A stretch of 64,000 bases of DNA from contig RQOL01000828.1 in NCBI GenBank assembly GCA_013076295.1, positions 5,773,840 to 5,837,839 on the forward strand. The letters run 5' to 3'. The position numbers and the translations under genes were made by a program. Shown here in pieces: positions 1-64,000 of this stretch. Every line of letters begins with the position of its first letter. The stretch's first letter is position 1. The stretch is from Sanderia malayensis (taxonomy: Eukaryota > Cnidaria > Scyphozoa > Semaeostomeae > Pelagiidae). Below the pieces are notes generated by a model. It did not search any database. It was not told the DNA's origin and saw only the letters and a list, made by a program, of their open reading frames with translations.

Positions 1-217
1 ACCCGTTTTAAAGCCTGAACAACAGAATCGGGATCAGGTGGGATGCACATTGAGGATTTGGTCTCCATCTCTTTGTATAAGCGTATTCTAGTTTGGAGGT
101 ACGGCTCGTTCTTCTTCCATGTATAGAAGATGGGTCGCACAAAATCTTTGTTACACACAAAGATATCTATCAGACAGGTTATTTGTGGGATGTCTGGGGG
201 AATATCTAATTTATTAT
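1..217 (-). pseudogene. Academ-type transposon nuclease fragment, cut by window edge
   Basis: The minus strand is open from about 217 to the window edge. It encodes a stretch with the motifs IRLYKEME and IPPDPDSVVQALKR. This matches the segment after the nuclease core of the transposon protein at 51007-56046, which has LRIYKELKVKSS and IPPDPDSAEEAIKR. A good acceptor (CTGTAG) sits at 219-218, so this may be an exon start. The rest of the gene lies beyond position 1. Seen: the motif match between two places in this window. Inferred: a second, divergent Academ-type copy. It may simply be an intronic relic of the follistatin-like gene on the same strand. Confidence 0.6.
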
Positions 218-883
218 CTACAGTGTAACCAGGCCTTTAGGGTTTCCGTGATATTTCCGTGCACAACGATATTTGAATAAGGAAGCTGGGCAACATTTAC
301 GTACCTTATTAGATCCAATATAAAGCTTATCCGAGGTTGCATGTCATGTTCATGCATGGTTATTTTGAATGCCCATCAGCTCAGATAGAACACAACGAGT
401 TACTTGTAGAAAGATATTTTTGAAACTCGGTTTTGCTACCAGATTTCTTGAGTCTTTCTGAAATTTTTGGATACGGAAACGTGCTAGATTTTAAGTAGTA
501 ATGCAACGTGTATCAGCAGGACACATATCACAGAGATATACTTATTTATTATTTATTTCAACAATAAACCTACATTTCAACTATATTCCTACAAACCTTG
601 GCCACGTGCCATGCCTTGTAGGATGGGTACTGCTTTTGTCTCTGTTAATCTTTTATTTTATTTTAATTCATCACACTTCGTGGTATTGATTGGCACTCAT
701 AATTCGGTTGTTGCCCCACGTACTAGTGGGGACTTATTGAAGCCCCCGTGCAGGAGTTATTGGGATTTTTACTGGAGTTTTCGTCGTCTATACTACCTTT
801 TTGCAAACTGGTTTGTAAAATCAACATGCCTTTTGGGCCTTATCAACAAGCTGATAAGGCAAAATGTGTCGAATTATACTTAC

Positions 884-1051
884 CAATGTCTTGACATCTA
901 ATGCAAATTCTTTGGCCAGACGGCTTCCAGCCTGCCGCATCCTTTAATCGGCAACATTTTTCGTAGTCGTAGGTCAAAGGTTTTTTCCCATTCCTGTACT
1001 TTCTCAAGCACCTTCCGCCACTTTTAATGTATTTCTTGTAACAGGTACCAG
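884..1051 (-). CDS. exon 2 of secreted Cys-rich protein (follistatin N-terminal-like domain)
   Basis: This 168-nt exon is bounded by an acceptor (GCATCAG, ends 1052) and a consensus donor (GTAAGT, 883-878). It enters and leaves in phase 1. It encodes GTCYKKY, GGRC, EKCC, GW and ICIRCQDIG. The spacing C..GRC..ECC..W..C.PC is that of the follistatin N-terminal (TB-like) domain, a secreted domain that contacts TGF-beta family ligands. In follistatin the next exons encode follistatin/Kazal modules. I found none in 1-883, so they would lie outside the window. Family assignment rests on Cys spacing only. Other secreted Cys-rich families are possible. Confidence 0.55.
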
Positions 1052-2049
1052 CTGATGCAAAATGCACTTCAAAAGAAATTGATAATTAATAATCACAATA
1101 AAAGCAACAAAGCATTTACATGTCATTGAGGCATGTGAATAAATAACTTGGAAACTCATAGCGTTTTTAGACTAATATGAAACAAAGCATGCAAACCAAG
1201 TAGCAAATAGTTAAATTGATCACAAACAGAAAATGCAAAGAATGCATAATAATGTAATAAAATGCATTCACTAGATAATATTGATCCGATACATTTTAGG
1301 GATTGAGTATGGCACTATGGCACTTTTCACTCTTTCAACAAAGAATCGATGAAGGTGGTGCTAGGTAATTCAAATCGCTGGACCCCACAGCGCTATGACC
1401 TTCAGAACCATGACCTACCACCAACGACGTAAACATTTTTTTTTAAACAAGCGTGGCCGCTGCAAACGGTAGTTCTGATTGCTGGTCCCCACGCCGACAA
1501 TGTCATTATCATGATTATCATCATCATCAAAATAAAGTACTTTCCAATACAATCCCAAGCTTGCGTAGTGCAGCCTTTTTAATTCGGTAAGATGCTGTTG
1601 TACATGGACTGGAACTTTAACTGGCATTGCCCTCTCTGCATGAACCTGATGTTATTAACTAAGACATGTTATATATATATACACGTTTTTTTTATAAGAA
1701 ACCGGTTTATAATGTGCACATCTATAAATTACTGGGTCATTTAAATAGAATGTGCTCATACTTGATAAAGACAAATGACATAAACTCGAAAAGAAATAAT
1801 ATTCATAAAAACAGCAAAATCATGATAAGTCGTGCCAGGAGTAACTCGAACCTCGGGTAACTAAGACCCATTTGCATCCCATAGTAAAATTTGCAAGTGT
1901 TTTCTAGCGGTCAAAAACTCAACATACCTGCGCAGTGCAGGGTGCATGGTGCAATTATAATAATAATGGTAACGATTATAATGATGAGCAAAATGACGTT
2001 GATAAGGTTTCCATGTTTCGTTGCTTTAGCTGTTGTTATGTTGTGACAT

Positions 2050-2496
2050 CAGAGGCGGCGCCAGCTCCAAAAAGGTGGGGGGCTTTTTTCCGGGGTGGGC
2101 AAGAAGTTTTTAAAAATTGTGTATTTCTTTGGTACAGGGCGTGTACCAAAGAAATATGCAGGTTGGAGGGTTGCCGGCAGCCATAAGATAGATCCGCAGG
2201 CACGCACGCAATGGTCGGAGGCCGTTGCCTAAAGCCCCCGGAAGCTCCCGGGATTTTGTCATTTCTGGGGTCTCAAAATCGCTTAGGATCCTTTGATGCT
2301 CTTTGAATTTTAAGCTGATATATCATTTCAAATATGGAAGTTTTACATTGAAATAATCTTGCGACACAATTCACAAAACGTAGGCCTCCCCCCCCCCCAA
2401 TTTTCTCATCAGATTTGCATGAATCTCAGAGACCATCTTTCTGAAAAAGTGGGGGGGGACTAGTCCCCCCATCCCCCCTCCCTGGCGCCGCCACTG
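2050..2496. mobile_element. hAT-type MITE (447 bp)
   Basis: Terminal inverted repeats CAGAGGCGGCGCCAG (2050-2064) and CTGGCGCCGCCACTG (2482-2496) flank a non-coding interior with C- and G-rich runs. The flanks are 8-bp near-duplicates, TGTGACAT (2042-2049) and TGTGATAT (2497-2504), 7 of 8 identical. A CAG start and an 8-bp duplication are hAT hallmarks. It has no transposase, so it is non-autonomous. It lies in the intron of the follistatin-like gene. Confidence 0.75.
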
Positions 2497-2597
2497 TGTG
2501 ATATATTCACATTTTGTTGCTATATTTGATGGATGATAACAAACACAGACGTTACAATAGCAGAATAGTCTTTCTGCAGTTATATGAAATGCTTTAA

Positions 2598-4324
2598 AGG
2601 GCTACTCCCACCATATTTTTTTATTTCATTTCTGGGTAGTTTTTGACGTAAAAACAGGTACTGCACTTTTTAAATTTCGAAATTCGCTCATTAACACCTC
2701 TTTTCACGGCTCCAAAAGTGCGATTTTCAGGCCATTTCTGAAAATGTCGCGCAACATGAAACGATCTGGGCCGAGGTTGTGTGACGTAGAAGCCGGAACG
2801 CAAAAAAACTTCTCTCTTTGGCTTCAGTATGGAAAAATCAACGTCGCGTCCGGTTTTCTCCCTTGTTTTCAATGATAAACACAAATGTTTTTTCAAACCA
2901 CTTCAACACTATCATTACAAAGCTTATTGGCATCTCCCCGTGTGTTTCTTTTTAATTTTCGGCATTGTTAAGGGCTGAAAATTGACCCCAAAGCTGATGC
3001 AGTGACAATGGATTTTTCCAGTATTCACACGCCTCACGTGGTTATCTGTTCATCACTCAACCTCTTCCTTCCTTTCATTTGCGTGATAAAACAGCCAGCT
3101 CTAACGTCCGTGTATCGTGATATAATAAATTTGTTTATCGTTTCCATCAGTTCTATAATCTATTTTATCAAGTTTTGCCGTGTGCTTGGTTTTAGCAAGA
3201 TAATTATGGATTATTTTTGTATTTACTGCTTGGGTTTTTGTCAAAGATATTGAAATGCTAAAGTAATGCGCTGTTAAAAAGTTGCTCAAATTGAAATTGT
3301 TTGGTTGACACAACCATGGAGTTCTTGTTATAAATTATATATCTTGGTGATTACATTGAAACCTAAGGCAAAGTAAAGGTGTATATTGTTGACAAAGTCA
3401 GGCAATATGATCAAAACCAGAACACCAGTATGAAGCCCAACATTGTGCTGGAAAGTTTTTCTTCGAGTTCACATTGAACTTGTGAAATCTTCGATCTCTG
3501 GACATTAATGTTTACACTCCTGGAAGGGATTTTTTAGTTTTTCTACATGACCATAACTGCACTTGAAATATTATCAAAATATGAGCTGCTGCTTCAAATA
3601 CACATCAGATAGACAAATGGGGTTATTTTCATGCATTATTATTCCAAAATAGCAGACTTTACCCATGCCAGGACCTGCTCGGCCTAGCGATTTTGCAAAT
3701 TTTTGACTGACCCGATCTGGTTTAAATATTATAAATGCATAGATAAGAGCTCACCAATTTTCCATACTATTAATTCTATCGAAAAATTGTTGAAAGAGAG
3801 CTTGCTCCTCTTTAATTGAATAGATTTCGAATTCATATTGTTGTTGTTTAAAATCATCCCGCACCACTGAAGACTGTATGTCAAGCTGGCTCGAGACTGC
3901 GACGTTGAGGTCGAAAAACCCGCCGGCTTGCAGCATAAGCGTGAGCAAATCATCCTCATTTGTGTACAAAACTCACGTTTTTCATGATAAATGAGGCATC
4001 AACAGATTCCTTAGATCCTGAACTAGTGCGTGGCACGGTTTAACTTTTTAAATACGACTTGGTTTTGACTATAGACATGCAAAACGTTTTCGTGCGAGCT
4101 TTGGTACTGAACACAATAAAGTAAATTTCCTGCGTTCCGGCATCTGCGTCACACCGGCCTCGCCCCAGTTTTCTTTTTGCCCGACTTTTTTCTGGAATGT
4201 GCATGTTTGGAGGCGTAAAAAAGGGTGTTAATGAGCGAATTTAAAAATTTAAAAGCTGCAGTACCTGTTTTTACGCCAAAAACTACCCAGAAATGGAATA
4301 AAAAAATATGGTGGGAGTAGCCCT
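2598..4324. mobile_element. non-autonomous DNA transposon with ~230-bp TIRs and TTAA target sites
   Basis: The ends are AGGGCTACTCCCACCATATT and its inverse, each bordered by TTAA (2594-2597 and 4325-4328). The inverted similarity continues inward about 230 bp on each side (to ~2830 and from ~4095), with indels. The ~1.2-kb centre has no convincing gene. TTAA duplication fits piggyBac or Kolobok. The AGGG terminus is closer to Kolobok, but this is inference. It sits in the intron between the two follistatin-like exons. Confidence 0.75.
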
Positions 4325-4478
4325 TTAAAACTGTTCTCTCTTACTAGGGTAGTTCTAATCGCTGGACTTTCAAATTAGCAGATAACTAGGTAGTTTTCTT
4401 AAAGACACCTTTGAAATAGGGTCATCAGTCTTGAAAATCAGTAACGGTCACAGTTAGCTGCCACTCTACATAGATATA

Positions 4479-4899
4479 CCGTAAATCCTCGAATTAGCCC
4501 TCTGGGGGGCTGTTTATTTTGACATTTCAGAGGGGGGCTTATTCGAGGGGGCGGCTTAATCGAGGGGCGGCTTATAAAGCTATCTGAAATATGGCACAAA
4601 AATTGATGTTGTTACTGGGAAAAGAAGACGGGAAATTTGTTTAGTTGTTCCAGCCAAGCATTTTGCATACACAGATAATCAGAAAAACGCTTAGATATTG
4701 GTGAAAAAACTGCTAGAAAAACAAAATCTTCTTGAACTCGCTGTACGCAACGAAAGCATTGTTCAAAGGCAAGAATATTTTGTGCTAGAACTCGAAAAAA
4801 GCCATTGGGAACCTCAGAGAGCAAATATCAGCATGTTAGGGGTGGCAGCTTATTCGAGGGGGGCTTATTCGAGGGGAGGGGCAATTCGAGGATTTACGG
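4479..4899. repeat. CCGTAAATCCTCG-ended palindromic MITE, copy A
   Basis: Starts CCGTAAATCCTCGAATTAG and ends with the inverse CGAGGATTTACGG (ends 4899). Inside are G-rich blocks built on GGCTTATTCGAGG. The central part (about 4618-4700) is closely related to 61990-62110 near the right end of the window, so this is a dispersed family. Small open frames inside it (for example 4698-4994 plus) are part of the repeat and not genes. Confidence 0.7.
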
Positions 4900-5262
4900 A
4901 ACATTGTCCTCCGAAACGTTTTTTGATAAACAAAGTCATATTAAAGAAACTAAGCCCATCCACGAATTTAGTTGTGTTATTTGCATTGCGCTGAAATGCC
5001 ACAGCCTCTACGATTTTAAAGTGATGTGAAGTGCAAATTAAGATCCTTCTTCCGCATCATCACAAACACAGTCTGCAACACCAAGGCAACACAAATAAAC
5101 CCGTATTATATTACTCGGTTCCTATTTTCAATAATAGAACGGTTGCAAAATGGTAACAATTGACCAAAATAATGATCTTACGGTAGAAAATTGAGCACGA
5201 GATTAAAATTCAAGGGTAAAATAATCTGAAATGTAAAATTCGAATCGAAGTTATAGCCTCAC

Positions 5263-5329
5263 CTTGAGCAATGAGACAAAAGAGAGCAGCCAAAACTGTG
5301 AGCGGAAGTCTTTTGATTTTTTTCATCAT
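5263..5329 (-). CDS. exon 1 of the same minus-strand gene: signal peptide
   Basis: ATG at 5329 (a second ATG follows directly) opens a 22-residue leader: two Met, a basic stretch KKIKR, then a hydrophobic run LTVLAALFCLIA. The exon ends at 5263 with donor GTGAGG and phase 1. This joins exon 2 (1051) in frame, giving Ala-Gly-Thr-Cys after the leader. The phase match and leader together support a two-exon start of a secreted protein. The 4.2-kb intron between the exons is filled with transposon relics. Nothing upstream identifies a promoter with confidence. Confidence 0.55.
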
Positions 5330-7465
5330 TAACCCAATGTAGATTAAACGTCTTTAATAAAAGATGTTCTTCTTGATCTTTATATCAAATCGTCGTTCTT
5401 CGTCACTGTGTGTTCGTGGGGCCTGTCCTGCTCGATCATTGTTTTCTATTCTGCCACCGAAATGGTTATTGGTTGAGTTGCCTTCTTTCATCGGGCGGAA
5501 TATAATATTTCATGCATGACTGTTACTATCACTTCCTGCGAACTACAACCAGAATTTTCTTCCGGATTTATTGTTACCCTGAGATGGCTATTTTTCTTAA
5601 TAACCATAAAAAAATTCATATTTATGACTAATAATTATAAACAAATTAATTAATAATAAATTGATATTGTTAGTAAACGGCCCTGGCCCTACAGGTCCGA
5701 CCCTTCCCCTATTAATTTTCTAATAAATACATAATTTGTTGAATAGAATATATAAGTATAATGTACATATAATTTTAATTCATTCATATATAATATAGAA
5801 TGTATACATAGAACAAAAAAACAAAATAAGAGAGATTTATTTAGCAATTTATTTAGCAGCATTTATGTTTCAGATTCACGTCACTGCCTACGTCATATCT
5901 GCGGTGGGGGGCAATGAAACTTTTTTTTATCAAAATTCAAAGAAATTAATATGGCATAGTATAAAAACCATACCCCAGGACCCAGGACCCAGGACCATAA
6001 GTATGACCCTTAAGTATGGAAAATCAAAAATGACCCTTGACTACAGAGTGGTCATCCCCGCTAATGATTGACATCGGATCACGTTTCGAGAGATGATTTC
6101 ATGGATTTCATTGCTTGATTCGCCACAAGGTTTCCGGCCTTAAATAAAACTTGGCAAGTACTTTTGTTTGACCTGACCAATCTGACAAAATCTAGTGAGA
6201 TCAAATGCTAATTTTAAAAACATTTGAAAAAGGACAGCATTGCTTTGCAAACAACTGACACAGCATAAAATTAAGAAGGAAGTTTGTATTAAATGACAGA
6301 TCTAGCTAATACTTATTGGTGCCTGATAGACGAAGGGAGGGGTGGAATAAGCGAAGAGTTGGAAAACAGAGATTAGAAAAATTATACTATCTTCTAATCT
6401 TTAGTTTTAGTTCTTTCTTAGTTTTAGTTCTTTCTTTTTCATCGATGTTATGTTCTTTTCTTAGTTTACATCGATGTTATGTTGATTAGTTGTTTTAATT
6501 CGTTTTGCTTCGTAGTTTATATCTATTCATGACGACGCTCTGTATATATGTAGCATGTCATTATCATGAAATTGGAATTGGAATTATACGCAGAGTAAAA
6601 AAGAAGCCGAGGGACGGGATATGCGGGGAAGGTGAAATATTTAGGAATGCCTATTGCGCCAAAAAATTGGAGAATTTGGTCGAGGCTCAGATATTTTTAT
6701 TTTTCTATTGTTCTAATAAACTTGTTTTCTCTATTGTTCTTCATTTGACATCGAGTCTCAGTAACTTTGTTCTTATAAAAATAGCTCTAAAGTAGTACCC
6801 AGTTTCTAAAATTTTATGCGTCTTTTTAGTACAAGAACGTCCTTAAAAGTTTCCTAAAATTTGAATAGCCAGAGGACCTGGCCACAAAATTTTGGGGGCG
6901 GAGTACCCCTGGAGAGGCCCAAGTTTTTCGGCTTATTTGCTCCCTTTGGCCCTGATGCCGTTTTTCTCCAAGCACAAGGAAGCCAATTTAGTTTTCTGGT
7001 CTGAGTTTGTTGCTTCTGAAAATTTTTTTATAAGAAAGTTTCAAATGACCCCACCGCTACTGAAACTTTCTTTAAAATGTGCAAATTTCAGTACCAAAAC
7101 TTTCTTATGTCTTTTTTAGTCAAGATTGAATTGAATATATGCCATATTGTATGTGTTTTTATGCCTGTTTTATATCATCAACGTTATGAATGGTTTGCAA
7201 AGGGGGTAAACGGTGAATCGACTTTGTATGATCTATGAAATCATCAACTTGGCGAAAATAAATTCTACATATAATATGGCTTTTTTATCTTTTTGGGAAA
7301 AATCGATTTTGAAAACTTTTCTTAAATATTAAAATCTTAGTACCTACTGAACTTTCTTAACTTTTTTATAAGTCGAATAGGTTCTTCCTTATATACTTCT
7401 CTCTTACAGAAAAACATATGTATTTGCCTTCTGGGTTCTGGGCGCTTTTTATTATTCAGGCGCTG
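5330..7465. other. non-coding stretch between follistatin-like gene and Gypsy element
   Basis: No supported gene. It holds AT-rich sequence, a short tandem of CCAGGAC units near 5977-5997, one arm of a 93-bp inverted repeat (6062-6154) and repeated AAACTTTCTT-like motifs around 7035-7110. The ORFs in it are short and unlike any family I know. Confidence 0.6.
6062..6154 (+). repeat. left arm of 93-bp inverted repeat flanking the Gypsy insertion
   Basis: This arm (starting TAATGATTGACATCGG) is the inverse of 13001-13093, nearly base for base. Removing the 5461-bp Gypsy element leaves arms about 1.4 kb apart. The simplest reading is an older DNA transposon whose interior later received the Gypsy element. 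No transposase is visible. Confidence 0.7.
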
Positions 7466-7783
7466 TGTCACGTGTGTGCTCGTCACGTGTTAATTTAAAG
7501 TAATTGTTCTATGTTTTATTCTTGGTTTATTGTTGTAATTTTACTAGTGACTAACTATGTTAATTTCATGTCTTGTGTTAACTGTTGTGTACTGTGTATC
7601 TGTCATTAGCGTAGTATGTTCCCCGTTGTATCTTCCGTTGCTAACATATACTAACCAGATCATTCACGTAATACTTATGTAATCAAGCTTAGATAAATGT
7701 TTAGTTGATATTTTGTGATTGGAGAATACGGAGCGTAAACACGTCGTCTTTCTGGTTAAATTCTCTGGCTACCGAACGCTACA
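7466..7783 (+). repeat. 5' LTR of Gypsy-1
   Basis: 318 bp from TGTCACGTGTGTG to AACGCTACA. It opens with two CACGTG E-box cores (near 7468 and 7482). It reads identically to 12609-12926. The LTR would supply promoter and polyadenylation functions. I cannot place a TATA box with confidence. Confidence 0.95.
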
Positions 7784-7802
7784 AATTGGTGACAGGAGCA
7801 AA
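7784..7802 (+). promoter_or_regulatory. Gypsy-1 primer-binding region
   Basis: Directly after the LTR comes AATTGGTGACAGGAGCA. The other Gypsy copy (minus strand, just inside its 5' LTR at 49158-49142) has the same AATTGGTGACAGGAGCA. TGG at this place is the usual complement of a tRNA CCA end. I could not name the tRNA from memory. Confidence 0.6.
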
Positions 7803-7816
7803 AGACCAAACCAACA

Positions 7817-8731
7817 ATGGCAAATATTATCCCAGAGCGTTTTAGTGAAGGGAATTTTGATACTTGGTTAAAGCATTTTCATCGTTGTGCTCTTGCCAAT
7901 GGCTGGGATACCGATGCCAAACGCCTAGCCAAATTGCCCGCCTTCTTACATGGCCATGCAGCAACGTATTATGATTCACTGGAGGCAGGCGAGAAAGATA
8001 CTTTTGCTCACTTAACAGCCAGTCTACGTCAGTGCTTCACCCCGGCTGTGGATCGTGAACGACATTATCGTGCCTTTGAAGAATCTACCCTGCGGCCATC
8101 TGAAGATCCAACACTGTTTTTGTGGCGTTTAAAAGCGTCACTCACGGATGCCGAGCCGGATTTATCTGCCGATGCCTACGATGCGTTGTTAAAACGACAG
8201 TTCATGAAAGGCCTTCCAGCAACCATCCAAATGAAGCTTTTGGAAACAGAGCCCGTGCCAACTTTGGATGCTATGGTATCTTTCGCCAAACGCTATCGGG
8301 CAATCGAGACGTTGCCTCGGGGAAAATCCGACTTCGCCATTTGCGCCACTGGCCCCGTTGAGCCCCCCGTGGCTGTGGCCGCCCTCCAAACTCAGCAGGA
8401 GCAGCAGCAACAACAAATTGCCAAGCTGACTGACATGATGACAGCCCTCACCTCCGGTCAAGCCGACCTCGTGGCCGCTTTGGCGGCGCCTACCCCTGCC
8501 GTGCCCACACCCCGCACCAACGGTGTGCGTTGCTTCAGATGCCGCCGAGAAGGCCATATTGCCCGCCAGTGCCCGTCAGCCGCTGCCCGATGCCCCGTGT
8601 GTTCCGGCTGGGGACACACGGCCAATGAATGTGCCACCAACCGCCGAAGGGGATGGAGAGAAAGAGAACAAGAAAGCCAAGAAGATCGTAGTAAGTCATT
8701 GTCTTTAAACTATCAAGGGGTGCCTCGCTAA
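7817..8731 (+). CDS. gag: Gypsy-1 Gag
   Basis: 304 residues. The N-terminal two thirds is a retrotransposon capsid-like region with the conserved core LRPSEDPTLFLWRLK. A Gln-rich stretch follows (~190-205). Two CCHC zinc knuckles, CFRCRREGHIARQC (from residue 239) and CPVCSGWGHTANEC (from residue 259), would bind the RNA genome. The ATG at 7817 lies 34 nt after the LTR. The stop TAA (8729-8731) overlaps the ATG of pol by one base. The slippery site 8704-8710 lies just before the stop. It is 40-50% similar by eye to the Gag of the second Gypsy copy at 48189-49136. Confidence 0.95.
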   Translation: MANIIPERFSEGNFDTWLKHFHRCALANGWDTDAKRLAKLPAFLHGHAATYYDSLEAGEKDTFAHLTASLRQCFTPAVDRERHYRAFEESTLRPSEDPTLFLWRLKASLTDAEPDLSADAYDALLKRQFMKGLPATIQMKLLETEPVPTLDAMVSFAKRYRAIETLPRGKSDFAICATGPVEPPVAVAALQTQQEQQQQQIAKLTDMMTALTSGQADLVAALAAPTPAVPTPRTNGVRCFRCRREGHIARQCPSAAARCPVCSGWGHTANECATNRRRGWREREQESQEDRSKSLSLNYQGVPR

Positions 8732-8755
8732 TGGGCTGGAGCGAACAGCACCCCT
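8704..8755 (+). promoter_or_regulatory. -1 ribosomal frameshift signal between gag and pol
   Basis: The heptamer T TTA AAC (8704-8710) lies in the gag frame exactly as a -1 slip requires. Pol is in the -1 frame, open from the heptamer through its first ATG. Five nt downstream starts a stem: 8716-8723 (AGGGGTGC) pairs with 8748-8755 (GCACCCCT). An inner stem 8725-8729 (TCGCT) pairs with 8740-8744 (AGCGA), with a 10-nt loop. The gag stop lies in this structure. The second Gypsy copy keeps the same geometry with compensatory pair changes (48169-48206). U UUA AAC is a known efficient eukaryotic -1 slippery sequence. Confidence 0.85.
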
Positions 8756-11700
8756 CTGTATTTTCTGTTGGAGATACTTCTGTTTCCCCCTCAGCTCAAA
8801 CGTTTTATTCTGCTCGCCAACCCTTGCTATTTTGCGAAATTTCCAACATTGGGGTATCTGCACTCATTGACACAGGTTCAATGAAGTCTATTATCAGTTC
8901 GGCTGTGTTTCAGCAAATCTCTGAAAACTGTAAACAGCGCAACCAGCCATGCCCCATTCTCAGAAGTATTTCCAACACATGTATTTCTATTACGGGACAA
9001 CCTTTGAACTCTTTGGGCTCAGTGGTTGTATCCCTTAAATTCCCGTGTAGTGATTTGTGTTATTCGGGCGAATTTATAGTGTGTGACAATGTACTGCAAA
9101 ATCTTCAATGCGTCTTGGGATGGGATTTTCTCACCTCCAACCTGCTACAGCTAGCTACCTTAGGAAATTCTTATTGTCTTGTTGGGTCGCATGGTAGTAC
9201 CCCATTAATTCCGTTACCAGACTCTGTGCGCAGGCCACCACCTGGGTTTACAGCATTTTCCAGTTCACCCCCCCGGGAGGGCCAATTACCTGTATTTGTA
9301 CAGTCCACTGATCATGGATCAGCTTTTGTGACCTCGCTGAATGACGTAGTTATACCAAGTCGTACTGAGTGTGTTTTTCAGGCCCGAGTGCCTAAGAGTT
9401 GTGATAGTCAGTTAGGTATGATTTGTAATTTAAACGAGCCTTCCGAAACGGCTTTTTATACAGCGTATGCGGTTACTCAAGCAAACGCGCGAAATGTTTT
9501 TGTTCGACTTTTGAACACTTCTAACGTTGATATCGAGCTACACAAAGGCGAAAAAATTGCTAAATTTTGGCCCGTCATACAGACCGCCCATCAGACCCAC
9601 CAAAACACGTTTGATAATATTATTGGTGCCAGTTTACCTAATTGTCCTAAATTAGATTCACAAACAATAGCTGAGTTAGAAGCCGCCATCAGTCCTGACC
9701 TTGAAGACCACCAGAAACAACAAATCCGGGAGACATTGTTAGCTTTTCCGGATGTATTTAACAACGAACTTGGACATACCACAGTCGTGTCCCATCGAAT
9801 TAACACGGGGGATTCTACACCCATTCGTCAGTATCCCAGACGATTGCCTTTTCATTTTCGTGAAGAAGTTAATACTCAGGTCTCAGATATGTTGAAGCAA
9901 AATGTTATACAGCCTAGTATTAGCCCATGGGCTTCACCTGTCGTGCTCGTCAAAAAGAAGGACGGCACATATCGCTTTTGCATTGATTATCGAAAAGTAA
10001 ATTTAATAACGAGACAGGACGCCCATCCCTTGCCTCGCGTGGACGACCTACTTGATTCATTGAGCGACAATAAATATTTTAGCACTTTAGATTTACGCAG
10101 TGGATACTGGCAGGTCAGCATGTCACCGGATGACCGAGAAAAAACAGCATTTATCACACCCGCCGGCCTATTCGAATTTCTACGGATGCCCTATGGCTTG
10201 TCGACTGCTCCTGCAACGTTTGCTAGAGCAATAGGAATAATTTTATCCGGCTTAACATACGATATCTGTCTTTGCTACTTTGACGATGTCATCATTTATG
10301 CGAACTCTATTGAACAACAGTGTGCACGTCTCAAAACTGTTTTACAACGTTTCCGTGAACACAATATCCGCGTAAAAGCCTCAAAATGCTCCTTTGCTGC
10401 TAAAAAAGTCGTCTACCTAGGCCATACTGTTTCTAGTACCGGTGTACACACTGACCCGAATAAAATCAAAGCGGTGCGTGATTTGCCAGCCCCCACAACT
10501 GTAGAAAAACTTCGATCTTTCCTGGGTTTAGCGGGCTATTATAGGCGCTTCATCCCAAATTTTGCTACTATTGCCTCGCCCCTCACTGCTCTCACCAAAA
10601 AGAACATGCGTTTTAAATGGACTAGCTCACACCAAACTGCATTTGACAACTTGAAACAACTACTTTGTTCAGCGCCAGTTTTGGCCTACCCTAATTTCGA
10701 CTTGCCTTTTACATTACAAACCGATGCTTCAAACGTGGGTCTTGGCGCTGTGCTTACTCAGTATGATGAACAAGGGCATGAGCATGTTATTTCTTACGCA
10801 AGCTATACTCTATCACCGCGCGAGCAAAATTACGCTGCCATGGAAAAAGAAGCCTTAGCCATTGTATTTGCTACCAAACATTTCCGGGCGTACTTAGTGG
10901 GACGGGAATTTCAAATTGTGACTGATAACCACGCGTTAAAGTGGCTGCATTCAATCGAACCCAAAGGTCGCATTGCGCGGTGGATTATGGACCTCCAGGA
11001 ATTTCAATTCACCGTAAAACATCGACCGGGCGCATCAAACCAAAATGCAGATGCTCTTTCTAGACTAAACCACTATACAGTCACAGCCTCGAAGCCAATT
11101 AGCCCTGATATTCCTGACATTAGTGGTTTAGTTAATTTAACACCTGACGTAGATTTGTGTCAAGCCCAGCGTTGTGATCCAGCTATTCAAATTGTCAAAG
11201 CCTTGATTGAGCAAAAGTTGCCTAAACCACCTCTATTTGTCTGGCAAAACAATTCGCAACTGCGACCATTTTGGGACTGTTGGGACCACCTGTATATTAG
11301 TAAAGGCCTGTTAGTCAAAAAACGAATTTCTAAACAAGGTTTTAACCGCGAATTACTAGTCATTCCGGACGGTTTAGTTCCCCGCGTGCTTGATGGCTTA
11401 CATAACTGCCCATCAGCTGGCCATATGGGAATAACACGCACGATTTTGCGCGCAAGAGAGCGTTTCTTTTGGCCCAGAATGAACTCTTCCATCAAACAAT
11501 TTATTCATCAATGCCAAAAATGTAGCCAAGTAAAACATGATTCGAAGCAAACCAAAGCACCGTTGAAGCCAATCCAAGTTAGCGAACCCTTTGTTTTTTG
11601 GGCTGTCGATTACATGGGGCCAATTTCCGAAACAGCTCGCGGCAATAAGCACATTCTTGTCCTCATGGACCATTTCACTAAATGGTGTGAGGCATTCCCA

Positions 11701-12588
11701 ACACCAGACCAAAAGGCCTCTACGGTGGCACAAACCCTTGTATCGCGCGTATTTTCTCGTTTTGGTCCACCATCTATATTACATTCTGATCAAGGTCGAA
11801 ACTTCGAAAGCAACTTAATGCACGAAATTTATAATATCATGGGCATTAAGAAGTCTCGGACTACTGCATACCACCCGCAGGGAGACGGATTAGTCGAGCG
11901 ACAAAATCGCACGCTACAGGAAATTCTTACTAACTTTGTCTCAGAACATCAGGGGGACTGGGACCTATGGTTAGATCAAGCTGTTTTCGCCTATAACACC
12001 AGTATACAAGAGTCGACGGGGTTTTCACCATATGAGTTAGTATTTGGACATCCTGCGCGCATGCCTATCGAAGTGGAACTTAGCGTACCATTGCAAAATG
12101 TAAATAGCCAATCCGATTATAGTCGATCATTACGGAAAGCAATACAGTTAGCCAACCAGTTAGCACAGAAAAACCTTGAGACGGCTAGAAATAGACAAAC
12201 AACATCGTATAACCAAGGTCACAAAGACTGGAAACCTTATGAAGTTGGACTTAGTGTTTGGTTGCGTCGCCCTAAGAAATGGAAATTCGGGACGAAGTGG
12301 ACTGGACCGTTTGAAATAGTTTCCAGGACAGGGGTTAATTATAGAATTCGATCCAGTGATGGGAAAACCAGGGTAGTCCATCACAACCAAATTAAGTTAT
12401 GCCCCACCCCGCTGGATCAGGGTCAAATCTTTCATCCGGTATCCGAAACCCCAGGTATAACCATTTCAGAACGTGATGACCTGCGCAACCCAGAAGAGGT
12501 TGGGATTAATGAACCTACTGCCAGACCACCCCGCCTTCGCCAAGTTATTCAACCACCCCAGCGCTTTGGAGAATTTGTGGTGCATTGA
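8731..12588 (+). CDS. pol: Gypsy-1 Pol polyprotein (PR-RT-RNaseH-IN)
   Basis: 1285 residues from the ATG at 8731. In practice it is probably made as Gag-Pol by -1 frameshifting at 8704-8710. Aspartic protease: DTGS at residue 47. Reverse transcriptase: YFDD at 516-519, with LDLRSGYWQ upstream. RNase H: TDAS, Asp 665. Integrase: HHCC zinc finger (HMGITRT...CQKCSQ), then catalytic Asp 960, Asp 1020 (HSDQG) and Glu 1056 (GLVERQ), with the usual 35-residue spacing. A GPFEIVSRTG motif (GPY/F type) and a short tail follow. All catalytic residues are present. The usual Gypsy pol is of similar length. Confidence 0.95.
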   Translation: MGWSEQHPSVFSVGDTSVSPSAQTFYSARQPLLFCEISNIGVSALIDTGSMKSIISSAVFQQISENCKQRNQPCPILRSISNTCISITGQPLNSLGSVVVSLKFPCSDLCYSGEFIVCDNVLQNLQCVLGWDFLTSNLLQLATLGNSYCLVGSHGSTPLIPLPDSVRRPPPGFTAFSSSPPREGQLPVFVQSTDHGSAFVTSLNDVVIPSRTECVFQARVPKSCDSQLGMICNLNEPSETAFYTAYAVTQANARNVFVRLLNTSNVDIELHKGEKIAKFWPVIQTAHQTHQNTFDNIIGASLPNCPKLDSQTIAELEAAISPDLEDHQKQQIRETLLAFPDVFNNELGHTTVVSHRINTGDSTPIRQYPRRLPFHFREEVNTQVSDMLKQNVIQPSISPWASPVVLVKKKDGTYRFCIDYRKVNLITRQDAHPLPRVDDLLDSLSDNKYFSTLDLRSGYWQVSMSPDDREKTAFITPAGLFEFLRMPYGLSTAPATFARAIGIILSGLTYDICLCYFDDVIIYANSIEQQCARLKTVLQRFREHNIRVKASKCSFAAKKVVYLGHTVSSTGVHTDPNKIKAVRDLPAPTTVEKLRSFLGLAGYYRRFIPNFATIASPLTALTKKNMRFKWTSSHQTAFDNLKQLLCSAPVLAYPNFDLPFTLQTDASNVGLGAVLTQYDEQGHEHVISYASYTLSPREQNYAAMEKEALAIVFATKHFRAYLVGREFQIVTDNHALKWLHSIEPKGRIARWIMDLQEFQFTVKHRPGASNQNADALSRLNHYTVTASKPISPDIPDISGLVNLTPDVDLCQAQRCDPAIQIVKALIEQKLPKPPLFVWQNNSQLRPFWDCWDHLYISKGLLVKKRISKQGFNRELLVIPDGLVPRVLDGLHNCPSAGHMGITRTILRARERFFWPRMNSSIKQFIHQCQKCSQVKHDSKQTKAPLKPIQVSEPFVFWAVDYMGPISETARGNKHILVLMDHFTKWCEAFPTPDQKASTVAQTLVSRVFSRFGPPSILHSDQGRNFESNLMHEIYNIMGIKKSRTTAYHPQGDGLVERQNRTLQEILTNFVSEHQGDWDLWLDQAVFAYNTSIQESTGFSPYELVFGHPARMPIEVELSVPLQNVNSQSDYSRSLRKAIQLANQLAQKNLETARNRQTTSYNQGHKDWKPYEVGLSVWLRRPKKWKFGTKWTGPFEIVSRTGVNYRIRSSDGKTRVVHHNQIKLCPTPLDQGQIFHPVSETPGITISERDDLRNPEEVGINEPTARPPRLRQVIQPPQRFGEFVVH

Positions 12589-12608
12589 AACAGTTACGGA
12601 GGGGAAGA

Positions 12609-12926
12609 TGTCACGTGTGTGCTCGTCACGTGTTAATTTAAAGTAATTGTTCTATGTTTTATTCTTGGTTTATTGTTGTAATTTTACTAGTGACTAACTA
12701 TGTTAATTTCATGTCTTGTGTTAACTGTTGTGTACTGTGTATCTGTCATTAGCGTAGTATGTTCCCCGTTGTATCTTCCGTTGCTAACATATACTAACCA
12801 GATCATTCACGTAATACTTATGTAATCAAGCTTAGATAAATGTTTAGTTGATATTTTGTGATTGGAGAATACGGAGCGTAAACACGTCGTCTTTCTGGTT
12901 AAATTCTCTGGCTACCGAACGCTACA
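12609..12926 (+). repeat. 3' LTR of Gypsy-1
   Basis: 318 bp, reading identically to the 5' LTR. It is preceded by a polypurine tract (12598-12608) for plus-strand priming and followed by the target duplication GCTG. Confidence 0.95.
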
Positions 12927-13000
12927 GCTGTCAAACTTAAAAAGTGCGCAGAACCAAGAAGGTAAATAAAAGTAACAAACACAAAAAACCATAAAAAATT

Positions 13001-13093
13001 CCAAGTTTTATTTAGGACCGGAAACCTTGTGGCGAATCAAGCAATGAAATCCATGAAATCATCTCTCGAAACGTGATCCGATGTCAATCATTA
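13001..13093 (-). repeat. right arm of 93-bp inverted repeat
   Basis: The inverse of 6062-6154, starting CCAAGTTTTATTTAGGACCG. The region from here to the start of the C3-like gene (13949) shows no other gene. It contains AT-rich sequence and a C-run at 13735-13747. Confidence 0.7.
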
Positions 13094-13948
13094 GACAGTT
13101 TCCGAAACACGACCTATCTCAAGACGACGCCCGTTGGAGGTCTGGTGCGAGGACAGTCGTCGTTCTCATCAAATTTTGTTTCCGAAAATGCAACCTATGT
13201 TGCATAGCCTATGTTGCATGGCCCCAAAAGCTTTTCAAAATCAATCACGCACGTGGATCACCTCTCACCTTTTCCAATGCACAAGAATCTGACAATATGA
13301 ATTCCCAAAACGCATGAAAGTTTCAAACGGAAAAAAGCATGAAATTTGAGTTGATCCCGACTGTTTGTATTTCTTTACTATTTTCACATTTTCAACCTGC
13401 AGCCTTTCTCAAATATTTCTTAAAAGTACATGTACGTCAGTTTAAATTTTCGCAAGAAGTTTTGTTTTTGCTTGAATGGGTAACAATAGGCTTCTTGATT
13501 CAAAAGTGATTTCTTCTATGCGGGACTCTTCTGTAATTGTTTCTTAGAATATAGAGTCTGACTTAGCCTCGTGTTTCTTAACATCATGTTTCTTATAAAA
13601 AGACGTGTATTGCCAAAATCATGCTCATATGCCTAAGCCAATATAGTTCATTAAGTTTACAAAGAGATTTTTCCCAGTGAATTAATTATTGTGAAAAATC
13701 CGAAACTCTGGCTGATAAAATCCCTAATTTGCAGCACCCCCCCCCCAATTTACATAATTGAGCCAACCGGAATATAATTCTTGTATTTGATTACTTCCTG
13801 TTAGTGAGATGATAAAGTTTTCCTCCGGTTCAGATTCAGATATTTACTTCCGAAATACAGTTTTTTAAAGGATGATTCATCTGTGTGCGGCAGAGAAATC
13901 ATATTTTACAAATTGCAACGAAAAGTACAGTCACAGCAGATTTTGAAG

Positions 13949-14010
13949 ATGACAGTATCCACTCAAATTATAGCTATTTTGGCGGCATTGTCATTTGTTG
14001 ATTCACAAAG
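13949..14010 (+). CDS. C3: C3-like exon 1: signal peptide
   Basis: ATG at 13949 opens a leader MTVSTQIIAILAALSFVDSQ with a hydrophobic core typical of secreted proteins. The donor GTATGC follows at 14011, phase 2. It joins exon 2 at 18664 to give Arg-Phe-Phe-Ile-Ala. The preceding in-frame codons from 13883 are open, but the hydrophobic leader fits the ATG at 13949 best. Intron 1 is 4.65 kb and packed with repeats. Confidence 0.8.
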
Positions 14011-17000
14011 GTATGCAATAAAGGTTTATTATACTCACCTTGATTCCAACGAGTTAAATTTTACCTTTCTTTGCAGACAGTCTTTTAATCTTTTTCTGAA
14101 ATTTTACTGTATGTTTGTAATGCTTGCACACTTTCGGATTGATTGTATGCTTGTGTTTGATAGAGGAAGTTGTAAACCAGGGCAAAAGCAAGTTTTAACT
14201 TAGACCCGTAATTTACGTTAAAGAATTTTATAGGGACCCACATAAACTGTGATAACACGAAGGGCCCCATTTAGTCGGTTTGGGTAATGGACCGTGTTTT
14301 GTCACGTGTTTTGTTTTGTATAGTTTGATAGAGAAAAACTCGAAAAATGAATAAACTTGTATAAATATTCACATTTTAGTACAAACTCAGTTTATGATAT
14401 ATCCAATTTCAAAGAACAATGTATTATTTAAAGGATCATGAAATAATGGAGCCACTGTGCTGTTTGAAGACATTACTTCTCAATTCAAACACAACAATAA
14501 ATTCAACAGCAGCTCACAGGTTTCGAAATTTTGCCCAGTGCCCCCTAAATCGTGGAATCTTATGGGCCCGGGCCCAGTGCGCCCATGGGTAAATGTGACC
14601 CTGATAACATGCGAAGAAAGGTTACTTTCATAGCAATGGTGTGAATTGTTATCATGTTGATTAAAAAAGATTTTGTTTAGTTTGATTTTGGAAGCCAAAG
14701 TAAAGACCTGTTCCCTGGTTTCAAATTCAGATTCAGATTCAAAGCTGAGGTACTGCCATCAAGCTTAGGATTTGAGAAAATGACACTTTTTCTTGTCACT
14801 CAAATCAATTTTATTTGTAAATGCTTGAGACTTGAATTGTATTAAAGTTGATTGAAGTTTATTTCAGGGAGTATCAAATGCATCAAATGTTCTATGTTAG
14901 TACTTCCAAATTAAGTACCACGTTTCCTTGATTTTTGTTACAAACGAGAATTAATTAAAAACAAAAAACACTATTTTTTATATCTAAGTTAAAAAAAACT
15001 GAATACTATAATAAACAACTTTCTTTTGTTAGAAAATGTGATTGAATGTTGTGTAAAATGTGTGCATAAAAATACATTCAAATTACTGTAAATTCTTGAA
15101 TAAGCCCCCACCTTCGAATAAGCCCTCCCCTTGAATAAGCCCCCATCCTGATAATCATTTGCAAGGATATTGAGCCCACGTTTCCAGACATTGAAGCTGT
15201 TTAGTAAATGTATTGCAAGTAGCAGCAAGTTCAAACCAATAACTTCATCGATTGGCTGCATTGTATACTTTAATCGGAGAAACTTTCGCGGGAAGAAACT
15301 TTCGCGAGGCGAAAAAAACGCGAAATTTATAGAATTAACTTTCGCGTTTTAGGCAAAATTGGATATTTTGCGAGAATAAACTTTCGCGAATTCCAAGTCT
15401 GAAGAGAAACTTTAAACAGAAACCTTGAAGTAGTTTTTATTCAAAGTGAAACTTTTTCATAAATTTCGCGAATTTCCAATTTTGAAATTTTTATCAAGAA
15501 TAAACTTTCGCGAATTTCACATTTTAGAAAATTTCGCGCAATAAACTTTCGCGAATTTTGGCCAAAAACGCGAAAATCGCGAAAGTTTCTTCCCGCGAAA
15601 GTTTCTCCTATTAAAGTAGCTTTTATTTTGCTTAATATTGAACAATAATCAGGCTAAAATTTCGTTTTTGCAAATAGGCCCCGGGGGGCTTATTCGAGGA
15701 TTTACGGTATAAACAATACAAATTCTAAGAGTTGGCTATATGTTATAAGTTTTTATTTATAGGTGCCCACCATACTTACCACATGCACACACCTTGGCAA
15801 AGAGAGACAAATAATTACATACCGTAAATCCTCAAATAAGCCCCCACGTTCGAATAAGCCCCCTCGATTAAGCCCCCACCTAAAAATCATTTTTGCAAAT
15901 GAGCCCCCCTTGAATAAACCCCCATGGGGTCTTATTCGAGGGAAGCATAATTGCAGAATAATATCTTATTTCAAGAAAGCCCCCACAGGACAATGGCTAT
16001 ACAGTATCACTTCCTTTGACTCCAGACAAAAAAGCAAAAAGAAGCGCCATTTTCGTGATGATAAACAAATTATAATTTTTGTTAGATCTTCACACAGCAC
16101 TTTGTGAAAAAGTTTAGCCGATTGAGAAAATTATGTCGTCTTTTTTATGTCAACCTATGAGGAAAAAGCAAAACTTTGAAATAAGCCCCCCCCCCACTCG
16201 AATAAGCCCTTCTGTTTTGCTGTGTGTTTAACAATTTCAAAATTTGGAAAATTGTGCCCAAAATTCTATGATGGCTGCCAGAAAATCGACGTTACTAAAA
16301 GACGGAACCCACCGGAACATGCCGGAAATATCCAAAGACCCGACTGAACACGCCAAGAACAAGTCTAAAAAATAATTGTGGAAAAGCCAATAACAATCGG
16401 CTATTACTAAAAAGGGGAAAGGAGAGGAAAACAGAGGAAAGGAAAGGAGAGGAAAGGGGAGGAAAGAGGAGGAAAGGCGAGGAAAACAGAGGAAAGAGGA
16501 GGAAAGGGGAGGAAAGAGGAGGAAAGGGGAGGAAAACAGAGGAAAGGGAGGAAAGGGGAGGAAAACAGAGGAAAGGGGAGGAATCTGTTATTTTAAGAAA
16601 ACTCTATGGTGGTCTATTCCGGGAATTTACATGTCAACGCGGCTACACCAAGCGCCCATGAGCCTTGGGGATATATGGCGCTATAAAAATGTCTATATAT
16701 TATTATAAAGTATACCATGGTGTAGCTGAATATGAACCTAACAACTAAAAGAAGTAGATACGAAATAACCATTACGAGTCGAAATGGAAATAGTAATTAA
16801 CACTGAAAGATATTTCAACCAATAACAACAAATGAACAAGGGGGGATTTCTAGGGGGGCGGATCTAGACTGGTGCAACTGGTGCAACTGCACCAGTCAGA
16901 TTCTCCCAAAGGCAGTGACGTAATCGATTAAAGATAACGTTCACACAAAATATAGTTTGCAACACAATAAGTGCAGATGAAATTATTTATTCGAAGTCCA

Positions 17001-20000
17001 CAATGAATCCCATTGATATTTACACTTTCTGCGGTATATTATATTTGACCGATGACATTCACAGCTGGACTGACAGGTTAGGTCAAGCAGAGAACGCATT
17101 GCTGTAAAAGCTAGGCCAATTTTACGCAGAATGGTTGCGAAAACGTGTTGCCGTTGTATTGAAACACGTCACAGCTTTCTACTGCCCCAGTGACCCGGGT
17201 TTTATTGTATCCAAACTTCAACATTAGCCAATGAAATGAGTTTTCACTGGTGCAAAACGTCATTTCCACTGGTGCAAAGACCAATCTACCAATGAAAATG
17301 CAGGGTTGACTGGGGCAAACGTCATTATTACGTATTTATCGGAATGTTGATATTTTTATGTAACTAAAGTCCTGTCCTCCTAAACTCCACTCCTCTGAAC
17401 AGAAGTAATACGGATAATTATTTATGGTTAATGGTGACAGCTACGTAACTGCGCGATTTCTAATTTCTGACACAGAAATTCGTGTTAACTACGTAGGCGC
17501 TTTGTTGATAAACAACAGGAAGGCTCCATACTTACGGGGTCTGCTTTGTTGGTTGACAATGGGTCTTTAAGTCAGAATGATTAAGCGTTGTCTGTCAAAG
17601 GGTGTGGCAGTTTACGAAAGCCTTGGGACACGCCCTAAAAACCCATAAATTGCACCAGTCAGATTTTGGTCTAGATCCGCCGTTTTCCCCCTTTCCTTTG
17701 TTTTCCTCCCCTTTCCTCTGTTTTCCTCCCCTTTCCTCTGTTTTCCTCCCTTTTCCTCCTCTTTCCTCTGTTTTCCTCCCCTTTCCTCTGTTTTCCTCCC
17801 TTTTCCTCCCCTTCCCTCTGTTTTCCTCCCCTTTCCTCTGCTTTCCTCCCCTTTCCTCTGTTTTCCTCTCCTTTCCCCTTTTTAGTAATAGCCATAACAA
17901 TCCATTCCGATTAATAACTAAGCTACAGAACATTTCCGGCGCCATGATAACAACAATTGATTTCCATTGTTCTTACAAGCTTTTGTTGTTAGTCACCAAT
18001 CATCACTGCGCCGTCAATGTCTGATCAATCCCCATTTGCTTGCTCTGCTGAGGGGATTGACTACACGTAATACATACCGAGTTTCCTCTAATTAGCGCCC
18101 TCCCTCTTTTAACCGCCCTTTCCAATAAGCCCCCATTCTAAAATCAAAAAGTGTGAAATAAGCGCCCCCTTTGTTAACCGCCCAGGGTGGTTAACAAAGT
18201 TATTAATCAGAATGAATTATTATTGGCTTTTCCACAATTATTTAGTCATGCTCTTGTCGTGTTCTTGGATTGTTCTTTTGTCGTTGGTTATGTTGCAAGT
18301 CCCTGTTGCTGAAGCGAAGAAACGAGCGAAAACACAGGGACCGAGTCTAGGGTTAAGCTGAACATATAAGAATGGTGCATGCGTAACGAATTTTCCGTCA
18401 AATCGGCTCTAGAAGATAGTTGCTAGCTGCCGTATTGACAAATATCTTATATTGTAATATTTACAATCTTTATCGTAGTATTGACGATCTCTGTCGTAAC
18501 GAAGGCAATGATGTCACTCAAAGTTTAGTTTTTGCAAATTAATTCTTGCTATAAATGTATGACCACTTAACCCATCTCTACAATACGTGTGGGTTATTTT
18601 AGCTTTAACTGTCGCTATTCTAGTTTATAGCTATTTTGATAGAATGTTTTCCTTGCTTTCCAGATTTTTCATTGCCGGGCCAAATGTTTTTCGATTGAAC
18701 GTCGAAGAGACGGTATCTGTGCAAGTATGGCAAACAACAACTTTGGATATATACTTGCAAGATCAGAAAAGGTCAAAAATAATTAGCAAAGTTACAAAAG
18801 CTTTTCAGGCTCGTAAGTTATTAATTAATTTTACTCCTAAGGACAACCCTATATGATACCTCGAGACTTCCTATAATGGTTTGATAGCTGACAATCTGCA
18901 CTCATATTTTCTTTCTACCTGGGTCTCTTCTCTTTCAATTACCATTTCACTGTTGTTACAACATTAATTTTTTTAGTTCCTTTTTCCACTATGGTTACCA
19001 TAACTCACTATTTTAAGCTATTTACTCCATAGTCACATAATTTTGTATCTCAGGTGTGTGTTGTCTCCCTATTGCCTGCATTGCTGTAACTACCCATTAT
19101 ATTTGTATTGATTTATCACAGTTATTTTTTTACATTTCCTTTATTTTATTATTTTCATTTACTTCCTTCATTATTTTCATCAACATCAAATAATAGTTTT
19201 GTCAAATTCGATTTTTTATCTTATTTGAAAGCCCAAGCTGTACTGATCTGTTTGGTGCCAGTTTGACCTTCATCTGAGAACCACAAGTTACTTAAATGTC
19301 ACCTTCAATCTGGGTACTTTTCCCAAAAGTTTTCCAATTGAGGTCAATAGAGTGTTTTGGACGTTGTTTATATTTTTTACGTACCGTTTGTAAGGGTGAG
19401 AATATTTCAAAGGGCAAGTCCATCAGCTATCATTCAAAAAGGTTTTCACGTCTTGCCGTATTTCCTCGATTAAACGCGTTTATTCATATCGGCACATCTT
19501 GGGGGGGCCCGCCTAATCGAGGGGGCCATTATTCGAGGGGGGGCGATAACAGCCTCTGTCAAGATAACAGATAACAGCCTCTGTCAAGTGTCATTGGGTC
19601 CAGAAAAAGAGAAAGTGGTTTAGTTGTGCCTTGCCTTTATCGAGCAATAACGTAAAAAATGAAAGTCGCCATGGTTTTGCACAAAGAACTGATAGGCACA
19701 AAAGAAATATGCCAACATATGGACATTATTGTAAAAGAATTTGAAAATATTTGGATTTTGATACCAAAATTCACTCACCAACTTAAAAAATTTTTGTGTG
19801 GGGGCGTTTATTTCGAAAGTTGGCAGCGTAAGGGGGCGTTTATTCGAGGGGGGCGTTTAATCGAGGAAATACAGTATTTAAAGTTGGAGACATAATGTAA
19901 TTTTGAAAATGGGTACCTCCAAATGGTTATGACATCATTCCTCGTCGCCCTTTTCTTTCTTATTGCTTTGGCACCACACGACACGTAGCTCCGATTTGGA

Positions 20001-23000
20001 TAATCGAAGTTATTATTTTTTTAATAAATTGCCTCGACTCGTCATTGCCTTACAGACATTGAATTATTTTTAAAGCTTTGAAATTGTACCGATACCTGTT
20101 AAATATGACCTGTCTTTTTGTCCCAGTTTTTCGGGCACCCCAGAGTCAGGCATTTAGCTATGGTCTTTTCATTGTATAGAGCTTGTAAGCTTGCAGAGTT
20201 TGACTTTTTGTCCATAAATGCTGCTCAAGAAGAGAAATGTTTTTAAGAAGCATTAGATTTAAGATGGTGTAGATGCTGTTAGTTAAATTTTTAAATTTGA
20301 TATGGCAGAAATAGAATGGCCCGGTAAAGCGACTTCCAAATTCGTATTAGCTAACGAAACCAGTTGATCGCTTGATACGTTAGTTCCCGAGGATGAAAAG
20401 ATCAGCTGCGTGTTTGTAGGAAGACGTTGCAAGAACAATTGTGAAAAATTTGTCTTCTTAAGGGTCGCTGAGAAGTTGTCGCATTCTTTGTAATAGCTGC
20501 GAAGGCTTCCTATCGCCGGATGGGCAATTAATGTAATCTATTTTGTTCGGATGCTGATGTTCGCTCGATAAGTTGCACTTTGAGATAAAGATGTTAGTAT
20601 TTTGATAATGTTTGTCAGTGTACATGATAATATTGTAAAAACAAACCGCTGCACCTTTGCATTCAACCATTCCTTTTTACTTTTAAGTAAGTGCTAGGTT
20701 TTGTTGCCAAATATGATGGGACGCCCCATAAAAGTTATGTTTTTTGAAAGCGAAATTTGATGACAAACTTGGGGTTGTTTTAAGAGGATGCGTTTCGGGT
20801 TTACTTCCATTTAAACAACCCATATGCGGGTAAGATTCGCCAGCAAATAAGTTGACCAGCTGACATGCAAATCCTGCTTTCACTCACAAAAGGCTCCTGA
20901 TTATGGCTAATTGCGAAGTACTTTCTGTATTCAGTACCAACAATCTGTCAGGGATCTATCCTTTTACAGATCATTTATCAATATTTAAATTTTTTTTACT
21001 TTTGAGAACTTTGCCTGTTAAAAGTAACATGTGTCATTGTTTTTATATTAGGGAAGCCCGAAACAGTAAAATTTAAGGTATGTGCAACGCCAATTTTTAT
21101 GCTAGTATGCACAACTTTTGTTAGTTTTCTATTTGTTTTATATTCCAAAAAAATTATTCGCATTTTCAACTTCTATTTCAGATAACAGATGGCGATCTAC
21201 CGAATATTCTTGGAAAAGGCAATTTGCATTTCTTTCTTGTTGCGAAAGGTAAAGGTATTCATAAGGAAACCCAAGTTTTGCTGGATATGCGAAGTGGGAC
21301 AGTTTTTATTCAAACTGATAAACCCATCTACAGTCCAAAAGAAAAAGGTATATGGAACCTAAATTTTACACTGTTATATTATTTGAAGTACTTGTATGAA
21401 TTTATATAACAAAACTGTATAGCTAAGGTGGATTCATTTAATTGTAGTAAAATACCGAGTTATTCCTGTTGGGCCTGATTTCTTACCTATGAAGCAGCAG
21501 GTTGAGGAGTTTTCTTTGTTACTTGCTTACCTTTTTACCTCATTCTTTACATTGGTTCCTCCACAAGATAATTCCAAATGATCATTTGTAACTTTTACTT
21601 TTAGGTTATGGTAGAGATTGTTGTAAGTCATTTTGCTCATGGATTTTTCTACACATATATGCTAATCCTTTCTGAATTTCCTCAAATTTAGGGTTGTCAT
21701 TTTTCATATACTAATATTTGATATATAAGGAACTCATTTTGTCAGATAAGACTACAGATTCTTATGACAAAAGTGAATTATGAAAACAGGCTGTCAAATT
21801 TCTTGTAGAATAAATTTCTCAGGGCTTGAGTGCACCTACCTATTCACTATTTCTGTAAATTCTTGGCTATGGTGTACTAGTATACTTGACCCTGTCTTCA
21901 TAGTGTATCAGAAAGGTGCGAGGAAAAGCACCAGGTAACGTAATAATAATGGATGAAAACATTTATTCGGAGCCGGCGCATTAGAATCCATAGTTCTAGC
22001 CAATAAAAAGTTGTACTGTGAAACTTTGAGTAAGTCTGCCTGCAATTTTTTATAAGCCAGTTTCTAATGTGAAATTTTCACAGACTTAGATAGGTTGGGC
22101 ATCATACTTGTGCCAACATTGGTACCTGTTTCGTAGAAGCGGGAAGCGTCTAGGAGATGGGGATAAGGCCCGGGATTTTAGATACACTTTCACCGCACAG
22201 TGTACCCAAGGGAGGTTAATATTCTGTTATTGGTCATTATGATTATTTTTGCATTCTCAGAATCCTCAAGGTATAAGAGTTAGCAGAGAGAGGAATATAG
22301 AGGCTTGGAAAAGAGGTATGATTGTTCTTTAAAGTGTTTTCCACGCTGCTCGTCGGCAACATCAACACGAACCCCTTTAAGCCGAGACAGTGTTTAAGAG
22401 TTGTTGCCAATCATATATTAAGATACTAGACATCTTCAGTGATGTACATTAAACGCATAAATGACGATTTCAGGTTTTGCCACAAAGGAGTTTGTTCTTG
22501 GAGATATTCCAGTTCATGGAACATGGACAATTACAGCATATTTTAGCAACAAGGTATTTATGTTTTACCCATATTTGTCCTCCTAACCTCTCAATGTCTC
22601 ATCCACTTAAACATACAAAACACTTTACTTTTTGCTTATCAAATTTCTGTCTTTCGAAATTGTCGTTCTGTATCAACCCAGTTGCCATGTAGTTTGCTCT
22701 ATTGAAACGATTGCATGTCCATAGTTTTCCTGACATCATAATGGATTGGATTATATATTTTAATTTTAGAATGTTGCAAATTCCTCGACTACATTTCTAG
22801 TTAAGGAATATGGTAAGTTGTTTTCCGCTGTCTTGTCTTCGTTGAATTTCATTTACCCCTATTGACCTGATATGTCCCAAGCTTTGAACAACTAAGGGTA
22901 GCAAGATCACGAGTCGTTGATGCAACACATTTCATTGCATGTTTTTGCTCCAATCTGAATGATCTAAGTTTCTACTTTTTATTATTGCTCCCAATCATGA

Positions 23001-26000
23001 TGTTTATTGAAGTGAATGAGATTTTTAAATTTTTTTAAGTACTACCAACGTTCCTGGTCAGAGTTATGCCTCCGTCATATATTGCAGAGACTGACAAAAC
23101 AATTTCTATAAAAGTAACTGCAAAGTAAGTTTCTGCTCTCTTTAAGTATTGAATTTACCAAGGGGATAAATAGTAAAAAGTAACAAAGGTCTTTCAGGGC
23201 TTGTCTTTAAATGTAAATTTAATTTTAAAACCGGAATGAAATGGGTCGTTTTTTTACAGGTACAGCTATGGTAAGAATGTTTTGGGTAATATTCGGCTAA
23301 GGCTGAGTATTATAGATGGTGAAAGGAAGGAAATCATAATTGATGACCAGAGGACAATGGTAAGCATTTCCCATTTATTTTTTCAACAATATGATCAGTC
23401 AAGACTCTGTTACACTGTGCATGATAAATTAGATATTCCTCTAGAGATGCCACACCCTGTCGGTCAGATTGTAAATAGTTTTAAGAAGAGTTTTGTTCAA
23501 ATTTTGTGATGTGTCTTTTCTCTTTGCACTTTTTGGGTTGTGTCCTAGTCGCAGCTATTGCTAGTTATCTGGTAGTCAGGTCTTCTAGCATGAGGCTTCA
23601 CTGCGAGCATGGAAAATTTGATACAGTCATTAAAATGTCACATCCTATCCTCCCACGGATTTCAAATATTATTTTTCTTTGAAAGGAGCTTTCCTTCTCA
23701 GGCAGGCAATATTTTGTGATGGAAATGATTTGCAATCTTTCTTCAGTGAATTAGCTTTTATTTGTATTTTAGATGTCGTTACTTTTTTTCTCACGAGATA
23801 GGGCTAGGACATTTTTGGCAATGGCGTTTTAATTTGAATGTTTGCAGTTGATTTGACGATTCTGCTTTCTCTACACGTGATTTTCTGCCAGTGACCAATG
23901 CTTAATGCCGCCTTTACTTGTGCAGCATTTTCATTCATAATGTGCTTTGAAAAAGCATCGAAAAGAATGTCATGTTCATGTATAATTCCATCTTTTAAAC
24001 CGATTTGTTCAATGAAATAACGCCATTTATAAATTGCTTTTTAAACGAATCTGTGTCTTCTTGATGATAAACATTTGCGTTTCTTGTATCTGTTATTATT
24101 TCGCAATTAACATTCTGCTAATTCCTAACCTTGAAACTAACCACCAGTGCAGTTTTGCTGCCACAAGCATGCAAATCTAATTCGTGTTGACTAAGTAAAG
24201 TATTAGATAGTCGTTTTATTTTTGGCTTTTTTGAACCTGGAATATCTATTTCATTGCAGTGTGACGTGTCCTTTTCTGTTCCCAATAGCTATTATGCTGA
24301 TGTTTCGTGATGATTTTACGGTACTTTGTTTTAAGATATCTGGCGAAGAAGTATTCCTTATATCCGCTGATAAACTTCTTGCACCAAAAGAAATCCCAAG
24401 TTTTCCCATTGGTAGCAAACTAAAAATATTTGCAGCCGTGACTGAACGAGCAACAGGAACGAAGGAGTCTGCAACAGATATATCTACTGTCCTTGTCAAG
24501 AGCCCGTATACAATCAGTTTTACAAATACTGCAAAGTATTTCAGGCCTGCTTTGTCCTTTCGGGTACAGGTACGTTTGAGGCCAATGCATTTGATATAAT
24601 AAATTTCCAATCAACGGTTCAGTGTACTCTCTCACAGCTGCAACAAGAAGTGTATTTTGCCTAAACCGCAATTGTTCCCTGGGTTATTAATATAATTTTA
24701 TTGCAGGTTAGCGTGCGTTTCCCAAACAAAAAACCAGCAAAGGATGTAAAACTGCGATTCAGCGCAACAAATAGTGAACGACCTTTAGCAATGGGAGAAA
24801 GTTCATCAAACTTGGCCAACACAAATGAAAGGGGCGAAGCATTTTTTACATTAAACACGCCAAAAGACATAGTAGATGCCACGAGGATCAATGTGCTTGT
24901 AAGGAATATCTCTTTATTTTCTATCAATTTGGTATTCATATTAGAGTATGTTTAAGTATTATCAATGGACCAATCACTATTTTCTTACTGAAAAAGTAAT
25001 GACCTGGGCATGGTTGGGCTGAAGGGACATTTAACCCAGTTTTTGTGTCATCAAGAGACTCTGTATTTCCATTTTCTCAAATTTTCTCTAACACTTTTGG
25101 GGCAGGAGGGACAGAAAACCTTATAGACAGGGAAATATATTATTAAAAAATGTCATGAAAATCCGATGTATCACACGAAAGCTCTTTTGGTGTACTATCA
25201 ATTGGTGCTATTTTCAACTTGGTGTACATTTACATTTCATAAGATATGACTGAGTCTTCTTTAAAGGTGTGCAAATTTACGTAATAAACAATGTGATATT
25301 TCACTAAACCTTTTTGCAATGTCTTTGAAGTTTTACTGTATTGTTAAAAGTAAGTCAAGTAAAACAAAACATTTCCTCTTATATTTTCACCAGTTTATCG
25401 GGGATATTTTCCTTTCTATGATTACATTAGCTGTAAAGTAAAGAGTTTTACAAACTGTTTTGAATCCAAAGATACTATTCCACGCCAAAAAAACATGGAA
25501 TTCACGAAGGCTATTCCAAACATGTATCATTTAAACTATCTATAGGCAAGGCATCTTGCGTCGCTGGGGCATGTGTGCCTCTAGCTTAGTCCCCACTCAG
25601 TTTATGGTACCTCTGGGAATACAATTGTTGAAAATGATTTAAATTTTCGGTCTTTGTTACAGGATTTATATATTGTTCACTTGCCATTTGTCAGGTCAAG
25701 ACAGAAATGAATACTGTTGAAAATTCAGAGGCAAAGTTGACATTGGAACCATACATATCAGCCAAGAAGAATTATATTGTTGTTCGACCACCTGTTGTTG
25801 TCCCCAAAGTAGGCATTTCTTTATTTCTGTCCTTTGGTCTCATTCTTCCTTGTAAGTTTCGCAATCAGTGAAGTCGTTCACGATCTCCCAGTTCCGATAT
25901 AATTTCTGTTAGACTATTTCGATAGACTCTTCTATTAGCCATATAATTTCTCCCTGTGTTTTAGATTGGTTCTCGCACATCTATTAAAGTTTTAATTCCT

Positions 26001-27331
26001 TTCCACGGTGAAATAAATCAGTTGAATTATTTGGTGAGAAGCTAAAATTTGAAAGATTTCTTATATTGTTCTGCATTCTGGTTTTCTTTCAATACCAGTA
26101 GTTATAGGGAAGTTCAATTTCTTCGTAGTCTAACTTTCCTACTGGATCATTTTGTAAACGTTTAGGTGTCAGCTCGTGGTAGGATAGTGGACCAGGGAAC
26201 AGTGCAGAGAAATGTTGGCGTGGAAACATCATTTCCATTATCCATAACTGCTGACATGGCACCCAAATGTCGGATAGTTGTTTATTTCGAGCGACAAGGA
26301 GAAATAGCCGCTGATTCGGCCTTAATGGATATTGAAGATGGCTTCAATAATAAGGTTTCTTATATCTGCATTTTCCTAATTCTTTTTGACATGGGTTTTT
26401 GAAGGAAATATTGCGTCAGTAACAGAGTTCAAGAAGACACGTTTCTTGTGACTCCGTTTTATGCGTTCACACGAGTGGAAACTGAAATTGGTGTCGAGTG
26501 AAAACGGTGCACCCCACTTCAAGAGCGTTTTCATTTGAAAACGCAAAAGCGGATCGGAATGCACCGTTTTCAATCTTTTTCGTGTGATCGCAGTATCCGA
26601 AACGGATCAACATTAAAACGAAGTCAAATGAAAACTGTGTCGTGTGAACAGGGCTCAATTCTTGAGGATGGGAATGTTTCTTAAAAATTTTGCAATCGCT
26701 GTTTTAGTTTCTCACAAAGCAGATTCTTTTAACAACGTGTACCACTTCTTTATTTCATTTCTATTATTTAGATAAAGATAGAACCCAGGAAGATAGATGA
26801 TAGGGAGACAGATGAAACAGCTTTTCGTCCTGCTCTTGATTTTGTCTTAAGAGTTGAAAACCAAAAACAATCGTTGGTTGGGATTGTTGGTGTCGATCAA
26901 AGTGTTTACTACCTCCGAAACAAGAGCAGAATCACTCACGAGAAGGTATAAAGCTTTTTAGATTATTTATTGTTGTTACATTTCAACTGTCGTTATTGTG
27001 ATATCAGGTATCGAATTTCGTTCTCTTTATCCACCCCTATATATCATTCTGTAATATCACATGACCTGGGTGCAGCGGTCCAAAACAATGAGCAAGTTAG
27101 AAATCATTTTGGTCAGTCGGGGAAAATAATGTTATTAACAAATAGTAATGTCCCGTTATGAAATGCACGCGTTCAGAGAGAGCAGAAGATGACAACAGAA
27201 GCTGTTTGCACGCAGTAGAAATGTCATTACAATGTAGCACATACAGAAGAATTGCATAATAGAACAATAGAGTTTTATTGTTGTTCGTCTGTTGAAATGA
27301 TTAATTATCGAGTTAGAATTGTTTATTAAGG

Positions 27332-27385
<54 letters not shown>

Positions 27386-30300
27386 TTTTTTAGTTAATTT
27401 TAGTCAGTAAAGAAGCACCTAGGAATATATGCGAGAAATGGAGAATGAGTTATGTGAATGACAATGTGATGCAATAGAAACTAGCTGATTAATTTAATTG
27501 TAACACCATGTTTCCTGCAGCATTAAATACAGCATTAAATTTTACTGTAATTTTGTTTTAGGTGTTCAAGGATATTGGGAACTTTGATCTCGGTTGTGGT
27601 GTTGGATCTGGTAAAGACAACGGAGATGTTTTTCATGTAAGAAAGTCATTTATTATACTTGAAGCTACTTTTATGCTCGCCTTTCGTATTTACCTACAAA
27701 GCACATGTTAAACACCGATACTGTTTTTTGGTATGTATAATTTGTTTTACCAGGCAATAGACAATCGAGGTCACAATTTTTAACCAGCTGGGCGATTTCC
27801 AAGATTGTCTTTCTTCCAAGTATTTGTTGTACCCAGGACAATGACAATTTCATAGTTGACTTGGGGGGGGGGGGGCTCAGGGTACCAAAAGTGACATATT
27901 GATTTATTGCGGAAATGATAAGAAGAATACTTTAAAAGAAAGTATTCATTCAAGGTCCTCTTCTTTCCTTTAAAAAAGTCCGTGTCAAATGACCTCTTGG
28001 CAGAACGCTAGAAAGTTGTTAGGCCCAGTTAAAGCAATAATGAAACGGTTGGGAACAGACAAGGATTTCCAAGGTGTCTTATGCTTTAAATTTTGAAATT
28101 TGAGGTTTCGTTCAGTAATAATGCAACATTTACACTTATGGAGCAAATTGTTTCACCACCTGACTCAATCTTTGTTTAGCTTTAGAAAACGGCTTTTTGG
28201 GAGCACAGATCTTGTTTTAAAAACTTAAGTTTTTCAAAAATTTGTTTCGATTTGCTTCAGAAATCTTAACCTGTTCAAGCTAGCATAATTTTGTTATTTG
28301 AAGCAACCAATTGGAATATTAATGTCGAAATGGTTCTTCTTACATTCAAATTTTTGTTTTCGGTTCTAGAAAATATTTTAAAGAAAAATTAGCTTTGTAA
28401 TATACCCATGCTCAAAATGATAAACAAAGAGATATTTCCTACAACTACATTATTAATATAGAATAATGTGTCACAGTTAAAAATATGACTTTACTTGAAA
28501 TTAGATAAGTTTTGAGCGCACATCATTTATAGAGATTTTCAAATACTGTGTCATTGAAACCCCCGTTTCATATCTATATATAGTTAAGGGAATTTTTTCC
28601 TCGTACCTTAGGCCGCTTCTAGACGTGGTCTTTTTAGTCCGGTGCAGTGATTTTGAGATAGAATTGTAAATGTAATTTTCATCTTGGATTTACGATATGT
28701 TTTGATACTTGAACAATTGAAAAGCAACGGAGTTAGCTCAACACAAGTTCTTTATATCAAAAATCACCTTGTAAAGAGAGATTTCTTCGACTAATTAGAA
28801 CTCTTCCCATTCAGTGCTCCTGCACCACACAGCCAATTATATTACATTCTTTTCATGTTGAAGATTTTGTCGCCTTTTTGCAATGCTGTGTGCTGTTGTT
28901 GGTTTTTCCTGCTCATTGGCTTGCTTTGATGTTAGTGGATGTAGTTTCCACGGGTGTCTGAGATGAGCATTATTATTAAGTCATGATTTTCTCAAAACGT
29001 TGTCCGAATTGCTCACTTTGACAATAATTAACTGGAAAACTACAAAGTAGTTTCATATGCAATTTGTGCATGCTTGTAAGCACCTTAACATTTATCTATT
29101 TCACCTAAAACATCAACATGTCATTTTTGGATGCATAGGTCTTTAGTCAGATATCATGTGTAATTTTGTCTCTCTTCTAGACTGCTGGCCTCTTTGCTCT
29201 GTCAAGTACGCCACTTTTGACAAAAAAGAGAAATAGTAAATTTGTCTTTCTCAAGTTATAAAATATTTTGTTCTGTGCGTGTTAGCACGTTTTTGATTTT
29301 GTAAAACTGAATTCCCATAAATTAGTAATCATATGTTTTTCACCAGCCGTAATTTGCCCCGAATACAACCCAAGCAGGAAGCGAAGATCTGTTGCAAACA
29401 AAGCACGTGAGTTGATTTTGAAGCTACCCGAGCATTTTTGTTGTGGATATCTTTGTGACTTCTAAACGGAAATATATCACAAACCCTGTATCATAATAGA
29501 TTACCGGTCTTGTTTTTATAGGGAAGTATTTTTTAGGCTTATTCATGATTTCCCGGGCCAGCTAACTAAGCTAGATCTTGCCAATTCCCTATTCTTTACA
29601 CAAAAGTTTTCTCTCTCTTCGTATGGGAAAGCAGGCTGCAGTGCCGATATCACCGGACCACTGCGTCGATCGCTGCACCCGGGCTCGATGCTTTCCCATG
29701 TGAAACTGCATCCCGCTACCTGGTTGTATTGTATTGCAATGATTGTACTTGGAATTTCTCAAGTGACAAGCGAAACAGGATCTTCTCATATGCACACAAG
29801 TCAATTGACTGGATGTATGGAACACCTCCCATCTAAGGAATTGATAGGAAATGTAGTACTCAAACCTCTTTGCGCCAGTTAGGGATTTTTCGGCACTGAT
29901 GCTTAGCCAATGTTTCTCATAAAGTAAAATGTCTATACCAATATTATTACCCAAAAAGGTTACAGACTGTTTATTAAATTGCAGGTATTGACTCTGGTTA
30001 TCTGACTATTACTCCTTTTATTCAATTCTTAGTTAAAAGACGAATTTCATAATTAACTAATTTATTCTTTTACGTTTAGCTGCCTTGATTGGTAAATGCT
30101 GTAAGGGTAGATGTTGTGGTGCTGGTCTACGTAAGTTCCTGCACACACAAGATAAAAGAAGGACATGCAGATCCGTAAGGAATTATATTGTTCCATTCTG
30201 CTGGGAAGATTTCTACCAATGTTGCAGAAGAAATTTTGAAAGTAGGCCATTCATTCTATTTTTTATACTGCGGTGTATATTTTGTAGAACTCTATTTCAT

Positions 30301-33300
30301 CTGAGATTATTTGCTTGTCTGGCCATTTTTTTAGAAAGCATTAATTGGCTCGCCAAAGAATTAAAAGATTATTCTATTTTGGAATCCTAACAAAGCTTGA
30401 AACATTTAGATACTCAAAATTTCAACGAGAAATAGTTTGAGTACTGCTCCGAAAAATCTCTTATAAAAGAGGCTTCATATGGCTACATGCCAATGTATTG
30501 TAAACAACCTATTTTATTCTAGTTCGTGGGCGCACTATTGGAGGCGTGATAGACTGGATTCCGTCGCCAGATGAAATTGATAATGATGAAACTCAGGTGA
30601 CTATTCGTCAATCATTTCCTGAAACATGGATATGGAAAGACCAGTTGACTGGGTAAGACACAAATATGATCACGTTTGCAGAATATCTTCTTTGCGGTAG
30701 GCAACAAACGATTTCCCTTAATTTGACCAAGCTGGTAATTTCCAGCAATTCAATTCGATAAGGAAAGATAAAGAAATATTTCCCACTATCTAGCTATTTT
30801 CCATTCATACCAAGGCAGCAAAATTAAGTAGTATTTTGCCCTTCACCTTTCCTTACTGCTGACCATCTTAGTATGTTTTCGGATTGTATCTTCAATTATT
30901 ATTTCGGGAATGGACAATTTTGAGACTTTTAGCCATATTTCAAATTTACCATGGAGAGTGCAAATGCGTTGTCAGGCGACCAAAATTAAAGAGGTCTGAC
31001 TATGTCAAGTTTCGTTGCATTAGCACTTTAAGTTCGTTCCAATATAGGTAAATAGAAAAAATTGACAATTATAAATATTAAAAAATGGCTGATAACGAAA
31101 TCAGGACACTCTTGAGACGTTCTTATAAAAGAAACATATTTGATGGGAAGAATCAATATGATGAGGATTTGGTATGTGTAAAAGTCTACAGAGAAAGACA
31201 AAATTAAGGATTCGAAGAGGAAACAGCCAAAACAGCAAATAAAAAACAAGTAAAAATGCAACAAATAGTTGATAATTCCAAACGAATCTAATTAATAATC
31301 CCAGACGTTGCAGCATTGTATCATCATACTTGTTTTTGATTGGGTACCCATAATTTGTGATCAAATACCGGCTGGCTAAAAAACAATACCCACAGCGGTT
31401 ATTTGCAGACTTTACAGTCTTATTTTGTCTTCTCCTGAGCAGTCTTGTTTAAGGTCGCAGACTAACGTACAGTGCTGGCTGTTTTCTTGGCACACATTGT
31501 GGTAGAAGATGCATGTATGTGTATGGGTGATACGTTTACTTCGATGTACATTTCGAACTACAGTCAAATGATTCTTATTCGATTATTGTTGTTTCACAGC
31601 GACGCTGATAAAACAGAATTGAGATTTACTATTCCTGATACCATAACAACATGGGAAGTTTCCGCTCTTTCCATAAATAACGATAATGGATTTGGTCTTT
31701 CGAACGTCTTGCATCTTCAGAGTACACGGAATGTATTTATTCATGTAAAGATGCCGTACTCAGCTCAGCGACGGGAGCAAATTACAGTATATGCTGTGGT
31801 TTATAACTACTATGAAGTTAAAACTAGGGTAAGTCAACTGATACATCAATGTGTTGATATACAATAAAATCTGCATAGTTCGATCTCGTGTAATTCTAAC
31901 TTTGTCTAATTCGAACGAAATTCTCTGCCCCTTCAAGGATCACTAATAAACCATCTCTTATAGAACGAACCTCTATAATTCGAACTCTTTGTAATTCGAA
32001 CATTTTCACGCTTCCCAGAGTGTCCGAATTAGACAGAGTTGACTGTAATGCTGTCATCCCTGGTATTCTGTTGCTATTATATGCTGCAGTAAAATCCCAA
32101 TAACTCGAACCTCCGATGTACATTCTAACTCTCGATAACTCGAACCATTTTCATCTGTCCCTTGAAGGTTCAAGTTATCGTCATTTAACTGTATATGCAC
32201 ATTATATGCTTAAAGGGCTCTTTATCAACTTATTTTGCCAAGTGTATAAACATTATTTTTCAGACATAGGCAATCTTGCTTTTCGCTAGTATAATCAAGT
32301 ATCATCCTAATACATTCTCCCTTTTGCATTGTCCTTACAGGCAAATATATTTCTGAAAGGCCACAGTACATTTTGTTCTGTAGCAAAACCGGGAGAAAGG
32401 TCTTCAAGAATTTCCGTTGTCATTGACCCTAAGAGTGCTATTGCCATTCCCTTCGTTATTATCCCGCTAACAATCGGGACGATTCCAATTGAATTTCAAG
32501 CATTTACCACTGACATGTCAGACCGAATTATCAAGGAACTTCTTGTTGTTGTGAGTTTAATTTTAATTTTACTAAAACATTGAAAATAGCAACCAATAAC
32601 ATATCAAGGTCAATCAATATCTTATAACTTTTTTAAAGTGCAAAATGACTTATTCTAGCCTGAGGGAGTTCCAAAGGAAAGTGTTCACTCTATTACGCTT
32701 GACCCGCAAGGTATGTAATTGTGATTATTATTCTTGTAGTATCATTTAGAATAATCATGTATTGAGCAAGCATAATTCATGTTCTGTGATATTTTACTGT
32801 AGCGTTTCTTTATTTTTATTAAAAAGGCCGATTGGAAAGCAAGAATAAGAAGGAAGAAAACACAAAAGGTACGTCTTGTTTTTAAATTTTTTTCATTGAA
32901 TAAAACATTTGTGGGATTACAAATTACATATAACAAATACTTCCTAGTTACAATATCTATTATGTATAACAGTACCGTAATGCTTCCATTAAACGCCCCC
33001 TCGAATAAAGGCCCCCTATTTTAAACTTTTTTCAATAATCGCTCCCTGAAATAGACGCCCCTTGTAGAAGGGCGTGTATTCGTAATACACAGAACCGAAG
33101 TTGCTCTTACTTTTAACATCATCGGGGAAGGCGATGTTGATGATTACTCCGAACTAGATATTTAGATGTTTTTTAATTATGCTTCTGGAACCAGACTTAT
33201 TGAGTTGTTAATCAGAGTTTCACGCTAATTGCGAAGCTTTAGGTTCGGATGCGCTGATTCTGTATCTATATATATATTAATACAACATATATACAATATA

Positions 33301-36300
33301 TTTTGCCGATTGGGTAAATTGTTGTTGAGTAACGTGCCTTAATGTTCACACTTTCGTGACACACTTTTGGGGCTCCGTCCAGTCGACTATGACAACATGT
33401 CCACGGTATTAAAGTAGCTGAATGGTTGTTCGTGAATAATTTTATCATATGGCATCATAATGGGAACTCCTTTTTTCTTGTACTGAAGCAAAAATTGGCA
33501 TTGGTTTTCTCTCACGTGATGGACTCGGGTTTTTTACTTTAGCCCTATTTACACTACAAAAGCGTAAATAGTGTAGTGTAAGTGCTGTTCTGGGTTGAAA
33601 CTGGGTTAACAATAACACGCATGCATATCGGCGACTCGTCGTCGTCAAATTGAAATATGTCGGGCCTCTAGGGGGTATAACTGTCCAAATTTTGCTGAAT
33701 GTTTTCGTCCGACGATATTCCTATGAACATTGTCACCTCATCAGAGGTCAAAATCGATCTTCGAGCAATATTTTCTGAATCATACTTTCAATAAACTGAA
33801 ACATGACCGAAAACATTAGAACATGACTACTGAAAGAAATTAAAAACAGTATCGAGTGAAGAAAAAAGCCTTCCTTTGCTTGCCGCCTTTTCTTGAATTT
33901 TTTTCTTCCTTTCCATTATGATGTCATATTGGACTCGACCCAGTCCTAAAAGCGTGAAAATAACGAAATATGGACACTTTCACAGATAATAACTCGCGAG
34001 CTAGACGTCAGATTTATTATATAATTTTCAGATCCAAAGTCAGCGTACCGAAGTTTATTCAAGTAGAAAATAAAAGAGTCGTAGATGCGACAGTGCCCAT
34101 GTTGTATAAGCTGGAATGGTAAACATCACCTGCTGCAAATATTTCTTTTTTTAGTTAAAGGACGGAAAGGAAATCAACTTAATACATATGACCTGAAAAT
34201 TCCTGAGGATTTTGTCAAAGATTCGCAACTGGTTAAGGTCTATGTAACAGGTAAGACATAGTTCCTAAATTGTTTTCATTTACTCCTTTGAGGGGCTGCT
34301 TTTTTGAGAGAATGCAACATTAATATTGTTATAAGGCCTGGGTTAAATGTCGCCTCTTCTTATGCCCCAAATTTGATACAGTTAAGTTCACAGGTTTAAT
34401 ATTGCACTTAGGTCTTAGATGTAGCATCTATGTGCAGCTCAAACCTGATTTCCTTCTAGTTATTTTGTTCAGTCGGCAGGGTGTATATCATCATTTGCCC
34501 CATCACAATCATTCCTTCGTGAAATCAATAATTCCGCTTTGTAGTCGATCCTCATTGGTTTTTCTGATGAGTTCCTCTAAAGTATTCTCTTGACGGCTTC
34601 GACATTTCAGGACGTTGCTACTTTCTCTGACAGGCTATTCCAGTCTCTAACTACTCTGTGTGTGAAGCTATGTTTTTGCAAGTCTGATCTAGCTCTTCTG
34701 TAGATTAACTTTAACGAATGTCCTCTTGTTGATTTGTTTGTGTTTCGCTCTAAAAGCCCATTACGTCGTCCCCACAATTTTTGCTCAATATCTTAAAAAC
34801 ATTATATATATAGAGCGGCACCGGGGCCAAAAATGTGGCAGCTATATCGTGCAAATGTTACAGCGCCGCCTCGATTCCGTTTTGTGCCGGCGCGTCTTAG
34901 AGGCGTTGTTGTACTCTCGTTCTCTATGGAGATCAGTAAAAAGTCTCGTTTCCATGTTACTATCAGTCCGAGAAAGTTCCGGACTGAAAATTTACCACAC
35001 CTGAAAGAAAACACTAGGAAACAGACATTGTTATACAACACAATGGTGATAAAACCGAATTCCTCTTTCAACAAAATATTTAATAAAAATAATAAATGAA
35101 TGAAAGAACATTCTTTTAAAAAAGAATGTTCTTTCATTCATTCCCCAAGGCATCAATATGTGTTCTAAGATGAGGAGCCCATATCTGATTGACATATTCC
35201 AAGTGGGAGCGCAGCAAAGACCGAAAAGCGTGGGGAAGGCTTCTGTTTCTATATAATCAAATGTTTTTTTAATAATTGTCGTCGTACCATTTGCTTTGTT
35301 TATGTTAGCTTGCATGGGTTTTCAAATTTTAGCTCATTATCGAAGATAGCTCCAATGTCCTTCTCCTCATGAAACTTTTTCAGGTGAAACTCGTTGCTTG
35401 TGCCCATTGTGTACTGTAATTCACGCCCCGTGACGTTTCCTACTCGCATTTTTACACACTTGTTAGGATGAAGTATTCCGGGTCCGCAACAAGTGGTCGG
35501 TCGTTGATATACACTACAAATAGGAGTGGGCCTGGAACGCTCCCTTATAGGGGATGGCATCGAGGACCTCAGTCTCAGGTGATACACTGCCATTCACCAC
35601 CACCTTTTGTTTACGCCCAGCCAGAAAAGGATCTACCCAGCTGTAACAGGAGTTTGTGATTCCACAAGATTTCAGTTTCCACATCAGGTGCTTATGTGGT
35701 ACTGTGTTAAAAGCCTTCTGTAAGTCATAGTATATAACATTCAATGGACCACCTTCATCAATGCTCTCTGCCCAATCATCTAGTACTTCCAGCAGCTGAA
35801 ATTCCCCATAACGTTACACAGGATGCATGTGAAACTTACAGGCATATAATTTCTTGCTTCTTTTTTGTTTTCTTTTTGATAGATGGCAGTAATATTGCGT
35901 TTTTCCATTCTTTTGATAAAACACCAGTGACTCATTGAAATTAATGCTAAGTTGTTCTGCAATTACATCTTGCATTTCCCTAAATACCCCGGGGTGTAAA
36001 CCATAAAGACGCGTTTCACCATCTTCACTGTTAACAAGATATGTTATCCCGCCTCACTTTGTCATTTTGGATTTCACATTTCTTTGGATTTGACTTAACT
36101 TCTGGAGCTATCTTTTTCTCGTGATTACGGACTGACTTTTCGTCAGCCTGCTTACTTGGTTGCGTAGACGATGATACTCAACATACGTCTGTCCATTTCT
36201 AGTGCTGAGGTGTCTCTGCCAGGCCTTACGCTTCTTCTTTGTTCATAAAGCTTTTTGTCAAGGGGACTTCTGTTAGGCCTCTTCTTGAAACGAAAGTCCG

Positions 36301-39300
36301 GAAAAAGTGCGGCATACCACAAGTACGGCAGTGGTCGACTCTGTAGCGACAGCAAGTTAAACGTCGAACTTGATTGTCGCCCGTAATAGCGCGCAGAAAT
36401 AGAATCTTTCTGCTTTCGTTGCCGTTTATGTTTAAGGTAGTGCTGAATATCAATGAAGATAAGCCGTGGTTTTAGCTTTGCGACAATGGGGGTAAAATGG
36501 AGGCAACTGTATCAAGCATAGCATTTAGAAGTCATCCATACCAAATAGTTGTCTGGAAATATCGTTCATTTGAAAGATTATCCAGCCTGAAGCACCAGAC
36601 AGGGTTTTTAACATTAGAAAGGGAACCTGTACTTTTATTTTATGAATTGATTTTGACATTCATGATTTGAGTGACATTGATATTTGAAGAAACACAATTG
36701 TTTACGACTTTGCGGATTTGGATACATGTAATCTGGTCGGGTTCTGTCTCGCGGACTTTGTCTCACATGGATAATGATTACATCTCTCAACAATAATAGT
36801 CACATTCACCGGAGTAATTTGACATCCATCAGTTCTATTATTTTTTTCGCCAGAGTAAAGGATATCCACATTGCATGGCACACCCACGAATGTCCGATTA
36901 AATGCCCTCCCTCGAATAAACGCCTTTTCATATTAGCGCATTCTCCCTGTTAACAGACCATGTTTTGAAATAAGCGCTTCCTTTCAAGTACTTGCTTAAC
37001 ATGACACTTTCCTGAAGGTTTTTGTACATTGTTTTGATAAATAGTGAAAAACGTTTAATTTCCAAAAATGACTTTTTCATGCCTTGAAGTTGCAATAGGC
37101 GTTCTCCCTCGAACAAAGCCCTCTTTAATAGTGCTGGGATTAATAAGCCCTCTGGGGCACCTAATCGAGGAACTACGGTGTAGATATTTTGGGTTGAGCA
37201 CGTTGGCAGATAAAGTATGCTATTCGCTATCGCATTCCTATTTTAACAAATGTAATGTTGATATTAAAATATTTTTAAGGAAATATGATGGGGGCTGCTG
37301 TTGAAGACATTATTAAAGGTGGATTGAATAACTTGGTGCGATTGCCGACTGGTTGTGGTGAACAGACGATGATCCGTATGGCTCCTACAGTTTACGTGCT
37401 AAGATATCTCACCAGCATTAAAAATGGTGTCACTTCGGAAATCGAGAAAAAGGCTTACTCATTCATGCGAAGTGGTAAGTCCACTTTTCTGCCCCACTGT
37501 CTTTGACTGGCGTTATACCATAGTCAATAGAAATACTCTATAGTATTTCTATTGATTATGGTTATACTAAGTAAATATTATGAGGCTAACAAATGGCGAA
37601 GCTTAGACACTCTCGCGTTAAACTGAGATATTTTGCTTGTAGTCAAAGTATTGGCTTAATTTGCGTATTGTTTAAGTTGCTTATATGTCATTATGATCTC
37701 TTCCACCGGGAAGGAATCTGAGTGTTAAATTTGTTTCAACTACAATTTAAATTTAGTTTTGACTATATTTAGTTTTGACACGAGGAACCTTTCCTATTTA
37801 TGTTTTAGGGTACAACCATGAACTGAAATGGAGAAGGACAGACAACTCTTATAGCGTCTGGGGTCAACGAACCCCTGCTAGTACATGGTATGTTACTAAA
37901 AGGGTGGTTATATCTAATTCATATCTCGCTTGCCCTTTTGTGAAGTTCTTCATCTCGTTTGTGTAACTTACAGGCTAACTGCATTTGTCAATAAAGTGTT
38001 CTGCCAAGCAAGAGAGTTCATTAAAGATGATATTGATGAGAATATAGTATGTGACTCACTGAAATTTTTGGAATCAATTCAGGAACCAGATGGATCTTTC
38101 CCCGAAGGTTATGCTGTTAGACACAGGGAGATGATCGTGAGTGAACGATTTGCATTCGTTTCATTTTATTTTGTCAGTCACAATTAATTACCCATAGCAT
38201 GCTTACTATCCCAGATCTTTTTGGTTAAAAGTTGCCCGTTTATTAATTACTTTCACGGGGCGTTTATTCGCGGAGGCTTTTTTATGATTTTTCAGAATTG
38301 AGGAAAAGACACATTTTGTAAAGCCTATTTAAGCAATTGAAAACAGTTTGAATCTCTGAAGCGTTTTAGGAAATAGTCACTCAATTTCATTTAATCATCA
38401 TTTATCATTGTCCATTTCTTCCATCATCATTACCTCTGGCTTTGCTTTCACTTTGCCTTAGTGTTTGAAACTTGAAAAGATTTGCACGCTCAGCGTCATT
38501 GGCTTTGCAAATGTGTTAATCTAACTTCCAAGCACTGTATTTATCATCTTCAGATCCAGCAATCAGGAGACACAGCCTGCGAAACGAAGGCACTTCATAC
38601 CCTCCATGTGAATGTCAATTGTGCTTTGTTGCTCCGAACAAGCAAGAACACATTATGAAAAATTAGTATTAGGGGGCGTTTAATCGAGAAAATACGGCAA
38701 TGGGTGAAATAATCGTGAAAGGCTTTTATTACAGGGAGGAGTTAAAAGCAAGCTTTCACTCACTGCATTTGTTATCATTTCATTGATGGAGTGTAGCACC
38801 GCGTGTCCTCGATATGTAAGTTGTTGTGCAATGTTACTGTTTGTGTATGACATGCTATTAATCATTAGAATGTATCCTATTAGTTTTACAAATTAATTTA
38901 ATTGAATTTTTATTGATTTTTTCACACAGGATACCGTAATTATATCTAAAGGAAGATCCTTTCTGGAATCCCAAATGCCACAGATCACAAGTGGATATCT
39001 GATGTCACTTGTTGCATATTCTTTGAGTATTGCGAATAGTCCGGTGAAGAATGCGGCATACAACAAATTAGCCGGAATGTTAATCCAAGATACCAGCGAA
39101 GGTATTTTATAATCTTATATATGAGCAGTCTAATCTTCTGGATCGTTGTTAAATATTACTGTTCCGGGTATCGAGGTAAAAGGTTCGTCCATCCAATAAC
39201 CTTAAGCACAAATGGCATTCCATGGTTCAACTTCGATTTGAAGGGACATTCCGCGGAAAAAACTGATATGATTTACAAGCACATGATTGCACATGCTTTC

Positions 39301-42300
39301 ACATTTCAGTGCATGTAAAATTTGAATTGTCGAATGATTTCAGTGCTTGCTTCCCTGAATCATATACCCTAGATTTGTATTAATATTTCTTAAATGAAGT
39401 TTAACTAATTACTCCAGCCGAGATTTGTTTTCACCACATTTTTGTGTCTCATTTTCTTGCAGATCGGGACGCAATGTACATAAAAGATGGTGGTCCAGCT
39501 TTGTGTGTGGAAGCCACATCCTATGCTTTGCTTACTATGATGTCATTGAAGGAGACTGATGCAGCTGGACCCCTTGTTGTATGGCTTACTAAACAGAGAA
39601 ATGCCAAAGGATCCTTTTACTCTACTCAGGTGTGCAGTTGTGGAAGTCTGTTTTAGCATGCATCTACCCGAAATATTGTGCCTTGATGTATATATAGAAT
39701 CAGTGTATTGATTTGTCCGTGGTGGGGTGCTCAAAACATATAAGTAGAACGTAATATATGTAGAGTAAGAAAATTCAAACAACTAGAGAGGAACATAGTT
39801 GTTTGATTATACTTTAGGCAATTTTCAGCCTAAAGTGTACTCCTGATGTATAAAAGCTCACTTAGTGAAGAAAAGTTACCCACCACCTGGATTAAAATGG
39901 CGTCTAAAAGTAGTCCAAGGCCTGAACAAGAAAATTTACAAAACAAGATCCAGATATCAAATGGGTTTCAATGGCGAAATTTTTTGGCAGAAATATACAA
40001 TATAAAAGAAAACTGCAAAGAACTGACTTAAAAGTGTTCCATAAAAACTTTCGAAATAGAGTAAGACAAATCCCAATAATTATATTTTTCACCCAACTCT
40101 ACACAATTTTTTTCTCATTTAAAAAGAGATGCTTTAAACAAAAATCTAAGAAAAATTTATAGCTGTCTTGAGCTTTCAGCGGTGAAGATTTAAGCTTTTG
40201 TTTTTTTTGTTGAAACGAATTGAACAATTTTTCAAGACTACTTCAATTTTCATTTTCATGTCGCATTTAGACATTGTGAAGTATCACGTTGATTGTTCTT
40301 TCAATTCTTTTGTTTCAAAATACAGAATTTTTCTTCAAGTCAAATTTTGCAATGTTTTTATCCGTTGAATGCATCGGCTGGCTTTGTTCATTAATTACCA
40401 TATAATTTCAAAATCTTTTTCTGATCCTTTGAAGTTCGATGCCTGCGTGCTTTTTTCAACGGCTTTGAAAGGTTCTTCAGTCAAGCCGATGTAGGATTTA
40501 TTTTTGTCTTTGCATGATACAGTAGCCTTAAAAATGACGTTGAGAGTGGGACAGTTGTTTTTTCAGATAACATTGACTTTCGGATCTTTGTATCCCTTTG
40601 TGTTATCTTCTTTGATATTTGTCAAAACTATCTTGCTATAATGACTTTCATTTTGCTCAAACATCTGTACCTCACTTCAACGTTGTTTTGATTGGAGTGT
40701 TTATGCGACTATATAGGTAACCAATTGATCTCTCCAGTTCATCTAACGCTTACCTTTTCACAGGACACAGTTGTTGCATTACAAGCACTTTCGGAATACA
40801 GTTCAAAAACTGCGGGTGGCGAATTGGATCTCACCGTAACAGTAACATCTGCCAAGGACGCAGATATCGTAAGGTCGTTTCGCGTGAAAGCAGAAAATGC
40901 ATTGGTGCGCCAACAAACAGATGTAAGCAGGCAATTTTTCTAAATTGTTTTTCCTTAGGTAGATGGTCATTTGTGATAATTTACTTGCCCGTCTTTTATT
41001 AAAGTATATTCTATGTCATGTAACCGAGATTTTTTTTAATGTAGATCACTGGTGCCTTGCCTGGTAGAGTCTTTATTGACACAAAAGGAAAGGGAACAGC
41101 TCAATTGCAGGTTGATAAATAGTTGCCCGATATTACTTTCCACTTTTTTTACAATATACTGCTGCACTTAAGTAGGCAATTGTACATATAAACTGAAGCT
41201 GTGTTATCTGTTTCAAGCACTATCAGTCGACTTACGTCCTCTAGAAGAGCCGTGTAGCAAACCCATATCGTGACAATGTAGATTTTTATGTGATGGCACC
41301 AGCTTGGAGCAATTCGCTCAAAGAGTAGCATTACCACATTAATTCTGCTCAACCTGTACACAATTGTGTATATAATATACTTGCATACATTACACACTTG
41401 ATTTTACATAGATCTGTCATTGTTTATCAACAGATTGTGACAACATATAACCAACCTTCTTCAAAGAATGAACGATGTGGATATGTCATAAAGGTCAAAA
41501 CTAATGAAGGGATTAATAATCTTGTTAGTGATGCTCCGGATGGAGCAAAACTTAAACCGCTAAAGAAAAAAAAGTCTAAGAAATGTAAGAAAAGAAAGGG
41601 AAAGAAAGGCAGGAGAAGAAGGAAGTGCAAAAAGAATAAAAAAACTAAGCGCAATCAACAGAAAGATCAAGTTGCCAATGAAATAACGGTTGATGTTTGT
41701 GCAACGTAAGTAGTGATCTGTATTCAATCTAGGTTACTTTGAATTTTTGTATATACACAAACAATTTTAAACCCTCGTAACTTTATATTGATCCTCTTTT
41801 TGTGTAGTCATAAATTTGCAAATGGTTCCTCGATGACAATTGTGGATGTTGGGCTACTTACTGGTTTCAAGCCAGATCAGAAGTCATTAAAAGCGGTATT
41901 TCCCAATTTAGAATCTAGATGTTATTATTTTCATTCATTTTTCGTGATTTTTGATAATATTATAAGAGGGTGGAGATTTATAGAAAATTTACTGCTTATT
42001 TTGCTAGCTACTTTCAAAAGACCAAAATCCACGAATTGACCATTATGAAGAGAATGACAGAAGTGTTGTTTTTTACCTTGGGAAGGTACCATGAAATTTG
42101 CCAATGTTTTCGTGTTCATTGATTTAAAACTAGGTTCTTTTCAAATTTTAATTCACCTGTACTGTGTCCATCAGATTTCCAACACCAAGAAGACGTGTAT
42201 CACATTTGTAACTAAGAGAGTATTCTCTGTTGGTGATCTCCTGCCTGTACCAGTGAAAGTATACGACTATTATGAACCAAGTAAGACTTTTGATAATATA

Positions 42301-43298
42301 TATACTTTGTTCAATAGCAGCTATTTATGTTGATATGACATTTTAATTGCAGCAGCGGAATGTTTTTTCTGCCAGTTATTAATCTGAATATGTTGAAAAT
42401 TTTTCACCTGGGCTTCTCGCATCTAATTATAGGTGATTCGTGCACTGTGTTTTATGGACCGAAAGCAAATAGTCAGCTGCTGGGCACAATCTGCGATGAT
42501 GATGACGAATGTCAATGTAGTCAAGGTTTCGTGAAGTCATTTGTTTTTGGAAATTACTCTCATGACATCGTCGATAAAAGATTTACAGATATGTTGGGAC
42601 GGGTTAATTGCGGAAACTCTGCACATTCTAACTGATTTTGTTATTTTTGTATATTTGCTATCCTGTTGGCAGTGGATCTGGAACGTTCTATCTACATTTT
42701 CCTATTTTGAATCGTCTTTTAACTTGCTCTAAATTATATGTTAGGTACTTGCGCTGATGAACCAACTACAAATGCTATTGTCTTGAAAAAGAAAGCTTGT
42801 CTAGATGCTGACTTTGGTATGTTAGGCAATTGTTGTCGATAGACGATGATGTTTTGGGAATTGTATTTTCTTACATGCAGAATTCGGCTGTCCTTGTTTG
42901 CTTGCGAATCTCGTCGCTCAAGTCCATGCATTTATATAATTTAACATTTTCCCTAAAAATAGCGTAATTTGCTCATTTTAGTTTTCACTGGCGTCATTAA
43001 AGCTATTGAGGACCAGAATTCTTGGGAACGTGTTGCAGTGCGTGTGGAGAAGATACACAAGAAAGGAAAATTTGACTATTCTGTCGGCGGAAAATTACAC
43101 GTGTATAAGACAAAAGCATGTGTCTACCCGGAGTTAAAAGTAAACAAAAAGTATTTAATTATGTTAAAGGATGGCATTAAATATGTGATAGACAAAGAAG
43201 CCTTTATTCTGGCCTGGCCAGACCACTCTAAAAAGAAGCAGAAACTTCGAAACGCGTTAAGTGAGGTTCAACAAGGAGACGTTTGTGATAAGCTGTAA
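13949..43298 (+). CDS. C3: complement C3-like thioester protein, complete gene of 42 coding exons
   Basis: Joining 42 exons with GT-AG borders gives 5028 nt: 1675 residues plus stop, all splice phases consistent. Vertebrate C3 is close to 1660. Known role: a secreted opsonin that binds target surfaces through an activated thioester after proteolysis. Seen: signal peptide, MG domains, RKRR (657-660) before the anaphylatoxin domain, GCGEQ with Cys 999 and Gln 1002, catalytic-type His 1115, MG8, C345C ending at 1675. An anaphylatoxin domain plus C345C separates it from alpha-2-macroglobulin, CD109 and insect TEPs. The basic insertion at about 1375-1407 is unusual for C3. Exon coordinates are in the entries below. 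Exons 3, 5 and 6 are the least certain. Confidence 0.92.
15084..15711. repeat. CCGTAAATCCTCG-family repeat, copy B, split by a nested element
   Basis: Left end TACTGTAAATTCTTGAATAA with several AATAAGCCCCC units, right end GGGGCTTATTCGAGG followed by ATTTACGGTA. A different inverted repeat (15266-15618) lies within it. Confidence 0.65.
15266..15618. repeat. palindromic MITE built of AAACTTTCGCG units (353 bp)
   Basis: Ends: TACTTTAAT(C)GGAGAAAC and its inverse GTTTCTCC(T)ATTAAAGTA. Inside, AACTTTCGCG occurs at about 15281, 15297, 15333, 15387, 15504 and 15542, and the inverse CGCGAAAGTTT at about 15577 and 15593. Terminal arms match over ~40 bp. No coding capacity. Confidence 0.75.
15822..16210. 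repeat. CCGTAAATCCTC-family repeat, copy C
   Basis: Starts TACCGTAAATCCTCAAATAA and has TTCGAATAAGCCCCC-like units at 15850-15930 and again at 16180-16208 (inside a C-run). The right end merges into the inverted structure that follows, so the boundary is unclear. Confidence 0.5.
16330..18290. repeat. large inverted repeat with purine/pyrimidine arms
   Basis: Left arm 16410-16580 is almost pure purine (GAGGAAA units); right arm 17690-17895 is its pyrimidine inverse. The arm ends match: GGCTATTACTAAAAAGGGG at 16412 and its inverse at 17876-17894. Further out, 16350-16395 is inverted at 18225-18275 (TTGGCTTTTCCACAATTATT). Between the arms lies a different element (16857-17688). Confidence 0.7.
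16857..17688. mobile_element. small DNA element with GGCGGATCTAGAC ends
   Basis: Ends GGCGGATCTAGAC (16858-16870) and GTCTAGATCCGCC (about 17671-17683) are perfect inverses over 13 bp. Both ends carry a nearby TGCACCAGTCAGATT in the same orientation, and ACTGGTGCAA recurs inside. No transposase. No clear target duplication seen, because the flanks are low-complexity. Confidence 0.6.
18664..23359 (+). CDS. C3: C3-like exons 2-11: macroglobulin domains MG1-MG3
   Basis: Exons: 18664-18812, 21052-21077, 21182-21347, 21448-21500, 21605-21622, 22261-22315, 22474-22553, 22770-22812, 23040-23124, 23260-23359. They encode MG1 (FIAGPNVFRLNVEETV), MG2 (GTVFIQTDKPIYSP), and MG3 after the conserved VKEYVLPTF junction (exons 9/10). 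Exons 3 (26 nt) and 6 (18 nt, VMVEIV) are microexons. They are supported by strong acceptors, donors and phase, and by the need to supply the strand before NPQG. All domains act in the beta chain, which forms the MG ring. Confidence 0.8.
18813..21051 (+). other. C3-like intron 2
   Basis: Contains G-rich repeat pieces related to the CCGTAAATCCTCG family (19450-19880, with TTTATTCGAGGGGGGCG). On the minus strand, 20883-20458 is one frame interrupted only by two close stops (about 20682 and 20676), ~140 codons, unlike any family I know. Probably a relic. Confidence 0.5.
24336..29235 (+). CDS. C3: C3-like exons 12-19: MG3 end, MG4, MG5, MG6-beta and linker
   Basis: Exons: 24336-24569, 24707-24898, 25695-25808, 25965-26033, 26166-26354, 26772-26945, 27562-27636, 29181-29235. 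Landmarks are SPYTISFTNTAKYF (MG4 start), IPFHGE and ITADMAPKCRIVVYF (MG5), VGVDQSVYYL (MG6) and GCGVGSGKDNGDVF (linker, matching the C3 GCTPGSGKD region). Exons 12-18 are all phase 0 to phase 0, a run that makes skipped exons frame-neutral. Introns 18 and 19 hold no gene that I can support. Confidence 0.88.
26440..26660. repeat. probable MITE relic with GTTCACACGA-type ends
   Basis: GCGTTCACACGAG (26463) and its inverse-like TCGTGTGAACAGGGC (26640) bracket sequence rich in AAAACG and CGTTTTC motifs. Similar GTGTGAACAGGG ends are common in hAT-type MITEs. The target duplication is not clear. Confidence 0.4.
27336..27379. repeat. (TA)n microsatellite
   Basis: About 22 TA units in intron 17 of the C3-like gene. 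Confidence 0.95.
29347..29406 (+). CDS. C3: C3-like exon 20: beta-alpha processing site
   Basis: This 60-nt exon (acceptor CACCAG, donor GTGAGT) encodes ICPEYNPSRKRRSVANKA. RKRR followed by Ser (residues 657-661) is a furin-type site at the place where C3 is cut into beta and alpha chains. The flanking Cys (650) matches the C3 linker Cys. Confidence 0.88.
30080..30241 (+). CDS. C3: C3-like exon 21: anaphylatoxin (C3a-like) domain
   Basis: Residues ~667-721. Cysteines are CC (673-674), an extra CC (678-679), C696, C707 and CC (714-715). Human C3a has six, with spacing CC-12-C-12-C-6-CC; here C707-6-CC matches, and the additional pair is unusual. The domain ends near FEIRGR|TIGG, so Arg 722 or 724 would be the convertase cut. 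The donor is GTAGGC at 30242, the weakest in the gene, but its phase joins exon 22 correctly. An anaphylatoxin domain argues against alpha-2-macroglobulin and TEP. Confidence 0.85.
30523..34250 (+). CDS. C3: C3-like exons 22-27: alpha'NT, MG6-alpha, MG7, first CUB half
   Basis: Exons: 30523-30652, 31600-31828, 32341-32550, 32659-32710, 32827-32868, 34155-34250. Landmarks: an acidic stretch DEIDNDE with FPETWIWKD (alpha'NT, the FPESW region of C3), IPDTITTWEVSALSI and MPYSAQRREQI with VVYNYY (MG7), VPEGVPKESVHSITLDP (exons 24-25, CUB entry). Exon 26 is a 42-nt Lys/Glu-rich exon (phase 1 in and out). Exon 27 precedes a 3-kb intron carrying a LINE remnant. Confidence 0.88.
31867..32045. repeat. 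Tigger/pogo-like MITE with TCTAATTCGAAC ends
   Basis: Left end carries TTTGTCTAATTCGAAC, right end the inverse TCCGAATTAGACAGAGTTGACTG, followed by TA (32046). CAGT...TCTAATTCG ends and TA targets are typical of pogo-type elements. Located in intron 23. Confidence 0.55.
32087..32191. repeat. short MITE with CAGT...AACTCGAACC ends
   Basis: CAGTAAAATCCCAATAACTC at the left and the inverse-like GTTCAAGTTATCGTCATTTAACTG at the right form a 105-bp palindromic unit with TA after it. Probably pogo-type, next to the previous element. Confidence 0.55.
32972..33080. repeat. CCGTAA...TCGAATAAAGGCCCCC repeat fragment
   Basis: TACCGTAATGCTTCCATTAA followed by ACGCCCCCTCGAATAAAGG. One end only; it belongs to the same broad repeat group as 4479-4899. 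Located in intron 26. Confidence 0.5.
34590..36300 (-). pseudogene. non-LTR retrotransposon (LINE) reverse transcriptase remnant
   Basis: Fragments in several frames of the minus strand follow LINE reverse transcriptase order: NITAIYQKENKKEARNY (from ~35893), YYDLQKAFNTVPHKHL (from ~35729), GRKQKVVVNGSVSPETEVL (~35610), KKFHEEKDIGAIFDNELKF (~35360), a palm/thumb piece ~35300-35160, and a 3' piece with FTHRVVRDWNSLSEKV near 34670-34610. The catalytic ADD segment is missing between 35593 and 35450. Frameshifts and an insertion (about 34800-35142) break it. It resembles the CR1/L2-type group. It lies in intron 27 of the C3-like gene. Confidence 0.8.
34805..35142. repeat. GC-richer insert in the LINE remnant, ending in a 23-bp palindrome
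   Basis: Starts AGAGCGGCACCGGGGCC and ends with perfect arms 35095-35117 and 35120-35142 (ATGAATGAAAGAACATTC and inverse) around a 2-nt loop. LINE-like sequence resumes on both sides. The plus-strand ORF 34833-35099 within it is unknown. Origin unclear. Confidence 0.5.
36892..37178. repeat. GTCCGATTAAATGCCC / AATCGAGGAACTACGG repeat
   Basis: Left part has CCCTCCCTCGAATAAACGCC, right part CTGGGGCACCTAATCGAGG. It ends in CTACGG about 100 bp before the thioester exon. A variant of the CCGTA-TCGA repeat group. A further end-like piece, GCGTTTAATCGAGAAAATACGG, is at 38674-38697. Confidence 0.5.
37280..37474 (+). CDS. C3: C3-like exon 28: thioester site
   Basis: The exon encodes LVRLPTGCGEQTMIRMAPTV. 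Cys 999 and Gln 1002 form the internal thioester, which is buried until activation and then binds hydroxyl or amine groups on targets. The surrounding Pro and Gly residues are as in C3. Acceptor TTTTTAAG, donor GTAAGT, phase 1 in and out. Confidence 0.95.
37512..37567. repeat. intronic hairpin next to the thioester exon
   Basis: Arms 37512-37537 and 37542-37567 are inverse over about 22 of 26 positions, with loop CTAT. The core AATAGAAATACT / AGTATTTCTATT is perfect. It starts 38 nt after the donor of exon 28. Confidence 0.7.
37809..39629 (+). CDS. C3: C3-like exons 29-33: thioester domain helices
   Basis: Exons: 37809-37887, 37974-38136, 38735-38815, 38930-39101, 39463-39629. Landmarks: ASTWLTAFVNKVF, DGSFPEGYAVRHREMI|GG, LSLTAFVIISLMEC, CVEATSYALLTMM and VVWLTKQRN...GSFYSTQ. 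His 1115 in RHREMI lies 116 residues after the thioester Cys, the same distance as in human C3 (1010 to 1126). In C3 and C4B this His gives preference for hydroxyl targets, so ester linkage is predicted. Confidence 0.9.
40764..41110 (+). CDS. C3: C3-like exons 34-35: end of thioester domain, second CUB half
   Basis: Exons: 40764-40922 (DTVVALQALSEYS, then LDLTVTVTS) and 41045-41110 (GALPGRVFIDTKGKGTAQLQ). Both are phase 0 in and out. These match the C3 segments after STQ (FQALAQY) and before MG8 (GKGQGTLSV). The 1.1-kb intron before exon 34 includes a small hairpin at 39811-39838. Confidence 0.88.
41434..41705 (+). CDS. C3: C3-like exon 36: MG8 with inserted Lys/Arg-rich segment
   Basis: 272 nt. 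It starts IVTTYNQ (the C3 MG8 strand) and ends EITVDVCAT. Between them, residues about 1375-1407 are nearly all Lys, Arg or Cys, including RRRR at 1394-1397 and a final KTKR. C3 of vertebrates lacks this. In vertebrate C4 a four-Arg alpha-gamma processing site lies at the same place, just before the strand that leads to the LLSGF motif (here GLLTGF in exon 37). Cutting by furin-type enzymes would give a three-chain protein. The low-complexity A-rich DNA could also be a recent expansion. Confidence 0.88.
41808..43298 (+). CDS. C3: C3-like exons 37-42: MG8 end, anchor and C345C (netrin) domain
   Basis: Exons: 41808-41895, 42008-42085, 42175-42280, 42433-42525, 42745-42816, 42982-43298. Landmarks: MTIVDVGLLTGFKPD, DRSVVFYLGK, VKVYDYYEP, CTVFYGPK...CDDDDECQCSQG (matching the C-x-C pair of C3/C4), then C345C with VKAC-type Cys and a terminal GDVCDKL. 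Stop TAA at 43296-43298. C345C is where convertase partners bind in vertebrate C3 and C5. The acceptor of exon 38 is taken at TTTTGCTAG (42007) because only this keeps the frame. Confidence 0.9.
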
Positions 43299-43493
43299 TG
43301 TTCGGTAGATGTTTTCGGCTTTATCAGTACTTTTTTAGTTATTCCAGCTTTTCTTAATTTTGTGATTGATTTTTTGCAATTAATTTTTCTTCTTTCCCAG
43401 AGCTTGTAACCTTATTGTAATTTTTTGAGATGCTATTACTAAGCAAAATTGAAGATAAATTGATGTGCGAAGTTTTTGTCAAACCACATGGAA

Positions 43494-43499
43494 ATTAAA
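43494..43499 (+). terminator. possible polyadenylation signal of the C3-like gene
   Basis: ATTAAA about 200 nt after the stop. AATAAA copies also occur at 43877-43886. Neither is proven; between 43299 and the BEL element (44115) I see no gene. Confidence 0.3.
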
Positions 43500-44158
43500 A
43501 GTTCTTACATTGGTTTTCCACACTTTAAATTAAAAATTTTCAGCAACAAATGCATCTAAATCCGCACCATTAAAGGACTTATGCAGCCTAAAATGCCATA
43601 TCGATTTTTTAACGGAAATGGTAAGAAAAAGATATGAGTAACACTATAACTTGTTTTGAGTGTTTTCTGACGAGTAAAGTTTTTTTTTCAAGCTCAAACA
43701 CACCCAGGTCTTTTGAACATTTTTCTCCAGTTGTGACCTCAGTTTTTTGACACGCCTATCATTTTTTATAGGGTCAGTATAGGAACATTTGACCGGGCAG
43801 CACAGTTTGTTCATGGGTATTATGGACACGATTTGGGTGGATAGTATATTATATGTGTTTGGCGTCACTTTTTATAAATAAATAAATCATACTTGCGACC
43901 TTGTTGGTCTTGATTTCAATTGCATATCTGCTTCATCATCGGATGTACAATCATAAAGGTATATTTCGTTTCTCTGGTACTGAATAGAAGTTTATGACGA
44001 GTAGATAACCCAACCAACCAATTATTCTTTTCCCAATAACTCTGAAACGTCTCACTGCACTGCAACAGAAATTATCGCCATTGATGAATTGAAATGAAAA
44101 AATCTAATCTTTCTTGTTGTGAAGTGAGTCATTCGCTTGGACCCAGTCCTCGTATTGT

Positions 44159-45467
44159 TGCGCGCGACGAAGGAGCGAGCTTACTAATTTACTGTACGTT
44201 CGAGTTTCCGGTTGTCTGTCATTCGCACTTCTTTGATAAAATTGCCGCGGAAGTGTTTATTTACTTCCTTTGAAACGGGAACATGCTCAAGCGGAAATGG
44301 TTGAAAACTGAAGAAAACGTAATTGTGGTTGTCTTGTCCCTTTTTGCACACTGAATTTAAAGTTTGCAGTTGTTGGACTCGGTTATTTACGCGTATATTT
44401 AAATTTTGTTTCAACGATGAAACTAGTACAATTGCAAATGTCCTTTGTTTATTGCAAAAAAGGCAAAGGACCAGTCATTGAGTGAAATACTGCAGGAGAT
44501 ACTGCAGGTACTTGGTTTGGCCCATGTCGATGTGGGTGGTTTAGGTGATTGCTTTTTTAAGGCAGTGTCCCACCAGCTTCATGGTGCACCAGACATGCAC
44601 AAAAATCTTTGCCTAATAGCAATATCGCATGCTGTCAAATCCTGCTCTCTATGAGCAAACTGTTGCTGCAAGTGGTTTTGATTTGGAAACGTATTTGGAA
44701 CGTATGTCTATTGAGGATACTTGGTGTGACAATATCATCATACAGACAGTTGCTAACAGTCTGTCCTGTGTAATCTACATAACCCATGCGTTTAGGTCAT
44801 CAGAACAACCTATTTTAGTTGTGCCTGTTAATGAATGCAGAGAAAATGTAGTTTTTAAGGCTTTACACAAGAAATCCATTATCTTTCTATAGTTTCTGAC
44901 GTGACACCTCAATCTGGAATTTCTGTGCGGAATAACAAAACAAAATATCTTAAAGAAACATTTAGAAAAGTAGATGCTAATTTGATTCAAATGTTAAATG
45001 AAAACAATTTTCAGAGCTTTATTCCAAAAGAAGCGAAGTCAGTTACTCTCAAGCAAAAGGCTTCAACTACTCAAATGGTAAAAAAGGGCAAAACGAATAA
45101 CCAGTCTCAGAGCAAAGAAAACTTTTATTCAATTTGACCTGAAATTCAGCCAAAAGCTCGAAGAAGAGCAGTGGGTCAGTTATTTTTCCATGTTAAACTT
45201 TATTGTCTTTAATAAAATTACAGCTCGAACCTATAAATTATCTTTTTCTTCTCAGTATTTTCTTGCAAACAGAGTGGATTCACAGGACAAAAATGATTTC
45301 TCCTTTCTGCCAATTTGCTATAGTTTTTGAATTCTGGTATCCTAAAGAATAGTACCTAATATTTTATTAGCAATGGCAATAAACCCAATTACTCTTTTTC
45401 CCCTGATATTCGACTGATATTTGCTGATACAGATGCGCGCATGTATTAACTGTAAGTTACTGCTAGT
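44159..45467 (+). mobile_element. 1.3-kb insertion carrying an OTU protease gene relic
   Basis: Present in the 5' LTR and absent from the 3' LTR, so it inserted after the BEL element. Ends are TGCGCGCGACGAAGG and GTTACTGCTAGT, with at most a 2-bp duplication (GT). No TIR is evident; TGCGCGC recurs near the right end (45434). The superfamily is unknown. OTU proteases ride in some Helitrons and other elements, but the ends here do not fit a Helitron well. Confidence 0.65.
44445..45137 (+). pseudogene. OTU-family cysteine protease, frameshifted
   Basis: Frame 1 (44445-44654) has GGLGDCFFKAVSHQLHG: Asp and Cys of the OTU catalytic site. The frame then shifts (~44640) to 44629-44892 with YLERMSIEDTWCDNIIIQTVANSL, the conserved OTU middle. 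A second shift (~44870) leads to EIHYLSI, which holds the catalytic His, and then a Lys/Gln-rich tail to 45137. Known function of the family: cutting ubiquitin or ubiquitin-like chains. The catalytic residues survive, but two frameshifts (or unseen introns) break the reading frame. Confidence 0.75.
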
Positions 45468-45608
45468 CGTAGTAATAGTCTTGGCGAGCTTCCGCACACG
45501 CCTTGGGTAGTATAAAAATCATTGTAGTAATATTGTAAATCAGTTGTTTCTGTAGATATTTGTAAGGAGTGTGTTTTCTTTGCTTCCGACCTCAAACTCT
45601 ACAACATA

Positions 45609-45625
45609 TGGCGCCCAACGTGGGG
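45609..45625 (+). promoter_or_regulatory. BEL primer-binding site, tRNA-Lys (CUU)
   Basis: TGGCGCCCAACGTGGGG, 2 nt after the LTR, is the complement of the 3' end of animal tRNA-Lys-CUU including CCA (CCCCACGTTGGGCGCCA), as I recall it. Confidence 0.8.
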
Positions 45626-45626
45626 C

Positions 45627-46059
45627 AAATCCAAGCCTCTCATCTATACATAAGCTCACATATCTGATTAATTCACTGGAAGGACAGGCCTTTAAAGCCT
45701 TAGAAAGTCTAGAAATTTCTGAAAGAAATTACGGACATGCGGTTGAAACACTACGAAATCGATTTGGCAACGAACAACAAATCATCAGCGCTCATATGCA
45801 ACAATTACTAAATCTTCAAGGACATCCCAATGAATCAGTAGCACAGTTGAGGTTTATCTACGACAAGATCAATGTACACGTTCGGGGGCTTGAAGCCCTA
45901 GGAATGTCGTCAGAAAGATATGGAAGTCTGTCTAAGGAAATCTCAATTCAAGTGGCTAGAAAAACAAGAGAGCGAATTTGGAGCATAGATGAAATCATGG
46001 ACATAATTAGATCCGAAATAGAAGTCAGAGAAATGAGCCTAGCAGTCACGCCCGAGCAG
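45627..46059 (+). pseudogene. gag: BEL Gag fragment (DUF1759 region)
   Basis: Open frame with HKLTYLINSLEGQAFKAL, ISAHMQQLLNLQG, VHVRGLEALG and a RSEIEVREMS end, all typical of the BEL Gag core. It starts only about 40 nt after the primer site, so the usual N-terminal part of Gag is missing. It is cut at 46059 by Gypsy-2. The codon at the cut continues in frame into the protease at 49448 (Glu-Gln | Lys-Lys-Phe-Asp-Ser-Gly), so the Gag zinc knuckles were lost before Gypsy-2 arrived. Confidence 0.85.
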
Positions 46060-46343
46060 TGTAGCGTGGCTGGGTAAAGCAGGTATAACTCAAGAGAACA
46101 CAAGATGTTGCTTGCTCGAGATCAATCATTCAACTAAAATACTATTTTAATTTTACCTAAGTTAAACAATCATATTATGACACATCAATCAATAGTGACA
46201 GCAACAACGGATATAATATAGACAAACGACACGGTCACAAGTACATCACGGGAAAACAATATAACTAACACGAACATGATTCTACTTCTAATATATTAAT
46301 ACAGACATGATACAATTTATACTTACGCAATCATAATATTACA
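46060..46343 (-). repeat. Gypsy-2 3' LTR
   Basis: 284 bp, read on the minus strand from TGTAATATTATGATTGCG to CCAGCCACGCTACA. A purine tract AAGGGAGGGG lies on the minus strand about 13 nt before it (46356-46366). Confidence 0.9.
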
Positions 46344-46396
46344 TCTTACAAGTTACCCCTCCCTTACAAGTTGAAAAACGGAAAAGTATGCATGCA

Positions 46397-47953
46397 TTAA
46401 TGTGCCACAACATTTCCAAAGCGAATGGGGGGATTAACGACCTGTCGGAGAAAAAGGGGTCTGTTGGGCCTGGCAGCACCACCTCCAATATCCTTTTGGT
46501 TCCCAGCTTCTGGATCGACTTCGGTCTCTACAGTTTCAGAAAGGGTAATGCCTGGGGTTTCTGGCCCTGGATGGACTGGGATACCTTGACTTAAGGGTAG
46601 GACACAAGGCTTCAAGAGATTATGATGCGCAACAAGAGATTTTCCCATGGACGATATGCTAACCGGTAATTAACCCCATCTCTTGACTGTATTCTGTAAG
46701 GGCCAGTCCATCGTTTACCAAATTTCCAATGCTTGGGGCGCCAAAGCCAGACCGTCTGTCCTGACTCAAAGGGCTGCCAGTTTCTCTTACTCTTGTTGTC
46801 GTACTGGGAAGCTTGCTTAGTTCTAGCATTGACTAAATTACGCTGTGCAAGTTGATTCGAGTGGCTAAGAGCTTTCCTCAATGACTGACTATAATTTCCC
46901 TGGCTGGTAGGATTTCGTAGGGGAACACCCAACTCAACTTCGATAGGCATTCGAGCTGGGCGTCCAAATACCATCTCATAGGGAGAAATACCTGTTGACT
47001 CGTGAACACTTGTGCTATAGGCGAAGACTGCTTGGGCTAGCCAATCATTTCAATCGACAGTATGTTCTGAAACAAAGCTAGATATGATACTTTGAAGGGT
47101 ACGATTTTGTCTCTCTACAAGTCCATCACATTGAGGATGGTAGGCAGTGGTACGGGTCTTTTTGGTGCCCATCAAACCATATATTTCATGCATTAGTATG
47201 CTATCAAAATTGTGACCCTGGTCGGAATGGAGAACTGTAGGTGGGCCAAAACGAAAAAAAACATGAGACACAAGAATATTAGCTACAGTCGACGCTTTCT
47301 GATCGGGAATAGGGAATGCTTCACACCATTTGGTGAAGTGGTCCATGAGCACAAGTATGTGTTTGTTGCCGCGTGATGTTTCCTTAATAGGCTCCATATA
47401 GTCCATAGCCCAAAAAACAAATGGCTCGCTAATCTGAATTGGTTGTAAAGGGGCCTTGGTGTTGTGTAGATTCTGCTTAATTTGGCTACATTCAGGACAG
47501 CTTTGAATAAATGATTTAAGTATGCATTTGAGGCCAAAAGAACCGCTCTTTAACCCTGCAAATAGTGCGAGTAATACCCATGTGACCCCCAGAAGGGCCA
47601 CTGTGTAGACTATGGAGGACACCATTTACTAAGTTTTGGGGCACAACAACAACATTATTGGGAAAAGAGCTATCAGGGTCTATTGACTTCATTAATAAGC
47701 CACGATCCACAAAAAGTTGGTCCCAACAGGACCAATATGACGACAAGTGTTGATGTTTCGACCACACAAATGATGGAGGCCGAGGAAAGCCCTGTTCTTT
47801 CATTTCAATGACCTTCAAAATATTGGGGTCTTGGTGTTGAACGGTGTACAAATCTGTGTCTGGGATAAGACCAACAAAGCAGTTGACACAACCAGGAAAT
47901 GAGAACTGGAAGACCGCTGCACCAGCAACGGTTGTCCAGTAATAGATAAACAA
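46397..47953 (-). pseudogene. pol: Gypsy-2 pol remnant: integrase and C-terminus
   Basis: Three frames on the minus strand: 47953-47516 (IPDTDLYTVQ, GHMGITRT, ERFFWPQM), 47625-47050 (CPECSQIK, WAMDYM, HSDQGH, GLVERQNR; all three integrase acidic residues present), 46974-46397 (PARMPIEVELGVPL, GPYRIQSRDGVNYRL). At least two frameshifts and a stop after SEHTVD (47050) break it. It cannot act alone. Confidence 0.88.
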
Positions 47954-47974
47954 GTGTTGGAACTACTTCAAAGT

Positions 47975-48212
47975 AACGGTGGGACAATGTTTTGCTGTGT
48001 ACAGCTCTGAAAAATGCGTTGGAAAGCATCAAAACTCAAAATAGATTGCATTGACCCTGTGTCAACAAGAGCTGATAACTGTACACCAGTAAAATTACAA
48101 GAAACAAGGGGTTGGCAAGGAACTAGGGCACGTGGGGCAACAGAAGTAGTTCCAAAAGCAAAAGTAGTGGGATGCTCATCACTCCAACCTAATAGTGAGG
48201 CATCCCCTGAAA
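47975..48212 (-). pseudogene. Gypsy-2 protease fragment
   Basis: In the -1 frame relative to gag, the minus strand reads GWSDEHP, then QLSALVDTGSM with the aspartic protease DTGS, then a TGA stop at about residue 85 of pol. The ITGQPL motif follows. After ~47890 the sequence jumps to the pre-integrase region, which marks the deletion junction. Confidence 0.8.
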
Positions 48213-48219
48213 TTTTGAA
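48169..48219 (-). promoter_or_regulatory. Gypsy-2 gag-pol frameshift structure with decayed heptamer
   Basis: Outer stem 48206-48200 (GGGATGC on minus) with 48175-48169 (GCATCCC); inner stem 48198-48194 (TCACT) with 48183-48179 (AGTGA); 10-nt loop; 1-nt and 3-nt joints. This is the same geometry as Gypsy-1. The aligned slippery site is T TCA AAA (48219-48213), one T-to-C away from a functional TTTAAAA. Confidence 0.75.
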
Positions 48220-49136
48220 GGAAACTTACGATCTGGTTGTTGACGTAGATCAGATTTTGGCTGAGATGAATCAAAGTTATTCGCACAGTTCTGTGGATGA
48301 TGGCCCCAGCCATTGCAAAGGGTACATTTCGGCGCTCTTTGACGTTTGTGGCAATTCCGGACGATATGACCAGGTTCACCACAGAAGAAACAGCAAACAG
48401 AAGAACCAGGACGACGAGGAGGTATGACAAAAGATGGTTGACGAGTAGCTGATGACGAAATTGCAGCGATCAAACTAGCTTGTCCTTCAGCGAGCTTGCT
48501 CAGTTGGCCAGTAACGTTATCCAGCTGTAATTGTTGTTGTTGTGGCTGTTGTAGTTGTTGTTGCTGGGACACAGGTTGATCCGCCAGGGCCAAGGGGCGA
48601 GTGGCAACAGCGGCACATGCAGTGGCAGGGCTGGTGGGCAACCGTTGGAGGGAACGAAACCGCTGAGCAAATGACGTCATTATGGCCAAGGTTGGCGTGG
48701 GATCAGATTCTAACAATTTCAATTGTAGTTCTTCTGGCAACCCTTTAAAGAACTGTCGGCGTAGTAAGGCATCAAAAGCCTGTCCAGATAAATCCGGTTC
48801 AGCGTTCCGAAGTGATTCTTTCAAACGCCAAAGGAAGAGCGTGGGATCCTCTGCGGGGCGAAGGCGATGGTCTTCAAACTCTCGATAATACCTCTCACGG
48901 TCAGTTGGAGGGCAAAAACACCTGTGCAGGCTGGCGATCAAGCTGTCCAGAGATGTTTTATCCCAATCTGAGAGGGTTTCATAGTATGTGGCGGCCGGAC
49001 CATCGAGAAAGGCTGGAAGCTTTAGGAGTTGTGTTTCGGTATTCCATTTGTTAGCGGCAGCACATCGCTGAAACTGACGAATCCAGACCCCAAAATCCCC
49101 AGAAGTAAAAGGAGTTGGTAAAATGCTTGAAGCCAT
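48189..49136 (-). CDS. gag: Gypsy-2 Gag
   Basis: 315 residues from ATG at 49136, chosen because it lies just after the primer region and aligns with the Gypsy-1 start; the frame is open further upstream into the LTR. Core motif LRPAEDPTLFLWRLK, then a Gln-rich region, then zinc knuckles CCFFCGEPGHIVRNC and CTLCNGWGHHPQNC. It ends in a TAG inside the frameshift stem-loop. Gag could still be made, and might act in trans with an intact relative. Confidence 0.92.
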   Translation of the reverse strand: MASSILPTPFTSGDFGVWIRQFQRCAAANKWNTETQLLKLPAFLDGPAATYYETLSDWDKTSLDSLIASLHRCFCPPTDRERYYREFEDHRLRPAEDPTLFLWRLKESLRNAEPDLSGQAFDALLRRQFFKGLPEELQLKLLESDPTPTLAIMTSFAQRFRSLQRLPTSPATACAAVATRPLALADQPVSQQQQLQQPQQQQLQLDNVTGQLSKLAEGQASLIAAISSSATRQPSFVIPPRRPGSSVCCFFCGEPGHIVRNCHKRQRAPKCTLCNGWGHHPQNCANNFDSSQPKSDLRQQPDRKFPSKFQGMPHY

Positions 49137-49158
49137 ACCTGTGCTCCTGTCACCAATT

Positions 49159-49443
49159 TGTAGGGTGGCTGGGTAAAGCACGTATAACTCAAGAGAACAC
49201 AAGATGTTGCTTGCTCGAGATCAATCATTCAACTAAAATACTATTATAATTTTACCTAAGTTAAAACAATCATAATATGACACATCAATCAATAGTGACA
49301 GCAACAACGGATATAATATAGACAAACGACACGGTCACAAGTACATCACAGGAAAACAATATAACTAACACGAACATGATTCTACGTCTAATATATTAAC
49401 ACAGACATGATACAATTTATACTTACGCAATCATAATATTACA
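49159..49443 (-). repeat. Gypsy-2 5' LTR
   Basis: 285 bp, the upstream LTR in the minus orientation. The adjacent AATTGGTGACAGGAGCA (49158-49142 on minus) is the primer region shared with Gypsy-1. Confidence 0.9.
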
Positions 49444-49447
49444 GCAG

Positions 49448-50516
49448 AAGAAATTTGACTCTGGAAGTCAGAAAAGTTACATAACAGAAGATTTAGCAAG
49501 AAAGCTTAACTTGCCTGTTAAGAAAACAAGTAATTTAAATCTAAACACGTTTGGTTCGGAAAATTATGTCAAGAAAAGTAGCAAACAGGTTACAGTAAGC
49601 TTAGAAATAGGGGATGAAGTTCTTCCGATAACAGTGCATAGCCTGCCACAGCTTTGTTCTCCAATCACGACGCATATTAATACTAACGCTTATCCGCATT
49701 TGCAAGGTATCAAGCTCGCTTGCGACGCAACAAATAGTCCTAAATCAGTCACTATGATTATCGGTGTAGACTATTACTATAGTATTGTTCTTGGAGAGAT
49801 CAGAAAAGGCAGTTCAGGTCCAGTAGCGTTACAGAGTAAACTAGGCTGGTTATTGTCCGGACCTACCTGTGTTGAATACGAAAACAATAATTGCTCTAAT
49901 GTCATTACTAGTCTTGTTATAGAAGTTTTGCCCCCAACAGAAGAAATTGTTAACGAGAATCAAGAAATTGTCGAATCTTTAGGCAAATTTTGGAAACACG
50001 AAGCCTCAGGGCTAACATTGCCACACGAAGACGAAATCACGAAGAAGAAGATATTCGACATACGAAAAAAGGATGGAAGGTACGAGGTAAGCCTTCCTTG
50101 GAAGGAGAATATTATAGAACCGTTAACCTCTGATTTAGATTTATGTCGTGGTAGATTAACGTCCTTGTATAACAAATTAAAGCTTAAACCAGATCTTTTA
50201 CAACAATCTGATGATATTTTTCGAGATCAACTTGCTTCAGGCATAATTGAAAAAGTAGCCCCCGAGGAGGAGAATAAAGACGGAGCTCATTTTTTGTGTC
50301 ATTTCGGCGTAGCCCGTAGCGATAGAGAAACAACGAAGTTACGCATTGTTTTTGATGGTTCGGCAAAATCGAATGATTCGTCGTTGCCGCTTAACGATAG
50401 ATTAGAAATAGGAACCAATCATATGTCGTTACTATTCGATACTTTAGTTCGTTTCCGTACACACCCTTAACCGCAGACATTGAGAAAGCATTCTTACAAG
50501 TCGGTATCAATGAGTC
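49448..50516 (+). pseudogene. pol: BEL protease and first half of reverse transcriptase
   Basis: Protease core FDSGSQKSYI at the start (Asp-Ser-Gly), then IIGVDYYYSIVLGE and the GPVALQSKLGWLLSGP motif typical of BEL protease-RT linkers. RT begins around GVARSDRETTKLRIVFDGSAK. A frameshift near 50468 separates this from LTADIEKAFLQVGI, which runs to the transposon insertion at 50516. Confidence 0.88.
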
Positions 50517-50835
50517 TAGACAGGGAATTTATCATAACATTCTAGCAAATCGGGTAACGGAAAATCTGAAGGCAGTTCTGGTATCTGTGAGGGAAGGCGG
50601 TCATTTTAAGCCTTGGGAACATTCTGGCAAATTAGCCATTGTGACGTAATCGATGACGTCATGTGACCACGGTCACAAGAAATCCGACCTCCAAATATCC
50701 GACCCTTGATTAGTTCATTGGAAAGAGTATCAAAAAGCGAACAAATAATTATAAAACACTAATATAATTTGACTTATATTTCGAGAGATACGGCCATTTC
50801 AAAAGTGTCAACAAATTCAAAATGGCGGATAGCAA
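50517..50835 (+). repeat. left TIR of Academ-like transposon
   Basis: 319 bp from TAGACAGGG to GGCGGATAGCAA, the inverse of 56480-56797. It contains a CRE-like TGACGTCA (near 50653) and GTGACCACGGTCAC, a short palindrome. Confidence 0.92.
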
Positions 50836-51006
50836 AATTCTGCTCGATTCAGATATCTGAACCGAATTAAACGAATGGGGGTTTATTAATGCAATAAAAC
50901 ATCATTATTAATGCAATAAAACAGTTAAATAATGAACAAAACATTTAAATGGAAGCTACTGACCTGAAATTAATGCTAAGTATAAAGACCAAATTTGATT
51001 GTTACG

Positions 51007-54000
51007 TTATGGAAGCCATTCATCCAAGGAATCGTCACTTGAAGAGAAATCAGATACTTCCCACACACTTTCTTCATCATAATAATAAAAAAATTCTGGC
51101 TCTTCTGTTCTGCTTACTGCGCTTTCCTTATCACCCTCATCACTTCCGTCGTACATTTCTACATCTGTGCCTACTTGCTTGGGCAAAACAATGTGACTCG
51201 CTTCGAACTTTCTTTTCCTTCTTGGTCTTTTCTTTTGCTTGTTGCTACCATCATCACTCATTTCCGAATCTGCTTCTTGTGGGTCTCGCTGCTTATCCCC
51301 CAACTTCTTTGGATTCCTATTCAATGACAGAAATGGGGGCAATTGTTTCCCTTTAAACCAAACAGGCACAACAAGCTGGGCTTCTTCATCCCATTTCCAC
51401 CCATTCATTTCCATTGAAGCATCTGGCATCATCATTTCCGCGCAGCGAAGCCAGTGAAATAGCTGGTAATTTGCTCTTTTGATTGCTTCTTCAGCTGAAT
51501 CTGGATCCGGAGGAATGGCACTTGACGACTTCACTTTCAATTCTTTGTAAATACGCAATCGGGTCGTGACATACGTTTCAGTTGTCTTTCCATTGTAGAA
51601 CACGGTTCTAATGAACTCCTTCACTTTTTCTAATTCAGACACTTGGATAGTTGTTGCTTTTCCTAACCCTTCTAATAGACGACATTTTTCTGGTGCGTTA
51701 AGCAACTTTTTCAAAACTTTAACTTTTCCAACCTTAAAAAAGTAGGACGTTGTGTCGCATCCGGACAGAGCATGGATTGCTGGCAAGACATTGCACATGT
51801 CAGGTCCGATAGCATCGCAGATTCCTCCTATGTCAACAAACTTGTCATTATCATACTTTAAAAGCCACTTTCTTGTTATGTCTAGCTTGCTAAATGCCCA
51901 TACAAGAAGTATCAGGACATCTGTGTCTTTCGAAACTACGACCGTGTCTGTATCTGCTAAAGATGCGTGTAGAACAAGGCGCGTGTCTGCTTCCTCGTGA
52001 TTGCATTCATGAAGAACTTTGGAGCTGTTTCTGTCAATAACACGAGTGAGTGACCCTTCTGTCATGATGAATGGCTGCTGCAATCACCTTCTTCCTTCTT
52101 CACTTTGAATGTAATTGAAGATTAATTTTATCAGCTCTTCTTTGTTTTTTCCATTCTGTAAAAACTCATTCCAATTTGCTCCCTGGGGCATGTGCTGATC
52201 GAAACCTTCTAGCCTGACAGTTAATCCTGTCTCTCCACGAGCTTTTCTTGTGCTGCTCTTTACACTTCGCTCCCTATACGTATCGTTGATCATCCCAACA
52301 ACAGATGGTGTTGACCATTCAGGTGGCCGCAGAAAACGAAGCAAACCGATAATCCACTCCCGGTAAGTTTTTTTAGATTTCAATGTTCTTACTGCTGCAA
52401 GTCCATCAACGAACCATGCTGCATTTTGGGAGGAGTGCTTGTTGACAATTTCGATTTGGAGATCAATAGATTTCGTAGCGAGGCTTTATCTGACTGTCGA
52501 AGTGAACCATCGGGATTGGCTAAAGCAAGGGGAACTGATGTGATAGGGAAGCAAAAAGAATCCTCCAAACTCGTTGCTTTCGCTAAAATGAGGCCAAACG
52601 CCTGGCAATCTTCTTTTAATACTGATACGGCTTTCATGGGTGGCTTTTTCTTTATTATTCCAGTGTTGAGCTTGATTTTCTTTATTGGGTCATAGAAGCT
52701 TTGCCTGTGGCTCACAAGTCTGTCAGAAACAAAAGCTTGGAAGGCAACACTTCCAACATCGTGAGCTTTCAGCATATCCTGAATAACGGATGCACTAATT
52801 TGAGCACCGGAGTGAAAACATTTTGGAGCTTCAGCCGAAAAAGGATCCGTCCCATAGCCTTGCAATACCGATTTTAATTTAGATACATGTTTGTCGTGCA
52901 AACGCCTGCCACTGTTCGTCGTTTCTTTATGCTTGGAGGAAAATTTGATTTGGAGCTGCTTTCTCAACGCTATTCTCAACATGCTGTGAATATGGATCGT
53001 ATGCACCCATGTGTTGACCGTGCCAAGACTTGTACTAAAGCCTGATCTGAAGGGTCCAGCAGTACCTTTGGTCTCTTTATTAAAGAGCTCGGTAATTAAG
53101 TCGCCATGTATCGTCGAGAATGCACCACCAGTAATACTTCCGCCGTGTCCTTTCGCTTGCAAGTCGTGAAATGCAGGATGCTCTTTCCTTTTGAGTTCTT
53201 GGAGACTTACATGCTGGAAACTGCAGTAGCGGGCGTAGTTTTGGTGATCAAAACCAAATGCTAGGGAAATCATCTCTCGCTCTGCTACCAAATGTCTCTC
53301 TATGTTGCATTCCCGAACTGACGAAATAAGAGCAAGCATCACTGATACATCTTTCAAATATTGCACTGTGAATTGGCCATCACTTCCTTCTTCATGATAT
53401 AGAACTCTTTTCCACAAGACAGCGAACTGGGGCAAGTCCATTAAGGCACTCATCGTGGAAGGAGACGGTTCTTTGCGCAGTGCTGTTATTGCCGACATAA
53501 TATCACAATCTGTTTTCGAGTGGCCATCTAAAAAACAATATATACAACACACATGTAAGGTATAAGAAATCTTGAATTTATTGTCAAATATGAAGTGGAT
53601 ACGAACAATGACACTAACCTGTAATTTTTTCTATCCGAAACTGTACAAGCGCATCAAAACATTCTTTGTGCAGCCGCATGCTCCGAAAATAGTGTCTCCC
53701 TTCAAAAGCTGAGTCAGCCGAGCCTGGGGCGATAACTTCTGCATCAATGCACCACTCCTTGATTCCTCTACAGCTATACCGTTTGAACAAAAGTCTCTGC
53801 GCTACGCGAACCTGATGGAATCCCCCCATAAGAAGCACAACACGTTTGTACAGTTCAGGGTTTTTCCACATGATGGCACACAGCTTAGAATATACCATCT
53901 GATCGGAATGGACAAACATGTATGGTATTTCCGGCTCTTCTATCATATCCAGCAGAAAATCTAAGTAATATTTACATACGGGGAACTCTGGCGGGTGAGG

Positions 54001-56046
54001 GGTGACGGGCAAGTACTCCTGTACACACATTTCTGTTTCATGAGTCGTAACCATCTTATTGAATGGTGTCCAAGATCCCAAAAGAGGCAAATCTTCAGAT
54101 TTAATTGAACCAGCCAATGACCACGCAATGTCTCGTTTGAAGCACTCGTCCAACAAGTCCCTGCTACTTGAATCAATGAAGTTTGGAAATGCCGGTGGGT
54201 CGACTCGCCGTCCAATATTGTAAGGTGCAATCTCTGAAATTTCTTCATTGCGCTCTTCATCAATATCGAGTGGTCTCTGGAGAGTGCCGATAACTGGAAT
54301 GTGTAGCCTCTCATCTTTACTTGGTAACTGAAAAACGGTTTTATTTGTGTCATGTGTCGTTCCAGACCCAGTTCATGTGTCTTGTCTCCCATCGTTGTTG
54401 TCAATTGTGCTATGCGTTACGACACCTCGTCTAAAAGAGGGTATGGAGCTTTTTTGCGGAAAGACCATCCTTGACCAAGCTTGGTTTTGCATCCTGATAT
54501 TGTTGTATGACATCACGTGGTTACATTTGTGTAGTGTATTGATAACTTCTTTATTTCCTTAGAAAAATTATAGAATTTCATGTTAATATTCAAATTTAGT
54601 TCTGAAAGTGAGAGTTCATTCGAGGGTTGTTCATTGGAGATGTGGGAGTCAGTAGAGAAAATGCATTGCCTCTGATTCCGAAATAGAGAAATTAGATAAA
54701 TTACTCTTACCTGTTAGCCTGTGAAGAACCAAACCCATGATTGCTTGCTTGGGCGAAGGAACTTTTGTCAATAACGATTCCCAGTCACTTGCCAAGGACC
54801 AAATTTTTGTTGCCTTTACTCTCGAAGTGACTGCGTAGCCATACTCATTTATTGTAGCGCTATCATGCATTGAATAAAATATTGCATTGTACAGTTCGGG
54901 TAGCGGTCCTTCATCCAAACTTTTAATAAATTCTTCGGAGGTGAGTGGAAAGTCGTATCTTTGCTTCTGCTTGAGCTTTATTTTCTCCCTGATCATCCGC
55001 CCAAAAGCTCTGACGTGATCTTCACTGCGTAATCCACAGCCATGAAGGGTTGCAACCGAGTACTCACAAGGATTTATATCAGTACTATGGACTATACGAT
55101 AAATTCCCGAAGGAAAGAACCCAATTTGATCTCCCAGTTCCTTTTCCAGCAGTCGTCGAAGAGATTTGGTTTCAGTTATAGCTGGTCTTTCAAGGTGCTG
55201 TTCTTCGCTGAGAAACTGAATATCTGTTAAAAGCTCATTTAGGAGGAAAGCTTTCTTGTCCCGTATGACGGAAGTTTTAACTCTATAAAGAAACGCATTT
55301 ATGACATCCTCTTCTTTCCCTTTCTTTTCGTCCTCTTCCCTCTCTCTTTGAGATAGAGGTTTTATCGCAAACTTTATGTAACATGACTGATGATAGAAGA
55401 TATCCACTGCAAATATGTCATGGGCTTGGCCACTCAACAGAAGATCCAATCGCCTCGCTGAAACAAAAAATCGATGGGTCTTTTCTTTAAGTAACAGCTC
55501 TTTTCGGGCAAATAATTTACTTGCAGTTGAATCAGTGTCGCACCTTCTTAAACCACCTTCGTCGTATGGATGCTTGTCACTAGATCTAACAGTGTTACAT
55601 ATGAAACAAATATACTTTGAAGAAACTGATTCGGTTTCTGATCGTGTTGCTCTTTTCTTAGGTGAATTACTTGCTGCTGTCTGGCCTTTCTCGGAGTCTG
55701 AATCACCCCCTTCTTCTGCAATATCAATGACTGAATAGCCAAATTTCTTGCGGTACCGTGTGCTATTATTTCGAAAAGCAACTCTACAATTAGTATGAAC
55801 ATAAATTGAAGCATTCTGAGATTCTCTTGAAACGATTTTTCCGTAAACCTCTGTGTATGGATGTCTTTCATCGTGAAGAGGAACGTTTATTTGCGACCAT
55901 TCTTCAGCTATGGCTATAAAATTAGTTCTTCCTTTTTCCCCAATTTCCTGGCTTTTCTCTGTTTTTTTGATAACACGATTGCAAATCATACAAACATTAT
56001 TTTTCGTTTGTACGTCAGTACTAAGAAATGCTTTAGAAAGACTCAT
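51007..56046 (-). pseudogene. Academ-like transposase fused to XPG/FEN1-like nuclease, three exons
   Basis: Exons 56046-54711, 54557-53619 and 53527-51007, joined by GT-AG introns of 153 and 91 nt in matching phase, give ~1600 codons. Exon 1 has two Cys/His clusters (CMICNRV...HTNC; CFICNTV...HQSC). Exon 2 has VHSDQMVYSK and MGGFHQVR, which I take as transposase core. Exon 3 ends with the nuclease: HEEADTR, SKDTDVLILL and HALSGCDTTS carry the acidic metal-binding residues, then an acidic tail. Breaks: TGA at 54375-54373, a 1-nt frameshift near 52430, TGA at 52086-52084. Everything else is intact, so decay is recent. The type of transposase fold is inference. Confidence 0.85.
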
Positions 56047-56479
56047 TCTTCAATACTAAGACATCTTTCAAAGCCAGCATGTATCTACATTTTGAATTAA
56101 TTTGACTCGCGTCCCAAATAGCATAAATCTGTTGTTCTAAAGGAAAGACTGCTCACCTCACAGAGCGTGTTTCTGATAAATAGAAAGCATTTCTACCACA
56201 CATGGTGTTTTGAGGGTGGTGTGCTTAATACAAAGTGACACTTGTGACTTTTCACGGAGGTAGGATTGAAAGGAAACTCAAAACCCACCATCAAACATGG
56301 GAAGCCATTATTGTATTGATTAAGTGTGAACAGAAACAACGGTTAATGCAAGCAAATAATATCATTTCTGGTAACAATTTTTAGAAAATTATGATTTCTC
56401 TGACAAATCTGACATGTCAGAATTCATCATTCGTGCTATATTGACAATTATTGGCTGACAAATTGACTTGTTCTGAGAA

Positions 56480-56797
56480 TTGCTATCCGCCATTTTGAAT
56501 TTTTGACACTTTTGAAATGGCCGTATCTCTCGAAATATAAGTCCAATTATATTAGTGTTTTATAATTATTTATTCGCTTTTTGATACTCTTTCTAATGAA
56601 TTAATCAGAGGTCGGATATTTGGAGGTCGGATTTCTTGTGACCGTGGTCACATGACGTCATCGATTACGTCACAATGGCCAATTTGCCAGAATGTTCCCA
56701 AGGCTTAAAATGACCGCCTTCCCTCACAGATACCAGAACTGCCTTCAGATTTTCCGTTACCCGATTTGCTAGAATGTTATGATAAATTCCCTGTCTA
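56480..56797 (-). repeat. right TIR of Academ-like transposon
   Basis: 318 bp, inverse of 50517-50835, ending CCCTGTCTA. The transposase start (56046) lies 434 bp inside, so this TIR probably contains or abuts the promoter. Confidence 0.92.
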
Positions 56798-56800
56798 GTC

Positions 56801-58823
56801 CGACAGAGACACGTTACGATTTTTATGGTTCGATGACGCAAAAGGTTCTAATCCGAAAATCGTTCAATATCGATACAAACGTTTATTATTTGGTCTCACA
56901 AGCAGTCCCGCTCTATTGGCGGAAACAATTCGTTACCACGTAAAGGGGTATCAGGATACGCATCCGGAGGTAGTTAAAATTCTTAGTCGTTTGTATGCAG
57001 ACGATCTTTCTTGCGGCACTAACGATCCAAAGAAGGCTCTAGAGATATATCGCAATTGTAAAGAAATCATGAGTCAAGGTGGTTTTAATTTACGTAAATG
57101 GAATAGCAATGATCAGGCATTGCTTCAAGAAATCAATTCTATTGAAAACAATAATGAATCATCCAGCAAGCCCAAGGGCACCGTCATTGAGGACGATCAG
57201 ACTTACACGCAATATGCCATAGGGGCTCCTCAAAGTAAAGGAAATTCGAAGGTTTTAGGAGTTTGCTGGAATAGTCTTTAAGATCGTTTAAAGTTCGATT
57301 TATCGAGTATTCTAGAATTTGCACAGACTCTGATACCCACAAAGCGTTCTCTGCAAAAATTAGCAGCTAAGATTTTCGATCCCATTGGTTGTTTAACTGT
57401 TTTTACCATCAACTTGAAAATTTTGTTTCAGCAATTGTGTGTTGATAAGCTGGGTTGGGATCAAGAATTGCAGGGATCGTATCGTAAATCGTATGACGCG
57501 TTAATTAAAGATCTCAAATTATGTAATAACGTATCAATCCCAAGAGGTCTTTTACAAGGTAATCAATCCGTTCGGAAGGTAGAATTACATGGTTTTTCAG
57601 ATGCGATTGAAAGGGCTTACGCAGCCGTAGTTTAAGTCAAAGTCGACTATGAATCAGGGTTAATCGATGTTAGATTTGTCACGTCAAAATCGAAGGTATG
57701 TCCGATTCGTCAACAAAGCATACCACGATTAGAATTATTGGGAGCTTGCTTGTTGGCTGACTTATTTAACACAATTCGTCTAGTTTTGAGCGAAGAACTA
57801 AAAAACATCTCGCTGGACACCTATTATTGGGTAGATTCTAGTGCTGTGTTATGTTGGATCCGTAATGTGAAGCCTTGGACACAATACGTTCGTCATCGAG
57901 TTTCACAAATTTTTTCTACGTCAGAAAGAGAACAATGGTCACATTACCCGGGATCGCAGAATCCCGCAGATTTGCCGTCACGTGGTATCTATTGTCATCT
58001 CGATGACAACCTATTGTGGTGGGAGGGTCCTCAATTTCTGAAACTAGAACCCTCAGAATGGTCTAAAACCCCAGGCAGTACAGAGTTAGAAACAGAACTG
58101 GCCTTGAAAGAGAAAGTGAAATCAGAGCCAATTATTACGCATGCAATGCTTGCAGAAGGAAGTCAGTTGAAAAACAATTGGAGTCAAGTCATAGACTTAG
58201 AGAGATTTAGTAACAAAAGTAAGCTGTTGAAAGTAGTGTCATGGGTGTTCAGATTCATTTATAATTTGAAAGCCAAGGTAAAACAAAAACACGTAACCCT
58301 AGACAACATAGTTAGCGTAGAAGAGATAAATTCAGCAGAAAACGTATTGATCAAGTTCATCCAACTAGATAGTTTTGAATCGGAAATTCGTTATTTGTCA
58401 TTAAGCTCAGCAGGTAGAAATAACGTCAAGGTACCTCCACACGTCAACCAGTTTAATCTCTATTTAGACGAAAACGGTATAATTCGTTGTAGATCTCGAG
58501 TAAGTAAGGCATCGTTGCCAGATGAAAGTAAAAAACCGATCTTATTACCGTCGAAATCTAAATATTCTGTTTTATTAATTAACGATTGTCACGAGAAGGT
58601 GTTTCACAACGGTTTAAGAGAAACGTTGAACCTACTTAGACAGAAATACTGGGTACTGCGGGGAAGAGAACGAGCAAAGCAGGTTGTTCGTCAATGCAGT
58701 GTGTGTAAAAAGATCGAAGGTCTACCGTACAAAACAGTGTTCTGCCCAGAATTACCGAAAGTTAGAGTGGATGAAGATTCACCGTTCACACATGTAGGAA
58801 TAGATTTTGCAGGACCACTGTAA
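56801..58823 (+). pseudogene. pol: BEL reverse transcriptase (second half), RNase H and integrase N-terminus
   Basis: RT resumes at DRDT and includes RLYADDLSCG, the catalytic pair Asp-Asp. A stop at 57279-57281 and another at 57633-57635 interrupt RNase H (HGFSDAIERAYAAVV, WVDSSAVLCWI, HYPGSQNPADLPSRG). The integrase zinc finger follows (HNGLRETLNLLRQKYW...CSVCKK) and then HVGIDFAGPL, with the first catalytic Asp, before a stop at 58821-58823. Confidence 0.88.
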
Positions 58824-58879
58824 AGGACATTGTAAAGAGTAATTCGAATATTCAAAACCAGGAAAATGCCAAATCTTAC

Positions 58880-59893
58880 GTGTGTTTATTTACGTGTACT
58901 TCAACAAGAGCCGTACATCTTGAATTGGTTGAAAACCTAACTGTTGAAGCTTTCATTTGGGCATTTCGTCGCTTTTGTGCACGACGCGGTTTACCAGCTA
59001 CAATTATTAGTGATAACGCTAAGACATTTAAATCCGCTTCGAAGGAAATCAAGAGATTGGTTCGCACTCCTCGTTTGAAAGAGTATTTTGTAACAAAAGG
59101 CGTCAAGTGGAAATTTATAGTTAAATTAGCACCCTTTCAAGGGGGATTTTGGGAAAGGTTAACACGAAGCGTTAAACGTTGTTTAATCAAGATAATCGGT
59201 CGCGCATTATTAAGTTTTACCGAGTTGAATACAATTCTCGTTGAAATTGAAAGTGTAGTGAATTCTCGTCCATTGACTTACGTATTCGATGATAACGAAG
59301 GGATCACGTACCCTTTAACACCGTCCCATTTGATTAACGGTCGAAACTTAAACCGGTTACCCAATGACGCATACTTCGAGATTCGTAACACGTACGAAAG
59401 TTTGTCAAAACGTGCGCAGTATAATCATAGATTGTTAAATAAGTTTGCTCTATTGTGGAAAAACGAATATCTGCTAGGTCTTTTAGAAGCGTACCAACCG
59501 AAAGGAAAGGAGAACTCGTCAAGCAATCCCATAATTAACTTGAATGACATCGTTGTTGTCAGGAACGAACAGGAGAAAAGGACATTCTGGAAAATTGGTA
59601 AAGTCATCAAATTGATAGTTGGGAATGATGGCTCGACGAGATCAGCCCAGGTAGAGGTAAGTTCAAAAAATGGTAAGACAGTGCTGAAACGATCCTTAAA
59701 ACACCTAGTTCCGTTAGAAATACGTAGTCAGAGTAGTCAGTCAGATACACAACAGCAACAAGCGCCACCGCAGCAACAAGCGCCGCAGCAGCAGCAAGCG
59801 CAGCCGCCGGCGCCAGCCACGTTGGAGTCCAGCAGACCTCGCAGGAAGGCTGCTGTGGTCGGAGAACTCATCCGAAAGAACAACGTTATCTAA
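58880..59893 (+). pseudogene. BEL integrase core and Gln/Pro-rich tail
   Basis: Open frame of 337 codons: TSTRAVHLELV, ISDNAKTFKSA (second Asp), PFQGGFWERLTRSVK (Glu in the GGFWER motif typical of BEL integrase), then a DUF5641-like region (RTFWKIGKV). It ends in Gln/Ala/Pro repeats (about 59749-59820) and a basic end. Separated from the preceding piece by a stop and ~55 nt of out-of-frame sequence. Confidence 0.88.
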
Positions 59894-60042
59894 TTCCTTA
59901 TTCTATATCAGTATTTTTATTCATGTTATATTATATCCTATATAGAGACATTTGGTTCAAAGGACTTGAAAGTTTTGAAATTTTGTTATTATATTTGTAT
60001 TCGATACATGTTTGATTACGTGTAAATCAAACCGTGGGAGTG

Positions 60043-60224
60043 TGTTGTGAAGTGAGTCATTCGCTTGGACCCAGTCCTCGTATTGTCGTAGTAATAGTCT
60101 TGGCGAGCTTCCGCACACGCCTTGGGTAGTATAAAAATCATTGTAGTAATATTGTAAATCAGTTGTTTCTGTAGATATTTGTAAGGAGTGTGTTTTCTTT
60201 GCTTCCGACCTCAAACTCTACAAC
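60043..60224 (+). repeat. BEL 3' LTR
   Basis: 182 bp, TGTTGTGAAG to TCTACAACA, with 5-bp inverted ends TGTTG/CAACA. It is followed by the target duplication TTTCT. Confidence 0.93.
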
Positions 60225-61221
60225 ATTTCTCAAAGTAGAATGAATAAAAAAACTGGCAATGCAAAGGCTTGCCCGCCACCATTATATGTGAACAAATATT
60301 CCGGGCTGTGTTTTACACATTTTGCAGAAAAAAATCGAAAAAAACAAGCACGTAATTATATTAATTGTTCCTTGTTTTAGTAATCGACCATACCCTTGTT
60401 TCGTAATCGTTTTTCATTTTGGTAAAACCGTTCAGAATTATAGAATTCCATGTCGTTCGGCTCCGCCCCATATTCCGTTTCGATTTTCGTATCGCGTTCC
60501 GTACTTTAGTAGGGCCTTAGTTACCTTAAATCCTCGAATAAGCGCACACTACCTCCATCTTAAGAAACGAGCCCTTGTTCGAAATTTCAGCCAAAACGAG
60601 TTTTTTGATTATTTGAAGTACATGAATTCAGAACAGGAAAGTCCGTTTGAAATGGGTGAGAGTGATATTGCTGAAACCTGTCCGGACGAGTTATTGATTG
60701 AAGAGGGCAACAAATGCGACGAAGATATAGATATTATGCTATTGTGCATTTGTTTTTATCTAGAACATAATAAACAGAGCATATAGTCTGATAAACCAAC
60801 AAACATGCTTTTTTTAATGGCTGGAATCGATAGATTAGACCATCAGCTTTCAGGATTCACCGCATACTTTACCGAAAAACTTTTCGTTTTCACGTGATTG
60901 ATGACGTCATACTTAGAAAATTTTATAAATTAAGGTGTGATTACTTTTAACAGGAATGAGGTAAGGAAATGAAAATTTCATTTTTGGAAATAGCTCAAAT
61001 TGACCTATCGCATGATATATAATTTTTTAATTTTTGATGAGATGAGGATATTTTGATCGATGATGTCATCAATTGATTGCCCAGTTTGCTTTGCCTCATC
61101 GATGCAATTATTTCATTAAGACGTCCTCCGCGCTCAATCCAGTGTGAAAAATGAACACTATACTGAGTTTCAAAAAATCGCCCGTTTTGGGCACTTGATT
61201 TTCACTTTTGAATTCTAAAAC
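60225..61221. other. non-coding stretch right of the BEL element
   Basis: No supported gene. The ORF 60322-60786 spans a repeat end (CCTTAAATCCTCGAATAAGCG at 60532) and looks spurious. Short AT-rich sequence otherwise. Confidence 0.55.
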
Positions 61222-61861
61222 CTTGTCTCACGCGTGTTGTTCATTTATCGCTTTCGACGTTCGCTCTTTGGAAGTTATTTAGAAAAAACTTATAATTTTG
61301 TAACATTGTAGCTAAATGCACACGCTTTATTTCTGGACACGAAGAGCCTGGATCTGGCAAAAGCGGAGCTGGTGATTTTACTTGATCTGCAAATAGTGTT
61401 TCACCCGTGTTTCAATGTAACTCTCTAAGTTACCATGCACAATACTTTTTGAAAATATCGCATAAAGCGTGTGCATTTACAATGTTACATGTGGCGAAAT
61501 TGTTGATAAAGAAATTGAAAATGCTCTTAGGCTAACAACTGCACTCGCGTTTTTCGAAGCAATTGGGCACCACACAAATACCAGAACAATCTTTGGTACC
61601 TTCGTTCCCTATTTGTTTCCAAGATTAAAAATATAGCGGCAAGAAGCTGAAATGTTGCGAAACTCTTTCGTTAATTGGCGATTTGCAGCATTGCTGGCAG
61701 GCCATTGTATTGGCCCGGCCATTCTTGCGTCGACTTGTTGACCGAGCCCAATAGGTCCCCAAAATACATCAACATGTTCGTCTGTCGGCATGGGAGCACG
61801 ATGACATCACATGGTGGGTCACCCTGTTGTCGCAATGGAATGGGTGCAGCTTGTTCTATTA

Positions 61862-62110
61862 CCGTAAATCATTGAATTAGCCCCCTGGGGGCTTATTTAT
61901 GTTTGACATTTTCAGAGGGGGGCTTATTCGAGGGGGGCCTATTTTAGGGGAGGGCTAGGAAAAGGAAAAGAACACGGGGAATTGATGTTCTTTTCCTTTA
62001 CCTACTTACTAAAGTTACTAGGAAAAGAACACGGGGAATTGGTTTAGTTGTTCCAACGAAGTATTTTGCTTCCACAGATAATCAGAAGAATGCTCAGATA
62101 TTGGTGAAAA
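61862..62110. repeat. CCGTAAATC-family repeat, copy D
   Basis: Starts CCGTAAATCATTGAATTAG and carries GGGGGGCTTATTCGAGG. Its following part (GGTTTAGTTGTTCCAACG, CAGATAATCAGAA, AGATATTGGTGAAAAAA) is a diverged match to 4618-4705. The right end is lost where the LINE fragment starts. Confidence 0.65.
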
Positions 62111-62935
62111 AAAACTCGGTATTTAAATATGGCGACGATACAGTGTTGTTCGTTGCTGGGAAAAATTCTACTGACATTTCTAAGAAACGCAAAAATGATT
62201 TAAGTGGGCTGGGTTTATTGTTCCAAAAAAATGCACTTATTATGAACCTCATTAAAGGAAAATTGACACTTTTACTTGGAACCGCTACAAATGTGGCGAA
62301 TGGATCATCAAATTTCAGAGTCAGTCTAAACGATAAGGAAATAATGAAAACCACTTGTACCTTGTAGTACCTTGGGGTACAGATTTACAGTACACTGAAT
62401 ATGAACAAGCGTTTTGATAAGTCATACAATGTATAAAACGTCCTCTCGACTCAATCTCCTTGCAAAATTACGAAGTGAACTTGATGTAAAAGCAGCAAAG
62501 GCCATAGACCAAAGTATGGTTTTACCTACGTTCACTTATTGCGGTATCCTCCTGCTTTGCAACACAACAACTCAATTAAGCAAGCTGGATTATTTGCAAA
62601 ATGGAACCGAAGCCATTGTCAATAGAAACTCGGTCAACAAAATCACACTGCAGTCTCTATGTAATGCCAATAAGAAACGAGCTTGCACCCTTGTCAGATC
62701 ATGCCTAGACAATGAAGTTATTGGTCTTACTGAAACTACTTGCAGCTAATAGATCATTCAATGCAGACAAGAAACAATTCAAAAATAATACATCTCCCAA
62801 AAATAAATACGCCGTATACAAGAAAAAGCTTTTCATTCGCTGGTACAAAAAAATCAATATGCTCGCATTGGAAGTTCGTGAAATGGCAACAAAGGATTTT
62901 TCTCTTTATTTAAAGAAAAATTTTACTTGAAATAC
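62101..62935 (+). pseudogene. LINE reverse transcriptase fragment
   Basis: Reads VFKYGDDTVLFVAGKNSTDIS, a variant of the FADDT catalytic motif, then a stop and YLGVQIYSTLNMN, RLNLLAKLRSELDVKAAKAI, and PTFTYCGILLL, the order of a LINE reverse transcriptase palm and thumb. Two or three stops or frameshifts break it (about 62367, 62420 and 62749). It is a different family from the remnant at 34590-36300. Confidence 0.75.
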
Positions 62936-63618
62936 GTTGACTTCTTTGCAGCTAAATTCATTTTTATTACTTTTTACTCAGGTTACATCTCTTTTAGATC
63001 TCGTTTATGTTACTCTTGAAACACATTGATGACAGCTTCTCTCAGGTTGAAGTGTTTAATGCAGTATAAATATTCGTAGTTATTATTTATATTATTATTA
63101 CTATTAAGCAACTTCCAAAGAGCGAACTTCGAAAGCGATAAATTAACAACATGTGTAAGACAGTGGTGATTTCAGGGAGGGGCAGATCTCCCCTTCTTAA
63201 AATGCATGCGGAATTTGGGGGGGCTGCGCACCAAGCAATTTTCGTTTTTTGTGCTTTGGAAAATTTCCCGTTATCCAGAAGTTAGTTTAAAGGCCTTCTT
63301 TGTAAAGAAACAGTTATGGTATGACGTCATAACCATGATACCAATCGATTTTTATAATGGGAGAGTATCGGGAAAAAGTTTCCAAATCTGCTCTGTGCGC
63401 AACCGCGGCCTTTATTAAAAAATTGTTTTCCAAGGTACAAAACTATAACTTTCCGCGCGTCGTTTCGGCCATTAACCATAAATTGAACTTACGGTAACAC
63501 TATAGAGGCGTTTTGAAAAGGGGTACTATAAGCTGCAGTCAGTCAAACGACATCTTATTCCGCGCTGTCTGATTTCGAGCAGCAGGAAGCATTCACAAAG
63601 GAGATTTGTCAGAAATCA

Positions 63619-63686
63619 TGGGTGGCGGAGTTGTTTCAGTAAAACTGGTAGCAAAGACGATGGCCGGGGTTATATTGTTGGAAGAG
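63619..63686 (+). CDS. possible first coding exon of a gene continuing beyond the window
   Basis: ATG at 63619 opens MGGGVVSVKLVAKTMAGVIL, then donor GTAAGC (63687). The frame has a stop just after the donor, as expected of an exon. No second exon is found before the window end, and the peptide is not recognised. Weak call. Confidence 0.22.
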
Positions 63687-64000
63687 TAAGCAAAGTAAGC
63701 TGTTACAGCAGTTCATTAATAAATGAGATTTTCAAGCAGTCTTTTTCAAAACAAATTTGAAATGAAATGAAACAGATAAGGAGAGGTGAAGTCGTGCGTT
63801 TTGCTCACATGTTGCGAAAGAACAAAAGCAACGATGCTTGCAACTATGGCAACAATTAACCATAATAACAATTGACCTTTGATTATTATACATTCCTAAT
63901 TTCGTAATCTCCTTCAGTTGAACTTTGATTTGATATTTCGTAATTTTTAACTCATGAATGACTTGACCTATTTTGATTGGTAGAACTTAATCTTTAAACA

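Follow-up and report, generated by a model that had tools for sequence, protein, structure and literature searches.

The element and its insertion site

In the window (the whole stretch of DNA analysed, 64,000 nucleotides), we found a transposon that lies within the reverse-transcriptase frame of a BEL-type retrotransposon. It has terminal inverted repeats (TIRs) at both ends, is flanked by a 3-bp target site duplication (TSD) and carries one gene on the minus strand.

49400..50516, plus strand: host BEL-type retrotransposon frame, left of the insertion
50514..50516, no strand: left copy of the TSD, GTC, read directly and seen from paralogous empty sites
50517..56797, minus strand (gene on the minus strand): whole element, 6,281 bp, borders read directly
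50517..50835, plus strand: TIR adjoining the 3' end of the gene, starting with TAGACAGG
56480..56797, minus strand: TIR adjoining the 5' end of the gene
56798..56800, no strand: right copy of the TSD, GTC, read directly and seen from paralogous empty sites
56801..59893, plus strand: host BEL-type retrotransposon frames, right of the insertion

The preliminary description had drawn exact borders from the interrupted BEL frame and the GTC duplication, and direct reading agrees with it: when the flanks are joined with one GTC, the frame is open across the site, and three BEL paralogues elsewhere in the genome have this site unoccupied. At two of these empty sites (L057 and L058), the matches to the left and right flanks overlap by exactly 3 bases; the left BEL flank of the window aligns with both over 147 columns for 140 bases. 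At the third (L059 and L060, one place with two matches), neither match includes the middle TSD base, and the left flank is in two parts. The BEL copy in the window is itself frameshifted, near 50.46 kb. The TIRs had been put at about 319 bp, and we found that 311 of 319 aligned columns are identical (ungapped, the arms are 96% complementary over 306 nt). A TIR search for further copies had been proposed; one element end (324 bases) gave at least 41 matches in the genome (76 candidates at first look, 40 scored).

Other retroelement frames in the window were named by eye. At 7793-12588 there is a Ty3/gypsy-type retrotransposon whose gag-like frame (312 aa) is overlapped by a stop-free pol-like frame of 1,297 aa. 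Next to the BEL element, at 48189-49220 (minus strand), lies another gypsy-type gag-like frame, which has zinc knuckles.

Gene structure and lesions

Three exons on the minus strand make up the coding region, from 56046 to 51007.

54711..56046, minus strand: exon 1, N-terminal region with two CxxC...H-x(2,3)-C motifs (motif places 55992-55978, 55800-55786, 55608-55594, 55395-55381)
54558..54710, minus strand: predicted intron 1, 153 bp, phase 1, GTAAGAG...CTAAG
54373..54375, minus strand: lesion, in-frame stop in exon 2
53619..54557, minus strand: exon 2, with the first two DDE aspartates (54400-54402, 53902-53904) and a GGFH motif (within 53812-53826)
53528..53618, minus strand: predicted intron 2, 91 bp, phase 1, GTTAGTG...TTTTAG
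51007..53527, minus strand: exon 3, with the DDE catalytic glutamate (53088-53090), the XPG/FEN1-like nuclease and the stop codon
near 52.42-52.43 kb, minus strand: lesion, frameshift in exon 3, upstream of the exon 3 stop lesion
52084..52086, minus strand: lesion, in-frame stop in exon 3
51754..52407, minus strand: XPG-like active-site residues, read in the window copy, with columns and fold from relatives (D 52405-52407, D 52282-52284, E 51991-51993, D 51985-51987, D 51925-51927, D 51919-51921, D 51754-51756)

Both predicted introns are GT..AG and in phase 1, and with this predicted splicing the exons join, as had been proposed, into about 1,600 codons (4,796 coding nt including the stop). 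The intron-free relatives L050, L051 and L052 align collinearly with all three exons, with segment identities of 31-44% (L050 at 31-42% with the protein of the window), and expose the same three small lesions noticed earlier.

Catalytic residues and predicted folds

All three DDE and all seven XPG acidic residues are legible in the window copy. We take the seven nuclease acids to be the counterparts of FEN1 active-site residues. In the transposase, we considered a second glutamate, in an AEGS motif (column 398), as the E of the triad and rejected it because 20 of 38 rows keep it, as compared to 38 of 38 for column 579.

The structure models are of relatives of the window's protein. In fold comparison, the transposase model of a relative is nearest to the P element, in a fold group with hAT, RAG1 and Transib, and the nuclease model of a relative has the EXO1, FEN1, XPG/Rad2 and GEN1 nucleases among its fold matches at 9-15% identity. 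The D-D-E columns together with the transposase model point to a transposase of the DDD/E type, and the C-terminal domain appears, from its acidic metal-binding residues and predicted fold, to belong with XPG/FEN1/EXO1. Plain Foldseek against PDB gave no match at E<=0.001 for either model, a PDB sequence search with one protein gave two unrelated hits only (E 0.19 and 0.41), and two profiles searched against PDB sequences gave no match. No Academ structure was among the fold matches listed for the transposase model, which excludes nothing.

In Pfam, nothing in the window's five pieces was above the cut-off (DUF6589 appeared in one piece, E 0.0069), and among L050-L053 only L053 had a hit above it (DUF6589, E 6e-10). 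DUF6589, which Pfam annotates as of unknown function, covers part of the transposase in the relatives L053, P0013 and P0032, and we read it here as part of the DDE transposase. Literature searches on DUF6589, and on Academ together with XPG (as whole words), matched no paper.

Relatives and family size

In the same genome, the transposase stretch gave at least 153 matches (249 candidates, 150 scored) and the nuclease at least 102 (1,286 candidates, 100 scored); with so many more candidates than were scored, these counts are lower bounds and the family is very large. At least 11 open frames of 1,451-1,624 aa are present among the transposase-stretch matches listed. We read four relatives from end to end. 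One of them, L050, is a whole element that belongs to a different lineage, with a single frame of 1,607 aa, a TSD of AAA and TIRs of 283 bp (277/283 identical); the frames of L051, L052 and L053 are 1,624 aa, 1,551 aa (still open where the locus ends) and 1,451 aa.

Two protein database searches gave 46 and 125 matches (120 of the 125 listed). Named relatives are few and come from corals, a sea spider, a sea cucumber, fishes and one bacterial metagenome bin (Sedimenticola sp.), whose family member (P0083) is probably host DNA in the bin. In proteins of at least 1,380 aa, two CxxC...H-x(2,3)-C motifs occur within the first 420 residues in 59 of 71 and at least one in 67 of 71, as compared to 0.07% and 5% of shuffled copies.

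In 58 of 59 aligned long database proteins, the two domains together keep all ten catalytic acids, the 59 having been picked by hand, without a rule, from those 71. At the nuclease columns, 70 to 72 of 75 aligned family members have letters there and keep the active site, a share that is biased upwards because the rows were chosen by hand among 162 proteins and the queries that found the 162 contained the nuclease. The conservation of the active site across 20-25% identity is free of this row-selection bias.

A one-protein layout and very long TIRs had been proposed as marks of a poorly described lineage, and neither distinguishes it. The joint transposase-nuclease protein is the norm among the relatives examined and no novelty: L050-L053 each have it in one uninterrupted frame, as the open frames and kept acids also indicate, and long TIRs occur in L050.

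A stretch 63% identical to the transposase family (16% of the query) is present in sea spider glutamate-receptor gene models (P0024-P0027), probably a transposon merged into the gene models. Some coral relatives (P0032, P0096, P0097 and P0101) are named Tesmin/TSO1-like CXC proteins; P0032 has a cysteine-rich C-terminal tail and the window's protein has no such tail.

Intron presence and absence

We aligned 30 loci that span one or both intron sites (L045 and L052 are one place, as are L047 and L050). The intron inserts are present in six loci, which represent four separate copies of the window's lineage. L039 has an insert at site 1 and L041 at site 2, and their transposase stretches are 60-61% identical to that of the window. 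The remaining 22 loci (20 distinct places) have 0-3 extra columns and are intron-free; among the loci without introns are L024 and L026, which are 62-63% identical in the transposase stretch. From this pattern, the introns appear to have been gained, or lost repeatedly, in one sub-branch within its own genome. Their absence from relatives of 62-63% identity is what distinguishes the lineage. We also considered the introns as copies of a repeat and rejected this because each matches only five places, all copies of the window's own lineage.

Copies and mobility

To be scored for a TSD, an insertion had to have both ends found, which gave 12 distinct insertions; L010, a duplicate of L009 with the same flanks, was left out, as were L019, L051 and L053, which have one end only. 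A 3-bp TSD is present at 9 of the 12, the window included: GTC in the window, TAA in L011 and in L014, TTT in L015, ATA in L016, TAT in L017, AAA in L050 and, from paired loci, GTA in L012/L006 and TTA in L052/L054. There was none in L009, L013 or L018.

The introns of the lineage were found at five places, and all five intron-bearing copies are interrupted. Stops and frame changes disrupt L009, insertions disrupt L010 and L011 (in L011, about 3.1 kb inside exon 1, L011:909-4036), and L012 has stops and an inner rearrangement. The shared flanks of L009 and L010 indicate a segmental duplication.

Fold-back derivatives (L013-L017) are 2.9-3.2 kb long, with arms of 1.22-1.29 kb that are 96.9-98.7% identical within a copy. 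The arms consist of the nuclease end of the gene. Their TIRs are 90-93% and their bodies about 87% identical to those of the window, which makes them a sister group. L013 and L014, at different sites, have a single difference in 3,193 positions, and each is 99.2% identical to L017; by this near-identity the fold-back group has moved recently. The suggestion that close relatives may be active is partly supported by these derivatives; on the other side are the five interrupted intron-bearing copies.

A subterminal palindrome

Both TIRs contain the palindrome TGACGTCA.

50654..50661, no strand: TGACGTCA, 137 bp from the element end
56653..56660, no strand: TGACGTCA in the other TIR, at the equivalent place

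In the genome, TAGACAGG is followed by TGACGTCA within 115-145 bases at 234 sites, as compared to 2 for the reversed pattern; a spacing of exactly 129 bases occurs at 175 sites (control 0) and one of 84-113 bases at 13 (control 1). These are counts of sites, with copies not collapsed and families uncounted, and the sites are not independent because many are copies, or both ends, of one family; the listings do include clearly different TIR sequences. The distance from the end is 137 in the window, L038 and L040, 136 in L052 and 152 in L050, and TGACGTCA was absent from L051. It is a candidate site that may bind the transposase or host ATF/CREB.

Proposed mechanism

We consider it highly probable that the element is a decayed copy of an autonomous Academ-kind DNA transposon of the AcademX branch that most likely moved by cut-and-paste, as follows. 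One protein of about 1,600 residues would recognise the TIRs through zinc-finger-like N-terminal modules. Its D-D-E, RNase-H transposase, with an all-helical insertion and a P-element/hAT/RAG1-like fold, would cut the ends and, with a 3-bp stagger, attach the 3' ends to the target. The 5' nuclease of XPG/FEN1 type to which it is fused would then cut the non-transferred strand or trim 5' flaps at the joints. The analysis establishes the anatomy, the TSDs, the precise empty sites, the catalytic residues and the predicted folds of relatives; we infer that the N-terminus recognises the ends, in which order the cuts come, what the nuclease does, that movement is by cut-and-paste, and the Academ name. 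A fuller scheme is tentative and rather doubtful as a whole: the elements would be transposition machines of a single polypeptide, in which a P/RAG1-type transposase carries out the chemistry at the 3' ends while the second strand is removed by the fused EXO1/FEN1-type 5' nuclease and not by the transposase. The shared, fixed-distance TGACGTCA would then be either a binding site of the transposase or a site through which host ATF/CREB factors switch the elements on.

Transposition could instead be copy-out (replicative), with the XPG domain resolving branched intermediates in a GEN1-like manner without flap trimming. GEN1 and EXO1 are both among the nuclease fold matches, fold-back derivatives with long arms exist and no excision footprint was seen, while 3-bp TSDs are compatible with either mode. 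However, the P, hAT, RAG1 and Transib fold group is known for cut-and-paste, and we regard copy-out as improbable.

An animal transposase with little annotation, the Pfam DUF6589 region, now has a predicted fold, which places it beside the P element, hAT and RAG1/Transib, and its fusion with a repair-type nuclease is conserved. Since one genome holds diverse open-frame relatives, recently moved derivatives and intron presence and absence, the transposition mechanism and intron gain could be studied together.

Comparison with known systems

A published description (PMC10045372) gives AcademX 3-4 bp TSDs and a nuclease, and AcademH, of the same superfamily, a helicase and 9-10 bp TSDs. The element has 3-bp TSDs (9 of 12 insertions, with a 3-base overlap at empty sites) and a putative XPG-family nuclease. 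AcademX is the best name for it, a name that rests on architecture and TSD length. The earlier reading, an Academ-like, intron-bearing gene for a transposase with an XPG/FEN1-like nuclease and 3-bp TSDs, is borne out by conserved columns and the predicted folds of relatives.

The nearness of the transposase model to the P element and the listing of the region in Pfam only as DUF6589 would also suit a separate, unnamed P/hAT/RAG1-like superfamily that acquired its XPG nuclease independently. Against this, a nuclease with 3-4 bp TSDs is the very combination stated for AcademX, and the size of the element matches published Academ consensus lengths; we think such a separate origin quite unlikely. 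It is hardly credible that the C-terminal nuclease is a piece of a host gene picked up by the transposon and no working part of it: a helicase in its place in another Academ branch implies an exchangeable C-terminal part, but 70 to 72 of 75 aligned members keep the nuclease active site and 58 of 59 long proteins, in selected rows that bias the share upwards, keep the acids of both domains.

Other groups differ by TSD. AcademH is ruled out by the 3-bp TSDs and by Pfam scans of the window's five pieces and L050-L053, in which there was no helicase. Kolobok (TTAA) is ruled out by the TSDs seen (GTC, TAA, GTA, TTT, ATA, TAT, AAA, TTA). P and hAT have TSDs of 8 bp, as compared to 3 bp here, and those of RAG1/Transib and Hermes (hAT) are also of other lengths.

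The element is a damaged copy of an already known kind, and its main oddity is its introns, which appear newly gained. AcademX, whose nuclease is of XPG type, resembles it in having a DDE transposase with a nuclease, 3-bp TSDs, TIRs and a similar size, but the sub-branch of the element appears to have gained two introns. AcademH has a helicase and 9-10 bp TSDs in contrast to a nuclease and 3 bp. The P element transposase (6p5a, 6pe2) shows 8% identity and is not known to have a nuclease domain; likewise, RAG1/Transib and Hermes are not known to have an XPG domain. hAT and P have a C/DxxH motif, which is GxxH here. EXO1, FEN1, XPG/Rad2 and GEN1 are like the C-terminal domain in predicted fold and in the seven-acid active site; unlike them, the nuclease of the element is fused to a transposase.
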